A DNA stretch of 64,000 bases from a bacterium (lineage in GTDB: Bacteria > JAJVIF01). Made by a program: the position numbers and the translations under genes. The notes under the pieces were generated by a model. That model worked only from the letters and a program-made list of their open reading frames with translations, did no database searches and was not told where the DNA came from. The DNA is taken from positions 492,063 to 556,062 of the forward strand of contig JAJVIF010000002.1 of the NCBI GenBank assembly GCA_022072165.1, in the 5' to 3' direction. Of this stretch, positions 1 through 64,000 are shown piece after piece (positions within the stretch are counted from its first letter, which is position 1; every line of letters starts with the position of its first letter).

Positions 1-428
1 AAGAGAATGCCATCGAGATGATCCATCTCGTGCTGGAAGATCCGGGCTTCCCATCCCTGGATGGTCCGTTCGACCTTCTTCATCTGCTCGTCGAGATACT
101 TGACGGTGATCTCAAACGCCCGGGCGACTTCGGCGGTATAGCCCTCATAGGAGAGGCAGCCCTCTTCGGCGACAGAGTTCCCGCGGCGATTCGTGATGAC
201 CGGATTGATCACCACCCGAAACTCGGTGGACTCCAGGTCCAGGGTGTAGATGAAGAAGCGCTTCTCGATGCCGACCTGCGGCGCGGAGAGCCCGACCCCC
301 CGATGGGTGATCATGGTCTCGAACATATCCGCGAGCGTCTCCTCGAAATCATCGGGGAGGAACTTCACGGTGGAGCAGTTCACCCGCAGATCCGGATCTT
401 CGATGTCGAGAATGGGCAGCAGCGCCAC
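1..428 (-). CDS. def: Peptide deformylase (partial, C-terminus beyond window)
   Basis: This enzyme removes the N-terminal formyl group from new proteins at the ribosome exit, using a bound metal. All three family motifs are visible: GVGLSAPQVG near residues 44-53, EGCLS near 89-93, and HEMDHLDG near 133-140, whose two His and Glu, with the Cys of EGCLS, bind metal and catalyse. The start is GTG at 428-426, preceded by an AGGTG Shine-Dalgarno about 5 nt upstream. The frame runs off the left edge after about 142 residues; complete enzymes usually have 150-190. It lies just downstream of priA on the same strand, a common arrangement. The identification is secure; only the C-terminal tail is unseen. 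Confidence 0.96.
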   Translation of the reverse strand, partial: MALLPILDIEDPDLRVNCSTVKFLPDDFEETLADMFETMITHRGVGLSAPQVGIEKRFFIYTLDLESTEFRVVINPVITNRRGNSVAEEGCLSYEGYTAEVARAFEITVKYLDEQMKKVERTIQGWEARIFQHEMDHLDGIL

Positions 429-540
429 GGGGCACCTCGTCGGCAGCGTCGGCCGCGTACGGCCTCAGTAGTGTCACAAATATACCAGTCCCCATCTGGC
501 TGACGGCCAATAGTTTCCCGCAGATACACACCCATACGCA

Positions 541-3027
541 CTACAGCAAATCCACCGGATCCACATCCACCGTCACACGGACCTCCCGGGGCCACCACTT
601 GCGTCGCTCGCTCTCCCAGGCCCGGATGAGGGCAATCCCCTGCCCTACCTGCGGGACCTTCAGCAGCACATGGACACGATGCTGATTCCGCAGACGCTCC
701 AGCGGTGCCGGGGCGGGGCCGAGAAGGACCAGCCGGTCCGGTCCCTCGGCCTCCAGACGGTTTCCCGCCAGTGCGGTCAGCTTTCTGACTGCATCGGCAG
801 CTACGTCCAGCGCCATTTTCGCCTGCGGTGCCTCAAACAGCAGACGGATCAGCCGACAGAACGGCGGGTAGTGCAGCAGGCGTCGCAGCAGCATTTCCTC
901 AGTAGCGAAGCTGGCGTAGTCCTGCGATGCCGCCTGATGGAGCACTGGATGCTCCGTGTCGAACGCCTGGATGATGACCTGCCCCGGAGTCTCCCTGCGA
1001 CCGGCGCGCCCTGCCACTTGTGTCAGTAGCTGGAAGGTACGCTCCGACGCTCTGAAGTCGGGCAGGGTCAGTCCCTGATCGGCCAGCAACACCCCGACTG
1101 CCTCCAGGCCGGGGATGTCCAGACCCTTCGCGACCATCTGGGTCCCGACCAGCAGATCAATCTCACCCAGTGCAAAGCGCTCCAGGACCCGTTCCATCGC
1201 TCCCCGCTGCTGGGTGATGTCCCGGTCAAGGCGGGCGACGCGGGCTCCCGGCCAGTACTGCTGCACCAGCGCTTCCACCTGTTGTGTTCCGAAGCCGAGA
1301 ATCGCCAGTTCCTCCCTATGGCACTGATCACACTTCCCCGGAATAGCTCGGGTGAAATCGCAGTGATGGCAAACGAGCTTGCGGTCGCGACGATGCACAG
1401 TGAGGGCGATGGCGCAGCGGGGACATCGGGGAATCCAGCGACAACTCAGACACTGCAGCGCTTTCGCGAAGCCCCGCTGATTCAAAAAGAGGAGCCCCTG
1501 TTTGCCACGCTGGAGGGTGTCATCCAGCAGCCCGTGCAATTCCGCCGACAGGGCAGGTTCGCCTCCCCGCATCGCCGACGGATGCAGCTCCACGATCCGG
1601 ACCGTAGGGAGGACCGCCGCGCCAGCGCGCTCCGGCAGGACATGGTGCGCGACTCCCAGACGCTGGGCCGCGTGCCACGACTCCAGCGAAGGGGTCGCAC
1701 TCCCGAGGATCACCACCGCCCCATGCAACTCGGCGAGCTTCTGCGCTACGGTCCTCGCGTGATAACGGGGTGTCGCGTGTTGCTTGTACGCCTGGTCATG
1801 CTCCTCATCGAGAATGATCAGGCTGATGCGGTCCGCCGGTGCGAAGAGCGCGCTCCGGGGACCAATGAGGACCCGCACCTCGCCGCGACGAATCGCTTCC
1901 CAGACCCCGCGACGCTCGCTATCAGTCTGCCCGCTATGGAGCAGCGCAACCGCAGTCTCCCCAAAGTACGCGGTCACACGCTGGACAGTCTGATGCGTGA
2001 GTGCGATTTCCGGCACCAAAAAGAGTACGACCCCGTAGGGGAGTGCATGTTCTGCTGTCCTGAGATAGATCTCGGTCTTTCCCGACCCGGTGATTCCCTG
2101 CAGCAGATGGATCTTTGCGTCACCCTGTCCGATGTCCGGGAGGATTGCCTCCAGGACATCCTGCTGCTGCAGATTCAGGACATGCTGGGGGCCGTGGCCC
2201 GATTTCGCGATCGGAATCAGTGGTTCCAGGAGTCCTTTGCGGACCAGCCGCAGCCAGGTGGTCCGTTGGCGTACGCCCAGATGATCCCGGAGTTGTCCCC
2301 AGTGCCAGGGGGGAGTCCAGTGCAGCAACTGCTGCCAGAGCGCCCACTCGGCGGCGGTGCACTGCTCGCGGGAAACTTCAGAAGCCCCCCGATAGGCAGG
2401 CTCGATGGGATGGCGCTTGATGGTCCGCAGGTGATAGTCAGGGGCCAGCGCACCGACCGCCAGCAGCAGATTCAGGGCTTCGTCTGGCTCGGTCCCAAAA
2501 AGGGCGAGGGCTTTCCAGAACGGAGCGAGTTGCTGCGACGAGCAGACCTGGCCGCGAAACAACTCCAGCGCGTCCCGATCTACAGCGGGACGGAGTCCCC
2601 GGCTTGCCAGTGCTTCGGCTGCCAGGAGGGGGTCGACAATGCGCCAGACAACCTGGGTCCGGAAGAATTTCAGATCCCAGAAGTTCAGATGCAGGGCCGA
2701 AAAGAGACTGCAGTGATAGAAGGCCGCGAGCCACGATGCAAGCGCCAGCTGACGGGAAGTCATCAGCGGACCACCGGGATAGACCGCCAGGAGCGGCTTA
2801 AGGGCGACTCCGGCAGGTGCTGGGACATCCCGGGCGAGGACCAGTCCCTTCCGGACCTTCCCCCGCAGGTCCATCAGCACCAGGTCGCCGGCGCTCACCT
2901 CCATCCCGGGAGGGATACTGTAGGTGAAGCCGGTGTCGGCACCCGGCAGGGGATGGGTCGGGACCACCTGACAGGTCGCCAGGTAGCCTGCCTCTGCTAG
3001 ACTCCCCTCGTGTGCCGGGGCTGTCAT
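541..3027 (-). CDS. priA: Primosomal protein N' (replication restart helicase PriA)
   Basis: PriA is a 3'-to-5' superfamily 2 helicase that recognises stalled forks and reloads the replicative helicase. The 828-residue product has an N-terminal DNA-binding region, a Walker A motif GITGSGKT near residue 312, a DEEH-type Walker B near 407, a zinc-binding insert with paired CxxC motifs at about 529-570, and the C-terminal helicase lobe with VAGRAGR. The length is at the upper end for the family. ATG at 3027 is used as start but has no clear Shine-Dalgarno, so a start a few codons downstream is possible. def follows on the same strand after about 110 nt. Long open frames on the opposite strand are antisense shadows. 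Confidence 0.96.
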   Translation of the reverse strand: MTAPAHEGSLAEAGYLATCQVVPTHPLPGADTGFTYSIPPGMEVSAGDLVLMDLRGKVRKGLVLARDVPAPAGVALKPLLAVYPGGPLMTSRQLALASWLAAFYHCSLFSALHLNFWDLKFFRTQVVWRIVDPLLAAEALASRGLRPAVDRDALELFRGQVCSSQQLAPFWKALALFGTEPDEALNLLLAVGALAPDYHLRTIKRHPIEPAYRGASEVSREQCTAAEWALWQQLLHWTPPWHWGQLRDHLGVRQRTTWLRLVRKGLLEPLIPIAKSGHGPQHVLNLQQQDVLEAILPDIGQGDAKIHLLQGITGSGKTEIYLRTAEHALPYGVVLFLVPEIALTHQTVQRVTAYFGETAVALLHSGQTDSERRGVWEAIRRGEVRVLIGPRSALFAPADRISLIILDEEHDQAYKQHATPRYHARTVAQKLAELHGAVVILGSATPSLESWHAAQRLGVAHHVLPERAGAAVLPTVRIVELHPSAMRGGEPALSAELHGLLDDTLQRGKQGLLFLNQRGFAKALQCLSCRWIPRCPRCAIALTVHRRDRKLVCHHCDFTRAIPGKCDQCHREELAILGFGTQQVEALVQQYWPGARVARLDRDITQQRGAMERVLERFALGEIDLLVGTQMVAKGLDIPGLEAVGVLLADQGLTLPDFRASERTFQLLTQVAGRAGRRETPGQVIIQAFDTEHPVLHQAASQDYASFATEEMLLRRLLHYPPFCRLIRLLFEAPQAKMALDVAADAVRKLTALAGNRLEAEGPDRLVLLGPAPAPLERLRNQHRVHVLLKVPQVGQGIALIRAWESERRKWWPREVRVTVDVDPVDLL

Positions 3028-3095
3028 CGCCGTCGTCCCCCGACAGGCCCGCCACGCACCATCCCATCAGGACGAGCGGGAGACCACCTCCGTTT

Positions 3096-4502
3096 ATGGC
3101 TGAAGGCCGCGATTACTCCCACGAAGCGTATCAGGCCCCTTTTCTTGAGCGGTATGGCCCGATGCTGGGAGGGGGACTCCTGCTGGTTGGCCTCGCCAGC
3201 TGGCTGCTGATGGCCAAACCCTGGGAGTACCGTCGCCCCACCTCCGCCCTGAAGGCAGACCCCGCAATCCGGCTCAGCAAAGCGGAGAGTGTCGTGCCGG
3301 TTTTTTCGCGGCAGACCTCCCGGGTAGCGATTCATGGGTCCGCAGTCTATGTCACCTGGGTCGACACCCGCACCGACCCGCCCTCCCTGCTGCTGGCGAC
3401 GTCCACCGATTCCGGCAAAACCTTCGCCGAACGGGTTGTCGAAGCCCCTGAAGCAGGACGACAGTTGCTGGATCCTTCGCTGTTGACCGATGCTCAAGGA
3501 AGTCTCTACTGTCTCTACACCTACAGCAAGGCTGACACGAAACGGCTGTCAACAACTTCGATTCAGGGGAATCAGCGGACCGAAGGGGCCTCGCTGAACT
3601 CCGGGACACAGGTCTTTTCCCGGCTGGCGCGCTCCGATGATGGCGGCGTCAGCTGGCCAGTAATCCGGGATGTCGCCAGTGTCTACAGCCCGGTCCTCTC
3701 TTCTCCAGTGATGGGCATGGACAGCAAAGGGACCATCTATCTCGCCGCCCTTGGGCTCACTGGCGGACAGGAGCAGGTGGTCGCCACCCGAACTGTCAAC
3801 CGGGGCGACAGTTTTGAACCGGATGTGCAGGTCTCCATGGCTCCCAAAGGACGCCGTCGCGATCTCGCCATCGCGGTCTCGCCTGCCGGGCGGGTGGCGA
3901 TCCTCTGGAGCGACCTGCGCAACGCCACCGACCTGCCGGAGAACGGCGAAATCTTCGGGGCGCTGGCCAATGCCGGCAAGGACTTCAGTCCGGAAGTGCA
4001 ACTCATCAAGCCGGCACTGAAGCCGCCCCGTCAGCGCTACCCCTCGGTCTCGCTGACCGATGCCGGGGAGCTGTCGGTGATCTTTGAGGAAGGCATCGAG
4101 AAGGAGCGCCGCGACCGGACGGTCCTGCGCTACGCCCACTCCCGGACCTTCGGTGCCGAGTTCGCGCCAGCCCAGACCCTCTTCGCGAAGCAGGTCGACA
4201 ATCCCTCCGCTGCACAGCTGGTCACCGGACGCGAAGGGTATCTGTATCTCACCTGTGTCGGGACGCTGACCGATCTGGGACAGCCGACGGCGCTCGTCGC
4301 CCAGTCGAAAAATGGGGGGAAGTCCTTCAGTGCGTTGACCCCGGTGACAGATCGCTTTGCGCCGACCGTGCAGAATCCCGCGATTGCGGTCCAGGGCAAC
4401 ACGATGGTCATCAGCTTCTTCGATTTCAACGACCCCAAAGGGAAGCCGGGCACACAGGAAGTCTATGCCGTCCGGCTGGTCGATGAAGACCTGCGAGGCT
4501 AG
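3096..4502 (+). CDS. Membrane-anchored BNR/Asp-box beta-propeller protein
   Basis: The 468-residue product has a short cytoplasmic N-terminus, one hydrophobic segment at about residues 23-40, and a large extracytoplasmic part. That part contains several Asp-box-like turns (STDSGKTF, RSDDGGVSW, SKNGGKSF) spaced as in sialidase-type beta-propellers. Asp-boxes are structural and do not establish sialidase activity, and I do not see the arginine triad or FRIP motif. The start chosen is ATG 3096, since residues encoded upstream are low-complexity and overlap the priA start region. It is transcribed divergently from priA. The function is unknown; surface binding or carbohydrate recognition is possible. 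Confidence 0.75.
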   Translation: MAEGRDYSHEAYQAPFLERYGPMLGGGLLLVGLASWLLMAKPWEYRRPTSALKADPAIRLSKAESVVPVFSRQTSRVAIHGSAVYVTWVDTRTDPPSLLLATSTDSGKTFAERVVEAPEAGRQLLDPSLLTDAQGSLYCLYTYSKADTKRLSTTSIQGNQRTEGASLNSGTQVFSRLARSDDGGVSWPVIRDVASVYSPVLSSPVMGMDSKGTIYLAALGLTGGQEQVVATRTVNRGDSFEPDVQVSMAPKGRRRDLAIAVSPAGRVAILWSDLRNATDLPENGEIFGALANAGKDFSPEVQLIKPALKPPRQRYPSVSLTDAGELSVIFEEGIEKERRDRTVLRYAHSRTFGAEFAPAQTLFAKQVDNPSAAQLVTGREGYLYLTCVGTLTDLGQPTALVAQSKNGGKSFSALTPVTDRFAPTVQNPAIAVQGNTMVISFFDFNDPKGKPGTQEVYAVRLVDEDLRG

Positions 4503-4526
4503 CGAACCCACATTTCGAAATCGGCG

Positions 4527-5435
4527 TCAGAGAATCCGCCACAGATGCCCCGGGATTTCCGGCACCGGCTCGATGGCGAACGTCACCGCCAGCCAGCGCT
4601 CGGATTGCTCCGGCTGCATCACCTGCGTCTCCAGCAACCAGCTTTCACGTCCTGGCAGCGTGAAGCGGGAGTACATCTTTTGCGCTTCACGGTTCCAGAA
4701 GATTTCCAGCCCCGGCACGGACCCCGGTCGTCCGAGGCGCATGCCGCAGAGTTCGGTTTCATTTTCGGGCCAGACTCCTCCACGACAGGTCACCACCCAC
4801 TCCAGCAAGGCCGCGATGCTGTAGTGCGCCGCCGCCGCCCGGGCCGCATCCGGCGCCTCGGTCACCAGCAACAATTCCCGCAACACTTTGTCGGCATCCC
4901 CGCCGACCTGTATCTGCAGCGATGCCAGGTCCGGCGGCGCTGCCGGGAGCGATCCCCGCACCGCCAGGTCATAGGCGGCATCCAGCGGATCAATCACGAC
5001 CACCAGATCAACCCCCTCATCGCCCTTCGCCCAGTAGCGCAAATGGGCTCCGGACCCCGACGCATCCGGTGGGGCATACCAGATGATGCCTTTGTCAGCA
5101 GCGATGTCGCTGTTCGCGTCCAGTGTCTGCAGGGGTCGGGCACTCGTACCCGCCGGCTGCCAAACGAGCATGGCTGCGACTCCCGTTGCCGTCTCGGGGT
5201 ACCGCCCATCCCGTCGCGATGCCAGCGCCAGCTCCCGCTTCACCTGCGCCAGATACCGGGGCAGGACTTCCGGCACAGCAGGGTGAGTTGCCTTCGCAGG
5301 GGTTGGCTCCTGGACTGCCGCCTGCTGCTTCGCTATCGGTGCGGGGGTGGTCCGCTGACAGCCCATGAGTCCCAGGCAACAGAGTGCGACACTAGCCAAC
5401 ACCAGGAGTCGCAGGGGAGATGGCTGATGACTCAT
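4527..5435 (-). CDS. Putative lipoprotein of unknown function
   Basis: This 302-residue protein begins with a lipoprotein signal: a positively charged start, a hydrophobic stretch, and the lipobox LMGC at about residues 23-26. A Pro/Ala-rich linker follows, then a globular region that I do not recognise. It is the last gene of a three-gene operon; its ATG overlaps the stop of the preceding gene by 4 nt (5432-5435), implying translational coupling. The product is probably anchored in the inner or outer membrane on the periplasmic side. No catalytic motif is evident. Confidence 0.7.
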   Translation of the reverse strand: MSHQPSPLRLLVLASVALCCLGLMGCQRTTPAPIAKQQAAVQEPTPAKATHPAVPEVLPRYLAQVKRELALASRRDGRYPETATGVAAMLVWQPAGTSARPLQTLDANSDIAADKGIIWYAPPDASGSGAHLRYWAKGDEGVDLVVVIDPLDAAYDLAVRGSLPAAPPDLASLQIQVGGDADKVLRELLLVTEAPDAARAAAAHYSIAALLEWVVTCRGGVWPENETELCGMRLGRPGSVPGLEIFWNREAQKMYSRFTLPGRESWLLETQVMQPEQSERWLAVTFAIEPVPEIPGHLWRIL

Positions 5436-6049
5436 CGACGTCCTCCGGCGGTGGCGAACTCCCGGGTGGCTCGCAGCTCGGTCGCAATTTCTTCGAGCGC
5501 CAGCGCGACCCGCTCCAGCGGATCGAGGGGCGAGAGATGCTGCCCCATCGCGCAGAGGATCGGGACCACCTGATCCAGATGCCGGTGCTTGTGATTGAGC
5601 GTCACGCGGATGGGACCACCGACCGGGGTCGCCTGCAGCAACACTTGCTTGGGCCCGGCGTGTTGGTACTGCGCCACTTCATGAAACGCCGTTTCATCAG
5701 AGGGGATCAGCGCCGCGACCGGAGCCTTCGTATGCTTGTCTGCCCGCAACAGAAAGGCATCCGAGACCACAAAGAGCGCCGGCTGATCTGCGATCTGCGC
5801 GATGAGGGCGGAAGCCACGATGTCGACCCGGCAGTAGCGCTCCAGCGAGTAGCCATAGATGACCTGCTGGATCCGGGTCGGCTGTACCGGATCGGTGTAG
5901 TGAAAGAGTTCCGGGTCCCCCTGCAAATTGGTCACCAGGACTCCACCGATGTAAACCCCCGGCGCAATCTCGGCGGTTCGGAGGTATCCCACCCGCGCAG
6001 TGGCCGGGACTTCCTTCCAGGCATCCCGCTTCCAGGTGGCAGAAATCAT
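5432..6049 (-). CDS. Conserved-looking protein of unknown function, middle gene of lipoprotein operon
   Basis: The 205-residue product has no signal peptide and no membrane segment, so it is probably cytoplasmic. Its N-terminal third contains a Gly/Tyr-rich stretch (YIGGVLVTN) and a region rich in aromatic residues. I cannot assign a family. The gene overlaps both neighbours by 4 nt (ATGA overlaps at 6046-6049 and 5432-5435), so all three products should be made together. A cytoplasmic protein encoded between two lipoproteins suggests a link between envelope status and an internal response, but that is inference. Confidence 0.65.
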   Translation of the reverse strand: MISATWKRDAWKEVPATARVGYLRTAEIAPGVYIGGVLVTNLQGDPELFHYTDPVQPTRIQQVIYGYSLERYCRVDIVASALIAQIADQPALFVVSDAFLLRADKHTKAPVAALIPSDETAFHEVAQYQHAGPKQVLLQATPVGGPIRVTLNHKHRHLDQVVPILCAMGQHLSPLDPLERVALALEEIATELRATREFATAGGRR

Positions 6050-6987
6050 GCGTCGCGATTCCCATCCCGCAGGGCCGCCTCGCAGCGGAGGATTCCCTCC
6101 TGCGCGCCGGTGGCATGTTCGCCAAAGGGTGCCATTTGCAGATAGGCGCGATAGGTCTCCAGCGCACGCTTGTAATCTTTTTTGCGAATCTCCAGGAAGC
6201 GGGCATCGCGCCAGGTCTTCTCTTCTTTCGTGAGGGGAGCGGGGGCAGGATCGGGCGCCGGGGCTGGCCGTGGGGTACTTTCCGACGGCGCATCGTCGGG
6301 AGTCACCGCCGGTGCGGGCTGGTCGGTAGGCGTCTCGTCAGGCGCGGCAGCCGGTGTTGGCTCCGGCTCTGCGGCCGGGTCCGTCACCGGCTGCGTCTCG
6401 TCGTCGGGAGCATCCGCCGGATCTTCGGGGATGGCCATGTCAGTAAGTCGTGAGGCCATCGCTGCGAGATGGGCCGTGACATCCCCCTCGAAACCGCCCC
6501 CCGGTCGCAACCCGCGATACCGTCCAAAGTAATACTGCGCCTCGCCCAAGTCCCCCGCCGCTGCCAGCTGCTCTCCCAGCGCGAAAGCTGCTTCCGGAAA
6601 GCCTTCCTGATCCAGCGTCCGGAGGGCGGCGAGGCCGGCGGCTTCCTCATCGACCGCGATCAGGGTCAGGGCGTGGAGATACCGAACCCGGGGATCCGCG
6701 GTCATCCCCCCCGCAATGAGGGCTTCGAGTCGCTGTCGGGCCGGTATGGGCTGTCCGGTGGCGAGATCAATCGCCGCAAGATTCAGCTGCGCTTCCAGAA
6801 TCTGGGGGTCCTGCTGCAGCACCTGCTGGAAGGCGCGTCGCGCCCCCTGGTAATCCTGACACTCCATCGCGGTGACGCCGTCGCGGTAGACCTCTTCGGC
6901 AGCGCGGGGTCCTCCCGTACAGCCAGGCGCGAACATGCCGCAGCAGATGGCACCGAGCAGCAGCCATGATCCGGCCTGCGAGGTCAT
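6046..6987 (-). CDS. TPR-containing lipoprotein
   Basis: This 313-residue protein starts with a lipoprotein signal ending in APGC near residues 20-23. Tetratricopeptide-like helical repeats follow (an RAFQQVLQQDP-type unit around 45-60, with further units to about 165). Next comes a long acidic Pro/Ala/Asp/Glu linker at about 180-250, then a last helical segment resembling another TPR. Such proteins usually scaffold envelope complexes. ATG 6987 is chosen over an upstream extension because it begins the signal peptide and sits 7 nt below a TACAAT box, as expected for a leaderless mRNA. It is the first gene of the operon running to 4527. Confidence 0.78.
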   Translation of the reverse strand: MTSQAGSWLLLGAICCGMFAPGCTGGPRAAEEVYRDGVTAMECQDYQGARRAFQQVLQQDPQILEAQLNLAAIDLATGQPIPARQRLEALIAGGMTADPRVRYLHALTLIAVDEEAAGLAALRTLDQEGFPEAAFALGEQLAAAGDLGEAQYYFGRYRGLRPGGGFEGDVTAHLAAMASRLTDMAIPEDPADAPDDETQPVTDPAAEPEPTPAAAPDETPTDQPAPAVTPDDAPSESTPRPAPAPDPAPAPLTKEEKTWRDARFLEIRKKDYKRALETYRAYLQMAPFGEHATGAQEGILRCEAALRDGNRDA

Positions 6988-6994
6988 GTGGCTG

Positions 6995-7000
6995 ATTGTA
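6995..7000 (-). promoter_or_regulatory. Probable leaderless -10 box of the TPR-lipoprotein operon
   Basis: On the minus strand the sequence TACAAT lies 7 nt before ATG 6987 and no Shine-Dalgarno is present. Transcription would start at or next to the start codon. The spacing matches many other genes in this window. Confidence 0.6.
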
Positions 7001-7030
7001 CCGACGGAATCGCCGGTGAACCGGACCGGC

Positions 7031-7441
7031 TCAGTCGTCCGGGTCGATGGGACTCCGCACGCTGCTGAAGAACCAGTCCATGTAGCTCGGCGATCCGCCG
7101 ACAATCTCGTAGATCAGGAACTCGGGCGTGTCATAGGAGTGCTCTTCATCGATGCGTGCCAGGAGCTCCGGCAACAGCTCCTGCGTGGTTTTCACTGCGG
7201 CGAGGACCTCGGATGATTCGGTCACGGCCCCCTCCCAGCGATAGATGCTGGTCGCGCCCGGAATGAGCTGGATGCAGGCGGCGAGTTCCTCGGTCACCAG
7301 GAGCCGACTGATGCGTGTCGCCTCGTCCATCGTGGCGAAGGACAACGTGACCAGACAGGGGCCGCCCTCTTCAGGGCCTTCCTCCTCATCGAAATCGGCA
7401 TCCTGGGGAATCTGATCGGGGTCGAAGTCATGCGGGGACAT
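7031..7441 (-). CDS. cutA: CutA-like divalent-cation tolerance protein
   Basis: The 136-residue product has an acidic N-terminal extension of about 30 residues followed by a complete CutA1 domain: a first beta strand (CLVTLSFATMDEA), the ELAACIQ segment with a conserved Cys, the SIYRWEG strand, and the C-terminal EIVGGSPSYMDWF region. CutA1 forms very stable trimers; its role in copper tolerance or signalling is unsettled. ATG 7441 is preceded by AGGAG at about 8 nt, which decides against the longer open frame upstream. A similar gene with an acidic extension would be unusual, so that extension may be lineage-specific. Confidence 0.9.
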   Translation of the reverse strand: MSPHDFDPDQIPQDADFDEEEGPEEGGPCLVTLSFATMDEATRISRLLVTEELAACIQLIPGATSIYRWEGAVTESSEVLAAVKTTQELLPELLARIDEEHSYDTPEFLIYEIVGGSPSYMDWFFSSVRSPIDPDD

Positions 7442-7568
7442 GTCTGGCTCCTGGTGTGTGACACGCTGACGCGCAGCGGAGATTCCGTCGCCGCATGATA
7501 CCGATGCAGCGATCCGGAAAGTACAATGGGTCCGGAAGTCGCCATCACGCTTCCGACTTCGGTGACCT

Positions 7569-8222
7569 ATGGCCACAACACCACTCCAATCCCCGCCGCA
7601 GCCCCTGACCCCACCGCGCATCCTGCGGTGGCAATCGCGGGTGGAGCAGCTCGCCAAAACTCATGCTGCCATCTGGTGGCTGCATGACGCGCCCGACTAT
7701 GACGGGCTGGAAGCGGCGGCACGCGAGCTGGTGACCCTGACCTTGCCGGATCTCTCCCGCAGCGACTGCCGTCAGGCCGCCGCCGCCATCCGGCTCTGCT
7801 ACGAGTGCTACGACACCGCCCAGAGCTATGTGCGGTCCTGGGACTTGCGGTCCCATCGGCAGGCCGAGTCGGTCCTGGAGGCCGCGCATACTGCGGTCCG
7901 CGAAATCTGGGAGCCGGAGTCCGCAGGACTGGAAGAGGGGTACTTCGCCTTCTTCGCACATTCCATGTGGCTGCATGCCCCCGGCTGGCAGCGTCCGGTA
8001 CAGAAACTCTGGCGGAATCCAGCGCGCCTCGCGGGGCTCTGGCGCTACCACCGCGCCTCATTCGGCGCGACGCATCCGGACGCGGTCCGCCCTGCCGTGG
8101 AAGCCCTCTTTTGGGCCGGCTTAGCCGGACACGACTACAAGTCGCGGGAAGCGGCAGAAACACATCTGGTCAACTATTGGGCGCTCCTCGATCGTCGGGA
8201 GATCCGCCATCTCTTTTTCTGA
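7569..8222 (+). CDS. Hypothetical helical protein
   Basis: The 217-residue product is predicted to be soluble and mostly alpha-helical. It is rich in Trp, Arg and His, contains two Cys close together (LCYECY, near residue 78), and lacks a signal peptide or a motif that I recognise. A TACAAT box lies about 41 nt upstream of ATG 7569, giving a normal short leader. The gene is divergent from cutA and convergent with a response-regulator gene. No function can be proposed. Confidence 0.6.
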   Translation: MATTPLQSPPQPLTPPRILRWQSRVEQLAKTHAAIWWLHDAPDYDGLEAAARELVTLTLPDLSRSDCRQAAAAIRLCYECYDTAQSYVRSWDLRSHRQAESVLEAAHTAVREIWEPESAGLEEGYFAFFAHSMWLHAPGWQRPVQKLWRNPARLAGLWRYHRASFGATHPDAVRPAVEALFWAGLAGHDYKSREAAETHLVNYWALLDRREIRHLFF

Positions 8223-8240
8223 TCCGCCGGTGGCCGGCGC

Positions 8241-8786
8241 TCAGGCTGCCTGGCTCGGCATGAACTGCTTCACGATGGTCGTCAGCCGTCCATAGTCAAA
8301 GGGTTTCGCCAGGACAAGTTTTGCCCCTGCCTGCAACAGCTCATCGCGCAGCAGGGGGGCCGCCTGGCCGGCAGTGGTGACAATCAGTGCGACATCCGGG
8401 CGTCGCTTCGTGAGGACCGTCAGGAAATCGAGGGGCTGCACCCGGGGGGTCATGTAGTCGAACACAATGACGTTGTAGCGGGAGCGGGCGATGGCCTCCA
8501 CCGCCTCGATGCCGTCTGCGGCAGTCCGGACCTTCAGGCCGCTGCGCATCAGGTGATGCGCGATGGCGATCCGGTTCACCGCTTCCGCTTCCACGATGAG
8601 GGATTCCCCCAGCGCAGCATCGGCGGCGGCGTTGGGCTGTCCGGGGAGGTGGTCGCGATTCTGGATCAGCTCGTTGTACTGGACATACAACTCCTGCAGC
8701 TCCCGGTCCTTCTCCGTGAGAAGTTCCAGGACCCGTTCCAGGGCTTCCAGGGCGTTAAGGTGGAGATGAGCCGCGCCATCCATCAT
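8241..8786 (-). CDS. Response-regulator receiver-domain protein with altered acidic pocket
   Basis: The 181-residue product has an N-terminal coiled-coil segment (about residues 8-45), a linker, then one receiver (REC) domain from about residue 62 to the end. The phosphoacceptor Asp is present in VIVFDYMTP, the conserved Thr in VTTAG and the Lys in AKPF. The Asp pair that normally binds magnesium at the end of strand 1 is replaced by a VEAE sequence. There is no output domain, so it would act through protein contacts. The start has GGGAGAGG upstream; either of two adjacent ATGs may be used. No histidine kinase gene is nearby. Confidence 0.83.
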   Translation of the reverse strand: MMDGAAHLHLNALEALERVLELLTEKDRELQELYVQYNELIQNRDHLPGQPNAAADAALGESLIVEAEAVNRIAIAHHLMRSGLKVRTAADGIEAVEAIARSRYNVIVFDYMTPRVQPLDFLTVLTKRRPDVALIVTTAGQAAPLLRDELLQAGAKLVLAKPFDYGRLTTIVKQFMPSQAA

Positions 8787-8930
8787 CGGTGCCTCTCCCG
8801 TTGCAAAAAGACTGCGTGTCAGGGACGTAGAAGGAACCGCCCCTCCAGCCCGGGGGTCCGGGGTGGAGCGACGGTTCCATCAATGGCTGTGTGAGTGCGA
8901 GTCGCGGACGAGCACCAGGTGCTCACCGGA

Positions 8931-9140
8931 TTACCGGCGCAAACTGCGGCGCGGTCGCTCGGGGAACAGATCTTCAGGTGCCACTGCCAGGGCCTGCGCA
9001 AGCTTCTGCTTTGTCAGATCCATGGGATTGGACAGCTGATTCTCGATGAAGCTGATGGTGACCTGAGAGACGCCGCTCTTTTCCGCGAGCTGCTTCTGGG
9101 TCATCAACTGCTTGATGCGGAACTCCCGCAAGTGATTCAT
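8931..9140 (-). CDS. Small XRE-family helix-turn-helix regulator
   Basis: This 69-residue protein is almost entirely a Cro/CI-type HTH: the LREFRIKQLMTQKQLAEKSG helix pair followed by the recognition helix VSQVTISFIEN and the closing helices up to LFPE. It resembles small DNA-binding regulators that control their own promoter or a neighbour. ATG 9140 is preceded by AAGGAG with 8 nt spacing, so the GTG three codons upstream is rejected. The gene stands alone, with a long non-coding region upstream (9141-9550). Confidence 0.85.
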   Translation of the reverse strand: MNHLREFRIKQLMTQKQLAEKSGVSQVTISFIENQLSNPMDLTKQKLAQALAVAPEDLFPERPRRSLRR

Positions 9141-9550
9141 GGAGCCCACTCCTTCGTGCCGTGCAAGATCGGGGAACGCCGCCAGCTCGGAGGACGGTGT
9201 GGTTCTGCTCGATCGACCCGGCCCGCTGCGCCTTTGTCGGAGCTTGCCGGACTTCCCCGGCCCGAACCATCCTTACTGTCTGTCGTAGTCTTCTGGTTGT
9301 TGCCGATGAGAGCTTGTCGCTCTGAATCGGTGGCAATGCGCCAGGGACGACGAACGCGTCGGCTCGTGCCTGCTTCACCGTGCCAGCCGGTCGGTGAACC
9401 GGTCAGCCCTTGAAGGGGTCGAACCGCAACTAATATCCCCATGGGGGAAGAGTTATGACCTGAATCGACCATCGGAAACCCAACTTTTTTCGGGGTGACT
9501 CAAACTCTGGCACGCCCATACCCGGCGTCGGCACTGGTGACCAATCAGCA
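9141..9550. other. Non-coding interval upstream of the small XRE gene
   Basis: About 410 bases separate the XRE gene from the hairpin following tig. Open frames here are short and lack ribosome binding sites or recognisable products. The stretch near 9430-9500 is less GC-rich than its surroundings and may hold the promoter of the XRE gene. I see no repeat or RNA gene in it. Confidence 0.45.
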
Positions 9551-9574
9551 CGCCCCCAGCTGGGGCTGGGGGCG
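9551..9574 (-). terminator. Hairpin downstream of tig
   Basis: A perfect 10-bp GC-only-plus-A/T stem (9551-9560 with 9565-9574) and a 4-nt loop lie about 28 nt after the tig stop. There is no T-run behind it, so it may stabilise the mRNA end or act with Rho. Confidence 0.5.
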
Positions 9575-9601
9575 AGAGCTGCTGTTCACAGCCATCGGCG
9601 C

Positions 9602-11065
9602 TTAGCTCACCGACTCCTGCTCCGCCGGGGTGTCCGACAGCGCTTCCAGCTGCTCGGCGGTTTCCGTCGCGACCTGCATCAGGGCGGCCGCCAGTCCGCC
9701 AGAGGACTCGGCAGCGCTGGCCGGGGCCACCGCGACCTCTTCCACCTCCGACTCGGACATCATGATCCACCAGGCCTTGCTCCGGATCAGGCGGGTGAAG
9801 ATCCCCTCGAGGAACTGCCGGTCCTTGAAGAGCTTCTCGGTGTCTTCCTGGCTGAGGCCGGACTGCTGAGCCATCCCCATGACAGCCTGCGCCAGTTCAT
9901 CGTTGGTGACCTGTAGTCGCTCGCGCCGGGCGACCGCATCGGCGATGAAGTCGAGACGGGTGGAACGCTCGGCGGCTTCCCAGAAGCTGTTCTCGAACTG
10001 CTCCTTCAGCTCCGGATTTTCTTCCCACTGCGCTTCCAGATCGCGCCCTTCGGTCTTCGCCTGATAGAGCGTCTGGTTGCGAATCTCATCGTGCCGGCGC
10101 TCGACCGCCACCTGAGGGAGTTCGAAGGCGACTGTCGTCAGCAGGTGCGTCTGAATGGCATCCGACAGGTCCGATCGTCGCGAGGTCTCCAGATGCTGCT
10201 GCAGCTGTTCCTGGATACCCTGGCGCACTGCCTCGATGGACTCATACACCCCGAGCTTCTCTTTGATGAGGTCATCGGTGAGTTCCGGGAGCACCCGCGT
10301 TTCGAGCTTCTGAAGCTGGACCTTCAGCTTCAGCATGGTGTCTTCCGGGAAGGGAGGCTGCACGAAGTCCGCCGGGATCAGTTCGTGGGCTTCGGCTTCC
10401 TCACCCGGCTTCAGGCCGATGAGGTGGTCATCAAGGAAGGCGATCGTCCGCTCGCCCCCCCGGATCTGCACATCCAGTTCGTTGTCGAACAGCGGCTGGC
10501 GATTGGTCTCGACATCGGGATGCCAGGCCTGCATCCGGACGGTCGCCCAGTCGCCCGGCTCGGCAGCCCGGTCCTCGATGAGTGTCGCTTCCCCCAGCCG
10601 GACCCGGATGTTCTCCAGGGAGAGATCGACATCTTTGTCGGAGAGGGTCCGCTTGGGAATCCGGACGGCGATGCCCCGATAGACGAACTCGGGGAGTTCC
10701 GGGCGTTTGGAGAACTCGGCGGTGAAGCTCAGGGGCTCCCCATCCTTGTACTCCTCCATCAGATTGGCCGGATGCACATGCGGCATCGTGTAGGGCTCGA
10801 TCTCTTCTTCGCGCAGGACCTCATTGACGGCCTTCTCGATGGCCTTTTCCAGCGCATTGCCGATGTACCACTCGCGCCCGAAGCGCTTCTCAATCTGCGC
10901 CTCGACCAGCTTGCGGGGGGCTTTGCCCTTGCGGAACCCGGGGAGCTCCACATTGTCTTTAACTGAGTTGAAGACCTCGGTAAAGGCGGCCTGCACATCT
11001 TCTGGTGCGAGGGTGATCGCGACTTTTACCGCCAGGCCATCCAGATGCTCCACTGTCCGCTGCAT
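9602..11065 (-). CDS. tig: Trigger factor (ribosome-associated chaperone/prolyl isomerase)
   Basis: Trigger factor binds the ribosome exit and shields nascent chains. The 487-residue product shows the ribosome-binding signature (PGFRKGKAP, near residues 43-51), a central FKBP-type PPIase domain at about 160-250, and the long helical C-terminal chaperone domain. About 30 residues at the C-terminus, rich in Ala/Glu/Ser, exceed the usual 430-460. ATG 11065 is chosen because the protein then begins at the conserved first strand; a GGGGAGGGG element lies about 12 nt upstream. In many bacteria tig precedes clpP-clpX, but here a hairpin and unrelated genes follow. Confidence 0.94.
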   Translation of the reverse strand: MQRTVEHLDGLAVKVAITLAPEDVQAAFTEVFNSVKDNVELPGFRKGKAPRKLVEAQIEKRFGREWYIGNALEKAIEKAVNEVLREEEIEPYTMPHVHPANLMEEYKDGEPLSFTAEFSKRPELPEFVYRGIAVRIPKRTLSDKDVDLSLENIRVRLGEATLIEDRAAEPGDWATVRMQAWHPDVETNRQPLFDNELDVQIRGGERTIAFLDDHLIGLKPGEEAEAHELIPADFVQPPFPEDTMLKLKVQLQKLETRVLPELTDDLIKEKLGVYESIEAVRQGIQEQLQQHLETSRRSDLSDAIQTHLLTTVAFELPQVAVERRHDEIRNQTLYQAKTEGRDLEAQWEENPELKEQFENSFWEAAERSTRLDFIADAVARRERLQVTNDELAQAVMGMAQQSGLSQEDTEKLFKDRQFLEGIFTRLIRSKAWWIMMSESEVEEVAVAPASAAESSGGLAAALMQVATETAEQLEALSDTPAEQESVS

Positions 11066-11215
11066 GCGTACGTGCACCCCTCCCCGCTGCGGGGAATCCT
11101 TGGCAGAATGCGCCGATGAGCCCGTCAGGGGTCGGCGAAACACGGCAGAATCGGCCCTTCCCAGAGGGTCGGGCCGCAAGGGCATAGCCTATCACAGGCC
11201 ACTCTGACCAGCAGG

Positions 11216-12796
11216 CTACCGGGCGGTTGCGCTGGAACGTGTTTCCCGGATCACGGTCACCTTGATCTGCCCCGGATAGCCCCCCATCTCCTCGATCTTC
11301 CGTGCGATTTCCCGGGCCAGAGCGCTCGCCGCCAGATCGTCCAGATCCCGCGGATGAACCACAATCCGCAATTCCCGTCCCGCCTGGATCGCATAGCTCC
11401 GGGCGACCCCCTCGAAGCTGTTCGCCAGTTGCTCCAGCCGGGTCATCCGACGGACATAGTTGTCCAGTGTGTCCCCCCGGGCTCCAGGACGTCCGGCAGA
11501 AATGGCATCCGCCACCTGCGCCAGGATTGCCTCGATGTTCTTCTGCTCGACTTCCTCGTGGTGTGCCTCGATGGCGTGGACCAGCGCTGGCGGCGCATCG
11601 AAGCGGCGCATGATGTCGGCCCCGATGAGCGCGTGGGTCCCCTCGATCTCATGGTCCACCGCTTTGCCGATATCGTGGAAGAGTCCGGCCCGTTTCGCCA
11701 GCTGGACATCGGTGCCGAGTTCCTGTGCCAGATTCCCGGCCAGGAACGCGACCTCCACCGAGTGCTTGAGGATTTGCTGACCGTACGAAAAGCGGTATTT
11801 CAGGCGTCCGAGGAGCTTCAGCAGCTCCGGCTCGATGCTGCCGATGCCGGTGAGGGCCACCGCCTCCTGAGCCGCTTCAAGCATCGCTTCTTCAACTTCC
11901 GCCCGTGCCCGCTCGATTTCATCCTCGATGCGCCCCGGATGAATCCGGCCGTCATCCACCAGCGCCTGTAGAGAGCGGCGGGCGATTTCCCTTCTGACGG
12001 GATCGAAGCTGGAGATCACCACGACCTCCGGGGTGTCGTCGATATTGACGGTCACGCCGGTGATCTGCTCGAAGGACCGGATGTTGCGCCCCTCCCGCCC
12101 GATGACCCGCCCCTTGAGGTCGTCTGACGGGAGTTGCACGATGCCGATGGTGGTTTCTGCCGTGTGGTCCAGCGCGCAGCGCTGGATGGCATGGGAGAGG
12201 ATGCGTCGCGCTCGCTGATCTGCTTCCTCTTTGTACTGCTGCTCGTGCCGCTGCACCCGCTTGCCATATTCCCGGGTCAGATCTTCTTCCAGCCGACGCA
12301 GGAGGATGACCTGCGCCTCATCCCGGCTCATCTGCCCGACCCGCTCGAGTTCTTTTTCTTGCAGACGGCTGGCATCGGCGAGCTGGGCTTCGGCGTCTCG
12401 CTGCTGCCGCTCTCGCTGTTCGATTTCCCGATCCCGGGCGGTGACGGCGGTCTCGCGTTCGAGCAGCTGCGTTTCCCGGCTTCGCAGACGCTGCTCTTCT
12501 TCAAGGAGCTCATGGCGACGGGCCTTTTCTTCGGCCTCGGCTTCGCGGCGCCGGGCCTCCGCCTGGCGCTCGCCTTCTAACACTGCATTTTTCGCCAGCG
12601 TTTCGGCCTTCGCCTGCGCTACCCGGACAATGGACTCAGCCTTCTCATTGGCCGACTGAATCCGGGTGACTTCCTGCTGTTTGCGAAACCACATCCCGAG
12701 GATGAGGCCAATCGCAAACGCCATGATGGCCGCGCCGAACACCAGGATCAGCGCCTGCACACCCTGGGGTGATGCCTGAGCAATAACGTGCAGCAT
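11216..12796 (-). CDS. rny: Ribonuclease Y
   Basis: RNase Y is the membrane-bound endonuclease that starts mRNA decay in bacteria lacking RNase E. The 526-residue protein has an N-terminal membrane helix (about residues 16-36), a long charged coiled coil to about 190, a KH RNA-binding domain with GRVIGREGRNIR near 215-226, and an HD domain with FHDIGKAVDHE near 365-375. Length and order match the family exactly. No Shine-Dalgarno precedes ATG 12796; a TACACT box lies roughly 50 nt upstream on the same strand. It probably acts at the inner face of the cytoplasmic membrane. Confidence 0.96.
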   Translation of the reverse strand: MLHVIAQASPQGVQALILVFGAAIMAFAIGLILGMWFRKQQEVTRIQSANEKAESIVRVAQAKAETLAKNAVLEGERQAEARRREAEAEEKARRHELLEEEQRLRSRETQLLERETAVTARDREIEQRERQQRDAEAQLADASRLQEKELERVGQMSRDEAQVILLRRLEEDLTREYGKRVQRHEQQYKEEADQRARRILSHAIQRCALDHTAETTIGIVQLPSDDLKGRVIGREGRNIRSFEQITGVTVNIDDTPEVVVISSFDPVRREIARRSLQALVDDGRIHPGRIEDEIERARAEVEEAMLEAAQEAVALTGIGSIEPELLKLLGRLKYRFSYGQQILKHSVEVAFLAGNLAQELGTDVQLAKRAGLFHDIGKAVDHEIEGTHALIGADIMRRFDAPPALVHAIEAHHEEVEQKNIEAILAQVADAISAGRPGARGDTLDNYVRRMTRLEQLANSFEGVARSYAIQAGRELRIVVHPRDLDDLAASALAREIARKIEEMGGYPGQIKVTVIRETRSSATAR

Positions 12797-12909
12797 GTAT
12801 GGCAGCCTGCCTGTTCGAGGATGCGAACGGAAGGGGTCTGGGGAAGTAGTGTAACCGGGGCGGTCTCTCCACTTCAGTCACCAGTTCTATCAGGAACCGG
12901 GAGTGGGAG

Positions 12910-12915
12910 TATCCT
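12910..12915 (+). promoter_or_regulatory. Probable leaderless -10 box of the SRPBCC gene
   Basis: TATCCT ends 6 nt before ATG 12922 and there is no ribosome binding site. It fits the leaderless pattern seen repeatedly in this window. Confidence 0.6.
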
Positions 12916-12921
12916 GCTGCC

Positions 12922-13428
12922 ATGCGCGAGATTCGCACCCACCTGGAGATCCCCGCACCGCCATCGGCGGTCTGGGCGGTCCTGACCGACTTTCCATCCT
13001 TTGCTCGCTGGAACCCCCTGATTCCGCACTTGGAGGGGGAACCGGCGGTGAATGCCGTGCTCTCCATGATGGTGAAAACACCCGAAGGAAAGACCATGAC
13101 CTTTCGGCCACGGGTGCTGGTCTGCCGGGAGAACAAGGAACTGCGCTGGATCGGAACGTTCCTCATGGCCGCCATCTTTGCGGGGGAGCATTTTTTCGAG
13201 CTGGAGCCGGCGTCGCAGGGTCGCATCACCCGCCTGACTCACGGCGAAATCTTCACCGGACTGGTACCGGATTACTTCTCATCGGGTGCGTTTTACGAGG
13301 GGGTCGAGGCGGGGTTCAAAAAGATGAACCAGGCATTGCAGGACGAGGTGGTGAGTCGCGGATTCCCGGAAGTAGTGCCGGAAGCGTTGCCCTCCGGCCA
13401 GACACGACTGGGAGCGATCCTGCGGTAA
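12922..13428 (+). CDS. SRPBCC-fold (polyketide cyclase/START-like) protein
   Basis: The 168-residue protein has the layout of SRPBCC ligand-binding proteins: the opening strand (EIRTHLEIPAPPSAVW), the DFPSFARWNPLIP helix-turn typical of the family near residues 25-40, a central run of beta strands, and a long C-terminal helix containing FKKMNQALQ. The fold forms a deep hydrophobic cavity for lipids or aromatic ligands; the ligand here is unknown. It is divergent from rny and convergent with rmuC. Confidence 0.85.
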   Translation: MREIRTHLEIPAPPSAVWAVLTDFPSFARWNPLIPHLEGEPAVNAVLSMMVKTPEGKTMTFRPRVLVCRENKELRWIGTFLMAAIFAGEHFFELEPASQGRITRLTHGEIFTGLVPDYFSSGAFYEGVEAGFKKMNQALQDEVVSRGFPEVVPEALPSGQTRLGAILR

Positions 13429-13520
13429 GTGCAGGCGCGTTATTGATTGGAGCGCACTTCGGCTGCCCGGGCGACTCGGACGCCACCATTCCCGAATGCG
13501 AACAGCCGGTAGTCGGGAGA

Positions 13521-15161
13521 CTACGACGTCAATTCAGACAGCCCGCTCTCTTCCGCCAGCGCAGCCAGCGCGACACCTTCTACCGCAATCGTCAGGGGCT
13601 TCTCCAACCGGACTCCCAGGGTCTCCAGCTTCCGCGCCTGCGTCAGTACCCGACTCTCGAAGGAGCCCGCCATCGTGCGGTAGGTCTCCTGGAGTCGTTC
13701 GATCTGCCGATTGAGCTTTTCGAAGTGCTCCACAAATGTCCCCAGACGCTTCGCCAGTTCCTCCGCATATGCCAGGATCTGCCGCGCATTGGCATCTGCC
13801 TGTTGCTGACGCCAGCCCAGGGCGATGACATGCAACAGCGCCATCAGGGAGGCCGGTGTCACGAGGAGGACCCGGCTCGCCAGCGACTGCTCCATCAGCT
13901 CGGGGCGATGCTCGATAGCCGCGGCGAGGAAGGTGTCGTTCGGGACAAACATCACCACGAAATCAGCCGCCGACGGCAACAGGCTCTGATACTCCTTCGA
14001 CTGCAGCACTCTGACATGCTGCTGTACCGCATCCGCATGACGTTTTAGGGACGCCTGACGCTCTGCTTCGGTCGTGGCTTCCACTGCGTCGTAGTACCCC
14101 GCGAACGGGACTTTGGCGTCGATGACCACTTCGCGCTGCCCTGGAAGCCGGACAATGCAGTCGGGTCGGAGCTTCGTCCCCTCATCGGTCTCGAGGGTTT
14201 CCTGGAGCGAAAAGTGAATGCCCTGTGTGAGGCCCGACAGTTCGAGAATGCGCTCCAAAACAACCTCACCCCAGCGTCCCCGCGCCCTGGAGGACTTCAG
14301 CGCTTCTGTCAGTCGGCGCGTTTCCTGACTCAGTTCGCTGTGGACCTGCCCGAGCCTTTCCAGGTCCGACTTCACCCGGCCGACTTCTTCCACCCGCCGT
14401 CGCTCCAGCTCATGAGTCTCTTCCTGGAGCTTCGCCAGCGACTTGTGTACCGGATCGATCAGACTGGCAAGTTGCGTGGTCTGCTCACCGAAGCGCTGCG
14501 ATGCCAGTTCCTGTTGCGCTTTGAGTCGCTCCTCGGCCTGCACCAGAAAGCGCTGCGATGTCTCATCCAGCGCGGACGCCGCGAGGGCGGCAAAGGCATC
14601 TTTGAGTGACTGCTGTGCTTCTCCCAGGAAGGTTTCAAGTTGCGACTTCTGCTCCAGCAGGGCGGCGTATTGCGCCTCGACTCCCACCTGACTCGCCTTC
14701 AGATCAGCGAGGGCTGCGGTCTGGTCATCGCACTGGCGCTGCTGCGACAGCAGTCGCTGCTCAAGCACTGCGATCTGCTCGAGCTTTTCCTGGAGCACCG
14801 CTGTGGTGGTCGCCAATTCCTGTGCGGTGTGCTGTGAGTGCTCGAGCAGTCTGGAGAGCTCAGCCTTGTCGGCGCGTGCATCGGCGGTGAGCTGCGATTT
14901 CTCCCGCTCCAGTCCGGCAAGATGCCCTTCCAGAGAGGCCAGTCGCTCCCGGCTCTGCCCCGCCTGCAACGCGGCTGCATCACGCTCACGCAGTGCTGTG
15001 GCCAGCTCGGATTTCAACTGCTCTGCCTGGCGCTGACGCTCTGCTTCCTGCGCCTGGAACACGGCGGCAGCGCTGGCGAGGTGCTGGGTCCGCCACTGAT
15101 ACAACAATGCCACGCTGACCCCGCCCAGCACGACTCCCACCGCGAGCGCGACCCAATCCAT
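13521..15161 (-). CDS. rmuC: DNA recombination protein RmuC homolog
   Basis: RmuC proteins limit recombination between inverted repeats and carry a PD-(D/E)XK-like nuclease core. The 546-residue product has an N-terminal membrane helix (residues 3-22), a long coiled coil of about 230 residues, then the conserved core with RGRWGE, a strand containing LRPDCIV, and VVIDAKVPFAGYYDA, where Asp and Lys match the nuclease signature. ATG 15161 has an AGGAGGT Shine-Dalgarno about 9 nt upstream, which fixes the start. The adjacent gene on the other strand is a divergent acetyltransferase. Confidence 0.93.
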   Translation of the reverse strand: MDWVALAVGVVLGGVSVALLYQWRTQHLASAAAVFQAQEAERQRQAEQLKSELATALRERDAAALQAGQSRERLASLEGHLAGLEREKSQLTADARADKAELSRLLEHSQHTAQELATTTAVLQEKLEQIAVLEQRLLSQQRQCDDQTAALADLKASQVGVEAQYAALLEQKSQLETFLGEAQQSLKDAFAALAASALDETSQRFLVQAEERLKAQQELASQRFGEQTTQLASLIDPVHKSLAKLQEETHELERRRVEEVGRVKSDLERLGQVHSELSQETRRLTEALKSSRARGRWGEVVLERILELSGLTQGIHFSLQETLETDEGTKLRPDCIVRLPGQREVVIDAKVPFAGYYDAVEATTEAERQASLKRHADAVQQHVRVLQSKEYQSLLPSAADFVVMFVPNDTFLAAAIEHRPELMEQSLASRVLLVTPASLMALLHVIALGWRQQQADANARQILAYAEELAKRLGTFVEHFEKLNRQIERLQETYRTMAGSFESRVLTQARKLETLGVRLEKPLTIAVEGVALAALAEESGLSELTS

Positions 15162-15239
15162 CTGGTTTGACCTCCTTGAGGCTGGCGGTCTCCGATCTGA
15201 GGCGAAAGTAGCACGCGGCCACAAACCGACGCGCTCTGC

Positions 15240-15245
15240 TATTGT
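15240..15245 (+). promoter_or_regulatory. Probable leaderless -10 box of the acetyltransferase gene
   Basis: TATTGT lies 7 nt before ATG 15253, with no Shine-Dalgarno between them. Confidence 0.6.
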
Positions 15246-15252
15246 CGCTCTT

Positions 15253-16491
15253 ATGCAGATTCGAGCCGTCACTTCCAACGACACCGATGCCGTCCATGGG
15301 ATCTGGCGCGAGGCCGGCTGGGCCTTGCCGGGAAGAGAGCAGGAGCACCGGGAGATGGTGCAGATCTTCCTCGAGTCTGGACGCGGACTGGTGGCGGAGC
15401 TCGACGATCAGCCGGTCGCGATGGCGGTCACGCAGCCCGCCACCATGCGCTATCTCTCGGAGTCAATTCCCGTCTCGATCGTCGCGGCCGTGAACACCAG
15501 CCAGCGGGTGCGCCGACGCGGTCTCGCGGGGCGACTCACCTCACAACAGCTCGCCGCGGAAGCCGAAGACGGCATCCCCGCAGCGCTCCTGGGAATGTTC
15601 GACCAGGGCTTTTATAACCGCCTCGGTTTTGGATCCGGACCGCCCACCTACTTCGTCGGCTTCGACCCCCGGTCGCTTAAGGGACCACTGGAATGCCGCA
15701 TCCCCCGTCGGCTCGGGATCAGCGACTACGAAGCGATCTGGCAGGCGCGGTCACGACGCTATCCGCATCACGGGATGCTGATCCCGACCCACCCGACATA
15801 CCAGAAGGCTGGAATGCTCGAGTCGGAGGACGGCACGGGGCTGGGATATTTCGATGGCCCCGATGGCACCCTGTCGCATGGTTTCTGGCTGGAGCCGCGC
15901 GAACAGGAGTTTGGGCCGTATCACATCGACTTCTTCTTCTACGAAACACCAGCGCAGTTCCGGGAGTTGCTGGGACTGTTGCAGACTTTCAGCGACCAGG
16001 TCTACACCTTCACCGCTCCCGAGCCCGCGCTGGTGCAGTGGCAGGACCTGCTCAATGAGCCTTTTCGGCGGAGTCGCATCGCCCGGGGAAGCAAGCATCA
16101 GACGGAAGGGAAGTATTTCGCCTGGTGGCAGGTGCGACTGCTGGATCTGCCGCTCGCACTGGCATCGACCCACCTGCCCGGTCCGCCGGTGACCTTCCAG
16201 CTGGACCTCAGCGACCCCGTTAGGGCGCTTTTGCCGGACGACTCGCGCTGGCGCGGTTGCGGCGGGAGTTACATCGTGACGCTGGGGCCGGAGTCCTCGG
16301 CGATCCGGGGCGAGCGGGCGGACCTCCCGGTACTACGAGCCTCGGTGAATGCTTTCTCCCGTCTCTGGCTGGGTGCCCGGAGCGCGCCGGAACTCGCCCT
16401 CACCGATGACCTGACCGGTCCACCAGCACTGATCCAGCAACTGGCCATCAGCGCGCTGCTGCCGCGACCGAATCCCGACTGGGCGTTCTAG
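15253..16491 (+). CDS. Eis-like GNAT N-acetyltransferase
   Basis: The 412-residue product matches the three-part design of Eis-type acetyltransferases. It has an N-terminal GNAT domain with the acetyl-CoA loop QRVRRRGLAGRL near residues 85-96, a second degenerate GNAT domain in the middle, and a C-terminal sterol-carrier-like domain (about 290-410). Eis of mycobacteria acetylates aminoglycosides and other amines and forms hexamers; the substrate here cannot be told. FYNRLGFG near residue 120 is the typical strand after the catalytic helix. It is followed by a strong terminator shared with dnaK. Confidence 0.88.
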   Translation: MQIRAVTSNDTDAVHGIWREAGWALPGREQEHREMVQIFLESGRGLVAELDDQPVAMAVTQPATMRYLSESIPVSIVAAVNTSQRVRRRGLAGRLTSQQLAAEAEDGIPAALLGMFDQGFYNRLGFGSGPPTYFVGFDPRSLKGPLECRIPRRLGISDYEAIWQARSRRYPHHGMLIPTHPTYQKAGMLESEDGTGLGYFDGPDGTLSHGFWLEPREQEFGPYHIDFFFYETPAQFRELLGLLQTFSDQVYTFTAPEPALVQWQDLLNEPFRRSRIARGSKHQTEGKYFAWWQVRLLDLPLALASTHLPGPPVTFQLDLSDPVRALLPDDSRWRGCGGSYIVTLGPESSAIRGERADLPVLRASVNAFSRLWLGARSAPELALTDDLTGPPALIQQLAISALLPRPNPDWAF

Positions 16492-16518
16492 CCCCATCCC
16501 CAGCGACTTCCCCAAAGC

Positions 16519-16556
16519 ACGACCGCCAGCCGGTGAAGGCTGGCGGTCGTGTTATT
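16519..16556. terminator. Bidirectional-type terminator between the acetyltransferase and dnaK
   Basis: A perfect 13-bp stem (16519-16531 with 16538-16550) with a 6-nt loop is followed on the plus strand by GTTATT. It sits between two convergent genes and can serve both. Confidence 0.85.
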
Positions 16557-16578
16557 GAAGAGTGCTGACGACGGCCGA

Positions 16579-18369
16579 TTAGACGTCGATATCGCTCAGC
16601 AGCATCAGGAGCTTGTCGGACAGCACATCGATCTGGCTGTCGTTCCACTCCGTCATCGCTTCCTCGAGGTTGGAGATCACCTGCTCCACTTCCTCGCGCT
16701 TGACGGCATCGATGCGGTCGCCCTTGGACATCAGCAGGTTCTTGGCATCCTGGATGTAGAACTCCGCCTCGATCATGGCCGATGACTTCTCGCGCTTGGC
16801 GCCAGCCGGCACCGGCACGCGGGCCGGCTCGCTCATGTCGGCGACATCGTCGTCCATCCGGTCGCCACTGGACATGCTGGCCATGCTCTTGCGGGACTGC
16901 TCGATGTCCTCGGAGGACATCCGGTCCTTCGACTGCTTGATGGTGATGTTTTCCTTCGCCCCGGTCTCGCGGTCGATGGCCGTGACATTCACGATACCGT
17001 TGACGTCGTAGTCGAACACGACCTCCACTACGGCCTCGCCTTTGGACTTGGCGGAAAGTCCGGTCAGGACAAACTCACCCAGGCTCTTGTTGCGGCTCGC
17101 CTTCTTGTGGCTGCCCTGCAGGACATGGATGGTGGCCTCCTGCTGGTAGTCAGTGGTGGTGACATACCGGCGCTTCTGCGAGCAGGGGATCGGCGTGTTG
17201 GAGTAGATGATCGGGCTAAAGCGGTCGCCGATGACCTCGATGCCGAGGGTGTATGGCGCGACGTCCACCACCACGATGTTGTCGAGCTGCCCCTGCTTGA
17301 CACCCGCCTGCACCGCGGCTCCCATGGCCACGCACTCTTCCGGATGGATGTCGCTCATGGGGTCCTTGCCCAGGACCTCGCGGACAAACTTCTTGATGGA
17401 CGGGATACGGGTGGTACCACCGACCAGGATCACAGCATCCAGCTGATCCGTGGAAAGCTTGGCGCTGGCCAGCGCTTCTTCCACCGGCTCGCGGGTGGCA
17501 TCCACCAGATGGCGGGTCATCTGCTCGAACTGCGCACGGCTCAGGTTCAGGTCGAGGTGCTTGGGGTCATCCCCGGTCGAGTAGAGGAACGGAATGTTGA
17601 TGTTCGTCTCAAGGAGGGTGGAGAGGTCGATCTTCGCCTTTTCCGCCGCCTCGCGCAGGCGCTGCCGGATAGAGAGCTTCAGGCGATCGTCATCGATCTC
17701 CCGCAGATCAATCCCTTCCTTCTGCTTGAAGGTGTCAAAGAGCCAGTCCATCAGCACGGCATCGTAGTCATCACCACCGAGGTAGTTGTTGCCGCTGGTG
17801 GCCAGGACCTTGAAGGCCCCCTCGACCATCTTGATGATGGACACGTCGAACGTGCCACCACCAAAGTCGTAGACCAGAATCGTGGCGGTGTCGCCCTGAC
17901 GCTCGAATCCATAGGCGAGGGCGGCGGCGGTCGGTTCATTGATGATCCGCTCGACCTTCAGGCCCGCGATTTCCCCGGCGTCTTTGGTCGCCTGGCGCTG
18001 GGCATCGGTGAAGTACGCCGGCACCGTAATGACCGCTTCGGTGACTTCCTTGCCGAAGAAGGCTTCCGCATCCTTCTTCAGCTTGGAGAGGATCATGGCG
18101 CTGACTTCCTGGGGGGTGTATTCCTTCCCCACCAGCGTGACGCGCTGATCGGTCCCCATGATGCGCTTAATGGACTGGATGGTCCGGTCGGGATGCGCGA
18201 CTGCCTGGTTCTTGGCGGTTTCCCCCACCAGCAATTCCCCGGTTTCGGAGAAGCCGACGACGGACGGGGTGATCGTTTTGCCCCGTTCATTGAGGACCAG
18301 GGTAGGCACGCCATCTTTCATGGCTGCAATCAGGGAGGTTGAGGTCCCCAGGTCAATACCGACGATCAT
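16579..18369 (-). CDS. dnaK: Hsp70 chaperone (DnaK family)
   Basis: The 596-residue product is a complete Hsp70. The ATPase domain has the phosphate-1 loop GIDLGTSTS at residues 4-12, the DFGGGTFDVS loop near 185-194 and an adenosine motif VGGTTRIPSI near 330. The linker and substrate-binding domain follow, and the lid ends without the Gly-rich EEVD-like tail of canonical DnaK. The STS instead of TTN in the first loop is also slightly off consensus, so a specialised paralog is possible. ATG 18369 has GAGGAGC about 8 nt upstream. No grpE or dnaJ is adjacent. Confidence 0.92.
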   Translation of the reverse strand: MIVGIDLGTSTSLIAAMKDGVPTLVLNERGKTITPSVVGFSETGELLVGETAKNQAVAHPDRTIQSIKRIMGTDQRVTLVGKEYTPQEVSAMILSKLKKDAEAFFGKEVTEAVITVPAYFTDAQRQATKDAGEIAGLKVERIINEPTAAALAYGFERQGDTATILVYDFGGGTFDVSIIKMVEGAFKVLATSGNNYLGGDDYDAVLMDWLFDTFKQKEGIDLREIDDDRLKLSIRQRLREAAEKAKIDLSTLLETNINIPFLYSTGDDPKHLDLNLSRAQFEQMTRHLVDATREPVEEALASAKLSTDQLDAVILVGGTTRIPSIKKFVREVLGKDPMSDIHPEECVAMGAAVQAGVKQGQLDNIVVVDVAPYTLGIEVIGDRFSPIIYSNTPIPCSQKRRYVTTTDYQQEATIHVLQGSHKKASRNKSLGEFVLTGLSAKSKGEAVVEVVFDYDVNGIVNVTAIDRETGAKENITIKQSKDRMSSEDIEQSRKSMASMSSGDRMDDDVADMSEPARVPVPAGAKREKSSAMIEAEFYIQDAKNLLMSKGDRIDAVKREEVEQVISNLEEAMTEWNDSQIDVLSDKLLMLLSDIDV

Positions 18370-18526
18370 CCGTCTTCGCTCCTCGCGCCCCAGCGCTCGA
18401 TTGGTAGGTCCAACTGACACCCCCTACGGGGAGCCGCATGACGGCTCAACCTGTGAGGGGTCGGTCCGCTGTCACAGCCCATCAGGCCCCGGAGATCCGG
18501 GACTGGCAGACGGGACAGGGATTAGA

Positions 18527-18532
18527 AGTATA
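18527..18532 (-). promoter_or_regulatory. Candidate promoter -10 box upstream of dnaK
   Basis: On the minus strand TATACT lies about 158 nt upstream of the dnaK start, which would give a leader with several small hairpins (for example around 18431-18447). I see no CIRCE element and no clear -35 box. Confidence 0.4.
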
Positions 18533-18630
18533 GCACCGGCTTAATGTTCCGCACTCACCCCACCAAATTCAGGGCCATGTCGCACTCAGGAAAACTCAGG
18601 GCTGGCCAGCCAGGAACGTTCGGGATGCCC

Positions 18631-19002
18631 TCAGCGGATGTCGCCAACCGGCGGCACGGGACTCGGCTCGACCTGGATTTCGATTTCCGACGGGTCCCGG
18701 GTCAGCGTCAACTCCTTGACCGCAGCATCGAGCCAGTCCGGACTTCGCGCGAACATGGTCCTTTGTCTCCAGTCTGCCATTTCCCGTTCCGCCTGATCCA
18801 GTTCCCGTTGGCGGACCATTTTGTCCTGCTGGACATGCTGCACTTCCAGGAAGTGAAAGAACGACCGCAGAATGAACCCGCCGGCGGAGATCCACATGAT
18901 CGCCATCAGCAGCCGGGGGAGCCATTGACGCGCCAGCCGGACTCGTCCCGGAATTGGCGGGGGAGGTGCCGGCAGTGAATTAGTGGCAGGTCGTGTCGCC
19001 AT
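18631..19002 (-). CDS. DivIC/FtsB-like small membrane protein (putative)
   Basis: The 123-residue product has a Pro-rich cytoplasmic N-terminus, one membrane helix (about residues 32-50), a short coiled coil (VQQDKMVRQRELDQAEREM), and a C-terminal segment rich in acidic residues. This order is that of septum-formation initiators such as FtsB/DivIC, which form the FtsQLB division complex, but length and motif similarity are weak. No other division gene is next to it. An unrelated single-pass coiled-coil protein is the alternative. Confidence 0.55.
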   Translation of the reverse strand: MATRPATNSLPAPPPPIPGRVRLARQWLPRLLMAIMWISAGGFILRSFFHFLEVQHVQQDKMVRQRELDQAEREMADWRQRTMFARSPDWLDAAVKELTLTRDPSEIEIQVEPSPVPPVGDIR

Positions 19003-19185
19003 GGGTGGTCGCGGCCCCTGCGAGCAGTCAGGATGCCAGAAGGGACAACACAAGGATACCCGGGATTTGAAGAGAACCCCGGTGGCTCAAAAACCGTCAT
19101 TACCTGCAGTCGGGGGGTAGACTACGTACTGCACCGATGCGGTCGCCTCCGGGGAGCCGATCGGTCCATGAGGGAGGACATCACC

Positions 19186-20472
19186 ATGCCACGCTCGCAC
19201 AGCCTGATTTTTCTGCTCCTGGCCGGACTCCTGACCGCTGGTCCGGTGCTGGCGGCTCCCATCCAGCAGGGAAACCTTGAGGGAACCCTGATCACCCTGG
19301 ATACCCGGGCGACTCTGGGCCCCTGGACTCTCCCATCCAGTCAGGTCCTCAACGAACTGAGGCGACAGAATCCTGCCCTCTCCAACATCCGGGTCCTGAC
19401 CATCGCCCCGGGCGATGCGGTCGCCCCCGGCGAGGCAGTCCGGCTGCAGTACGGCGGCATGGACCGTACGTATGTCAGTCTGCTGCGGTATCTCCCGATC
19501 GGACGGGTCGAGCTCGCCCTCAAAAATCGCTTCTACAACAAGCTCGAAACCCGCAACTGGCTGATTGATGTCACTGCCGACCCCGCCGCCGAAGGCTCCG
19601 AGCTATGGCTCAGCGTCACCTCCCGCGTTCCGCTCCCCGATGACTGGTTTGACACCTACGCCCCCCGACCTGACACGATTACCACTGATGCGACGCTGGT
19701 CGGCAGCACCTACACCTGGTATCGGGTCTATGACCAGACCGGCATGCGGATCGATCGATCCGGCGGCCAGCCCTATAGCGGTGATGAGCGACCCCTCGCG
19801 CCTGTGTATGGGGAGTCCGGTAGCCAGGGCGTCGTGGAACAGACCCTCACGAATCCGTATGCCGCCTACGGTGCCCGGACCGCCGACCAGCCGAATCCCT
19901 ACTATCGCCCCCTTCCCCGGGCCGGGGCGTACCGCCAGAATCCCTTCCTCTATCGCTACGGCTTCCTGCCCTATTACAGCCCCGTGCCGATGCAGGTCTG
20001 GATTGGTCCGGGGGGCACCCTGGGACAGCCGTACTACCTCTATGACTTCGGTGGTGTGGGGGTCCTGCCAGCGGAGTTCTACATCAGCCCCCGGGAACGT
20101 GGGGTCCGGACCAATTTCCGGGATGTCCTCTTCAGCGCTGACATCACCAGGGATGGACTGATCCTCCGGGGCGGCGATGACTTCATCGAGGGCGAGCTCG
20201 CCATCGGCGGACGGAGCGGCTTTTCGCTGCGGCTGCGGGATGTCCGCGACAACCACGGCCGTCGATTCACCTCCGGGCAGCCCCTGGTGGTCTACATCGA
20301 TGACCTCCCCTACTACCCCCTGCTGGATCCTGCTACCGGCGACTTCTATCTCCCCTTCCCGGTCCAGCCTTCGATCAAAGGCGGCTTGGGCAGCCGGATC
20401 CGGGTGCAACCGGCGAACATTCGCACCGGGGCCATCGGCATCGGGCGGATTGAAGTCAACAGCGCGGGATAG
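19186..20472 (+). CDS. Secreted protein of unknown function
   Basis: The 428-residue product has a Sec signal peptide (residues 1-22, cleavage after VLAAP or just before it). The mature part is rich in Tyr, Pro, Gly and Arg, with a central low-complexity segment of Tyr/Pro/Asn repeats (about 240-300) and a C-terminal domain with many beta strands. I recognise no enzyme motif. ATG 19186 is preceded by AGGGAGG with 8 nt spacing, which rules out the ATG at 19168. A TAGACT box around 19116 may be the promoter. A strong terminator follows the gene. Confidence 0.7.
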   Translation: MPRSHSLIFLLLAGLLTAGPVLAAPIQQGNLEGTLITLDTRATLGPWTLPSSQVLNELRRQNPALSNIRVLTIAPGDAVAPGEAVRLQYGGMDRTYVSLLRYLPIGRVELALKNRFYNKLETRNWLIDVTADPAAEGSELWLSVTSRVPLPDDWFDTYAPRPDTITTDATLVGSTYTWYRVYDQTGMRIDRSGGQPYSGDERPLAPVYGESGSQGVVEQTLTNPYAAYGARTADQPNPYYRPLPRAGAYRQNPFLYRYGFLPYYSPVPMQVWIGPGGTLGQPYYLYDFGGVGVLPAEFYISPRERGVRTNFRDVLFSADITRDGLILRGGDDFIEGELAIGGRSGFSLRLRDVRDNHGRRFTSGQPLVVYIDDLPYYPLLDPATGDFYLPFPVQPSIKGGLGSRIRVQPANIRTGAIGIGRIEVNSAG

Positions 20473-20526
20473 TCCTCGGGAAATCCTGGCGCTGCGAGCC
20501 TCGCAACATCGCGTAATCATGATCGG

Positions 20527-20551
20527 CAGGCGCGGAGACTCCGCGCCTGTT
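20527..20551 (+). terminator. Intrinsic terminator after the secreted-protein gene
   Basis: A perfect 10-bp stem (20527-20536 with 20540-20549) with a 3-nt loop is followed by TTGCG; the T-tract is short. Confidence 0.7.
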
Positions 20552-20580
20552 GCGCTGTCAGGGGGTCAGGACTGGCTGGC

Positions 20581-20608
20581 TTGACAGATGGGGAATCTGG
20601 GGTAGCAT
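20581..20608 (+). promoter_or_regulatory. Promoter of the terminase island
   Basis: A consensus -35 box TTGACA (20581-20586) is followed after 16 nt by TAGCAT (20603-20608). It is one of the few canonical -35 boxes in the window and stands directly upstream of the small HTH gene. Confidence 0.65.
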
Positions 20609-20620
20609 TGTCTACGGACA

Positions 20621-20636
20621 CTAAACAAACGTTTAG
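20621..20636. promoter_or_regulatory. Inverted repeat, possible operator
   Basis: The sequence CTAAAC-N4-GTTTAG, with a nested AAACGTTT palindrome, covers the expected transcription start of the terminase-island promoter and could bind a dimeric repressor. Confidence 0.5.
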
Positions 20637-20653
20637 CTAAGGCGGACTCCCTC

Positions 20654-20893
20654 GTGGACCTCGACTACCGCGCCATCGGACTCGCCCCAGGCGCTGAGGA
20701 CATCCTCATCTTCTACATTGACCTCATCACCTACGGCATCCTCGATCAGGAGAAACGCCACCTGCTGCGCTATCTCGCCGAAGGCCAGACCCCCCGGGAA
20801 ATCGCGCACCTGCTGGGGTTGTCGGAGCGGACCACCTACCGCCGCATCGATGCCCTGCGCCAGCGACTGGAGGGCTATGTCCATGCCGCGTAG
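20654..20893 (+). CDS. Small LuxR/sigma-region-4-like helix-turn-helix protein
   Basis: The 79-residue product ends in a clear HTH (about residues 33-74): EKRHLLRYLAEGQTPREIA, then HLLGLSERTTYRRIDALR. This resembles LuxR C-terminal and sigma-70 region 4 domains. Such small HTH proteins are found both as regulators and as phage terminase small subunits, and the downstream terminase makes either plausible. The start is GTG 20654 with AAGGCGG upstream. It overlaps the next gene by 11 nt. Confidence 0.75.
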   Translation: MDLDYRAIGLAPGAEDILIFYIDLITYGILDQEKRHLLRYLAEGQTPREIAHLLGLSERTTYRRIDALRQRLEGYVHAA

Positions 20894-21110
20894 TTGGCCG
20901 CGCTATCCCGAATGCACCCCAGAACAGCGTCGTGCCCTCTGGGCGCTCGACCAGCAGGAACGCCGTCGCGAACATCGCTGGCGCTCCCTGGTAGTCCTGA
21001 CGGATCCCGCCCTCATGGCCGAAAGCATCACCTCAGACCACCGGAGCATCCTGCCCCTGGATCGTGCCCAAGTCGAGGACAACCGTCGCGCCGTGGAAGA
21101 GGCGCTCTGA
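20883..21110 (+). CDS. Small hypothetical protein in the terminase island
   Basis: The 75-residue product is highly charged, rich in Arg and Glu, and predicted helical; it has no recognised motif. It overlaps the HTH gene by 11 nt and the next gene by 1 nt (TGATG at 21108-21112), so it belongs to one operon with them. Small charged proteins just ahead of a terminase large subunit are often DNA-recognition or head-assembly proteins, but nothing here proves it. Confidence 0.6.
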   Translation: MPRSWPRYPECTPEQRRALWALDQQERRREHRWRSLVVLTDPALMAESITSDHRSILPLDRAQVEDNRRAVEEAL

Positions 21111-21415
21111 TGCCCGATGCCGTCATCCCGGATGAGTCCCCACCCCTCGCGCCGCTGCTGACCCGGGCGATCCGGCTGCTGGAGCAGGAGCTGACCGGCA
21201 TCGCGCCGGGGGAGCGGGGGGACCTGGTGCGCGTACTGACCGAGCTGCGCCATCAGGTCGCCGCGCTGGCGGCGTTGCAAAAGGCGCAACGGAGTCACGC
21301 GACCCTCGAAGCCGCGGTGATCAGTGCAATCCAGCGGACCGATGCGCGGCTCTGGCTGCAGGTCGCCGCCGCACTGGATGACCTGGCCTCCGGGGCACTC
21401 CCGGAGAAGCCCTAG
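21110..21415 (+). CDS. Small hypothetical protein upstream of the terminase
   Basis: The 101-residue product is predicted to be helical with a possible coiled coil (about residues 20-75, Leu/Ala-rich). It starts at an ATG sharing a base with the preceding stop codon and ends 33 nt before the terminase gene. Position and size suit a terminase small subunit or a packaging accessory, but no DNA-binding motif is visible, so the assignment stays open. Confidence 0.6.
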   Translation: MPDAVIPDESPPLAPLLTRAIRLLEQELTGIAPGERGDLVRVLTELRHQVAALAALQKAQRSHATLEAAVISAIQRTDARLWLQVAAALDDLASGALPEKP

Positions 21416-21448
21416 GCGGGCTCGCGATTCCGCAAAGCAGGTGATGGC

Positions 21449-23062
21449 ATGAGTGATTCGTTTCCGGCGCAGTTGGCGCGACAGATACGCACGACCCTGC
21501 GTCGGCAGCGCCCCTTCCCCACCCTCCTGCTGTTCGCCTCGGACCCCTGCTGGCTGGGGCTGACCCTCTTTCCCCGCCAGACACTCCTGTTGCGACTCCT
21601 CGGGCAGCCTGCGAAGCGCTGGCCTGCCGCACAACGGGACGACCTGACCCGCCTGGTGCGCCATCGCACGCCGGAAGCGGGACTCTGGTTGCCGCCAGAC
21701 TGGAGTCTGCGCGACGATGGCTCCCCGGAGGCGGGGAGTCCCATCACGACGCTGGTCTGCGTGATGGGGCGTCGTGCCTCCAAGACTACCCTCGCAGCGA
21801 TCATCGAGGCGTATGAAGTTGCCCGGCTCATCGCTGGGGGGCGACAGGAGCTTCCGGCGGGACTTCAGCCAGGGCAGGAGATCGCTTTCCTCAATTGCGC
21901 GACCTCAGAAGAGCAGGCGACAGTCCACTATCGCCTGCTGCTCCATTACCTGCGGCAACTCGACATCCTCCCAGTGACGGGAAGCATCGATCGGGGGCTG
22001 AGTTGCCTGTTACCCGCGCAGGTGCGACTCCTGAGTCTGCATTCCAATGCCCGGAGCCTCCGGGGCCGCACGGCGAAAGTCGTGGTCTTCGATGAACTGG
22101 CGCATTTCCAGCAAACGGGTGGACCGACCTCCGATGAAGAAGTCTGGCGGGCGCTCGCCCCCAGTGTCCGGACCTTCGGCACGGCGGGTCGGGTGCTGGT
22201 GACCTCCTCGCCTGCCGGAGCCTCCGGCGTGCTCTGGGACCTCTTCAGCCAGCGGGGGCGACTTCCTGGCCTTCTCGTGGCGCAACTCGCGACCTGGGAA
22301 TGTAATCCCCATATCCGCAAGGCTGATCTCGCGGCCGAGTTTCAGGCGCATCCCGCCTGGGCCGCGAGTGAGTATGGCGCGCAATTCGCCGAGGCCTCGC
22401 CCCAGAGCTTTTTACCAGCGGAGTTGATCCGGAGCGTGGTCGCCGGGCCGCCGGTGCCGGTCGAAGCGCTGCGCCCCAGTCGACGCTACGCCCTCCACCT
22501 CGATGTCGGACTTGTCCACGATGCCTCGGTGCTGGCCATCGCGCATGTGGAAGCCGATGGAGCAGGCGCCCGGGCGATCATCGACACCTGCCTCGCCTGG
22601 CAGGGGAGTCGTGAAGCCCCAGTCCGCCTGAGCCTCATTGAGCAGCAGATCCGCGACATCGCAGCCCGGGTCCCGGTGATTGGGATCAGCGCCGACCCGT
22701 TCGACAGCGCGCTGTTGCTGGAGCGTCTGGCACTCGCCGGACTCCCGACCCGGGCGCTCCCGTTTTCGGGACCAGCGAAAGTCCGGCTCTATGCCCGTCT
22801 GGAAGACTGGCTCCGGACCGGGCGATTAGCTCTGCCTGCACTCCAGCCGCTCCTTGATGAACTGACAGCACTGGAACGTCAACCCAGCCCCGGCGGACCG
22901 CGGTATCACGCGCCCAGCCGGGGACCGGTCACCACCGATGACTACGCCGATGCCATCGCAGGAGTCCTGGAGTGGCTCGCGCCGCTGGTGGAAGCGCCGA
23001 ACCCCCGTCCGATCCGCTGGCTGCCGGGGGACTGGTCACCAGCGGGGGGAGCGGGGGCATAA
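21449..23062 (+). CDS. Phage-type terminase large subunit
   Basis: Terminase large subunits drive DNA into procapsids and cut it. The 537-residue product has an N-terminal ATPase domain with a Walker A-like GRRASKTT near residues 107-114 (Ser in place of the usual Gly before Lys), and a Walker B VVVFDELAHF near 211-220. The C-terminal RNase H-like nuclease domain has first Asp in HLDVG (about 351) and a late DDYADA (near 499-504). The frame is intact. No portal, capsid, tail or integrase gene lies nearby. The stop is only 8 nt before a metabolic gene. Confidence 0.85.
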   Translation: MSDSFPAQLARQIRTTLRRQRPFPTLLLFASDPCWLGLTLFPRQTLLLRLLGQPAKRWPAAQRDDLTRLVRHRTPEAGLWLPPDWSLRDDGSPEAGSPITTLVCVMGRRASKTTLAAIIEAYEVARLIAGGRQELPAGLQPGQEIAFLNCATSEEQATVHYRLLLHYLRQLDILPVTGSIDRGLSCLLPAQVRLLSLHSNARSLRGRTAKVVVFDELAHFQQTGGPTSDEEVWRALAPSVRTFGTAGRVLVTSSPAGASGVLWDLFSQRGRLPGLLVAQLATWECNPHIRKADLAAEFQAHPAWAASEYGAQFAEASPQSFLPAELIRSVVAGPPVPVEALRPSRRYALHLDVGLVHDASVLAIAHVEADGAGARAIIDTCLAWQGSREAPVRLSLIEQQIRDIAARVPVIGISADPFDSALLLERLALAGLPTRALPFSGPAKVRLYARLEDWLRTGRLALPALQPLLDELTALERQPSPGGPRYHAPSRGPVTTDDYADAIAGVLEWLAPLVEAPNPRPIRWLPGDWSPAGGAGA

Positions 23063-23063
23063 T
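23058..23063 (+). promoter_or_regulatory. Probable leaderless -10 box of the phosphohexomutase gene
   Basis: CATAAT ends 7 nt before ATG 23071 and overlaps the terminase stop codon, so the mutase can be transcribed independently of the phage-like genes. Confidence 0.5.
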
Positions 23064-23070
23064 CGGTCTG

Positions 23071-24525
23071 ATGACCACACCGGAAGAGATCGCGGCTGAG
23101 TCGCTGACGCCCCTGGCGTTTGGCACCGATGGCATTCGTGGGCCCGTGGGGGAGGTCATCAACCAGGAGAGTCTCGCCCGTATCGTGGCGGGTCTCGCCC
23201 AGTACTGCGCTTCGGAGCCGTATTTGCGACGCGCAGGCAAGTCGTTGCCCGTGCGGATTGTGGTGGGGGGCGACTGCCGGTCCACCAGCGATTACTTCAC
23301 ACAGCTCACCGCCACGATTCTGCAGGCGCTGGGCGTGGAAGTCCTTAAAGCGACCGGCTATGTCACGACTCCGATGCTGTCGGACGGGGTCCTGGCGGAA
23401 GAGGCTCATGCGGGCCTGATGATCACCGCGAGTCACAATCCGGCGGACCACAATGGTCTGAAGTTCATCGCCTGGCATGGAGGTCCCGCCCTCCCCGAGG
23501 ACACGCTGGCCGCTACCCCCTACCTCAATGCCGAACCTCCGCCCCTGGCGGTGGTACCCGGGAGCATCGAACCCCTGAATCCCGCCGAGGGCTACGCCAA
23601 GAGGCTGGTGCAACTTATCGATTTCCCCGCAATCCGGAAGGCGCGTCTGAAGATTTGCTACGACGCCCTCTATGGGGCCGGCAAGGGGTACTTCCGTCAG
23701 ATCATGCAGGCGCAGGACATACCGGCCCAGGTCCTGCATGGCGAGGATGATCCCTGGATGGGGCGGCAGGCACCGGATCCCACGGAGGCGCGGCTCGCGG
23801 AACTGCAGCATCAGGTGACCCGCCTCGGCTTTGATCTCGGGCTCGCGACCGATGGCGATGGGGATCGCTTCGCGGCGGTCGACCACACCGGCCGATACCT
23901 CCCGCCCGCCCGCTGCCTGGCGATCCTGGCGCACTACCTCTACACCCGTCAGGGGGCGCATGGTGATCTCGCCCGGACTCTCGCCACCAGTCATCTGCTG
24001 GACCGGATCGCGGCAACGCATGGCTTTCGGACCCATGTCACCGAGGTCGGCTTCAAGTATCTCGGAGCGCTGCTCCGGACGGAGCCTGCGATCCTGATGG
24101 CGGGGGAAGAAAACGGCGGCTTTGCCTTGCGGGGACATCTCCCCACTAAAGACGGGCTCCTGGGATGCTTCCTGCTGCTGGAGGCTATCGCTGTCAGTGG
24201 TGAGTCGCTGGCGACGCTGGATGCCCAGATCACGGAATTCTATGGCCCCTGGACCAGTGCGCGTCGCGACCTCGAGTGGCCGGCAGAGCAGCGTACGGCA
24301 GCGGTGGCCTGGGCGAGTACACAGTCGGCGCTGACTCTCGCCGGGCAGTGCCTGGAGCGAACCCACGCCGATCGCGCCGAGTTCGCCGCGCCGGATGGCA
24401 CCTGGGTGCTGGTTCGCCAGTCAGGGACCGAAGCACGACTGCGGCTCTATGCCGAAGCCGCAGACCCCGCGCTGATCTCCGCCCTGCTGGAGGATCTGCA
24501 GTCGCAGCTCCAGGTCAGCTCGTAG
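23071..24525 (+). CDS. Phosphohexomutase (phosphoglucomutase/phosphomannomutase family)
   Basis: These enzymes move phosphate between C1 and C6 of hexoses, feeding glycogen, cell-wall and exopolysaccharide synthesis. The 484-residue product has all four family motifs: FGTDGIRG near residues 16-23, the phosphoserine loop TASHNP near 122-127, the metal loop DGDGDR near 263-268, a sugar-specificity GEENGG near 346, and the phosphate loop RQSGTEARLR near 450-460. Specificity (glucose, mannose or glucosamine) cannot be decided. The neighbour downstream is an O-antigen-type exporter permease, consistent with a role in surface polysaccharide. Confidence 0.92.
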   Translation: MTTPEEIAAESLTPLAFGTDGIRGPVGEVINQESLARIVAGLAQYCASEPYLRRAGKSLPVRIVVGGDCRSTSDYFTQLTATILQALGVEVLKATGYVTTPMLSDGVLAEEAHAGLMITASHNPADHNGLKFIAWHGGPALPEDTLAATPYLNAEPPPLAVVPGSIEPLNPAEGYAKRLVQLIDFPAIRKARLKICYDALYGAGKGYFRQIMQAQDIPAQVLHGEDDPWMGRQAPDPTEARLAELQHQVTRLGFDLGLATDGDGDRFAAVDHTGRYLPPARCLAILAHYLYTRQGAHGDLARTLATSHLLDRIAATHGFRTHVTEVGFKYLGALLRTEPAILMAGEENGGFALRGHLPTKDGLLGCFLLLEAIAVSGESLATLDAQITEFYGPWTSARRDLEWPAEQRTAAVAWASTQSALTLAGQCLERTHADRAEFAAPDGTWVLVRQSGTEARLRLYAEAADPALISALLEDLQSQLQVSS

Positions 24526-24547
24526 CGGGAGGTCCGGCGAGGTAGGG

Positions 24548-24553
24548 TATCGT
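24548..24553 (+). promoter_or_regulatory. Possible -10 box with very short leader, ABC permease gene
   Basis: TATCGT ends 11 nt before ATG 24565. No Shine-Dalgarno is seen, so the transcript would have a leader of only a few bases. Confidence 0.45.
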
Positions 24554-24564
24554 TCCCCCCGGAT

Positions 24565-25392
24565 ATGAGCCTCCTTCGCCAGTGCATGACCCTGTGGCGC
24601 TACCGCGAGATGGTGGCGAATCTGGTGGCGCGGGACCTGAAGGTGAAGTACAAGGGGTCGGTCCTCGGATTCGCCTGGTCATTCCTCAATCCGGCCATCA
24701 TGATTGCCCTGTACTACCTTATCTTCTCGCTCTTCGCGCCTGGCTTCCGGGCGGAAATCCCGAACTATGGCCTCTTCCTGATCGGCGGCATGTGGCCCTG
24801 GATGACCTTCGCCTCCGCGGTCGGGAAGGCGACTCCCTGCTTCATCCTGAATGGGGACCTGCTGCGCAAGGTCTACTTTCCGCGGGAAGTTCTCCCCATC
24901 AGCATCGTGCTGGCGGAGTTCGTCAACTTCTTCATCGGGATGTCCCTCTTCCTGCTGGTGCTGGGGCTGATCCGGTATCCCCTGGGCGGACATCTGGCGC
25001 TCCTGCTGCCGCTGACCATCGCGCTCCTGGCCTTTACGTTGGGGATGGCGCTGCTGCTGAGCGCGGCGGATGTCTTCTTTCGGGATACCGAACAGATCCT
25101 GAACTCGACCCTCACGATTCTCTTTTTCGCCTCGCCCGTGGTCTATACCCTCGGAAAGGTGGCGGCGGTCCGCGCTGACTATCCCCTGATCGGGGTCTGG
25201 ATGCTCATCAATCCCATCGCCTGGCTGGTCCCCGCTTTTCGACAGGCCTTCTTGGGGACCCAGAGCTATGACCCTCTGCCGATGCAGGCCCTCCCCACGG
25301 CCCTGAGCGTGATGACAGTCGCCGTGGGGTTTTTGTTACTGGCGTACATGCGCTTCAAGCGCACCGAGCCCCGGATTGTCGAGGAGGTCTAG
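24565..25392 (+). CDS. ABC-2 type polysaccharide/polyol-phosphate export permease (Wzm/TagG-like)
   Basis: The 275-residue product has six membrane helices and the typical amphipathic start (a [20 protein letters not shown]-type sequence, residues 11-30) of permeases that export O-antigen, teichoic acid or similar polymers. The loop [11 protein letters not shown] near 99-109 is characteristic of the family. The ATPase partner (Wzt/TagH) that normally follows immediately is absent; the next gene is on the other strand and its stop codon overlaps this one by 4 nt. Either the ATPase lies elsewhere or the partner was lost when the adjacent cassette arrived. Confidence 0.88.
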
Positions 25393-26132
25393 GCTGGTGC
25401 AGGGATTGACTGCCACCGAACTTGGGGCTTCGGCATGGCGTCCCAAGTCTGGCCATCGAGTTCTCTGCCAGTGCGATGCTTCTGCACGCCGCCCCATTGC
25501 TTGAAGAAGAATGGGACTTTCGCCTTGCCACACTGTCGTTTGATATCGACCACCCAGGACTGGTCCATCGGCCGAGCTCCAGGACCTGATTCGCCACCAA
25601 CTATCACCCAGTCGATCCCGGTCAGTGGCAGTGCAGGCAATGGCCCCAGCAACGGTTCCAGCGACAAAAAGCGCACAGCGGCGGGAACGGTTTGCAGTTC
25701 CAGAACGCGGGGAATGTAGGCTGCCGACTCCACACTGACACCCATCCAGATGTTCGCGGTCCACTGGAGTTCTCCGGCGAGCTTCGCCAGCCGGTCGGCG
25801 CGTTTAGTGAGGACCTGAAAGCGGTGCTGCGACGCCCGATTCATCACGCCGAAAACCCGCTGGATGTACTCCAGTGGGATGTCCTTGTGGAAGAGGTCGC
25901 TCATGGAATTCACGAAGATGGTCCGTGGCTGCTTCCACCGGAGCGGGATGTCGAGCATGTGCTCCTGCAGCTGGAGTTCAAAGCCGTTGGCGTAGTTGGG
26001 ATTCCCCATCGCCCGCAGGCGCTTGGCAAGTCGCTCGGCGTAACAGAACTGACAGCCCGGACTGATCTTTGTGCAGCCAGTCACCGGATTCCAGGTCGCG
26101 TCAGTCCATTCGATGGGCGAGTGGTCAGCCAT
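25389..26132 (-). CDS. Three-Cys-motif protein (phage Gp37/Gp68 family, DUF5131)
   Basis: The 247-residue product carries the defining signature near the N-terminus, [20 protein letters not shown] then CQFCYAE: three cysteines at about residues 20, 27 and 30 (C-x6-C-x2-C). TIM-barrel-like strands follow ([45 protein letters not shown]). The cysteine cluster resembles those that hold an iron-sulfur cluster in radical-SAM-type proteins such as spore photoproduct lyase, but the biochemical role of this family is not established. AAGGAG lies 7 nt before ATG 26132. The start overlaps the end of tcmP by 8 nt, implying coupled synthesis. The cassette is less GC-rich than its surroundings. Confidence 0.92.
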
Positions 26133-26946
26133 GGTCCTGCTCCTTTCTGGCCTTCGCGAAAATCTCCCGAGCAATTTTTGCGCCTGTCGCATTATGGCTG
26201 GCAAAAAAGAGGAAGAAGACTGTCCCGCCTTTGGTGTTGCGCAGCGCGAGCGGTTCTGGGACATGAGCAAATCCGGCTACATCCTTCAGACGCTTCGCGA
26301 ACCGTTTGGCTACATCAGAGTTTTTGCCCACCTTGAAGGGGTTACCAAACAGATCCGGGCTATACAACTCACTCCATGAGTCGTCGCCCCAGAATCGGGT
26401 CAGGCGATTCGCAGCGTCATCATCCAGATGCACACCACTTTTGCGAAGGGTGTTCCGGTTTGCATCCATGATTGGAAAGTTGATGAACAGCTCGATGGTT
26501 TCCATGGATCCAGCAAGCTGGAGGACTTCCCAGTCGAGGTTAAGTCCATATGGATCCAGGAAGCAGAGCCCTCGCCAGAAATGTTTATAAGCTACCTGGG
26601 GGAAGAGGGACCGAAGGAGCTGATTGGCATCCCCTTCATGGACAACGACTCTGGGGTCACTTCCAACTCGGGAGCGAAGCAATCGTGCCTTGCCTGGATC
26701 AAGTTCGATGAGGTCGATTTTCTCAAACGGCGGCCTGACTCTGAGTGCATTGAGCGGGCTGCCAATTACGACCTCACCGTTCAGCCGATGCACGTGCTGC
26801 CCTGTGCTTGCGAAGGCATCGATGTACCGATGGTGCAGCGTGGGCTGCTTGGCGAAAATGGTGGAGTATGCCTCGCAGTACTTTCGCAGGACATTCAGCT
26901 TCTGTATTGTGTGGGGTGCGATGTTGTCGTCTGAAACGCGGCTCAT
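26125..26946 (-). CDS. tcmP: Three-Cys-motif partner protein TcmP
   Basis: The 273-residue product belongs to the TcmP family (named for its pairing with three-Cys-motif proteins). It shows a Rossmann methyltransferase-like set of motifs: YIDAFASTG near residues 41-49, [12 protein letters not shown] near 77-88, HEGDAN near 99-104, and [12 protein letters not shown] near 125-136. This suggests that it binds S-adenosylmethionine, which is inference. Start choice is uncertain: ATG 26946 lacks a Shine-Dalgarno, and a TTG three codons upstream is possible. The gene precedes and overlaps the DUF5131 gene. Base composition is AT-richer than flanking genes (roughly half G+C at 26161-26220), suggesting transfer. 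Confidence 0.92.
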
Positions 26947-26981
26947 GGTAAACAAATGTTGCCATGAATTTCAGCGGAAGT

Positions 26982-27500
26982 CTACGCCTCCAGGCCCAGG
27001 AGCTTTTCCACGGCCGGACGGATATCCACCGTCCACAACCGCGCTCCCGCCTTCACCGAAATGGCGTTCCCCCCCGGATCCCACGCGAAGTACAGCTTCT
27101 GGATCGCCCGCTGCGTCTTGCCATCCAGCGCCAGTTTGTACTTCCGGGTCAGGGCCAGGACCCGCTCGAATTCCCCGGCGAACTCCTCGAAGGTCGCCCT
27201 GGTGACTGCTTCATTTCCCAGGTGAAACACCTGGGCGGGGGTTAACTGATCCTTGGCAGGATCCGCCTCAAAATGGGTGATAGCGGCTTCCCGGAGCTCC
27301 TGCAGCAGCGCATTCGCGCGATCACCATGCGCCAGGAGCGCTTTCAGTTCCGCCGGGCTGATGGCATCGGGTGCCATGTCCCGGGCTTCGACCGTCTGGT
27401 CCTCGAAGCTGAGGGTGCGCCGGAAGTACAGGGCGAAGGTGGTGAGTCCGGCCAGGCTCAGCAGCCCGAGGACGATGGGGTTGAGGTCCTGCGCAAGCAT
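26982..27500 (-). CDS. Membrane-anchored hypothetical protein
   Basis: The 172-residue product has one N-terminal membrane helix (about residues 8-24) and then a charged, mostly helical soluble domain. No motif is recognised. It has its own perfect TATAAT box 6 nt before ATG 27500, so it is probably translated from a leaderless mRNA. tcmP starts 36 nt downstream on the same strand, so read-through into the cassette is possible. Confidence 0.68.
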   Translation of the reverse strand: MLAQDLNPIVLGLLSLAGLTTFALYFRRTLSFEDQTVEARDMAPDAISPAELKALLAHGDRANALLQELREAAITHFEADPAKDQLTPAQVFHLGNEAVTRATFEEFAGEFERVLALTRKYKLALDGKTQRAIQKLYFAWDPGGNAISVKAGARLWTVDIRPAVEKLLGLEA

Positions 27501-27506
27501 AGGCCG

Positions 27507-27512
27507 ATTATA
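27507..27512 (-). promoter_or_regulatory. Leaderless -10 box (TATAAT)
   Basis: A consensus TATAAT on the minus strand ends 6 nt before ATG 27500, with no ribosome binding site between. It is the clearest example of the leaderless pattern in this window. Confidence 0.7.
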
Positions 27513-27613
27513 GGGGGGGCAGGCCGACGGGAGCAGGCACGACGCCGTGTCAAATCTGGGTGAATCCCGGGGAATTTTGGCCACCATTGGCCCGCATGTC
27601 GCCGGATGGCAGG

Positions 27614-27872
27614 TATATTGATGTTCAGTGACGAGTGGGATGGACGAGTCACCACCGCCAGCAGGGAGGGCCAGAACCCGGGCGCGACAAGCGCCTGTTG
27701 TTGTCTCTGACGACCCTGCCACAAGGCGACATAAGCACTCTGCTGCCAGCAGGTCGGGATACTACTCCGACGACAGAATCTGGATGCCGCCGGGGTTGTC
27801 CCACCCCGGGCGTAGCGGCGTCTCTCTGCAGGCCTGGCAGGACCGTCTGGGACCGAGAAAGTGAGACCCATC
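27614..27872 (+). other. Long, probably structured leader upstream of the HD-domain gene
   Basis: A TATATT box at 27614-27619 is followed by about 250 nt without a convincing ORF before ATG 27873. The stretch contains a composite hairpin at 27786-27819 (a 5-bp outer stem, a one-sided bulge and an inner stem of about 6 bp) and a smaller stem near 27740-27755. I could not match it to a riboswitch class that I know. Confidence 0.4.
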
Positions 27873-28667
27873 ATGGCTGACAACACCCTGCCCCGTCCGG
27901 CACTCCCGGTCATGCCCCACCCGGTGCTCCCCCAGGGAGCCCGGGTCGTGAAAGCTCCCATTCCGGCGATGCCGGGAAGCGAACTGCTGGGGAGCGGACC
28001 GGCGATCACGTTGGAAGATGTCAAAGCGAATCCGAAAGTCCAGCTCCTGATCCGGATGGCGGACCAGCATCTGGAAGCCATCGGCTTCACCGAGCATGGC
28101 TATCGGCATACCGGCATCGTCTCGTCCCGGGGCATGAAGCTCATGCGGACCCTGGGCTACGACGAGCGCCTGGTGCAACTGACCGCCATCGCAGGGTATA
28201 CCCACGATGTCGGGAATCTGGTGAGCCGGCATCAGCATGGCATCACCAGCGCGCTGATGATGTACGACATCCTGCGCGACATGGGGATGCCGCTGGAGGA
28301 GATCGCCATCACTATGGGAGCTATCGGCAACCATGAGGAACAGTATGGCGACCCGGGCCATGCGGTCGCCGCTGGCGTGGTGCTGGCGGATAAAAGCGAT
28401 GTCCACTACACGCGGGTCCGGCACCGGAATGTCGACACCGACGACATCCATGACCGGGTGAATCTCGCCTGCCGGCGCTCGTATCTCACCAGCGAACCGG
28501 ATCGCCGCACCATCACGCTGGAACTGGAGATTGATCCCACCATCAGTCCGCTGATGGAGTACTTCCGCATCTTTTCGCCCCGGATGGACATGTGCTACCG
28601 CGCGGCGCAGGTGCTGGATGCCCGCTTCCAGCTCCGGATCAACGGGCAGGCCTTCTACGGCGTCTGA
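27873..28667 (+). CDS. HD-domain phosphohydrolase-like protein
   Basis: The 264-residue protein has a Pro-rich N-terminal segment and an HD domain: an upstream His in YRHTG near residue 85, the HD pair in AGYTHDVGN near 109-117, and later NHEEQYG and LADKSD, matching the metal-binding order H...HD...H...D. Such domains hydrolyse nucleotides or cyclic dinucleotides; the substrate is unknown. A family of similar stand-alone HD proteins occurs in thermophilic and Gram-positive bacteria. ATG 27873 follows a GAGAAAGTGAG element about 5 nt upstream. Confidence 0.85.
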   Translation: MADNTLPRPALPVMPHPVLPQGARVVKAPIPAMPGSELLGSGPAITLEDVKANPKVQLLIRMADQHLEAIGFTEHGYRHTGIVSSRGMKLMRTLGYDERLVQLTAIAGYTHDVGNLVSRHQHGITSALMMYDILRDMGMPLEEIAITMGAIGNHEEQYGDPGHAVAAGVVLADKSDVHYTRVRHRNVDTDDIHDRVNLACRRSYLTSEPDRRTITLELEIDPTISPLMEYFRIFSPRMDMCYRAAQVLDARFQLRINGQAFYGV

Positions 28668-28682
28668 CCCCAATCCCTCCAG

Positions 28683-28715
28683 AAAAACGGCGCGAGCCCC
28701 ATCACGGGGCTCGCG
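28683..28715 (-). terminator. Intrinsic terminator of the small acidic-protein gene
   Basis: A perfect 10-bp GC-rich stem (28691-28700 with 28706-28715) is followed on the minus strand by CCG and then five T. It may also slow transcripts of the convergent HD gene. Confidence 0.85.
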
Positions 28716-28740
28716 GGCCACATGGTCCGGGGCAGGGGGC

Positions 28741-28968
28741 TTACCCCTGCTCTTTGGCTTCCCGTTCACGACGCAGGATGTCTTCCAGCGTCGCCGGCTT
28801 CGCACCTGCCGGGGCGGTACTGGGGAAGTCCTCGACATGCTCCAGGGTGCCGACCCGGTCATCGCTGGTGGGGCTGTCGCCCTCCCCGCTGACCGCGAGG
28901 GCCGCTTCCTCGAGGGAGACTTCCTCCTCCGAAGCGGGGTCATGCTGAGGCTTGAGCTGTTCGGTCAT
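28741..28968 (-). CDS. Small acidic protein of unknown function
   Basis: The 75-residue product is strongly acidic and rich in Glu, Ala and Ser, with a basic-acidic C-terminal helix (LEDILRREREAKEQ). It is probably disordered. It has a good GGAGGAG Shine-Dalgarno 7 nt before ATG 28968, and it lies between two terminators, so it is a one-gene unit and likely real despite its size. No function can be assigned. Confidence 0.68.
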   Translation of the reverse strand: MTEQLKPQHDPASEEEVSLEEAALAVSGEGDSPTSDDRVGTLEHVEDFPSTAPAGAKPATLEDILRREREAKEQG

Positions 28969-29014
28969 CGTGCCACTCCTCCGGAGCCGGCGCAGGCCCG
29001 GCGCGGGGGATAGT

Positions 29015-29036
29015 AAAAAGCGGGGAGCCTCCCCGC
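29015..29036 (-). terminator. Intrinsic terminator of the large PKD/SBBP lipoprotein gene
   Basis: A 7-bp GC-rich stem with a 3-nt loop (29020-29036) is followed on the minus strand by five T (29019-29015), about 90 nt beyond the stop codon at 29126. Confidence 0.88.
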
Positions 29037-29125
29037 AGTGGTCCGTTTCACGGACCCCCACAGGATACCGCACCCAGCCAGGGGGATTGTGATCTGGCTC
29101 CGCTTTCTTGCCGCGGCCTGTGTTC

Positions 29126-32100
29126 TTACCAGGTCCCGTCGGCGTTGACCCCGGTAATGAAGGGGTCCAGGCTGCCAGCGGAGGTCAGGTTGAAGACGCC
29201 GGCACCGGGATTGAAATCGGCGGTGCCCTGGAAGTCGCCACCGATAAACACCCGTCCGCACGGATCAAACCCCAGACCACGAGCAGAGCCGGAAGCGCCG
29301 TAGACGTTGTTCCAGAGCCAGGTGCCGGTGCTGCTGTATTTCACGATCGCAGCGCCTCCTGTCACCGACCCGCCGCCGAAGTTGGTGGTTCCCGCCAGTG
29401 AGCAGGCGATGGCGTAGTTGTCCTGGGCATCGGCTTTAACGTCGTACATGTTGTCGGACCCCGCCCCGCCATACTGGAAGGCCGCCAGGGGTGCACCGAT
29501 GTTCGAGAGTCGGACCACGAAGAGGTCCTGCGCGCCAGCCGCCGTAAACGTGCTGGACCCAAACGTGGCGGTTCCGGCGAAGTTTCCGACAAAGATGGTG
29601 GTACCATCGCTGAGCACACAAGCGCCCTGAGCGCTGTCCCAGGTATTACCACCTCCGACATAGTCCCAGAGATAGTTGAAGTTGCTGTCGAGCGCCACGG
29701 CGTAGGCATCGGTCGCGGTGCCACCGATCGTGGACCGTCCGCCACCCCCGAAGTTGACGCTGCTGGGGGCGTAGACCGAGAACTGCCCCACCAGGACAAA
29801 TCCATCAGAGGGGCTCATCCCAAACCCACCTGTCGACGCACCGCCACAGTTGATGGTGTACTGCCCATCAAACGTCCCGGTCGGGGTGAAGCGGGTGAGG
29901 TAGTGTGGCGAGAACACCGTCGGCGGACCGCCAAAGGAGAACGCCGCACTGTAGCTGTATCCGCTGATGATGACCCGATCCTGACTGTCACACCGGGCAC
30001 CGGTGCTCGTTTCCGAGCCGCCGCCTCCGAAGCGCTGCGCCCACTGGAAGACCCCGGCAGAGTTCCACTTCACCAGGACCGCATCCTGCGCGCCGGCACT
30101 GGTCAGCGGACCGCCGCCGAAGTTCACCGTCCCTTCATACTCGCCATGCGCGTAGACATTGCCAGCGGAATCGACTGTCACCGCCCGGAAGAAGTCGTTG
30201 CCAGTGGTGTCGATGTGCCGGTCCCACAGATAGGTGCCATCCGAAGCGAACTTCGCGACATACGGGTCGCTGTTGCCGCCATTCGTCCGGAGGCCACCAC
30301 CGAAATCGATGCTGCTGAACGCGCCTCCGGCCAGAAGCACAGAGCCATCCGGACCGACTTCGACATCGAAGCCAAAGTCCAGATTTGCGCCGCCAAAGCG
30401 TTTCGCCCAGCCACTGAAGGCACTGGCGGAATTCACCGTCACGTTGGGGTCCGCCGGGGGCGTGGCAGGTCCGCTCTCCCCGGGTGGGTCGGCATCGGTG
30501 AGGGTGATGCTGATGGTCCGCACTTGCGGCGTGGGGGGCGTCCCGGTGTAGGCGTAAGTGTGGGAGTACGTCTGTGGGCCCCCGGCGATGTTTTCAGGCT
30601 CAGGCACCACAGGTGTCCCATCTCCCCAGTCGACTCCCACCAGGTAATTCCCGGTGGTGTTGGTCGGGCCCAGAGTCGGGACAGTTAACTCAATGACGGT
30701 CGGCTCGCAAGTCACGCTCTGGCCGGAAACAAAGCTCCAGGAAGCGACAGGCGGGACAGCGGCGGAATCCACCGTGACGTTGAAATGCTGATAGACGGTC
30801 CCCTCCAGCGCAGTCCCCAGAGCGCTGAGGTCCGGGGCGAGATTGCGTCGCACCGTGCTCCAGTCCGCAGGGGGCGTGACATCTGTCGGGTCGATCGCCC
30901 GGAGCATCCCGGTGAGAGCGCCAGCCGTTGCCGGGGTCCCGGAGAGGGTCCCCTGATAGAAGAGCGCATCCTGCGGATGCCCCGTGTCCGGATCGACATC
31001 CCCACCATAGGCGGTGTCGTCATCCAGGACCACCAAGGTATTCCCTTCCGATCCTGCAATCCCGGGGACATGAAGCGTGACAACTGGCACGCCGCTCGAT
31101 CCGGCGGAGACCAGTGTAGTGTCGCTGTCCTCTCCCAGATGGACGGTCCCGGCTTCCTGCGCCCGGGCATCCCAGTCCACCACGCGGGCATCGAGGGTGA
31201 CAAAGCTCGCCTGCCCTTCCACGAGTCCCGCGCCATGCCCGAGGAAGGCGACCGCCTCGACATCGAGCGCGCCGTGCGGCATCCGATAGGCGAATTTGGA
31301 AACGTCATCCTGCGGCAGGCGGTTGCTCCGCCGTTCAACACCACTGTTGCCGCCCCGGGGGTCTTCGTACTTCACCAGGATCGACGCCCGCACTGATACA
31401 GCGCCCATGGTCGCCAGGGTCGCTTTGTCGAGGGCCAGCGTATGAGTGGTGGCCTGTCCCTGACTCCAGATGCCATAGCCGGTCGGACCAGTCGCGAATT
31501 GCGCGGTCTGCCAGCCACCGGGACCGTAGTTCCCGGTCATCTGGCCTCCATTGCTCAGGCCGATCCTGTTATCGGCGGCTTCGTTGGTGAGGAGCTGGAA
31601 GGGAAAGGTGTTGCTGGTGGTGCCAGGATCCGCGATCAGCGCTCCGGGCTTCAGATAGCCATCGGGATTCGTGATCAGCCGGGTATTCACGCGGACCTGA
31701 TCGGTGGCGGGGAAGTAGACCGCCGCATCGGGGTCATCCAGCAGCCAGAGGACCCGCCCGGTGACCGCGAGGTCCGCACGGTTCCCGGCGGAGGGGGGGC
31801 CCGCCAGGTTGGTAGGTGCCGGGAAGGGATGCGTCGTGCGGTAATGGAGATACAACGTCTGCGGGTCGGCGGTGACCCCGGTAATTTTTAGCGTGTCCGG
31901 ACGCATAAACGCCGCAATGGACAGAGTGTAAAGCTCCGACTGCTGATGCAGCCGGGTCGCGAACAGGGCTTCCGCCCCGGCCGTGAGGGTCGCGGGATCG
32001 ATCGTCACCTGCCAGCTCCCGACCTCCTGTTGCAGCAGGCTCCCCTGGGCCAGGGCAAAGTCCTGGGGGCTGGCGGCAGCCTCGGGCTGGAGTGTCGCCG

Positions 32101-32188
32101 GGGTCCGGCTCCCTCCCTGACAGCCCACCAGCAGCCCGGCCAGGGCCAGGCCGGTCGTGATACGGGTCACAGGCAGTAGCGATCGCAT
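29126..32188 (-). CDS. Large surface lipoprotein with PKD-like domain and SBBP-type beta-propeller
   Basis: The 1020-residue product begins with a lipoprotein signal (lipobox LVGC near residues 20-23). About 450 residues of uncharacterised beta-rich sequence follow. Next is a PKD-like domain near 500-570 (VDWGDGTPV, then SHTYAY), and a C-terminal propeller of about seven repeats of the type FGGG...D-x-DS-x-GN-x-Y/V (WAKRFGG, GNVYAHGEYEG, DRVIISGYS and others). Such proteins sit on the outer surface and probably bind polymers or other cells. ATG 32188 has GGAGG about 9 nt upstream and begins the signal peptide. Confidence 0.85.
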   Translation of the reverse strand: MRSLLPVTRITTGLALAGLLVGCQGGSRTPATLQPEAAASPQDFALAQGSLLQQEVGSWQVTIDPATLTAGAEALFATRLHQQSELYTLSIAAFMRPDTLKITGVTADPQTLYLHYRTTHPFPAPTNLAGPPSAGNRADLAVTGRVLWLLDDPDAAVYFPATDQVRVNTRLITNPDGYLKPGALIADPGTTSNTFPFQLLTNEAADNRIGLSNGGQMTGNYGPGGWQTAQFATGPTGYGIWSQGQATTHTLALDKATLATMGAVSVRASILVKYEDPRGGNSGVERRSNRLPQDDVSKFAYRMPHGALDVEAVAFLGHGAGLVEGQASFVTLDARVVDWDARAQEAGTVHLGEDSDTTLVSAGSSGVPVVTLHVPGIAGSEGNTLVVLDDDTAYGGDVDPDTGHPQDALFYQGTLSGTPATAGALTGMLRAIDPTDVTPPADWSTVRRNLAPDLSALGTALEGTVYQHFNVTVDSAAVPPVASWSFVSGQSVTCEPTVIELTVPTLGPTNTTGNYLVGVDWGDGTPVVPEPENIAGGPQTYSHTYAYTGTPPTPQVRTISITLTDADPPGESGPATPPADPNVTVNSASAFSGWAKRFGGANLDFGFDVEVGPDGSVLLAGGAFSSIDFGGGLRTNGGNSDPYVAKFASDGTYLWDRHIDTTGNDFFRAVTVDSAGNVYAHGEYEGTVNFGGGPLTSAGAQDAVLVKWNSAGVFQWAQRFGGGGSETSTGARCDSQDRVIISGYSYSAAFSFGGPPTVFSPHYLTRFTPTGTFDGQYTINCGGASTGGFGMSPSDGFVLVGQFSVYAPSSVNFGGGGRSTIGGTATDAYAVALDSNFNYLWDYVGGGNTWDSAQGACVLSDGTTIFVGNFAGTATFGSSTFTAAGAQDLFVVRLSNIGAPLAAFQYGGAGSDNMYDVKADAQDNYAIACSLAGTTNFGGGSVTGGAAIVKYSSTGTWLWNNVYGASGSARGLGFDPCGRVFIGGDFQGTADFNPGAGVFNLTSAGSLDPFITGVNADGTW

Positions 32189-32329
32189 GGGAAGAGTCCT
32201 CCACAACTGGGTGGGAAAGCACGCAGAGTGCGGGCTGGAAGAGAGATTGTACCGTCACGAGCAACAGGTCTGCGCTAGGATACGGGGACTGTTACCCGGA
32301 CTTTTAGCCGCCAGGAGCGCATCAGCGCC

Positions 32330-33565
32330 ATGCCCATCGACTTCACGCTCACTAAGGCCCAGGTCGCCCTCAAGATGCAGGTGCGGGAGTTCGTCAACGC
32401 GGTCGCCCGCCCCATCGCCAGCGAGATCGACCGGACCCGTCGCTTCCCCTACGAAATCGTCAATGGGCTGGCGGAAATGGGGCTCCTCTGCCCCATCGTG
32501 CCGAAGGAATATGGCGGCGCGGGGCTTACCTATGTGGATTACGCCATCATCGCGGAAGAGCTCGGCCGGGGCGATGCCGGGGCGGCCACGATCCTTGGCG
32601 CGCAGTGTTCCCTCTGTGCCTCGCCGATTCTGATGTATGGCACCGAAGAGCAGAAGCAGCGGTATCTGCCGAAGCTCGCGAGTGGTGAATGGATCGGTGC
32701 GTTCGCGCTGACCGAACAGGAAGCCGGGTCGGACTCAGGCAAGACCAAAGTCCGGATTTCCCCCACCAACGATGACATGACCGAGTTCCGCGTCGATGGA
32801 CACAAAATCTGGACCACCAACGGCGACATGGCGGACCTGGTCCTCTGCTTCGCCACCATCGACCCCGACAAGAAAATCGCGGGCATCACGCCGGTGCTGG
32901 TCGAGCGGACGATGAAGGGCTTTTCTTCGGGACGCATCGAGGAAACCGTCGGAATTCATGGCTCCCACCAGGTCGACACCTTCTATGAGGATGTCCGGGT
33001 CTCCGATGCCCAGATCGTGGGGGGCAAGGGGATGATCGGCAAGGGCTTCAAAGTCGCCATGGGGACCCTCGACGGCGGACGGGTCGGGGTGGCCGCCGTG
33101 TCGGTCGGCCTCGCGCAGGAGGCCTTCGATGTCGCGATGGAGCGGGGCAAGAACCGCGAGCAGTTCGGGACGCCCATTATCGAGAACCAGTCGCTGGCGT
33201 TCCGGATGGCGGACATGGCGAACCGGATCCATGCGGCGCGACTGATGACCTTCCACGCGGCCTGGATGAAGGACAAGGGGATCCCCAACACGCTGCAGTC
33301 GGCGCAGGCCAAGGTCTACGCGTCGGAGACCGCCTGGTGGGTCTGCGACCAGGCGCTGCAGATTTTCGGCGGCTGGGGCTACACCATGAACTTCCCGGCG
33401 GAACGGCATCTGCGGGATGCGCGAATCAAGCTCATCTACGAGGGGACCAGCGAGATCCAGCGGCTGGTTATCAGCCGATCGCTCATCAAGAGCGGGGCCT
33501 ATGACCTGGGGATCACGTTCAACCCCCTGCCCGCGGAAGCCGAGGCGGTCGGCGCGATGGCGTAA
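32330..33565 (+). CDS. Acyl-CoA dehydrogenase
   Basis: The 411-residue product oxidises acyl-CoA to enoyl-CoA using FAD and passes electrons to electron-transfer flavoprotein. It has the family's three parts: an N-terminal helical domain, a middle beta domain with GAFALTEQEAGSD near residues 124-136 and WTTNG near 164-168, and a C-terminal helical domain with REQFG near 281 and GGWGY and YEGTSEIQ near 349 and 371. The catalytic Glu of that last motif is present. AGGAG lies 12 nt before ATG. No other fatty-acid oxidation gene is nearby, so its substrate is unknown. Confidence 0.95.
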   Translation: MPIDFTLTKAQVALKMQVREFVNAVARPIASEIDRTRRFPYEIVNGLAEMGLLCPIVPKEYGGAGLTYVDYAIIAEELGRGDAGAATILGAQCSLCASPILMYGTEEQKQRYLPKLASGEWIGAFALTEQEAGSDSGKTKVRISPTNDDMTEFRVDGHKIWTTNGDMADLVLCFATIDPDKKIAGITPVLVERTMKGFSSGRIEETVGIHGSHQVDTFYEDVRVSDAQIVGGKGMIGKGFKVAMGTLDGGRVGVAAVSVGLAQEAFDVAMERGKNREQFGTPIIENQSLAFRMADMANRIHAARLMTFHAAWMKDKGIPNTLQSAQAKVYASETAWWVCDQALQIFGGWGYTMNFPAERHLRDARIKLIYEGTSEIQRLVISRSLIKSGAYDLGITFNPLPAEAEAVGAMA

Positions 33566-33568
33566 GGG

Positions 33569-33597
33569 TTGACAACCCCGGCAATTCAGGCGACACT
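33569..33597 (+). promoter_or_regulatory. Promoter of the NYN-domain gene
   Basis: TTGACA (33569-33574) starts 3 nt after the acyl-CoA dehydrogenase stop and is followed, 17 nt later, by GACACT (33592-33597). The -35 is perfect and the -10 is weak. Confidence 0.55.
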
Positions 33598-33609
33598 ATG
33601 AGTACTTCC

Positions 33610-33650
33610 AACCCGCCGGATCGTCGCAAGACTTTCGGCGGGTTATTCTC
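33610..33650 (+). terminator. Hairpin with T-rich tail between acyl-CoA dehydrogenase and NYN genes
   Basis: A 9-bp stem (33610-33618 with 33636-33644) with a 17-nt loop is followed by TTATTCT. It can terminate the dehydrogenase mRNA. It also lies just downstream of the NYN promoter and fills almost the whole leader of that gene. Confidence 0.7.
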
Positions 33651-33659
33651 TTGGTGATC

Positions 33660-34265
33660 ATGCTTCCTCCCACCTCCCCCCGAGTAATTGCATTCTTTGA
33701 TGCGCAAAACCTCTATCACGCCGCAAAACGAGAGTTTGGATACACGCACCCGAACTTTGACCCATTGTCGTTGGCTACGCTCGTCGCAGGCAATCAAGGG
33801 TGGGCTCTCAAGCAAGTACGGCTTTATACGGGCATCCCGGATGTGCATCGTTCGCCTCATTGGAACGGATTTTGGAATTCCCGCTTGGGACAGTTGCATG
33901 ATGCGGGCATCTTCACTTACTCCAGAGCTCTGGTTTATGCCGGAGGCATTCCCCGTGAAAAGGGCATCGATGTCCGGATCTCCCTCGACATCATTCGGCT
34001 GGCGATGAAGCGGGAATACGATGTGGCACTGCTGTTCAGTCAGGATCAGGACCTGAGCGAAGTCGCGAAAGAAATCCGCGAAGTCGCACGCGAGCAACAG
34101 CGCTGGATCAAGATCGCATCCGCCCTTCCAATGGCCAGGGACAGCAAGGCAAACCAGGGCGTGAACTTCACGGACTGGCTGCCCATTGATCGCCAAACCT
34201 ACGACCCCTGCATCGATCCTCGCGACTATCGCCCCCGCTCCGCTGGCGGCCGACCGACAGATTAA
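33660..34265 (+). CDS. NYN-domain (LabA/DUF88-like) putative ribonuclease
   Basis: The 201-residue product is a PIN-like NYN domain. Its acidic residues appear in the expected places: VIAFFDAQNLYH near residues 10-21, KGIDVRISLDI near 102-112, and FSQDQDLSEVAKEI near 127-140. Proteins of this family are metal-dependent RNases or lack known activity; some are found in defence or phage contexts. The start is uncertain among ATG 33660, GTG 33654 and TTG 33651, and none has a Shine-Dalgarno. The gene is isolated between promoter and hairpin and is somewhat AT-richer than its neighbours. Confidence 0.8.
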   Translation: MLPPTSPRVIAFFDAQNLYHAAKREFGYTHPNFDPLSLATLVAGNQGWALKQVRLYTGIPDVHRSPHWNGFWNSRLGQLHDAGIFTYSRALVYAGGIPREKGIDVRISLDIIRLAMKREYDVALLFSQDQDLSEVAKEIREVAREQQRWIKIASALPMARDSKANQGVNFTDWLPIDRQTYDPCIDPRDYRPRSAGGRPTD

Positions 34266-34362
34266 CGGCGTCTGCATGGACCAGCTAGCAGTTAGTTGCC
34301 TCGTCAAACAGCATATGTGGATTCCCCTTCACAGGCCGTTGCTTCGGGGCTGGCTACAGCAA

Positions 34363-34384
34363 GCGCCGGGGGAGTCCCCGGCGC
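34363..34384 (-). terminator. Hairpin after the thioredoxin-like gene
   Basis: A perfect 9-bp stem (34363-34371 with 34376-34384) with a 4-nt loop lies 24 nt beyond the stop codon; the tail on the minus strand is only TTGCT. Confidence 0.6.
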
Positions 34385-34408
34385 ACTGTGTGTCTTGGTG
34401 GTATGCCC

Positions 34409-34651
34409 TTAGCCCTTCAGATCCGCCAGGCTGGCACCGAAGTTGATGTGGAACGGTTGCCCCTCCAGCACCAGCGCCGGAACCGACTGCACGCCCTGCG
34501 CCTCAGCCTCAGACAGCCGCGCCGCCGCCTCCCCGAGATGCACGATTTCGACATCGTACCGGGCGGGGTCCAGGGCCTGCACGACCTGCTGTTCCGCTGC
34601 GACACAGACCGGGCAGCCTGCGTGATAGAAGGTGACTTTCGACTTGCTCAT
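34409..34651 (-). CDS. Small thioredoxin/glutaredoxin-like protein
   Basis: The 80-residue product has the thioredoxin-fold opening VTFYHAGCPVC, with a CPVC redox site at about residues 13-16, and a cis-Pro in VQSVPALV near 55-62. These are the two hallmarks of small glutaredoxin-like disulfide reductases. GGAGG lies about 10 nt before ATG 34651. It is divergent from a MarR-family gene whose product has its own cysteine cluster, suggesting redox regulation. Confidence 0.85.
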   Translation of the reverse strand: MSKSKVTFYHAGCPVCVAAEQQVVQALDPARYDVEIVHLGEAAARLSEAEAQGVQSVPALVLEGQPFHINFGASLADLKG

Positions 34652-34738
34652 CCTGTTGCTTCCTCCAGATGGGTGTGGCGCGAGCGTATAGTTTCGTCTC
34701 GCTACTACTAAAACGGAATTTACCCCCTGCGCCACGCC

Positions 34739-34767
34739 TTGTCAAGCTGGTTTTGATCCGATACCTT
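34739..34767 (+). promoter_or_regulatory. Leaderless promoter of the MarR-family gene
   Basis: TTGTCA (34739-34744), a 17-nt spacer and TACCTT (34762-34767) are followed 6 nt later by ATG 34774. Both boxes and both spacings fit a leaderless promoter. Confidence 0.7.
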
Positions 34768-34773
34768 TCCTGC

Positions 34774-35370
34774 ATGGACTCCACTCCCGCCAGAGTTGCG
34801 GACCTCACCGAGCGCCTGGGCAATCTGCTCCGCAGCAGCCAACGCCAGCAGAGTGAGGACCCGCCGCTACTGCCAGTGCACTGGCAGGCGCTGCACTACC
34901 TGGCCCGGTGTAATCGGTACAGCGATGGTCCGGTCGCGGTTGCTGAGTTTCTGGGACTCACGAAAGGCACCACCAGTCAGACACTCCGATTGCTGGAGAG
35001 CCGGGGTCTCATTGCACGGGAAGATGACACCACCGACCGTCGGCGCATCCATCTGCGACTTACGGCTGCTGGCCGTGCTGTCCTGCAGCCAGCGACTGTC
35101 CCGGCGGGTTTTTCCCAGGCGGTGACAGCCCTGGGCGAGTCCGGAGACTTGCTGGCGGCACTGCTGGAAGCGTTGCTGCGAGAGCTACAGGCCGCGCATG
35201 GCAGCCGGACGTTCGGTCAGTGTCGGACCTGTCGCCATTTCACACCATTGGGTCCTGGTCGTCAGCGTTGCGGGCTCACTGGCGAGCGTCTCTCAGCACA
35301 GGACAGCGCAAAAATCTGCCGGGAACATGAGGTGCCGCAGGAGGGTTCCTGCTTACGACGCCGCCTGTGA
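34774..35370 (+). CDS. MarR-family regulator with C-terminal cysteine cluster
   Basis: The 198-residue product has a MarR winged-helix domain (about residues 25-110): VAEFLGLTKGTTSQTLRLLE as recognition region, then the wing DTTDRRRIHLRLT. A C-terminal segment holds four cysteines in the pattern CxxC...C...C (CRTCRHF near 148-154, RCGLTGERL near 164, ICREH near 179). This tail could bind iron-sulfur or zinc. The gene is divergent from the thioredoxin-like gene, whose promoter it may control. The start at 34774 is supported by the leaderless promoter. Confidence 0.85.
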   Translation: MDSTPARVADLTERLGNLLRSSQRQQSEDPPLLPVHWQALHYLARCNRYSDGPVAVAEFLGLTKGTTSQTLRLLESRGLIAREDDTTDRRRIHLRLTAAGRAVLQPATVPAGFSQAVTALGESGDLLAALLEALLRELQAAHGSRTFGQCRTCRHFTPLGPGRQRCGLTGERLSAQDSAKICREHEVPQEGSCLRRRL

Positions 35371-35437
35371 GTGTTACACTCCCGCCGCGAGATTCTGAGG
35401 GGGACGTGCACTTTTTCCAGGACTCAAGGAGCGCCTG

Positions 35438-36709
35438 ATGCCGCTGTTGCTCCATGCCGCCGACATCCATCTCGACAGCCCCATGCAGAGCTTTCGGCAG
35501 TCGCAGGCCGACTGGGTCGGCGATGACCTGCACACCATCCTGCAGGCGACCCGCCTCGCCTTCGAGGCACTGATCGACTTTGCCCTCGATCAGCAGGTGG
35601 CCGGACTCCTCCTGGCAGGCGATCTCTATGATGGCGACTGGAAGGACTACTCCACCGGCCAGTATTTCATCCGGCAGATGGTCCGTCTGCATCAGGCAGA
35701 TATCCCGGTCTTTATCGTGCAGGGAAATCACGATGCCGCCAGTGAGATCACCCGACAACTCCGACTTCCCCCCAATGTCAGGGTCCTATCCCACGCAAAG
35801 CCCGAGAGCCTCGAGAGTCCCGATGGTTCCTACATCGTGCACGGCCAGAGCTACAGCCGTCGTGATGTCACCCAGAATCTCGCCCAGGGCTACCCCCCCG
35901 CTGACCGGCAGCGCCTCAACATCGGCCTGTTGCATACCGCCCTCGATGGACGTGCGGGTCACGATGCTTATGCTCCCTGCAGCCTCTCTGATCTGCGTCG
36001 GGCGGGTTACCAGTATTGGGCGCTGGGACATGTCCATCGCCAGGAGATCATCAGCACCGACCCCTGGGTGGTCTTCTCCGGCAATCTGCAGGGACGCCAT
36101 ATCCGGGAGACCGGCCCCAAAGGGGCGATGCTCATTGCATATGAGGGGACCGAGATAACGTCGGTCGATCCGGTCAGCTGCCACCGGACCCGCTGGGAGC
36201 AAATCATGGTCGACATCACCGACACCCGTTCGGTTGATGCGGTGCTGGATGCGGTCGAAACGACCCTGGAAGAGGCCGGCAGCATCCAGTTCGCTGATGA
36301 TGCGGTCCCCTTGGTGATCCGTTGTGTCCTTACCGGACGCACTCCGCTGCATGGAGTGCTGCAGGAACCAGGCCGACGGAGCTACTTGCTGGAAGAGGTT
36401 CGGAGTCTGGCATCGCGGGCCGCAGGACAACTGGTGATCACCGAAGATGTCAAAGTGAAGACGACCGCTCCCTCGGGTCATGCTGGCGTCGCTGCTGCCG
36501 ACCTCCTGGAGCAATGCCTCGCCTGCTGGGAGCAACCGGGGTTCATGCAGCAGATCACCTTCGACGCCGAGCAGTTGCGCCGGGAACTCGATGGCAAGTT
36601 CCAGCTCGACCTCGCCAGCGATCCGGCGTTTGAGCCCGCGCAGTTGCTGGAGGAAGCCTCTGCGCTGCTCCAGGCACGACTCATGGGCGAAGGGGAGGAG
36701 TCCCGCTAA
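35438..36709 (+). CDS. yhaO: Mre11-like DNA repair phosphoesterase (YhaO family)
   Basis: The 423-residue product is a metallophosphoesterase of the SbcD/Mre11 class. Motifs are in order: ADIHLDSP near residues 8-15, AGDLYDG near 60-66, QGNHDA near 93-98, HTAL near 165 and ALGHVHR near 193-199, all metal ligands. The C-terminal domain of about 150 residues is the capping region. AAGGAG precedes the ATG by about 7 nt. Its stop overlaps the start of the next gene (TAATG at 36707-36711), whose product is the Rad50-like partner. Together they should process DNA ends or break structures. Confidence 0.92.
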   Translation: MPLLLHAADIHLDSPMQSFRQSQADWVGDDLHTILQATRLAFEALIDFALDQQVAGLLLAGDLYDGDWKDYSTGQYFIRQMVRLHQADIPVFIVQGNHDAASEITRQLRLPPNVRVLSHAKPESLESPDGSYIVHGQSYSRRDVTQNLAQGYPPADRQRLNIGLLHTALDGRAGHDAYAPCSLSDLRRAGYQYWALGHVHRQEIISTDPWVVFSGNLQGRHIRETGPKGAMLIAYEGTEITSVDPVSCHRTRWEQIMVDITDTRSVDAVLDAVETTLEEAGSIQFADDAVPLVIRCVLTGRTPLHGVLQEPGRRSYLLEEVRSLASRAAGQLVITEDVKVKTTAPSGHAGVAAADLLEQCLACWEQPGFMQQITFDAEQLRRELDGKFQLDLASDPAFEPAQLLEEASALLQARLMGEGEESR

Positions 36710-39700
36710 TGCGCTTCGCCACCTTCGGCTGTGTCCCCTATGGTCCCTTTGAGGATCTGCGACTCACGTTCCCACCTGCGGAAGGCGATCTGCAGGTGCT
36801 ATGCGGCGCGAACGAAGCGGGCAAGAGCAGCCTCCTGCGGGCGATGCTCGACTTCCTCTTTGGCATCCCCCCCCGAACTCCTGACAGCTTTCGCTTCGGC
36901 TACCCCTCCCTCGCCCTGGAGGCGACCTTCGATCTTGCCGATGGAAGTCAGGTGGGGGCACGACGTCAGCGCAAGGGGCAACAGAGTGAACTGGTGCCAC
37001 TCAAAACTGCGCCAGTGCTGCTGACCTCCATCCAGCTTGCGGACTTGCTGGGGGGATTCCGAAGTGACAGGAGCTTTCGGGCGGTCTGCGCGCTGACGTA
37101 TGACCAGCTCAAGGAAGCCAATCGAATGTTGCGCGACTCCGGCGGCGAAGCGGGGATCAGTCTCGCCAGTGCGAGCCTGGGGACCCAGGTGCTGGAGGTC
37201 CTCAAATCGCTCCAGGCCGAGGCGGAAGATTTGTACAAGCCTCGTGGCAGCGCACAAAAGATCTCCGAGTTGCAGAAGCAGCGCACGGCTGAACAACGCG
37301 TGAAACAGGAGGCGACGCTCCGGGCATCAGAGTGGAAACGTCTGGAGCAGGACCTCACGGAGTCTTCCGCCACGGTCGACAAGCACAGGGAAGCGGTGAG
37401 CAAGCTACAGCAGGAGACCCGACGCCTCGAGCGGGCAGGACGAATCGCGCCCCTGCTCCACCAAGAGCAGACGCTGGCCGGACAGCTCCAATCCCTCGTC
37501 CATATCCCCCTCCTTCCCGGCGACTTCAGCGGTCGCTGGAGTGCCGCGACCACCGAGCGCACGGGGCTCCAGAAGCAGTTCGACTCCCTGCGCCATGAGA
37601 TGGCTTCGACCAGTCGGGAGCTGGAGTCCTTCCCGGATGACTTCCCGCTTCTCGCAGGGGACCTGCCCGAGCGGATCGATACCCTCTATCAGCAACTGGA
37701 AAACTATCGTCGCCTGCTCGACGACCACCCCAAGCGGGAGCTGGAACTCGCCAACCTGCAGCGGGAAGTCGCCAGTTTGAGGGAACGACTCCCCGCCCCG
37801 CTCCGTGACCAGCAGGTCACCGTGGATGTGGTGCAGGAATCGGATCTGCAGCAGCTCATCCAGCAAGCGCAGGCCGGCCGTCAGCAACAGCGAATGGCTG
37901 AAGCCGCCGTACGGGACGGGGAATCGCAACTCGAGCAGGCGAAGCGCGCCTTCGCGCAGCTGGTGCCACCCGGTGAGATAGAAGTGCTCCAGCAGGCATT
38001 GCAGGCCACCCGGGACCTCCCGGAAACCGAGGCGAACCTCCGGTCGCTGCGGAGTCGCTCCCCGGAGTTGCAGGATGTCTGCGATGTGCATCTCCAGGCG
38101 TTGCGTTTCGAAGGAGTCACGTCGGAGTCGTTGCCAACACTCACGCTCCCCGCCGACAGCCTGCTGGAAGAGGCGCAGCAGCTGCAGCAACAGATCAGCG
38201 ATGGCCTCCGGGAAGCCGAGAAGGAACTGCGGCGCATTACCAAAGAAGAGCGGGAATGCGCGGCGAGCATCGCGCAACTGGAACGACAGGGCGAGGTCCC
38301 GCTGCTGGCAGACCTGGAAGCGGCCCGGACCCATCGGGAGGCTGGCTGGCAGGTGGTGCGTCATGCCTGGCTGCAGGATCCTCTCCCTCCGGACCTCCCG
38401 GAGGTCTGGCAGTCACCAGCCGACCTGCCAGAAGCCTACGAGTCCGCAGTCGAGTCCGCCGACCAAATCGCGGATGCGTTACGAGCGCACGCGGATCTGG
38501 TGCAGCAACGTCATGCGCTGGATGCCGAAAGCGCGCGCATCACCGCCATCAAGGAGTACGCAACCTCCGAAGTGGCGCGTCTGACCGCAGTGCAGGAAGC
38601 CGCGCAGGAGTCCTGGCGGGCACTCTGGCACCCCGCAGGACTCACCCCAGACAAGCCGTCGGTGATGCGGGAGTGGACCCGACGTGTAAAGGACTATCAG
38701 CAGGCGCATCAGGCACTGGCGCGACTCCGGGGGGAAATCGAGCAGTGCCGTCAGCAGGCCGAAGCCGCCAGGGCAACCCTTGTCGCCGCGCTGAAGGCAT
38801 CCGGGGTCACGGTCAGCGACGATGCCGGACCCGGGGAGGTCCGGGCCCAGGTTCAGGACTTGGTGGAGCAGGCGCTTGCATTCCGCAGTAAGCAGGAAGA
38901 GCGTCAGGAACAGGTGGAGGCTGCTACCACCAGACTGCGGAGCACCCAGGACGAACTGCAATGCGCCGCAGAGGCACACGCCATTTGGCAGGAGGCCTGG
39001 TCCCGGGTCCTGACTCCCCTCGGCTTGCCAGCGACCACCGGACCTGAGGCGGTCGCTGCACTGCTGGAAGCCATACGCGATCTCCGACCTCGCGAGGTCG
39101 AGGTTGCAAAGGCACAGGAGCGGAGTGCCAAGATCGTCCGGGACATACAGGAGTTCGAAGCTTCAGCGACGTCCACGCTCTCAACCCAACTGGGGGACGC
39201 GACACAGGGTCCATCGCTGGCGCAGCGCATCGCCACGATTTATCGTCAGCAGCAACAGCAGCTGAAAGACCAGGCCACGCGCGCGAACCTCCAGACCCGG
39301 CTCAGGGAGCTGGAAACCCGACGATCCGAACTGGAGGAGCAACTCGCGCGCTGCCACCGCGACATCGCTCAGCTGCTGACCGAAGCCGGAGCGTCCGAAG
39401 AGTCCGAGGTCGCCGACCGCCTGACCCAGAGTCAGGAGCGTCGCGACATCGAGTCCGCCTACGCCGACACCCAGCGACTCTTGAGAGAGACCCTCGATGG
39501 TCGTCCGGTGGAGTACTGGCAGGAGCTGATTGCGGATCGGACAGTCGATGAACTGAGCCTGATGTTCGAGGAGGCCGAGACGACCCTGGAAGCTGAGCAA
39601 GATGCTCTTAATCGGGCGCGGGATCGCAGGACGCTGGCAGACAAAGCGTTGCAGGATGCCTCCCACCGCCAAGGGGCACTGGCCGCAGCGGGCCGGGTCG

Positions 39701-40206
39701 CGGGCCTCGAGCATGAGATGCGGTCGCTGGTAGCGGACTATCTGCGGCTGAAGCTGGCGGCGTCGCTCCTGCAGTCGACCATCGATGCCCTCCAGGCCTC
39801 GCAGGGGAACAGGGTAGTGGACCGGGGCAGCTACTGGTTTCGTCGGCTCACCCAAGGGGCGTTTGCGGGGCTCGACATCTCCGGCGACAGCCTGCAGCAG
39901 ATCGGGGCGATCCGGGGGGATGGGCAGGGGAAATCCCTTACGCCGGAGCAGCTGAGTGATGGAACCCGGGATCAGTTGTTCCTCGCCCTGCGCCTGGCGA
40001 TGATGGAGCAGTACTGTCAGCAGCGGGAGCCGTTGCCGCTGATCCTCGACGACCTCCTGATCACGTTCGACGATGCCCGGACCGGGGCGACCCTCAGTGC
40101 CCTCGCGGAGTTCTCGTCGGTCACGCAAGTGCTGCTGTTCACGCACCACGAGCATGTGGCATCGCTGGCGGCTCCCCTCCCGGGCGCGCGGGTCCACCGG
40201 CTGTAG
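36709..40206 (+). CDS. yhaN: Rad50-like SMC-type ATPase (YhaN family)
   Basis: The 1165-residue product pairs with YhaO. It has an N-terminal ATPase half with a Walker A GANEAGKSSLLR near residues 33-44 and a coiled coil of about 900 residues. The C-terminal half has the ABC signature LSDGTRDQLFLALR near 1081-1094 and a Walker B PLILDDLLITFDD near 1108-1120. No CxxC zinc hook is evident in the coiled coil, as in YhaN rather than SbcC. The gene overlaps yhaO by one base and has GGGGAGGAG upstream within yhaO. AAA-type coiled-coil ATPases of this kind act in DNA repair and recombination. Confidence 0.92.
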   Translation: MRFATFGCVPYGPFEDLRLTFPPAEGDLQVLCGANEAGKSSLLRAMLDFLFGIPPRTPDSFRFGYPSLALEATFDLADGSQVGARRQRKGQQSELVPLKTAPVLLTSIQLADLLGGFRSDRSFRAVCALTYDQLKEANRMLRDSGGEAGISLASASLGTQVLEVLKSLQAEAEDLYKPRGSAQKISELQKQRTAEQRVKQEATLRASEWKRLEQDLTESSATVDKHREAVSKLQQETRRLERAGRIAPLLHQEQTLAGQLQSLVHIPLLPGDFSGRWSAATTERTGLQKQFDSLRHEMASTSRELESFPDDFPLLAGDLPERIDTLYQQLENYRRLLDDHPKRELELANLQREVASLRERLPAPLRDQQVTVDVVQESDLQQLIQQAQAGRQQQRMAEAAVRDGESQLEQAKRAFAQLVPPGEIEVLQQALQATRDLPETEANLRSLRSRSPELQDVCDVHLQALRFEGVTSESLPTLTLPADSLLEEAQQLQQQISDGLREAEKELRRITKEERECAASIAQLERQGEVPLLADLEAARTHREAGWQVVRHAWLQDPLPPDLPEVWQSPADLPEAYESAVESADQIADALRAHADLVQQRHALDAESARITAIKEYATSEVARLTAVQEAAQESWRALWHPAGLTPDKPSVMREWTRRVKDYQQAHQALARLRGEIEQCRQQAEAARATLVAALKASGVTVSDDAGPGEVRAQVQDLVEQALAFRSKQEERQEQVEAATTRLRSTQDELQCAAEAHAIWQEAWSRVLTPLGLPATTGPEAVAALLEAIRDLRPREVEVAKAQERSAKIVRDIQEFEASATSTLSTQLGDATQGPSLAQRIATIYRQQQQQLKDQATRANLQTRLRELETRRSELEEQLARCHRDIAQLLTEAGASEESEVADRLTQSQERRDIESAYADTQRLLRETLDGRPVEYWQELIADRTVDELSLMFEEAETTLEAEQDALNRARDRRTLADKALQDASHRQGALAAAGRVAGLEHEMRSLVADYLRLKLAASLLQSTIDALQASQGNRVVDRGSYWFRRLTQGAFAGLDISGDSLQQIGAIRGDGQGKSLTPEQLSDGTRDQLFLALRLAMMEQYCQQREPLPLILDDLLITFDDARTGATLSALAEFSSVTQVLLFTHHEHVASLAAPLPGARVHRL

Positions 40207-40222
40207 GTGCCGACGGCTCCCC

Positions 40223-40228
40223 TACAAT
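40223..40228 (+). promoter_or_regulatory. Probable leaderless -10 box of the prenyl synthase gene
   Basis: TACAAT ends 7 nt before ATG 40236; no Shine-Dalgarno is present. Confidence 0.6.
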
Positions 40229-40235
40229 CAGCGCC

Positions 40236-41135
40236 ATGACTCTCCCGCCAGGGACCGACCTCCTGCTTGTCCTTAAAGAGGCACAACAGGCTGTCCACCA
40301 GACCCTCGACTCCCTGCTGGAGTTGCACCCCTCGCGGGCCCCGCGCATCCACGAAGCCATGCGCCATGTGGTCCTCAGCGGTGGCAAACGCCTGCGCCCC
40401 ATGCTCTGTCTCTTTGCCGGCGAGGCCCTCGGGGCGGACCGCACCGCTCTCCTTCCTACCGCTGCCGCCCTCGAACTCGCCCATGTCTTTACACTGGTCC
40501 ATGATGACCTCCCCTGCATGGACAATGCCGCGCTGCGTCGCGGGGTCCCCACGATCCACACCATGCCGGAGTACGGCGAAGCCATTGCGGTCCTGGCGGG
40601 GGATGCCCTGCTAAATCTCGCCTTCCAGGTAATCGCCACCGATGCCCCGCGGCATTTCCCGGCTGACCGGGTGGTGCAGGGGATTCGTCTGCTCGGCGAG
40701 GGACTCGGACTCGATGGCGTGGTCGGGGGGCAGGTCTGGGACATCGAGGAGACCGGCACCGATGCGGCCCGCCTCGAACAGACCCACCTGATGAAAACCG
40801 CCGCCTTCTTTGAGGCAGCCCTCGGCATCGGTGCCACTCTGGCCGGCGGCTCAGAGGAACAGCTGGCGATGCTCCGGACCTATGCCCGGGAACTGGGGCT
40901 GGCGTTTCAGATCAAGGACGACCTCCTCGATGCCACCGCGAGCAGCGCGGAGACCGGGAAAGATGCCCGGGATGCCGCCCAGGGCCGGACAACCTATGTC
41001 ACGCGCTATGGCATCGAGGGGGCCATGGAGCGGATGTCGGTCCACGCCGACCGGGCACGCGAGGCCCTCGCGACCTACCCCCAGGGGGCGTTGCTGCAGG
41101 CGCTGGCTGGCTATGTCATCGAACGTGGCAGTTGA
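40236..41135 (+). CDS. ispA: Farnesyl/geranylgeranyl diphosphate synthase
   Basis: The 299-residue product condenses isopentenyl diphosphate with allylic diphosphates to make C15-C20 chains for lipid carriers and quinones. It has the first Asp-rich motif DDLPCMD near residues 89-95, RRGVPT near 99-104, the KTAAFF motif near 189, and the second Asp-rich motif FQIKDDLLD near 222-230. The two-residue insertion in the first DDxxD-type motif is typical of bacterial FPP synthases, so short-chain C15 is likely, though C20 is not excluded. gmk follows in the same direction. Confidence 0.93.
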   Translation: MTLPPGTDLLLVLKEAQQAVHQTLDSLLELHPSRAPRIHEAMRHVVLSGGKRLRPMLCLFAGEALGADRTALLPTAAALELAHVFTLVHDDLPCMDNAALRRGVPTIHTMPEYGEAIAVLAGDALLNLAFQVIATDAPRHFPADRVVQGIRLLGEGLGLDGVVGGQVWDIEETGTDAARLEQTHLMKTAAFFEAALGIGATLAGGSEEQLAMLRTYARELGLAFQIKDDLLDATASSAETGKDARDAAQGRTTYVTRYGIEGAMERMSVHADRAREALATYPQGALLQALAGYVIERGS

Positions 41136-41152
41136 GCGGCAGGGGGTTCAGG

Positions 41153-41158
41153 TATCAT
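41153..41158 (+). promoter_or_regulatory. Possible -10 box of gmk
   Basis: TATCAT ends 10 nt before ATG 41169, allowing a leader of only a few nucleotides. No ribosome binding site is seen. Confidence 0.5.
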
Positions 41159-41168
41159 CCCGCCAGCC

Positions 41169-41843
41169 ATGAACCCCGGCGCTGAAGTCTCCAACCGTGG
41201 CTTTCTGCTGGTCCTCTCCGGACCCTCTGGTGCGGGCAAAGGGACCGTGCTGCGACGCATCCTGGCGGAGCAACCGGGCGTGGAATTGTCGGTGAGCGCT
41301 ACCACCCGCAAGCCCCGGCATGGCGAGCTCAACGGGCGCGAGTACTACTTCATGAGTGTCGAGGATTTTCAGAGTCACATCGAACGTGGCAGCTTTCTGG
41401 AGTGGGCGCAGGTCTTTGGGAATTATTACGGCACGCCGCGTCCGCATGTTGTAGAGCGCCTGAGCGCTGGCAAAATCGTGGTGCTGGAAATCGACACGCA
41501 GGGCGCGAAGAACATCATGGACCAGAATCCGGCGGAGCTCGTGACGGTCTTCATCACGCCCTCTCAGGGCGACAGCCTGAAGCAACGTCTGCTCCACCGG
41601 GGCTCGGAAGGTCCCGTGGACCTGACACAGCGTCTGGCCAACGCCCCGGTCGAGTTACTGGACCTGCCCCGCTTCGATTACCTGGTGCTCAATGATTCTC
41701 TGGACGAAGCGGTCGAAGCGCTCACCGGCATCATCATCGCGGAACGCCACCGCACCCACCGCTTCCGGGGGCAGATCAATCTCGTAACCGATTTCCCCGG
41801 CCGCCTGTCTTCGGGCATGTCCGGCCCCTCGGTGACACCCTGA
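41169..41843 (+). CDS. gmk: Guanylate kinase
   Basis: Guanylate kinase makes GDP from GMP and ATP. The 224-residue product has the P-loop GPSGAGKGT near residues 17-25, the GMP-binding stretch SVSATTRKPRHGELNGREYYF near 41-61, and the lid region KQRLLHRGSE near 136-145. The C-terminal 20 residues extend beyond the usual end. Its stop overlaps the start of the next gene (TGATG at 41841-41845). Confidence 0.95.
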   Translation: MNPGAEVSNRGFLLVLSGPSGAGKGTVLRRILAEQPGVELSVSATTRKPRHGELNGREYYFMSVEDFQSHIERGSFLEWAQVFGNYYGTPRPHVVERLSAGKIVVLEIDTQGAKNIMDQNPAELVTVFITPSQGDSLKQRLLHRGSEGPVDLTQRLANAPVELLDLPRFDYLVLNDSLDEAVEALTGIIIAERHRTHRFRGQINLVTDFPGRLSSGMSGPSVTP

Positions 41844-42514
41844 TGCCGCGACTCCTCCTCACGCTGGCGTTGTTGCTGCTGGTGATCGTGCCGGCGCAGA
41901 GCGCGGCGCGGATCGTCCGGCTGGCACCCCTGCCGGAGAATCCGCCTCAGCCCAAAGAGGGGGGCCTGCAGACCTGGGCCCGGATGCACCAGCTGGGCGG
42001 CATCGATGAAAGCGCGTCGCGGATGTTCATCTTCCTGCCGATCTCCCTGGAATATGTTCGCCTGTATGCCGATGAGCGGGAGATGGCACCCGGACAACTG
42101 GCGGAACTCGGTCCCTGGACCAATGCCTTCTGGATTCACAGCAACATCTATGGTTTCGCTGACGGCGAAACCACGGACCTCTCGAGTCGCTTCACCGATG
42201 CCCGGGTGGAACTCCGCTGGGGCGCGCCCTCGAACGGCGACACCGCCATCATCCCGGAGCCCCGGGAGTCGGTGATGCTGCAGCCGCCGGAGCGTCTGGA
42301 GTCCGGGCTTTGGTTCCGCGCGGAGTTTCCCGATGTCGCGGCCGCGCTGGCCTTTGCCGAGGCCCCGCTGCGGCAACTCCGCTGGCATACCACCGATACG
42401 ATCTTTGTCTTTGATCTGGATGCGTGGCTCGATCTGGATCTCTTCGTCCCCGTACCCCTCCCTGGTACCGGCGTCATTGCGCCGCTCCCCCCCGCTGACC
42501 TGCCCACCAACTAG
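41843..42514 (+). CDS. Secreted protein of unknown function
   Basis: The 223-residue product has a Sec signal peptide (about residues 1-21, ending near AQSA) and an otherwise soluble beta-rich domain, with a Pro/Leu-rich tail. No family is recognised. It is coupled to gmk by a 1-base stop/start overlap but is unlikely to share its function. The stop lies 15 nt from the end of the convergent 927-residue gene. Confidence 0.68.
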   Translation: MPRLLLTLALLLLVIVPAQSAARIVRLAPLPENPPQPKEGGLQTWARMHQLGGIDESASRMFIFLPISLEYVRLYADEREMAPGQLAELGPWTNAFWIHSNIYGFADGETTDLSSRFTDARVELRWGAPSNGDTAIIPEPRESVMLQPPERLESGLWFRAEFPDVAAALAFAEAPLRQLRWHTTDTIFVFDLDAWLDLDLFVPVPLPGTGVIAPLPPADLPTN

Positions 42515-42529
42515 CAGTCTCTAGCTGGC

Positions 42530-45313
42530 CTATTCGTCATCATCATCCTGGAAGTACTTCAGCTCTGGCGGGTCTGGCAGGAGCGGACGATGAGGATCGC
42601 TTTCCTGGCGTTGCGCACCAGCCGCCGCGAACCGCCGTACGGACTGCGCGCCACCCACCGCTCCAATGGAGGTTTTGCCATGAATGGCGGCATCCAGCGC
42701 GGCCTGCTGACGTCGCAGCAGATAGAGCCGGAGGCCACCCTTGCGCGAGACGTTGAGCTGATAGACAAACAGCAGGCCCAGCGCGATGGCGGAGAGCGAC
42801 AGCAGCAGGATCCATGGGAGGCTCTGGCGCATGGCGGCGTATTGCTGATTGTGGATTACTCGCCGCAGCGCTTCGGCATAGACCATCCGGCTGCTCCCCA
42901 GCCGCTCCGGACGCCCCAGCAGGACCGGTCCTTCGCCTGGAGAATTGGGGATCAGGGAGAAGTCCGCAAAGCCGTTGTTGAGCTTCAGCGGCATCTCCTG
43001 CGCATGGCTCAGACTGTAGAAATCCACCGACGCCAGTGGCCGAATCATGGCGGGATCCTGGGTCTCCAGCAGGAACAACTCCGGGGCACGTCCGGGACCA
43101 GATCGCAGCGCCCGATAGAACACATAGGTGTCGTTCATCTCCATGAGCGATGGCGGACCGTTGCGCAGGCGACTCTTGATGCCAGACCGCGCCAACTCCG
43201 TGAGGAGATTGTCACGCAAAGGCCGACTGGCATAGCCATTCAGATACCAGGTGTCGACCCGTACATCATCAAGGTAGCGCAATGGAAATGGCGGCAGATT
43301 TTCTGCCTGACGCGAGCGATTGCGCTGAGCAATCGCGGTTTGAAAGCCGACGGTAAAGGGGTCGTAGAGTCCGAGCAGATCGCCATGCAACAGATAGGTC
43401 GCCTCGCCCAGTGATGGCTGCCCCCCGCCAGCTGCCGGGAACTCCTGCGGGAAGACCAGTTCGAAGTCGACTCCACAGGCGGTAAAGATGTCCGCCAGAT
43501 GCGCCGCCCGGGACATCCGGGGGGCAACATCCGCGTAGCTGTTCGCCAGGAGCAACGGGCTGTCGAGGATCGTCACCGGAGCAGGAATCCGTCGCGATGG
43601 AAACGGCAGCGCACCATACGGCACTCCCCGGGCGATCTCCTGTCGTTCCTGCTCATTCCAGTGGCTGCGCGACGTGAAAAAGCCGTTGCTGGTCCACCAG
43701 GGATCGGTCCCGGTGGCGACACACCATTGCTGCAGCGCGGCGATGTCCGCCAGTCGCGGCGGCGCGGTGGGGTGCTTTTCGACCGACACGATGCTGAGTT
43801 TGTTGTAGCGCTGCGCCAGGCGCGTCAGACCCCGGACGCTGTTGAGATTGTCGCTGTCGCCGATCCCGCTGGGGAGCGCGAATGTACGCGACGAGAGGGC
43901 GAGGGGGACGATCAGCCCATCCACCATCGGATGACGCGCCAGCCAAACCGGATCGAGTCCGGCCCCCATGACCTCATAGCCATTGTGATCGCGATACGCC
44001 AGCGCACCCCAGGAAGTCGCAAAGATCGGATGCTGCTGATCCAGACTGCGGAGTTTGGTCGCCAGCGCATCGAAGCGCTGCTGCAGGGCATAGACCCGGA
44101 ACTGTGTCCATTTCCGCCAGATCGCCCGGTCATCAGGACCACTCTTGCTCCCCGGCGGCAGCGGCTCTGGCGGACCGTTGCGGAATCCCACCACCACCTC
44201 CCCCGATACTGGTGCAACGATCGCTGGTCCGGGCGGTAATGCCGGAGTCGATGCCGGCAAGGGAGCGCTTTCACTCCCTTCGTCAGTAACTGCGACATCA
44301 GGCAATGCTGGCTCGATCAGATTTGGAGACATTGGCAACGTGGATTCCGGCACAGTCTGATCGGGCAGGGTCCCCTCCAGTACCTCGTCGGGTGTCATCA
44401 GCAACCCGGGTGGAGTCCCCTGGAACGCTCCTCCAGTGGCGAATACATCGCGACGCAACAGCGTGCTCTCCCGCTCTTCCATGAGACGCCAGTAATCCTG
44501 CGCCGGGTCAAACGCTTTTACGGAGGCGGCGGAGTAATCGGCCAGTCCGCCGACGCCATCCCGACCGAGTCCGGGATAGCAGAGGGGTGCTGACGGCGGC
44601 GACAGGACCCAGCCGATGAAGCGGGGATGATTCCGAAACTCGTTGTGGAGGTCCGCCAGGAAGGCTTTACAGATTTCCAGATACTCCGCATCACCGGGAG
44701 CAATCGCGGCCCCACGCCCCAGATGACGCAGGGGTCCGGTGAGACTACCACCGAGGCCCAGCTTCTGGTCGTCATTGAGATTCGCCGAGGAGGCCACCAT
44801 GACCGTGAGTGGCAAATCGGACCGGACATACCACTCCGGTGCCCAGTCCAGTTCGAGGGCGAGGATGAACTGGCGATTCAGATTGTCGGCAGCGTTGACC
44901 AGTTCCCGGACCCGGCTCAAGTCGTTCCGCTTGCGGTCCACGGAAAGGGACGGCAGGTCCACCCGCAGGATGACCAGCGGGAGGTCCAGTTCCCGGCTGT
45001 TCTCGATTTCCTGCAGGATTTCCCGGGTTGGAGACGCGAGGTTCTGTCCGACATCCCAGGCCAGAAGATGGCGGGGGATAGATGAGACAGTCAGATGCGG
45101 AAAGTCACCCCGAACAATTTTCAGATCCAGTCCCTGTGGTAATCGGGGAGGCGCTCCATGCTGAATTGGAAGGATGCCCCACTCGGTACTCCCCTGCGAG
45201 GCCGCCGGAGTCAGGGGCATCACCAACATCAGCCCGATGAGGAGCAGCCACCGCATTCCGACGGAGCGCGTGATGGCTCCCTGTGACCTGGGGCTGGGGT
45301 GTTCCGCCTGCAT
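42530..45313 (-). CDS. Large secreted, C-terminally membrane-anchored protein, possible TIM-barrel fold
   Basis: The 927-residue product has a signal peptide after a short charged start (hydrophobic core at about residues 21-40), a large extracytoplasmic part, one membrane helix near 840-860, and a basic cytoplasmic tail of about 65 residues. The first half has alternating strands and helices, with a region FIGWVLSPPSAP near 230 and a later IFATSWGALAYRDHNG. These recall TIM-barrel glycoside hydrolases, but no catalytic motif is certain. ATG 45313 is preceded by GGAGGAA at 9 nt. A Pro-rich linker lies near 330-370. Confidence 0.65.
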   Translation of the reverse strand: MQAEHPSPRSQGAITRSVGMRWLLLIGLMLVMPLTPAASQGSTEWGILPIQHGAPPRLPQGLDLKIVRGDFPHLTVSSIPRHLLAWDVGQNLASPTREILQEIENSRELDLPLVILRVDLPSLSVDRKRNDLSRVRELVNAADNLNRQFILALELDWAPEWYVRSDLPLTVMVASSANLNDDQKLGLGGSLTGPLRHLGRGAAIAPGDAEYLEICKAFLADLHNEFRNHPRFIGWVLSPPSAPLCYPGLGRDGVGGLADYSAASVKAFDPAQDYWRLMEERESTLLRRDVFATGGAFQGTPPGLLMTPDEVLEGTLPDQTVPESTLPMSPNLIEPALPDVAVTDEGSESAPLPASTPALPPGPAIVAPVSGEVVVGFRNGPPEPLPPGSKSGPDDRAIWRKWTQFRVYALQQRFDALATKLRSLDQQHPIFATSWGALAYRDHNGYEVMGAGLDPVWLARHPMVDGLIVPLALSSRTFALPSGIGDSDNLNSVRGLTRLAQRYNKLSIVSVEKHPTAPPRLADIAALQQWCVATGTDPWWTSNGFFTSRSHWNEQERQEIARGVPYGALPFPSRRIPAPVTILDSPLLLANSYADVAPRMSRAAHLADIFTACGVDFELVFPQEFPAAGGGQPSLGEATYLLHGDLLGLYDPFTVGFQTAIAQRNRSRQAENLPPFPLRYLDDVRVDTWYLNGYASRPLRDNLLTELARSGIKSRLRNGPPSLMEMNDTYVFYRALRSGPGRAPELFLLETQDPAMIRPLASVDFYSLSHAQEMPLKLNNGFADFSLIPNSPGEGPVLLGRPERLGSSRMVYAEALRRVIHNQQYAAMRQSLPWILLLSLSAIALGLLFVYQLNVSRKGGLRLYLLRRQQAALDAAIHGKTSIGAVGGAQSVRRFAAAGAQRQESDPHRPLLPDPPELKYFQDDDDE

Positions 45314-45403
45314 CGGCGGTGCTTCCTCCGCACTGTCGGGATGCACACACCGTACTGTTCGTCGGAAGTGAGGGGAAACCCTCCGCCTCCGACCCGGCGT
45401 GTG

Positions 45404-46630
45404 CTACCAGCGCTTTTTCTTGGGGCGGGCGGCGCCGGCCGCCGGAGCTGCTGATCCTGCCGGACGGGCCTTACCGAGGATGTCAGCACCCTTTACCACT
45501 TTACGGGCTTCGACCGCCGGTGCACCAGTCCCCTCGCTGCCCTCCTCCGGCAGCCGGTGCAGCTGCGCGATGGTCGGGCTCTGATACGACGGGGCTTCAA
45601 TCTTGAGCTCTTCGGGCTCCGCCTGGAAGCCGATCAGCCCGAGTCGCTCACGACGCTTGTAGTAGACCACCAGGGCCTGCGCCGACACGAAGATGGAGGA
45701 ATACGCACCCGAGATCATCCCCGCGAGCATGACGGCATTGAATTCCTTCAGACCGCCAGCCCCACCCTGCAGGCTTTGTCCCACGAGCATGGAGATCAGC
45801 ACGAACCAGACCGTGAGGCTGGTGTAAATCGACCGGGTCAGCGTCTGGTTCAGCGAGAGATTGACCAGTGCGGGGAAATCTGCCTTGGGAAAGAGATGCA
45901 GATTCTCGCGAATGCGGTCGTAAATCACGATGGTGTCGTTAATGGAGTACCCGACGATCGTCAGGATAACCGCGACAAACCAAGAGTTGACCTCCCAGCC
46001 CAAGTGGTAGCTGGCGAAGGCCATGAAACCCAGGGCGATGATCACGTCATGGAACAACGCCAGGATGCCGAAGGCCGCGAAGTCGAGGCGCATCCGGATG
46101 GTGACGTAGACGAACACCATCAACATGCCCCAGAACAGACCTTCCAGCGCCTTGGTGATCAGTTCACCGGAGATCGTGGCGGAGACTTCCGAGATACTTT
46201 CGGTCTCTGCCATCGGCGGACCAAACTCGGATTCCAGGGCATCAAAGAGCTGCCCCAGCTTGTCCGCTCCTTCCGCGCCAGCCAGGGCGGCGGAGGCCCG
46301 GATCAGCACGGCGCGCTGGCCCTCGGATCCGCCGGAGATCTGTACGGTCGGTGCCTGCTGATCAATACCCCGGACGATCTCCTCGATCCGGCTGGCATTG
46401 ACCTTCTCGGCCGCCGCCCCTTCATAGGAGAAGCTGATCAGGGTGCCACCGGTAAAGTCGATCCCCAGCCGCAGCGGGGTACCGTACTTGCCGATGTTGA
46501 GCCCCATGTAGAGCAAGGTCACCAGGACAAAGATGCCGGAGATCGTGAACCAAAGCTGGCTTTTTCCAACCAGGTTCCAGGGCTGCCAGTCCAGCGACAT
46601 CTGACGAGGGGCGGGGGTGTTGGTGCTCAT
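45404..46630 (-). CDS. secF: Protein translocase subunit SecF
   Basis: SecF with SecD pulls proteins across the inner membrane using the proton gradient. The 408-residue product has six membrane helices, the first-strand signature GIDFTGGTLI near residues 57-66, a periplasmic domain, and the helix-4 region DTIVIYDRIRENL near 235-247. The C-terminus extends about 60 residues past the last helix and ends in a basic run RPKKKRW. Its ATG shares one base with the secD stop codon (TAATG), so the two are translationally coupled. No yajC is adjacent. Confidence 0.95.
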   Translation of the reverse strand: MSTNTPAPRQMSLDWQPWNLVGKSQLWFTISGIFVLVTLLYMGLNIGKYGTPLRLGIDFTGGTLISFSYEGAAAEKVNASRIEEIVRGIDQQAPTVQISGGSEGQRAVLIRASAALAGAEGADKLGQLFDALESEFGPPMAETESISEVSATISGELITKALEGLFWGMLMVFVYVTIRMRLDFAAFGILALFHDVIIALGFMAFASYHLGWEVNSWFVAVILTIVGYSINDTIVIYDRIRENLHLFPKADFPALVNLSLNQTLTRSIYTSLTVWFVLISMLVGQSLQGGAGGLKEFNAVMLAGMISGAYSSIFVSAQALVVYYKRRERLGLIGFQAEPEELKIEAPSYQSPTIAQLHRLPEEGSEGTGAPAVEARKVVKGADILGKARPAGSAAPAAGAARPKKKRW

Positions 46631-48003
46631 TAGCCGTTCACCACCTTTACGCCCGGGCCGAGCAGATGCGGGTTGTGAGTCGCCTTGTGTTGCAGGGTCA
46701 GAGTCATCCAGATGCGGGTTAAGAAGAGCGACGTGAACATCGAGAGGAGCACCCCCAGAATGAGGGTGACAGCGAAGCCCTTGATGGTCCCGGTCCCGAA
46801 GGAGTAGAGCAGGATGCCGGTAAAGATCGTCGTCAGGTGGCCATCCAGAATCGCCGGGAAGGCCCGCTCGAAGGCCAGATGCTGGGCGTGATGGAAGGCT
46901 TTCCCATCATTAAGTTCTTCCTTCATCCGCTCGAAGACGAGGATGTTGGAGTCCACCGCCATCCCGATGGAGAGGATGAAGCCGGCGATACCGGGCAGGG
47001 TGAGGGTGGCATCAAAGGCCGCCATGGCCCCCAGCGTGAGGAGGGAGTACATCACCAGTGCGAGGTCCGCCAGAATCCCCATGAGCCCGTAGATGATGAT
47101 CATGAAAATCGCCACCAGGGCGACACCAATGAGGAAACTTTCGGCGCTTGTCGTGATGGCCTGTTCGCCCAGGGTCGGACCCACTGTTTGCGAGGAGAGG
47201 AGCTTCAGCGACACCGGCAGCGCACCGGAGTTCAGCAGCACCGACAGGTCGCGGGCTTCTTCCATCGTGAAGCTGCCAGTGATGCGCCCGTTTCCTCCGA
47301 CAATCGGCGACTGGATCGTGGGGGAGGAGATGACACGGTTGTCGAGAATGATGCTGAACGGAAACCCGACATGCTTGGTGGTGAAAACCCCGAAGGCTTT
47401 CCCCCCCTCTTTGTTGAAGGTGAGGTTGACCTGGTAGTTGCCGCTGTCGGTGTCCATCGACATGCCGGCCTGCTTGAGCTGGCTTCCCTCAACGATGATC
47501 TTGCTCGGCGGCACCGTGATGATTTCCGTGTCCGCAGAAATGCCGGCTTCATCCGGGTCAGTCGAGGATTCCCCCTCGATGAGGATGACGGTCCCTTCCG
47601 GGAGATTCGGGCGGTCGGAGGTGTCGATGAAGCGGAGCATGGCGGTCCGGCCAATGCGCGACTTGATCCGCTCGGGGTCGGATTCGCCGGGGACCTGGAT
47701 CACGATCCGGTCGGTCCCCACCGCCTGCAGCACGATCTCTTTGACCCCTTCAGGGTCGATGCGCTTGCGCAGGATCTCGACAGTCCCGGTCATCATTTCC
47801 GGAGTAATGCCGGTGCTGCCTGGTGGCGGCTCGGCCAGATAAGTCAGGTCGACCCCGCCGCGCAGATCGAGCCCCAGGTTCAGGAACTCCTGCTCCTGGA
47901 GTCCCACCTGGCGGGCCTGGGACAGGCCAATGACCACTGCAAAGCAGCAGATGAGCGTCAGAATGAAGAGACCGGCTTCCCAGCTCCTGATGGGCGTTTG
48001 CAC
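46630..48003 (-). CDS. secD: Protein translocase subunit SecD
   Basis: The 457-residue product has an N-terminal membrane helix, the LGLDLRGGVDLTY signature near residues 45-57, a periplasmic P1-type region, and a C-terminal membrane block with GMAVDSNILVFERMKEEL near 367-384. The start is best placed at GTG 48003, preceded by GGGAGG at 7 nt; a longer frame upstream lacks support. A TATACT box on the same strand lies at 48091-48096. SecD and SecF form one operon. Confidence 0.94.
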   Translation of the reverse strand: MQTPIRSWEAGLFILTLICCFAVVIGLSQARQVGLQEQEFLNLGLDLRGGVDLTYLAEPPPGSTGITPEMMTGTVEILRKRIDPEGVKEIVLQAVGTDRIVIQVPGESDPERIKSRIGRTAMLRFIDTSDRPNLPEGTVILIEGESSTDPDEAGISADTEIITVPPSKIIVEGSQLKQAGMSMDTDSGNYQVNLTFNKEGGKAFGVFTTKHVGFPFSIILDNRVISSPTIQSPIVGGNGRITGSFTMEEARDLSVLLNSGALPVSLKLLSSQTVGPTLGEQAITTSAESFLIGVALVAIFMIIIYGLMGILADLALVMYSLLTLGAMAAFDATLTLPGIAGFILSIGMAVDSNILVFERMKEELNDGKAFHHAQHLAFERAFPAILDGHLTTIFTGILLYSFGTGTIKGFAVTLILGVLLSMFTSLFLTRIWMTLTLQHKATHNPHLLGPGVKVVNG

Positions 48004-48090
48004 GCGCACCCCTCCCGTGTCGGTCCCCGTGCCGGGTGATTGGTCCGGGGGACACACAAATACGCGGGCCACGCGGGCCCGGAACCGGAC

Positions 48091-48096
48091 AGTATA
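48091..48096 (-). promoter_or_regulatory. Candidate promoter -10 box of secDF
   Basis: TATACT on the minus strand lies about 88 nt upstream of the secD start. No strong -35 box is visible. Confidence 0.45.
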
Positions 48097-48129
48097 GCAA
48101 CTTCAGCCCTTTTGGCGGCAGGTCCGGTG

Positions 48130-48135
48130 TACGAT
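48130..48135 (+). promoter_or_regulatory. Probable leaderless -10 box of the FMN reductase gene
   Basis: TACGAT ends 7 nt before ATG 48143, with no Shine-Dalgarno. Confidence 0.55.
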
Positions 48136-48142
48136 CCCCGTT

Positions 48143-48691
48143 ATGACACTCACCCTCCTTGGCTTCGCCGGGTCCCTGCGACGCGATTCCTTTAATCACC
48201 GGCTGCTGGAGGTCTGTCAGACACTCCTCCCCGAGGGAGTGGAACTGGAGCTGATTCGGCTCCACGACCTCCCCCTGTTCAACGCCGACATCGAAGACCC
48301 GTTGCCGGCAGGAGTCGCGGCCTTTAAGGCGCGGGTTGCGGCTGCCGATGGCCTGGTGATCGCCTCGCCGGAATACAACTGGGGGATGACCGGCGTACTG
48401 AAAAACGCTCTTGACTGGGGCTCGCGGCCCGCGGGGCAAAATGTCTGGGCGGGGAAGCCGGTGGCGATTTTCGGGGCAAGTCCCGGCTACCTCGGGACCG
48501 TGAAGGGGCAGCTGATGACCCGACAGGTCTGCTGGGCGCTCGATATGCAGGTGCTCTCCAAGCCCGAAGCCATCATTCCGTCGGTGCATGAAAAGTTCGA
48601 TGAGTCGGGGCAGTTCACCGACGAGCGGACCCGCAAGCTTCTCTCCCGCCTGCTGGAAGGGCTCGTCACCCTGTGCCAGCAGTCCGCTTAA
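48143..48691 (+). CDS. NAD(P)H-dependent FMN/quinone reductase
   Basis: The 182-residue product has a flavodoxin-like fold with the FMN-phosphate loop GSLRRDSFNHRL near residues 8-19 and the second FMN-binding motif SPEYNWGMTGVLKNALDW near 76-93. This is the ChrR/azoreductase-type family that reduces quinones, chromate or azo compounds with NADPH. Its stop codon overlaps by 4 nt the stop of the convergent transporter gene (48688-48691). Confidence 0.9.
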   Translation: MTLTLLGFAGSLRRDSFNHRLLEVCQTLLPEGVELELIRLHDLPLFNADIEDPLPAGVAAFKARVAAADGLVIASPEYNWGMTGVLKNALDWGSRPAGQNVWAGKPVAIFGASPGYLGTVKGQLMTRQVCWALDMQVLSKPEAIIPSVHEKFDESGQFTDERTRKLLSRLLEGLVTLCQQSA

Positions 48692-50574
48692 TCCAGGTGG
48701 TACCGGACTGAGGTCACCACGACGTTTCTGCGGAAACTGAGGTAGGTCCGGATCATCACGGCGGTCTGGTTGTGGAGCAGACTTTCCCACCAGTGCGCTG
48801 TCACAAACTCCGGCAGGACTACCGTGATGAAGTCGGAGTCTTCGCGCTGCACGGTGTCCAGGTACGCCAGGAGGGGCTCCAGGATCGAGCGATAGGGCGA
48901 CTCCAGGATCACCAGCGTGGTTCCCAGCCCCCAGTCGGGCCAGCGCTCCTCCAGCTTTTCAGTCATGGTCGGATTGAGATTTACATACACCGCCCGGACA
49001 TCATCCGGCGACAGCGACTGGGCGTACTGCATCGCCTTCACGACGGAGAACTGGATCCCGCCAATGGGGATGATGACCGTGTGATGCACTTTCACCGGGT
49101 CGGTTTCCGGCGGGGCTTTCCCCTCCAGGGTCAGCTGCTCGGCGACCTCCGCGTAGTGCGCCTTGATGCTGCGGAAGATCCAGATCATGAACGGGATCAA
49201 AAAGACGACGATCCAGGCGCCCTGCGTGAATTTCGTATAGGCGATCACGCCCAGCACGATCCCGGTCAGGAGGCCGCCGAAGCTGTTAATCACGCAGCTG
49301 TAGAACCACCCCTGCGGGCGCTCCCGGACCCACTTCCTCACCATGCCGACCTGAGCCAGCGTAAAGCCCAGGAACACGCCTACGGCATAGAGCGGAATCA
49401 GCTTGTGCGTATCGCCCCTGAAAATCACGATCAGCAGAAAGCTGATCAGGGCGAGGATCACAATGCCATTGGTGAAGACCAGCTTGTCGCCCATGGTGGC
49501 GAACTGCCGGGGAAGGTAGCCATCCTTGGCCAGCAGTGAGGCCAGACGCGGGAAACCGGCGAACGCCGTATTCGCCGCCAGCAGCAGCACCACCATCGTC
49601 GCGAACTGAATCAGGTAGAAGAACGCCCCGCGCTCGCCGGAGACGGCTTCCGCCACCTGCGACACCACGGTGCGATACCCCTCCTGTTCGGCAGAGTAGG
49701 GCAGGACGTGATACTGGACCGCGAGGAAGCTGACTCCGATAAACAACGTCCCGAGGATCAGGCTCATAAAAGCCATGACCTTCGCTGCGTTCCGACTCTC
49801 CGGCGCTTTGAAGGCGCCGGTGCCGTTGGAAATCGCTTCCAGTCCGGTGAGGGCCGCGCACCCGGAACTAAATGCGCGCAGCACCAGCAGCGGCGTCACC
49901 GCCATCGCCAGACGCCCTTCGTGCAGAAACTCCATATGCTCCGGGGGATAGGTCAACGGAGTGATGTCGCCAGTGAGGTACCGCATGACCCCCCAGCCGA
50001 CCAGGATCAGCATCGAGCCGATGAAGATGTAGCTGGGGATTGCGAAAATGGCTCCGGCCTCCCGGACCCCCCGCAGATTCCCGAGCATCACCAGCAGAAT
50101 CGCCGCCCCCGCCAGGGGGACGCGAAACTCATTGAGCGAGGGCACTGCTGAGACCAGCGCTGCGATGCCCGCCGCACTGGAGACCGCGACCGTCATCGTG
50201 TAGTCGATAAGAAGCGCTGCCCCAGCGACATTCCCCGCCAGGGGCGAGAGATGCTCCTTAGCCACCGCATACGCGCCCCCCCCTTCGGGGTACGCAAAAA
50301 TCACCTGCCGGTAACTCAGGGTCACCAGGGCGATGAGAATCGAAATCCCAATGGCGATCGGCAGGGTCAGCGGCACGGCGGCAGCCGTCGCCAGCGTCAG
50401 GACCATCAGGATTTCTTCGGTGGCGTACGCGGTCGAGGAGAGGGCGTCCGACGCGAAAATCGCCAGCGCGATTGGGTTGCTCAGACGCTCGTGGGCGACC
50501 TGCGCGGAACGCAGCGGCGTGCCGATGAGCCAGCGCTTGAAGATCCGCAGTACCGGGTCGTGCTTTTCAGCCAT
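48688..50574 (-). CDS. kimA: KimA/YdaO-like APC-superfamily transporter with cytoplasmic C-terminal domain
   Basis: The 628-residue product has 12 membrane helices of the APC superfamily with an early SSTAYATEEIL near residues 44-54 and FAYPEGGGAYAVAKEHL near 93-109. A soluble C-terminal domain of about 150 residues ends in RNVVVTSVRYHLD. The domain order and the PEFV-HWWESLLHNQTA region match KimA, a high-affinity potassium importer controlled by cyclic di-AMP in Bacillus; other YdaO relatives may move amino acids, so substrate is inference. ATG 50574 has only a weak ribosome site. A TATACT box lies at 50625-50630. Confidence 0.87.
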   Translation of the reverse strand: MAEKHDPVLRIFKRWLIGTPLRSAQVAHERLSNPIALAIFASDALSSTAYATEEILMVLTLATAAAVPLTLPIAIGISILIALVTLSYRQVIFAYPEGGGAYAVAKEHLSPLAGNVAGAALLIDYTMTVAVSSAAGIAALVSAVPSLNEFRVPLAGAAILLVMLGNLRGVREAGAIFAIPSYIFIGSMLILVGWGVMRYLTGDITPLTYPPEHMEFLHEGRLAMAVTPLLVLRAFSSGCAALTGLEAISNGTGAFKAPESRNAAKVMAFMSLILGTLFIGVSFLAVQYHVLPYSAEQEGYRTVVSQVAEAVSGERGAFFYLIQFATMVVLLLAANTAFAGFPRLASLLAKDGYLPRQFATMGDKLVFTNGIVILALISFLLIVIFRGDTHKLIPLYAVGVFLGFTLAQVGMVRKWVRERPQGWFYSCVINSFGGLLTGIVLGVIAYTKFTQGAWIVVFLIPFMIWIFRSIKAHYAEVAEQLTLEGKAPPETDPVKVHHTVIIPIGGIQFSVVKAMQYAQSLSPDDVRAVYVNLNPTMTEKLEERWPDWGLGTTLVILESPYRSILEPLLAYLDTVQREDSDFITVVLPEFVTAHWWESLLHNQTAVMIRTYLSFRRNVVVTSVRYHLD

Positions 50575-50624
50575 GGTCTCTGGGCGGACCCGTCGCAGAC
50601 CCCAAGGGTCACACGGGACGGGTG

Positions 50625-50630
50625 AGTATA
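50625..50630 (-). promoter_or_regulatory. Candidate promoter -10 box of the KimA-like gene
   Basis: TATACT on the minus strand lies about 50 nt before the start codon. The leader shows no riboswitch that I can recognise. Confidence 0.45.
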
Positions 50631-50747
50631 GTCTCCCTGCGTCCCAGACCCACGCCTGGCAGGCAGTCATGGGTGGTGAGACGGCGTGATACACTGCGTG
50701 GTTGCGCCCCTGGTACCGGGGCCAACGTCAGGGAGGTGCACCGCAGG

Positions 50748-51101
50748 ATGCCCATGAACAAACCGGCCATCGATGATCTGCTGGCCCAGATTCCGTCGTA
50801 CTACGAACTGACCGTGGCGTCCGCCCTGCGGGCCCGCGAGATCAAAATCGGCAACCGGGAACATCCCCAGCCGCTGCAGACGTCACTGGAAGAAGTGACC
50901 GAAGGCAAGATCGAGACCTACTACGAAGCCATCGCGGCTCCGACCCAGGAAGAACTCCCCCTGGAAGCCCCTGCCGCCCTCCCCGCACCGCCGGTCCTCT
51001 CCCTGGAAGCGCCAGCGGAGGCGATTGCTGAAGCGACTTCTGCTCAGGCAGACGAAGCGGCGCCAGCGGAGGCAGATGACACGACTCCCGCTGAGGAGTA
51101 A
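50748..51101 (+). CDS. rpoZ: DNA-directed RNA polymerase omega subunit (extended)
   Basis: Omega helps assemble the polymerase core. The 117-residue product has the omega domain in its first 60 residues: DDLLAQIPSYYELTVASALRA, then an insert, then PLQTSLEEVTEGKI, which replaces the usual ALxEIAxGKI motif. The remaining 55 residues are an Ala/Pro/Glu-rich acidic tail not found in most omegas. A GGGAGG sequence lies 11 nt before ATG 50748. It is followed by an intrinsic terminator and then coaBC, the usual neighbour. Confidence 0.85.
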   Translation: MPMNKPAIDDLLAQIPSYYELTVASALRAREIKIGNREHPQPLQTSLEEVTEGKIETYYEAIAAPTQEELPLEAPAALPAPPVLSLEAPAEAIAEATSAQADEAAPAEADDTTPAEE

Positions 51102-51138
51102 TGCTCCGCCAGCGCAGCAGCAACACCCATCGCACGGA

Positions 51139-51164
51139 GGCGACCCACCGCAGGGTCGCCTTTT
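51139..51164 (+). terminator. Intrinsic terminator after rpoZ
   Basis: An 8-bp stem (51139-51146 with 51153-51160) with a 6-nt loop is followed directly by TTTT. Confidence 0.88.
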
Positions 51165-51257
51165 CGCTGCCAGGCGCGTCCGAATAACCCACTTCCACTG
51201 CTACACTGACCTGTTGCGGACCGAACCTCGGCTGCACAAGGAGCATCACACTTCCCG

Positions 51258-52508
51258 ATGACCGGCGCACCGGCGACCATCCTGTTGGGGATTGGCGGTT
51301 CCATCGCGGCTTACAAGGCCTGCGATCTGATCCGGCTGCTGCGGGAGCCAGGCCACCGGGTCATTCCGGTAATGACCCGGGCCGCCACCCGACTGATCTC
51401 CCCCCTGACCATTGGCGTCCTGGCGGGCGAACCGGTCTATGTGAATCCTTTTGATCCCAAACACAACGAAGGGGTCGACCACATCGGGCTGGTCCAGGAA
51501 GCCGATCTCTACTGCATCGCACCGGCGACCGCCAGCCTGATCACCCGACTGGCCCTCGGGCTGGGATCCGATTACCCCTCCCTGGTGGGCTTGGCGTTTC
51601 CTCGCCCCTGGGTCCTGGCCCCCGCCATGAATACCCGGATGCTGCTCAACCCCGTGATCCAGGAGCACCTGGCGACCCTGCGCCAGCGGGGAGTCTGGAT
51701 CGTGGAGCCCGCGTCCGGACTGCTAGCCTGCGGGGAGATCGGGGCTGGGAAGCTCGCCCCGGTCGAGGCGATTCGCGACGCTGTCTTCGCGACCCTGGCC
51801 CAACGACACTCCATGACGGACCTGCGGGTCCTGATTACGGCGGGCGGCACCCGGGAGCCCATCGATGCCGTCCGCTATGTCGGCAACCGCTCCTCCGGAC
51901 GGATGGGCTTTGCGCTCGCTGATACCGCCGCCCAGCGGGGAGCCTCGGTGACTCTTGTCACGACCGTCGAGCCTCCCCCCTTACCGGGCCGGGTGACCGT
52001 CATCCGCGTGGAAACAGCTGCCCAGATGCAGGCCGCACTGGAAGTGGAGCAGGCAAGTCACGACGTGCTCGTCATGGCTGCCGCAGTCGCGGATTACACC
52101 CTGGAGCCCTGGGAGGGCAAACTCCATCGCCATGAGACCGGCGCTCTCACACTGGAGCTCCAGCCGGCTCCCGACCTGCTGGCGATGCTGGTCGCACAAC
52201 GTCGCCCAGGCCAGCAGATCGTTGGCTTCGCTGCTGAAGTCGGGGATCTTGCGACCCGGGCGCGGGAGAAATTCTTACGCAAGGGCTGCGACCTCCTGGT
52301 CGCCAACGATGTCTCCCAGCCCGGTATTGGCTTCGGGAGTCAGGAGAATGCGGTGCTGGTGATCACCGGCGCTGCGCCGTTCGAGCAGCATGTCATCGAC
52401 CGGGCCCCGAAAGCGGCCATCGCAGATCAACTCTGGACGCTGATCCTGCAGCAACGGCAGGCACGTTCGGCAGCAGACAAAGGAGCCTTCCATGCGGCAG
52501 CCAGTTAA
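51258..52508 (+). CDS. coaBC: Bifunctional phosphopantothenoylcysteine synthetase/decarboxylase
   Basis: CoaBC makes two steps of coenzyme A synthesis. The 416-residue protein has an N-terminal flavin decarboxylase half (GIGGSIAAYKA near residues 10-20, the catalytic His in HIGL near 75, PAMNTRM near 119-125, and the substrate clamp ACGEIGAGKL near 157-166). The C-terminal CTP-dependent ligase half has TAGGTREPID near 198-207, VGNRSSGRMG near 212-221 and VANDVSQPGIGFGS near 351-364. It is complete. AAGGAG lies about 12 nt before ATG. Its end overlaps the start of the next gene by 17 nt. Confidence 0.96.
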   Translation: MTGAPATILLGIGGSIAAYKACDLIRLLREPGHRVIPVMTRAATRLISPLTIGVLAGEPVYVNPFDPKHNEGVDHIGLVQEADLYCIAPATASLITRLALGLGSDYPSLVGLAFPRPWVLAPAMNTRMLLNPVIQEHLATLRQRGVWIVEPASGLLACGEIGAGKLAPVEAIRDAVFATLAQRHSMTDLRVLITAGGTREPIDAVRYVGNRSSGRMGFALADTAAQRGASVTLVTTVEPPPLPGRVTVIRVETAAQMQAALEVEQASHDVLVMAAAVADYTLEPWEGKLHRHETGALTLELQPAPDLLAMLVAQRRPGQQIVGFAAEVGDLATRAREKFLRKGCDLLVANDVSQPGIGFGSQENAVLVITGAAPFEQHVIDRAPKAAIADQLWTLILQQRQARSAADKGAFHAAAS

Positions 52509-53514
52509 GTCAGGATTTGTACCGGGCGTCATCGCCGGACTCGTCGGCGGGGTCCTCCTCTCTGCGACCGTCGCGACCGCGGCAGGGACCACCCTGTTCC
52601 ATCCGCAGATTGGCCAGGTCAATGGCACCAAAATCACTGAGAGCCAGCTCCTCTGGTATCTCTTCAGCCGCGAGAGCGAAGATGTTGTAAAGGACCTGGT
52701 CTTCTTCAGCATCCTCGCCGGCGAAGCACCGAAGCTCGGCGTCAGTGTCGATCCCGCGAAAGCGGAGTCGATTCTGCAGGAAGTTCACGGTGACCGGGGG
52801 TCGCTGATCTTCCAGTCGCTGGACAAGACTGAGGTCAAGGCGGCCCTGGTGCGGGAGCTGACCGCCCGCGAAGTGCTCAAAGCGAAGAAGGCCCAACTGG
52901 CGAAAGACCCGGCCTTCGCGGTCACCGAAGAGGAGATCGTCAACGCCTATCTGCAGAACACCGCCAAAATGCAGATTCCGGAACAGGTCCTGCTGTCGGT
53001 CATCAACACCAGCAACCTGAAGTCCGCCGAAGCCGCCCTGAAGGACCTCAAAGCAGGCAAGTCCTTCGCCGAAGTCGCGAAGAGCTACAGTGAGGATGAA
53101 GTCACCAAGGACATCGGCGGCAAGATCGACCGGCCCATCCCCAAGGGCATCTACTTCCGCGGACCGTTCAAGAAGCTCGACGAGATCGCGTTCAAGCTCA
53201 CCAAGGGACAGCACTCGGAAGTGATCCCGGCGGCGGATCAGTACTTCATCATCCAGGTCGATGAGCGGATCGCCGCCAAGGACATCACCCTTGATGAAGC
53301 CCGGCCCAAACTGAAGGCCACCATCGAGGACATCAAGATCGCCCCGGCCGTGGGCGAGTGGCTGCAATCCATCGGGGAGCTGGCGGACCTTTCCATCACC
53401 TACCCCATCTTCGAAGTCACGGCTCAGGACTTGCGGAATCTCGACAAGGCCGCAGAGCGGGCCACCAGTAAGGATAGCGACAAGGACGCGAACGGCGCAC
53501 CGGCCACACCCTAA
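52492..53514 (+). CDS. Parvulin-type peptidyl-prolyl isomerase, membrane-anchored or periplasmic
   Basis: The 340-residue product has an N-terminal hydrophobic segment (residues 9-30, a signal anchor or signal peptide), a SurA-like helical region, and a PpiC rotamase domain around residues 160-265 with SFAEVAKSYSEDEVTKDIGG and the HSEVIPAADQYFIIQVDE closing strand. It should fold exported proteins next to the Sec machinery. AAAGGAG lies 7 nt before ATG, within coaBC. Confidence 0.9.
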   Translation: MRQPVKSGFVPGVIAGLVGGVLLSATVATAAGTTLFHPQIGQVNGTKITESQLLWYLFSRESEDVVKDLVFFSILAGEAPKLGVSVDPAKAESILQEVHGDRGSLIFQSLDKTEVKAALVRELTAREVLKAKKAQLAKDPAFAVTEEEIVNAYLQNTAKMQIPEQVLLSVINTSNLKSAEAALKDLKAGKSFAEVAKSYSEDEVTKDIGGKIDRPIPKGIYFRGPFKKLDEIAFKLTKGQHSEVIPAADQYFIIQVDERIAAKDITLDEARPKLKATIEDIKIAPAVGEWLQSIGELADLSITYPIFEVTAQDLRNLDKAAERATSKDSDKDANGAPATP

Positions 53515-53538
53515 CTTTTCCCTCCGGAGGGCACCATC

Positions 53539-54375
53539 ATGCGCCATCTCAGGACAATCACCGGCTGCCTGCTGGCAGCCGGACTCCTCATGTCGACTGC
53601 CGACGCCGCCCCCCGGAGCGGACGCTTCGGGGACAAGAAGCCGAAGCCTGCCCCTGCTCCCCCTTCAGCGCCTGCCGCACCAGCAGAGGCGGAGCCAACA
53701 GGGACCATCCCTGATTCAGGACGGGGAAAAGGGAAGCCGACCGCCGATCGGGCGAGCCTGACCCCTGCGCTGGTCCTCGCGAACATGATCTACTTCGAGT
53801 TCGCACAGGGTGTCATCGACTACCAGGTGGAAGTCATCGAGACCGAAACGGACCTGCGCAGCGATGCCAAAGCCACTACCCGCAAGCAGATCTACTTCCT
53901 CAGTCCGGCCACGACCCTCACCCTCCAGGATGGCAAAGCGCTCAACATCCTGAGTGCGGAGCTGTTTGGTCGCTTCCTGGATGGCGTGGACCTCGCCTTC
54001 GAAAAGGATGAGGTGGTCAACGGCATCCCCTGCTACGTCGTGCGGGTCAACCCCAAGGAGGGGGCTTTTAAGGACAACGCCAAGTACTACTACCTGGCTC
54101 AGGATGACTTTCGCAAGATCCGCATTCGCGCCATCAAGAGCGACTCCATCCAGCAGAAGAAGTACTGGTTCATCAACGACTTCAGTTACCGGACCACCGA
54201 CGAGGGCTTTCTGCTCCTCTCCAGCACTCAGGCTCGCCTGGAGACCTGGGAACAGATCGCCATCACCTCGACCCAGGCAACCTTTCAAAAGTACGCCATC
54301 AACCGGGGGCTGGATGCCAGCTTCTTTACTCCCTACCTGAAAGACATGAAGTTCGACGACTCCTACAAAGATTAG
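53539..54375 (+). CDS. Secreted LolA-like/outer-membrane lipoprotein-sorting-type protein
   Basis: The 278-residue product has a signal peptide (residues 1-23), a Pro/Ala/Lys-rich linker, and a C-terminal domain of about 200 residues with the strand pattern of LolA/LolB-like folds: KQIYFLSP, DEVVNGIPCYVVRVNP, YYYLAQDDFRKIRIRAI and YKYWFIND-like strands. Such proteins bind lipids in the periplasm. GGAGGG sits 7 nt before ATG. It follows the parvulin gene by 24 nt, likely in one operon, both serving envelope assembly. The LolA link is by fold only. Confidence 0.7.
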   Translation: MRHLRTITGCLLAAGLLMSTADAAPRSGRFGDKKPKPAPAPPSAPAAPAEAEPTGTIPDSGRGKGKPTADRASLTPALVLANMIYFEFAQGVIDYQVEVIETETDLRSDAKATTRKQIYFLSPATTLTLQDGKALNILSAELFGRFLDGVDLAFEKDEVVNGIPCYVVRVNPKEGAFKDNAKYYYLAQDDFRKIRIRAIKSDSIQQKKYWFINDFSYRTTDEGFLLLSSTQARLETWEQIAITSTQATFQKYAINRGLDASFFTPYLKDMKFDDSYKD

Positions 54376-54405
54376 TCAGCGTCTGTCAGTGGTCACGGCG
54401 ACGGA

Positions 54406-55791
54406 TTAACGACGCTTCCGCCAGAAGGGACGGCGCGCGCGTCGGGTCCCCTGTTGGTTCGGGACCGGTCCCCCCATAGGTGTGATGCCCTGGCTCCCGG
54501 CCATGACATCGTTCGACTGCCCCCAGCCTTTCATCGATGCCACCGCCAGGATCACCCCGACCTGGCCGGTGTTCCAGAGGGTGCTGAGCTGCTCCGGATT
54601 GCTCCCCGCTGCGCCAATCACCCACCATTGGAGTCGACCAGGGACGATATCGACCCAGAGTCGCTGGATCCCGGGCTGCCCGAAGTACTCCCCCATCTTC
54701 CCCGCCGCCTCCCGACCGCCGCCGGGCATCAATCCGACTCCCCGCTCAAACAACTGACTCATGATGCGCACCGCCTCGTCGGAGCCATCGAACCCCATCG
54801 CAATGCTCTTGGGCGTACTGAGCAACACCGAGGCATCCCACTGAAAGTTCTGCTGTGGGTCGGATGTTGCCGGCTGTGCAGGTTTCTGGAGCAGTCGCTG
54901 CACGGCATCTGCGCCGCCAAGTACCAGGATTTGCTGATCGAGGGCATACGCCAGGTCCATCCGTGCCGCACTGCCGCCGTACTCTGCCAGCCGGTGCAGC
55001 AGCCCACCACCGGCCAGCATTTCGGTGGTGAAGACCCCCCGGTCGGTGTAGAGATAGAAGTAGTACATCGCCAGCATCTGGCGCGCTTTGTCGTTAGCGA
55101 TTCGGGCATCATGGACACGGAAAATCCAGACCGGTCGCAGTGCCGCACCATCATCCACCCAGCAGAGCAGCATCTCGCCAGTCCACCAATTGGCGAAATC
55201 CTGATCGAAGCCGACCTCATACAAATCCCGCATGAGGCTGCTGACACCCGCGCCGCCTCCCAGCGCGCCGGAGAGTCGCAGCTGACTGGTCAGGGCATCG
55301 CTCGTGAGGAACCGGTCCAGGCCGTCAATCGTCCCCAGCATGTCGTTCACATAGACATACCCCCGGACTGCTGGCTGCTGGAGCCAGACCGGGAGTCGCG
55401 CAGGCTGCGGCGTCAGGGCCAGAGACCCCAGGAGAGAGTCCGGAGTATCCGCAAGTTCGTAGCGGAGGCTCGACCGGGGAGGCGTGCCATCCCGCCAGGT
55501 AATGATGGAGCCCGCCTTGAGTGCACTCAGTCCGAGGAGGTCCTGGACAGCAGGCACTCGCTCACGGACTTCGGAGGGTTGCAGCATCCCGGCAAGCGTC
55601 AGGGCTCCCCCAATGCCGGGCTGGTCGCCGGAGAGCATGTCGAGGTCAGCAGGGGCGCTCAGTCCATCCTCTCCCGGCGGGTCCGCCGCGATCGGCAGTC
55701 CGGGGGCGGGCAACGCGGGCAACGCCAGGCAGCCGGTGAGACACCAGGCAAGCGACAGCAGGAAGAACTGGAGCAGATGCAGGGACTTCAC
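54406..55791 (-). CDS. Putative lipoprotein of unknown function
   Basis: The 461-residue product has a lipoprotein signal (lipobox LTGC near residues 18-21) and a large soluble part that I do not recognise; its C-terminus ends in a basic Arg-rich run. Its GTG start (55791) overlaps the stop of the preceding glycosyltransferase-like gene by 4 nt, and GGAGGGGGA lies directly upstream. The two are therefore coupled. Function is unknown. Confidence 0.68.
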   Translation of the reverse strand: MKSLHLLQFFLLSLAWCLTGCLALPALPAPGLPIAADPPGEDGLSAPADLDMLSGDQPGIGGALTLAGMLQPSEVRERVPAVQDLLGLSALKAGSIITWRDGTPPRSSLRYELADTPDSLLGSLALTPQPARLPVWLQQPAVRGYVYVNDMLGTIDGLDRFLTSDALTSQLRLSGALGGGAGVSSLMRDLYEVGFDQDFANWWTGEMLLCWVDDGAALRPVWIFRVHDARIANDKARQMLAMYYFYLYTDRGVFTTEMLAGGGLLHRLAEYGGSAARMDLAYALDQQILVLGGADAVQRLLQKPAQPATSDPQQNFQWDASVLLSTPKSIAMGFDGSDEAVRIMSQLFERGVGLMPGGGREAAGKMGEYFGQPGIQRLWVDIVPGRLQWWVIGAAGSNPEQLSTLWNTGQVGVILAVASMKGWGQSNDVMAGSQGITPMGGPVPNQQGTRRARRPFWRKRR

Positions 55792-57527
55792 TCCCCCTCC
55801 TGGCGTTCCCGACGATCTGGGAAGTCTGGTGGGGTGATCGCGATTTCAATGACCCGTCCGGCATGACGTGGCTGCGCGGTCGGAGACGGATGCGCGACAT
55901 CGGTGAACGTCCGCCGGACTTGTGAGAGTTCTGCCGCAGTGATGGGGTCGGTGGCTGTGGGATCCACCGATCCCCGACTCCAGGGGACCCGGGAATCCCG
56001 CGGCAGATCGACCCCTGTCGCGGCCTGCGACGCTGGTCGCGCGGAGGAGTCGCTGACAAGTTCAATTTGTGGCCCCACCACATCACTGGGGCTTTCTGTC
56101 GCAGCTTCCTCCGACCGCACGGACGCGGCAGCGCTGTTCGCCGGGACCGTGACATCCTGCGCGGTGGGTCCGACCGCTCCCTGAAACAGCACCTGATGCA
56201 GAGCCGCGTTCATCCGTTCCCAGAGCGTCTGCGGAAGGGCTGGTGACGTAGCAGTCTCAGGTTCATCGAAGAGTGCGGCGAAGCCTTCAGCTTCCACCGT
56301 GATGATGGGTGTGACCGCCGGGAGGGAGCGGGTGATGTCCGGTGCCGGGAGGGGGGTATCGCCGATGCCGGGAATGGGTTCGATGCTGTCCGCTGCGGTC
56401 TCCGGGGCTTCCATCCGGGTCATTCCAACTTCGAGGACAGGCGTCTCAAGTGCCTGAACGTCATCTCGTGTCGCTTCGGAGGCTGGGTCTTCAGACCCAG
56501 TTCGCTCAGACATCTCGACCGCTTGAACGACTTCCCGTGCCGGGTCTAAAGACCCGGCCTCCGCCGCGTCTGGCACAGGCATCTTGACCATCGGGGCATC
56601 TGATCGGACCGGGTCTAAAGACCCGGCCTCCGCCGCTGCTGGAGCAGGCATCTCAACAGTTGGAACGTCTGATCGTATCGGCTCGGAGGCTGGGTCTTTA
56701 GACCCAGTTAGCTCAGACATCTCGACCGCTTGAACTACTTCCCGTGCCGGGTCTAAAGACCCGGCCTCCGCCGCTGCTGGCAAAGACATCTCAACAGTTG
56801 GAACGTCTGATCGCGCCGGGTCTAAAGACCCGGCCTCCGCGCCTACAGATACCAATGGCATTTGGGGCAGCGCCAGGCGATCCAGGGGGGTCCCGCAGCG
56901 GTAGCGCACGATCTGCCACATGAGCGGACCGCTGTCCGGGACTGCCACCGACGGACATTCCACGATCGTCGGCGAAGGCACCAGACTCCCCTCGCGCTGG
57001 AGTTGCTGCGCCAGTCGGTAATCGAAAAGCGCATCGGTTGCCGGCAGCACACCCGGACGTCGCAATTGCGCTGTACGAGCGACCAGGACGCCCGCCATCA
57101 GCGGCGTCCGGGTCAGGGAGGTCCAGGTCAGCGCCAGGGGATCCGTCTGAGCCGGACTCCCCGCAGCCTCCCGGCTCGCCACCCGAAAAAAGACGCCCAC
57201 GGTCCCGGAGCCCGCAAATGCCCGGAAAATCGCCCGATGCACCTCGGCACCGCAGGTGACCTGCGGGTCGCACAGCATGACCAGTGTCCCCTGGGCTTCC
57301 GCGACTCCGGCAGCGATCAGTGCCGCTTTCGATGAGGGTCCCGTGATGATCCAGGGCTGCGCCGGATGATCGCGGAGACGCGCAGCCAGATCAGGGAACT
57401 CTGCGGGCACCAGACAGAGCAACTCGGGGGCGGGACTCCAGCCCGCGAACTGACCCAGACAGACGTCATAGGACCCGTTCGGGTCCAGGCAGGGCACCAG
57501 GATGGTCAGTGTCAGGGGCGTCCCCAT
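55788..57527 (-). CDS. GT-A-like (glycosyltransferase family 2-type) protein with repeat-rich C-terminal region
   Basis: The 579-residue product opens like a family 2 glycosyltransferase: strand TILVPCLD near residues 7-14, a Rossmann-like segment, and TLVMLCDPQV near 80-89 in place of the usual DxD site, so activity is uncertain. From about residue 225 a long disordered region follows with six occurrences of EAGSLDP or TGSKDP/TGSEDP, produced by palindromic DNA elements, then a low-complexity Pro/Ala/Glu tail. A TATACT box lies 9 nt before ATG 57527. The next gene, a lipoprotein, overlaps the stop. Confidence 0.68.
   Translation of the reverse strand: MGTPLTLTILVPCLDPNGSYDVCLGQFAGWSPAPELLCLVPAEFPDLAARLRDHPAQPWIITGPSSKAALIAAGVAEAQGTLVMLCDPQVTCGAEVHRAIFRAFAGSGTVGVFFRVASREAAGSPAQTDPLALTWTSLTRTPLMAGVLVARTAQLRRPGVLPATDALFDYRLAQQLQREGSLVPSPTIVECPSVAVPDSGPLMWQIVRYRCGTPLDRLALPQMPLVSVGAEAGSLDPARSDVPTVEMSLPAAAEAGSLDPAREVVQAVEMSELTGSKDPASEPIRSDVPTVEMPAPAAAEAGSLDPVRSDAPMVKMPVPDAAEAGSLDPAREVVQAVEMSERTGSEDPASEATRDDVQALETPVLEVGMTRMEAPETAADSIEPIPGIGDTPLPAPDITRSLPAVTPIITVEAEGFAALFDEPETATSPALPQTLWERMNAALHQVLFQGAVGPTAQDVTVPANSAAASVRSEEAATESPSDVVGPQIELVSDSSARPASQAATGVDLPRDSRVPWSRGSVDPTATDPITAAELSQVRRTFTDVAHPSPTAQPRHAGRVIEIAITPPDFPDRRERQEGE
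56471..56885 (-). repeat. 207-bp tandem duplication within the GT-A-like gene
   Basis: Two copies of a unit of 207 bp (69 codons) lie in tandem. Each carries three palindromic elements at matching positions; cores GGGTCT start at 56485 and 56692, 56542 and 56749, 56611 and 56818, every pair 207 bp apart. The frame is kept. Confidence 0.8.
56476..56840. repeat. Six copies of a palindromic element in both orientations
   Basis: A conserved element with the near-perfect palindrome GGGTCTTTAGACCC flanked by GGAGGCC on one side occurs at about 56478-56503, 56538-56564, 56608-56634, 56684-56709, 56744-56772 and 56815-56840. Copies 1 and 4 point one way, the other four the opposite way. One orientation encodes EAGSLDP and the other TGSKDPASE or TGSEDPASE; all stay in frame. 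Confidence 0.85.
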
Positions 57528-57536
57528 AGCCTACGG

Positions 57537-57542
57537 AGTATA
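57537..57542 (-). promoter_or_regulatory. Candidate -10 box of the GT-A-like gene
   Basis: TATACT on the minus strand ends 9 nt before ATG 57527, allowing at most a few nucleotides of leader. Confidence 0.5.
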
Positions 57543-57588
57543 CGGAAGCTGGTCTGTCGCGATACGGACAACGCCGAAGCCGACCGCG

Positions 57589-58443
57589 TCAGACCTTGAA
57601 AAAGATCACCATCACCATGTCCACAAAAAAGATCAGGATCATCGCGTTCACCACGGCCCGGGTGGTGGAGCGTCCGACACCTGCCGCGCCCCCTTCGGTG
57701 TTGAACCCTTCGGTGATCGCCACGCCTGACACAATGAGCCCGAACCAGAGACTCTTCCGCAACAGCGCCTGCATCAGATCCCAGCGGAAAAAGTTCTGCA
57801 CGCTGTCGAAGTAGGTGTTGAAACTGATGGCCATGCCGGGGACCGTGTAGTGCGCTGAAAAGTAGCCGGCCACGACCCCCACGACGCATCCGCAGAAGGT
57901 GATGACCGGACACATCAGGACGGTCGCGATGACACGGGGGACACTCAGATAACGGATGGGGTGCACACCGGTCGCACGCAGGGCATCGATCTGCTCTGTC
58001 ACCTTCATGGTCCCGATTTCCGACGCCATCCCCGCCCCGGCGCGACCCGCCAGGATGAGTCCGGTCAGGACGGGACCCAGCTCTTTGGTCATCACCCAGA
58101 GGATGCCGCCACCAACAAACTCCTTGCCGTACTGGATGTCGGCCACCTGCTGCACCAGCGCAGTCGCCAGCGCCAGACCAGTGAACGCCAGGCAGAGGAG
58201 GACGATCCCCATGGAGTCGACCCCGAGAAAGGCCATCTGGGCAATCACCATGCGGACTGAAATCGCGCCCTTGAAGATGAAGCCCAGGGTCTTCCCCAGC
58301 ACGATCACCAGATCGCCGATGAAACTCGCCAGCCCGGACAGCACCTGTCCCCAGTAGAGGACTACGCTGCCAACCGCGGAAAAGACCGGGAGGTCGATAA
58401 CGTCAGGGGCAGACTGTTGGGGTGCGACGGGCTCAGCGGCCAT
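57589..58443 (-). CDS. mlaE: MlaE-family ABC lipid-transport permease
   Basis: MlaE proteins are the membrane part of systems that move phospholipids between inner and outer membrane. The 284-residue product has the MlaE core: five or so membrane helices, the loop KELGPVLTGLILAGRAGAGMASEIGTMKVTEQIDAL split over residues 134-168, with EQIDALRATG near 165-174, and the C-terminal end VVNAMILIFFVDM. The ATPase (MlaF) and MCE protein (MlaD) are not within this window. The Ala-rich N-terminal extension of about 30 residues is unusual. The start is only 20 nt after the upstream gene. Confidence 0.93.
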   Translation of the reverse strand: MAAEPVAPQQSAPDVIDLPVFSAVGSVVLYWGQVLSGLASFIGDLVIVLGKTLGFIFKGAISVRMVIAQMAFLGVDSMGIVLLCLAFTGLALATALVQQVADIQYGKEFVGGGILWVMTKELGPVLTGLILAGRAGAGMASEIGTMKVTEQIDALRATGVHPIRYLSVPRVIATVLMCPVITFCGCVVGVVAGYFSAHYTVPGMAISFNTYFDSVQNFFRWDLMQALLRKSLWFGLIVSGVAITEGFNTEGGAAGVGRSTTRAVVNAMILIFFVDMVMVIFFKV

Positions 58444-58462
58444 GGGGGTATTGGTACCACAC

Positions 58463-59653
58463 CTACAGCGGACGCCCCGTGCCGACCGCTGCCAGCTGCA
58501 TCACCGGCTGCTTGCTCACCAGGTCCCAGACCGCGATGACCCCGGTCCCGAGGCTGTCACTGGTGTAGGTTTGCCCCGGCATCTGCACCTGCAGGTCGAG
58601 GGCCACCTGCGTTCCTGCAGCCCAGGCCCCGGTGATCCAGACCACGCGCCCTAACGTGGACGCGTCCTTCAGTGGCAGGTCGAAATGTGTCGTCAGCGTG
58701 AACTGCATCTCTTTGCCACCCCCCAAACTCTTCACTGCAATGACATTCACCCGGTCCTTGGGGTCGAGGATGGTCAGAACCCCATCGGCATACCCCAGGA
58801 TCCGGCCATGGATCCCCTTCGCCGGCCCGGAGGTCGCGGGCAACAGCGCGACAAAACTGGCATCACCGGCGCGACGATTCCGCCCGGCCAGCACGGTGTA
58901 TTCCGGGTGCCAGAACGCCTCTTCGGCGTCGTAATACGGCACCTCGCTGGCACCAGGGAAGAGTCGCTGCTCGATTTGACGCAGAGTGGGGAGTCCATCG
59001 GGGCCATCCGCGACCCCATAGAAGATGTAGGCAATCGCAGAGGTCCCGCGGAAGTTCTTCGGATCAATCGTCTTGGCCACCAGCCTTGGACCATCCACCA
59101 TCAGCTGCTGAATCCCCCGGTCGGGGGTGACGGTCCCGAAGCGGGCCGCGCCCGAAGCCGGGAGAATCAGCCAGTGAAAGGCATCCCCCTCACGGGTGGG
59201 AAAGCCGAAGAGCCGCGAGGCGTAGGCGTAGCGGGTGTCCAGCGCCTGCGGAATCGGATGCTTGTAAATGCTCCCCCGGGGGAGCCAGATCGCCACCAGT
59301 CGCGGCACCTCCGGACTCCCCGCCTGGGCTGGGACCTCGGTGAACACCGCCCAGTCCCCTTCAGCGATGCCGAAGATTGTCCCGACGGTGTAGAGCGGCT
59401 CGGTCTGATAGAGCACCCGTTCCGCCTCGCCCGGCACCCGCATCAGCACCGCATCGTCATCTTTCACCAGCTGCGGCCAGACTAAGAGGCGCGGGGCATA
59501 CATCGCGCCGGGGCTCCCGGAAGCGCTGAGTTCCAGCGTTTGCAGCGCGGACAGTCGTTGGAACGCCGGAGGCGCTGCCAGGGCGGATGGTGTCCACAGC
59601 AGGAGACAGCAGAGGAGGAAGGTGCAACATCGCAGGAGAGGGAGAGTCCGCAT
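58463..59653 (-). CDS. Secreted protein of unknown function
   Basis: The 396-residue product has a signal peptide (about residues 1-23, cleavage near SALA). The mature region is beta-rich with many short strands and possible propeller-like repetition, and no known motif. ATG 59653 is preceded, 6 nt upstream, by a TACAAT box, so it is probably leaderless; a start nine codons earlier is rejected. It is followed within 20 nt by mlaE, likely in one operon. Confidence 0.7.
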   Translation of the reverse strand: MRTLPLLRCCTFLLCCLLLWTPSALAAPPAFQRLSALQTLELSASGSPGAMYAPRLLVWPQLVKDDDAVLMRVPGEAERVLYQTEPLYTVGTIFGIAEGDWAVFTEVPAQAGSPEVPRLVAIWLPRGSIYKHPIPQALDTRYAYASRLFGFPTREGDAFHWLILPASGAARFGTVTPDRGIQQLMVDGPRLVAKTIDPKNFRGTSAIAYIFYGVADGPDGLPTLRQIEQRLFPGASEVPYYDAEEAFWHPEYTVLAGRNRRAGDASFVALLPATSGPAKGIHGRILGYADGVLTILDPKDRVNVIAVKSLGGGKEMQFTLTTHFDLPLKDASTLGRVVWITGAWAAGTQVALDLQVQMPGQTYTSDSLGTGVIAVWDLVSKQPVMQLAAVGTGRPL

Positions 59654-59659
59654 GTGCGC

Positions 59660-59665
59660 ATTGTA
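59660..59665 (-). promoter_or_regulatory. Probable leaderless -10 box of the secreted-protein/mlaE operon
   Basis: TACAAT on the minus strand ends 6 nt before ATG 59653, with no Shine-Dalgarno between. Confidence 0.62.
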
Positions 59666-59689
59666 CGAAGGCCGGGTCATCCCTAGTCA

Positions 59690-59899
59690 GTGATTGCACT
59701 CTAAACTGTACCCGCTGGTCCGAGGACCAGTCCTTCTTAGCCGATGCTCCCAGACCTTACTTTCAGACTCTCCCGTCGAGTAGGACTCTCGGATCTCGCG
59801 ATCGCTTGATTTAGCCAAACGACCGTAAAAAAGTGGGTTTCAGCTAATGGCTCTGCGATTAGCCAGCAAAGATGCTTGCAGAATTTTCGAAATCATCAC
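59690..59899. other. AT-richer intergenic region upstream of the lipoprotein pair
   Basis: No convincing ORF lies here. It contains an imperfectly spaced inverted repeat GCTAAT-N9-ATTAGC at 59843-59863, which could be an operator, and its base composition is clearly lower in G+C than the rest of the window. Confidence 0.45.
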
Positions 59900-59927
59900 T
59901 TGACAAGAGAGAGAGAGAGAGTATTGT
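59900..59927 (+). promoter_or_regulatory. Promoter whose spacer is an (AG)8 dinucleotide repeat
   Basis: A perfect -35 box TTGACA (59900-59905) is separated by exactly 16 nt, made of eight AG units (59906-59921), from a -10 box TATTGT (59922-59927). Gain or loss of one AG unit would change the spacing to 18 or 14 nt. Confidence 0.75.
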
Positions 59928-59965
59928 GATAGTCTGGTAGTCGCTCCTCGCCGGAGGCAAACACT

Positions 59966-60427
59966 GTGATCCGCTCACACGTCTTTCTTGGCTCGCTGCG
60001 TCTTTTAGCGTTACTCACCTTCCTCGGTTTGAGTGCCTGCGGTCAGCCCCATGGCCCAGCACAACAGTTCGCCGAAGACCTGCAGAAGTTTCGGGACAAC
60101 TGTGCAGGAGGCAAGGCCGCTGCATCGGGACTGACTCCCAACCAACTTAACTGTCTCAAGTGCCTTGAGATTTACTGTCATGGTCCAGGAACGCTGCAGA
60201 TTCCCTGTCCGATTCCAGCCATTATCGGCGTCAACTGTCAGGGATGTGGCTTCTGGACCTTCCTTTGCGATGGCAACACATCGCTGCCCACCCCTGGCAG
60301 TGCACAGCAGCATTACATGAGCAATTACCGTGTCGTGAACGCGACAAATCGGATCTGCCATGTATGGCTGCGAAAGCGAGTCAATGCCCTCGCCAACAAC
60401 CCTGCCTGGCAGAACGCCAGTTGCTGA
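59966..60427 (+). CDS. Cysteine-rich lipoprotein of unknown function
   Basis: The 153-residue product has a signal peptide with lipobox LSAC near residues 23-26 and ten further cysteines in the mature part, including NCLKCLEIYC near 58-67. This many cysteines suggests disulfides in the periplasm or at the surface. The start is GTG 59966, preceded by GGAGG at 8 nt. The promoter has an (AG)8 spacer. The next gene, 29 nt downstream, encodes another lipoprotein; they probably form one operon. The family is unknown. Confidence 0.72.
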   Translation: MIRSHVFLGSLRLLALLTFLGLSACGQPHGPAQQFAEDLQKFRDNCAGGKAAASGLTPNQLNCLKCLEIYCHGPGTLQIPCPIPAIIGVNCQGCGFWTFLCDGNTSLPTPGSAQQHYMSNYRVVNATNRICHVWLRKRVNALANNPAWQNASC

Positions 60428-60456
60428 TCCCTTCAGATTCCTCAAGGAGGCCCCGC

Positions 60457-61725
60457 ATGCCCGCCCAATCACACTGGTCTGGTTTTGTACTGCTCCTGCT
60501 GTTCGGCAGCCTGGCCTGTTCGACGGCTACAGAAAAGACCCCTGCAGATGCCAACACACCCCGGCGTTCCCATGATGCGGATCTCGCACTGCACATCTCG
60601 CAGGCCCCTGATCCCTGGGAGTTCCTGCCTCATGGCACTACTTTAGTCGCAGGCACGATTCAAACAACGTACGGGCTGGATCCTGCTCAGCCCATGACTG
60701 TACGGGTGCTGGACATCACTTCCCGCCACCTGTCAGAGGTCAAGCTGTTCCCGGACTCTGTGGTCGCACCACACACTATGATTCCCCTCAACGGAGGGCC
60801 TTTCGTAGTAGACCTCACCCAGGATTATCGGCTCAGCGAGGGGCTGAAGCTTGTCGAACTGCGGATTCATGACACACAGGGACAATTCGCAGCTTACAAG
60901 TTTGGCGTGAACTCCGGGCCGCTATTTGAAGTCACTGAAGCTGATATTGCTCAGGCCCGTCGAGGCTACGGCCTTCGGTTTCTGCCCGTTTTCGCGCAGT
61001 ACCGGCGGTGGGCCGAAGAACTCACAGAAGGCGGCGACCTGGCGCCGAATCTGGCCCAGCACCTGGATTATGATCTGGCGGTCCTGCGTCAGTTAGAAGA
61101 GACATTCACTGATGCACTTCTCATTCACCCGGATACAGGCGAGTGGGACCGCATTGCGACAACTATGACTGATCAGCTCGAGCAATTTCGTTTGCTGGGA
61201 GGGCAGCTCTCTCCTGCAGAGGCGATGTATCGGGATCAGGTTGAAGCCGGTGCGAGTATGTGGGCCGACAACCTCCGCATGGCATACGACAGTGCAGTCG
61301 AAATGCAGTGGTACTTTGGCTCTGCCGTCCCCCCTCCCACGCCGGATGAGCTGCGCTGGACTCTGGCGTTCTATCGTCATGTGTTCCCGGTCGTTGAGCG
61401 GCACCAGACAGACACAACGCAGTCGTATACGCTCAACATCCATACGGATCAGGGCCTGGTCCCTCTGGCTCACTTTGGACAGCAGCCCTATGCCCCACCA
61501 TTGGAGGGCACCTGGCAGCAGGAAAGTCCGGTGTTCACGCTGGATATCTTCCTCAGTGATTCTGATGAGGACGGTATTTTCGAGACCCTGCAAATATCCG
61601 GGCAGGTGCAGGGCACACCGCTGGAGCAACTCGTCGGCGAGTCACCGATTCAGCATCATGGCCACCTGCTGACTGGTTTGACTTGTCTACAACTTTCGCC
61701 CTACTTTGATCCGGCCCTCTTCTAG
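60457..61725 (+). CDS. Lipoprotein of unknown function
   Basis: The 422-residue product has a lipoprotein signal with lipobox LACS (Cys near residue 21), followed by a beta-rich N-terminal half and a helical middle (about 170-310), with a DSDEDGIFE acidic loop near 366-374 that recalls a calcium-binding site. I recognise no family. AAGGAGG lies 6 nt before ATG 60457. Its stop codon overlaps by 4 nt that of the convergent AhpD-like gene. It should share the (AG)8 promoter. Confidence 0.72.
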   Translation: MPAQSHWSGFVLLLLFGSLACSTATEKTPADANTPRRSHDADLALHISQAPDPWEFLPHGTTLVAGTIQTTYGLDPAQPMTVRVLDITSRHLSEVKLFPDSVVAPHTMIPLNGGPFVVDLTQDYRLSEGLKLVELRIHDTQGQFAAYKFGVNSGPLFEVTEADIAQARRGYGLRFLPVFAQYRRWAEELTEGGDLAPNLAQHLDYDLAVLRQLEETFTDALLIHPDTGEWDRIATTMTDQLEQFRLLGGQLSPAEAMYRDQVEAGASMWADNLRMAYDSAVEMQWYFGSAVPPPTPDELRWTLAFYRHVFPVVERHQTDTTQSYTLNIHTDQGLVPLAHFGQQPYAPPLEGTWQQESPVFTLDIFLSDSDEDGIFETLQISGQVQGTPLEQLVGESPIQHHGHLLTGLTCLQLSPYFDPALF

Positions 61726-62360
61726 GCTTTCTGCGACTGCGCTGCTGCTTCTCGCTTGCGTGCCAGTAAGCGGGCATAGGCTCCCTCGAGCGGCGTCTTG
61801 AGGGCGGCGGCCAGCCGTGAAGTCGCGTTTTGCGCGGCGGCAGCGGCGATCAGTTCCAGTACGCCCCGCTCACCCCAGCGTGCTTGCGCCTCAGCGAACG
61901 TGTCACTGCTCAGCGCGCCGGTGCTCATCTCATGCGCCAGGGCGACCGCCAGCGCGACATCCGGGGCCAATCCCGCCGGTCGCGGCTGCGACAGATCGCA
62001 AATCGCATCGACTTCCGCATCGGAAAAACCGGTTACTTCAGCATACCGACGATGCCAGGCGGTGCAGTACTGACACTGTGATGCCATCGATGCCCGGAGC
62101 CGGACGGCCTCATGCACGGGCTTCTCCACCTGGGTCACCGCGCCATGAATCGTGCTCAGCGCGTTGAGGAGATCCACCGCCGGAGGCACGGCCAGCACCT
62201 GACGCACCGTGTTGTTGATCGCCTTGTGCTGCGCCTTGTACCGCCCGATGGCCTCCTGCGCTTCAGCCGAGGCCCCGGCTTCGTCTCCCAGGGGCAGGCG
62301 CGGGGTCCACTGGTACTCCGGCGGCAGAACAGGGTCGGTGGTGGATGGTGTCGAGGTCAT
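61722..62360 (-). CDS. AhpD-like/carboxymuconolactone decarboxylase-family protein
   Basis: The 212-residue product has the family's core near residues 85-105 (ASMASQCQYCTAWHRR), with a CxxC redox pair and the catalytic His three residues on. An N-terminal extension of about 50 residues and a basic Gln/Lys-rich tail flank it. AhpD-type proteins reduce peroxidases or act as thiol peroxidases; the partner is unknown. GGAG lies about 10 nt before ATG 62360. Confidence 0.88.
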   Translation of the reverse strand: MTSTPSTTDPVLPPEYQWTPRLPLGDEAGASAEAQEAIGRYKAQHKAINNTVRQVLAVPPAVDLLNALSTIHGAVTQVEKPVHEAVRLRASMASQCQYCTAWHRRYAEVTGFSDAEVDAICDLSQPRPAGLAPDVALAVALAHEMSTGALSSDTFAEAQARWGERGVLELIAAAAAQNATSRLAAALKTPLEGAYARLLARKREAAAQSQKA

Positions 62361-62405
62361 GGCACTTATGCTCCGTGAAGTCGTTTCCGCGCCTGGCGCG
62401 GGGTA

Positions 62406-63146
62406 TCAGTAGCCCGGTTCGCCCAGTTCCCGCAGGATCCCTTCCGCCACTTTCCGGGGATTGGGAGCGTTGTAGATCGGTCGACCGCAGACAACGTAGT
62501 CGACCTCCAGCGCCCGGGCTTCCTCGGCCGTGGCGGTGTGGGCATGGTCATCGGCGTCGCTGGTCGCCGGACGGAGTCCGGGGCAAACCAGCATCAGGTC
62601 GCGCCCAAACTCGCGTCGCAACAGCGCGGCTTCGGCGAAGGTGCAGACCACCCCATCCGCACCGGCTTCTTTTGCCATCCGCGCCAGATGCAGCACCCCT
62701 TCCTGACGAGTCCGGAAGGTGAAGCCCAGGGGGGTGAGGTCCTCTTCCGCCAGATGCGTCAGCAATGTGATCGCCAGGAGCTTCGGGGCCGCTGGCAGGT
62801 TCTCACCATCGGCGGCCTTAGCGTAGTGATCCAACTCACGCCGTGCCGCCTGCAGCATGGACGGTCCTCCCAGGGCATGGACTGTCAGCAGGCGGGCCGG
62901 CACCCGGGCCAGGATGCTCCGGCAGGCATGTTTCACGGTGTTGGGGATGTCATGCAGCTTGAAGTCGAGCATGAGCCGGTCGCCGGTCCGCTCGACAACC
63001 CGCTTCAGGCCGCCAAAGCCGATGCCGGGAAAGGCGACCCAGTGGAGTTTGAACAGCACGGGGAGCGGGGCGAGCTGCCCGATGATCTCTTCGAGGGCGA
63101 CCACATCCGGTGTGTCGAGGGCGACGATGAGACGGGGGGAGGTCAT
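62406..63146 (-). CDS. pyrF: Orotidine 5'-phosphate decarboxylase
   Basis: This enzyme makes UMP in the last step of pyrimidine synthesis. The 246-residue product is a TIM barrel with the initial strand LIVALDTPD near residues 6-14, the catalytic DFKLHDIPNTV near 60-70, and the phosphate-binding CPGLRP and VVCGRPI near 186 and 223. The Asp-Lys-Asp triad is present. ATG 63146 is preceded by TACACT at 6 nt (leaderless), which rejects the longer frame upstream. Confidence 0.95.
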   Translation of the reverse strand: MTSPRLIVALDTPDVVALEEIIGQLAPLPVLFKLHWVAFPGIGFGGLKRVVERTGDRLMLDFKLHDIPNTVKHACRSILARVPARLLTVHALGGPSMLQAARRELDHYAKAADGENLPAAPKLLAITLLTHLAEEDLTPLGFTFRTRQEGVLHLARMAKEAGADGVVCTFAEAALLRREFGRDLMLVCPGLRPATSDADDHAHTATAEEARALEVDYVVCGRPIYNAPNPRKVAEGILRELGEPGY

Positions 63147-63152
63147 GCGACG

Positions 63153-63158
63153 AGTGTA
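63153..63158 (-). promoter_or_regulatory. Leaderless -10 box of pyrF
   Basis: TACACT on the minus strand ends 6 nt before ATG 63146. Confidence 0.65.
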
Positions 63159-63191
63159 GCGCCTCTCCTTCCCGCTCCCGGGGCTGCCGGG

Positions 63192-63197
63192 TATAGT
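63192..63197 (+). promoter_or_regulatory. Leaderless -10 box of the zinc-ribbon gene
   Basis: TATAGT ends 6 nt before ATG 63204. It is divergent from the pyrF box; only 33 nt lie between them. Confidence 0.65.
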
Positions 63198-63203
63198 GCA
63201 GCT

Positions 63204-63539
63204 ATGCCGATTTACGTCTACGAGGTCGACGGCGGGACCTGCGACAAACATGGCTGCTCCGGGCGCTTCGAGATGCTGGAGCCGCTAAATCGCGACCCCA
63301 TGCAGACCTGCCCGCGCTGCCGCAAAGGGGTGCACCGCATCCCGGCAGCCGCAGTCGGACAGATGGGGCAGAGCGATCCCCTGGCGGCCCTCGCGAAAGC
63401 GGGGTTTTATGGCTTTGTCCGGGATGATGACGGCTCGCTGGTGGACAAATACAGCGGGAAGGGGATTGACGAGGTGATCCAGGACGAGGCCCTGCGGGAG
63501 AGGATCAAAGGCCCCCACAAGGTCGAGGGCCTTGAGTAA
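63204..63539 (+). CDS. FmdB-type zinc-ribbon protein
   Basis: The 111-residue product begins with the FmdB/CxxC zinc-ribbon layout MPIYVYEV, with cysteines in GTCDKHGC (near residues 12-17) and CPRC near 36-39. Proteins of this family are small regulators or assembly factors of unclear role. The C-terminal half is charged and unassigned. It is divergent from pyrF with a leaderless promoter. A tRNA gene follows on the same strand. Confidence 0.85.
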   Translation: MPIYVYEVDGGTCDKHGCSGRFEMLEPLNRDPMQTCPRCRKGVHRIPAAAVGQMGQSDPLAALAKAGFYGFVRDDDGSLVDKYSGKGIDEVIQDEALRERIKGPHKVEGLE

Positions 63540-63558
63540 CAGGAAACCTGGGCAGACG

Positions 63559-63586
63559 TTGATTTTCCACCCGTGCGTCGTATACT
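63559..63586 (+). promoter_or_regulatory. Promoter of the tRNA-Gly gene
   Basis: TTGATT (63559-63564), a 16-nt spacer and TATACT (63581-63586) lie about 33 nt upstream of the tRNA. Confidence 0.7.
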
Positions 63587-63618
63587 GACCTCCCCTGACT
63601 TGCTCAGGGATGCTCCTT

Positions 63619-63693
63619 GCGGGAGTAGCTCAGTGGTAGAGCACAACCTTGCCAAGGTTGGGGTCGCGGGTTCGAATCCCGTCTCCCGCTCCA
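63619..63693 (+). tRNA. tRNA-Gly (anticodon GCC)
   Basis: All cloverleaf parts pair: a 7-bp acceptor stem, D arm with GTGG loop, an anticodon stem around the loop with GCC, the T arm with TTCGAAT, and an encoded CCA end. It has its own promoter and terminator. Confidence 0.98.
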
Positions 63694-63704
63694 GAACTTC
63701 CCGT

Positions 63705-63740
63705 CGCCCCCCGACCTGCCCGTCGGGGGGCGCGCCTTTC
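63705..63740 (+). terminator. Intrinsic terminator of the tRNA gene
   Basis: A perfect 11-bp stem (63705-63715 with 63722-63732) with a 6-nt loop is followed by CGCCTTTC. Confidence 0.8.
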
Positions 63741-63750
63741 CCCCCCAGAC

Positions 63751-63805
63751 CAGCCCGTTCTCGCCCCACCCAGCCAGTTCTCGCACCGTCCAGCAAGATG
63801 TCGCC
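63751..63805 (+). repeat. Short tandem repeat, 20-bp period
   Basis: Three imperfect units beginning CAGC at 63751, 63771 and 63791, each with a TCTCGC or TGTCGC core, lie between the tRNA terminator and the next gene. The third is truncated. Confidence 0.6.
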
Positions 63806-63912
63806 GGCTGATATCAGATTCGATTAGGTCCCCGGCCCCTCCTCCCGGCGATGGTAGGAATGCCGGACTGCTGTGCACCGGCGATGTCACACGCTGCCGG
63901 GAGCCGCACCGC

Positions 63913-64000
63913 ATGGCCCGTACCTGGACCCGCGAGCACGCCATCAACCTCCAGACCCTGCGCAAAGCGCAGCGCTGGACGCTGGATCAGCTTGCGCGAC
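63913..64000 (+). CDS. XRE-family DNA-binding protein (partial, N-terminus only)
   Basis: The 29 visible residues begin an HTH of the XRE type: after ATG 63913 the protein reads INLQTLRKAQRWTLDQLAR, which matches the first two helices of the family. The rest lies beyond the right edge. No Shine-Dalgarno is clear. Confidence 0.6.
   Translation, partial: MARTWTREHAINLQTLRKAQRWTLDQLAR

Follow-up and report, generated by a model that had tools for sequence, protein, structure and literature searches.

Six copies of a REP-class palindrome in one bacterial open reading frame: probable entry of REP DNA followed by local amplification

How does a palindrome come to occur six times within a single open reading frame (ORF), in both orientations, without breaking it? 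The question is raised by an ORF of 579 aa on the minus strand (55788–57527) of the window, the 64,000-nucleotide stretch of DNA that was analysed. All six copies lie within this ORF, and the frame remains open throughout with no internal stop. The element is 24 bp long, CGGAGGC[C/T]GGGTCTT[T/C]AGACCC[G/A]G, with four copies in the gene sense and two inverted. The exact core GGGTCTTTAGACCC is found in five of the six, and the copy at 56477 has a TTCA loop. Numbered in coding order and scored with the covariance model R1 described below, the sense copies, all encoding EAGSLDP on the minus strand, are copy 1 (56816–56839; CGGAGGCCGGGTCTTTAGACCCGG; 39.4 bits, E 2.7e-7), copy 2 (56747–56770; 45.1 bits, E 1.1e-8), copy 4 (56609–56632; 40.9 bits, E 1.2e-7) and copy 5 (56540–56563; 45.1 bits, E 1.1e-8). 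The inverted copies on the plus strand are copy 3 (56684–56707; 32.7 bits, E 1.2e-5), which is read as TGSKDPASE, and copy 6 (56477–56500; 33.4 bits, E 8.1e-6), the one with the TTCA loop, which is read as TGSEDPASE. The initial annotation had described six copies in both orientations in one unbroken ORF, encoding EAGSLDP and TGSKDPASE; the coordinates and translations agree with it, with the single substitution in copy 6. Matches to the core at two mismatches or fewer number 12 in the window, both strands of each palindrome being counted, against 0.29 in dinucleotide-shuffled windows.

The host gene is a predicted ORF. It is flanked by an MlaE permease gene (57589–58443) and by an unknown gene (54406–55791), the start of which overlaps the host stop. 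The neighbourhood from 54406 to 59680 is not conserved in same-class genomes. The N-terminal part of the protein has a weak likeness to GT-A glycosyltransferases (NCBIfam TIGR04283, E=0.09, below the cut-off). A Pfam search of the protein returned no match, a PDB sequence search yielded nothing useful, and an AlphaFold model from the single sequence was set aside at a pLDDT of 36. An allele lacking the array, the empty site, was not seen, because neither a comparison of the full protein with 39 relatives nor a search for an ortholog adjoining mlaE in three same-class genomes returned a match.

The palindrome is a dispersed element, as the initial annotation had supposed. A search of the 3.26-Mb genome gave 17 occurrences of the exact core, 12 of these outside the host ORF, and 0 of the reversed control. 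Model R1 was trained on 49 distinct aligned copies, all from outside the window, and recovered at least 66 copies, of which the two weakest are doubtful. This is a lower bound, since scoring covered 150 of the 3149 first-look candidates. The six window copies, absent from the training set, are all included with E values of 1e-8 to 1e-5. Every one of the 60 copies outside the window is intergenic, although intergenic DNA makes up just 16% of the DNA sampled, and the host ORF is the only gene hit among the at least 66 copies. Gene boundaries in these counts rest on the author’s simple codon-score caller, trained on long ORFs of the fetched stretches. The copies are unevenly spread, with one weak match in C1:1-1590000 and dense occurrence on contigs C3 and C4, part of C2 and the end of C1. 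The R1 search of three same-class genomes found 0 copies.

The consensus of the family is CCGGA[G/C]N-CC[A/G]GGTCT-TNA-GACC[C/T]GG, often followed by GACGTGA. The stem CC[A/G]GGTCT closes on a loop, and 97% of the stem cells are paired by standard pairs, with an A-U/G-C exchange at one pair in which 20 cells are changed on both sides. The tag G-G-A-[G/C] is conserved within the genome; GGAG is a REP tag in Pseudomonas as well. Intergenic copies on contigs C1, C2 and C3 match the 24-mer CGGAGGCCGGGTCTTTAGACCCGG of the host ORF letter for letter, and the identity mostly stops at the element edge. By orientation of the neighbouring genes, REP clusters are convergent in 10 cases, unidirectional in 19 and divergent in 4, with many located 7–30 bp behind a stop codon. 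Close pairs outside the window are head-out in 13 of 16 cases, i.e., inverted with the tag outermost. The spacers of these dimers differ and the gap between model matches ranges from 8 to >150 nt, so that neither a partly conserved spacer nor a preferred spacing was found. On contigs C3 and C4 there are also composite intergenic elements of ~200–500 bp (L047, L044, L045, L046, L050, L055) in which the palindrome forms the outer ends; a second CGGAG family lies inside or near them, in an arrangement that recalls mosaic, BIME-like elements. An Rfam search of the window and three REP-rich loci returned no match except one tRNA.

Assignment of the family to the REP class is well supported. The palindrome is short, as in REPs (stem of 5–13 bp, loop of 2–20), predominantly extragenic, and arranged in head-out dimers. 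In an Acidobacteria gp6 metagenome-assembled genome (G040, QHWT01), R1 gave 49 matches; of nine copies inspected, seven have the sequence GTAG-GCCGGGTCTT[T/C]AGACCCGGC, which is the same hairpin behind the classical tag. That genome is rich in REPs, the inspected copies being mostly GTAG-tagged GCCGGGTCTTTAGACCCGGC beside other palindromes such as GGCGGACCTGAAGGTCCGC. A scan of the contig collection returned two pattern matches, near the chance expectation for that pattern, but both in REP-like surroundings, and one of the genomes concerned has 49 matches to the model.

The genome carries one Y1 transposase (L036:9262-9777), which scores 90.4 bits against the cut-off of 80 for NF047646, the REP-associated tyrosine transposase. 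A RAYT-like protein of the sort the initial annotation had in mind is thus present. On both sides of it lies the second palindrome family, with the same tag, CGGAG-GGGCGACCCCCGGTCGCCC (CGGAG-GGGCGA), and of the 34 clusters formed by the ORF palindrome family, 21 have this second family no more than 400 bp away. Beside RAYT genes of this genome, the same-class genomes and the Acidobacteria genome, R1 found no significant match to the ORF palindrome itself. The RAYT gene is situated at the end of an array of ~230-bp tandem repeats, each with CGGAG-GGGCGA palindromes (L036:8300-9860; C2:388.3-389.9 kb), part of which is masked as N. The same-class genomes G001, G002 and G003 encode 7–9 Y1_Tnp proteins each and hold no copy of the ORF palindrome, which leads one to expect other REP families in them. 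The genome’s own RAYT may mobilise the palindrome.

The array in the host ORF is probably intragenic REP DNA that entered the gene and was then amplified locally. The codon score in the frame of the ORF is positive to about aa 205 and negative from aa 221 to aa 355. It returns to positive values at aa 356 without a change of frame; the remaining frames score negative and are mostly interrupted. The score of the spacers is lower than that of all 8,033 control windows of called genes, a significance that is overstated since the six spacers are not independent. The edges of the array show neither a frame switch nor a new start: on each side, frame 1 alone looks coding. The profile is most simply read as a coding sequence that holds in-frame foreign DNA. 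The loss of codon signal exactly over the array would also suit a former intergenic spacer, in which REPs stood just behind the stop of a first gene until a later mutation fused two genes and the spacer became coding. All other copies are intergenic, often at that distance of 7–30 bp behind a stop codon, and no recognised domain is common to the two flanking parts. Against such a fusion, the two flanks share one frame, no start codon behind the array has a convincing ribosome-binding site ahead of it, and the array is open in this one frame only, with at least two stops in each of the other five. Moreover, no separate ortholog of either flanking part was found. We regard the fused spacer as unlikely; it is nevertheless the main rival, because no ortholog was found that would show the empty site.

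Entry of REP DNA followed by local amplification draws further support from the anatomy of the array. From the first REP onwards, the coding strand consists of six units of 69 nt (23 aa). In units 3 and 6 the REP is inverted and displaced by 12 nt, and the 69-nt register is still kept. Units 1–3 form the first 207-bp half in coding order (56633–56839, minus strand) and units 4–6 the second (56426–56632, minus strand), in which the last spacer is strongly diverged. The halves are identical at 171 of 207 positions (83%), and the 36 differences are distributed very unevenly: one in the 72 positions of the REP segments and 35 in the 135 positions of the spacers (p = 1.3e-6). The REP and REPIN parts have therefore been copied, converted or constrained more than the spacers. 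Of the 207-bp duplication claimed by the initial annotation, the two halves are real, but a single plain recent duplication does not account for such uneven identity. A sense REP, a 39-nt spacer and an inverted REP, with the tags outermost, together make up an 87-bp REPIN-like segment in each half: unit A (56684–56770) and unit B (56477–56563), which differ at 3 of 87 positions. The remaining spacers differ between the halves at 14 of 45 and 19 of 51 positions, i.e., inter-REPIN DNA is about 65% identical. The spacers of units 1 and 2 are also homologous, with 22 of 33 positions identical, a value that neither 20,000 shuffles nor 110,166 in-frame coding windows reached even once. Codons changed between the halves, nearly all in the spacers, comprise 20 nonsynonymous and five synonymous cases, and these numbers do not speak for a peptide under strong constraint.

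The near invariance of the REP parts, including the third codon positions (0 of 24 changed), beside variable spacers could point to a palindrome selected as an RNA or DNA structure, whether as mRNA hairpins slowing translation or tuning the operon, or as a recombination site. As single-stranded DNA, each REPIN-like unit folds into one long hairpin, with z of −6.1 on the plus strand and −4.9 on the minus strand for unit A, and of −3.4 and −4.0, respectively, for unit B. The RNA of the whole array folds with z = −8.7 relative to shuffles. However, a palindrome array folds well by construction, and recent copying or conversion explains the same pattern of conservation. That selection for structure keeps the palindrome in the ORF is an improbable explanation.

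A further proposal, implied by the initial annotation, is that the palindrome was inserted six separate times into the ORF, as a decoration of the Rickettsia kind. The two orientations are in keeping with this, and two kinds of tail stand behind the hairpins of the sense copies, which makes more than one source copy possible. One tail is an 11-nt match to the copy at C1:1835011 (CGATCAGATGC), and the other resembles the family tail GGGACGTGA (GGCACGGGAAG vs GGGACGTGAAG). The tails suggest that more than 24 bp entered, perhaps from two source copies, but not that there were six insertions. In all units the flanking spacers show homology and keep a 69-bp register, which separate insertions would not give; the shared register largely refutes the proposal, and we consider it very improbable. 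As the copies sit in homologous 69-bp units of a 207-bp repeat, most of them probably go back to local duplication that started from one or two inserted REP or REPIN units. An ordinary coding tandem repeat with an accidental palindrome, duplicated only locally, has the real 23-aa periodicity and 207-bp repeat on its side, but is practically untenable and was ruled out by the genome searches, the palindrome being far from absent elsewhere, with 60 copies outside genes, at least 66 model copies in all, and 17 exact cores where the reversed control has 0.

Entry once or twice, followed by local amplification, is thus the most likely course. The source would be the small REP family, which normally lies between genes in head-out inverted pairs and would belong to the elements that RAYT single-strand transposases copy. 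A single REP, a single REPIN-like pair or both would have entered the ORF, possibly through the action of the RAYT. Read directly from the sequence, the palindrome is free of stops in four of its six frames; taken alone, an in-frame insert is therefore no improbable event, and it could have been tolerated. The landing site, too, would have been one that can take up additional residues at little cost, probably a linker joining the N-terminal part to the C-terminal one, and the encoded peptide may be neutral or serve as such a linker. Slippage or unequal recombination would then have amplified the insert on the spot, in units of 69 bp and later of 207 bp, and selection would have retained those products that stayed in frame. 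While the spacers drifted, gene conversion or re-copying would have maintained the likeness of the REP and REPIN parts or recently restored it. An extension of this course is conceivable but quite unlikely: the REP DNA in the gene may still be copied or converted as REPIN units, with the linker varying between strains in steps of 23 or 69 aa. The array would then be a coding minisatellite in which the DNA hairpin is conserved rather than the peptide.

The locus offers a clear and internally controlled case of how an extragenic palindrome can enter a protein, as all other sites found are intergenic. A drop in codon signal marks the point of entry, and a local amplification in which the hairpin was kept and the spacers drifted can be read from the copies.

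Among known systems, the closest are the GTAG- and CGTC-tagged palindromes, for which head-out dimers, positions at gene 3′ ends and intragenic units have been described in several species (Di Nocera et al. 2013, PMC3733652). The family shares with the GTAG REPs a short tagged palindrome with an 8-bp stem and a 2–4-nt loop, tens of copies, a predominance of head-out dimers, and location mostly at the 3′ ends of convergent or unidirectional genes. Some copies in both cases lie in frame within ORFs, as dimers and clusters (PMC3733652). The tag differs, being GGAG or GGAC here and GTAG there. Rickettsia palindromic elements also lie in frame within ORFs, and the comparison drawn by the initial annotation holds for this mechanism, but not for membership: RPE-4 and RPE-6 are CGTC-tagged and occupy many genes (PMC3733652), whereas the present family has a GGAG or GGAC, GTAG-like tag, is found in one gene and is otherwise strictly intergenic. 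The REPINs of Pseudomonas fluorescens (Bertels and Rainey 2011, PMC3116915) likewise combine an inverted REP pair and its spacer in one hairpin in a genome with a RAYT; here, the spacer varies in sequence and length between dimers, the copies are few, and their mobility is putative. The REPtron, in which RAYT (TnpA-REP) cleavage and the role of the tag have been described (PMC8266576), resembles the locus of the protein above the NF047646 cut-off with its CGGAG palindromes on both sides, except that these belong to the second family and not to that of the ORF palindrome. Intragenic REPs, clusters included, have already been published, as dimers of 20–30 aa and as clusters encoding 43–82 aa in Thauera and R. 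conorii (PMC3733652), and the present array is a larger example. With six copies over ~123 aa of one gene only, in a regular tandem arrangement of 69 and 207 bp, it is longer than the arrays on record and adds an isolated bacterial lineage to the hosts of intragenic REPs.
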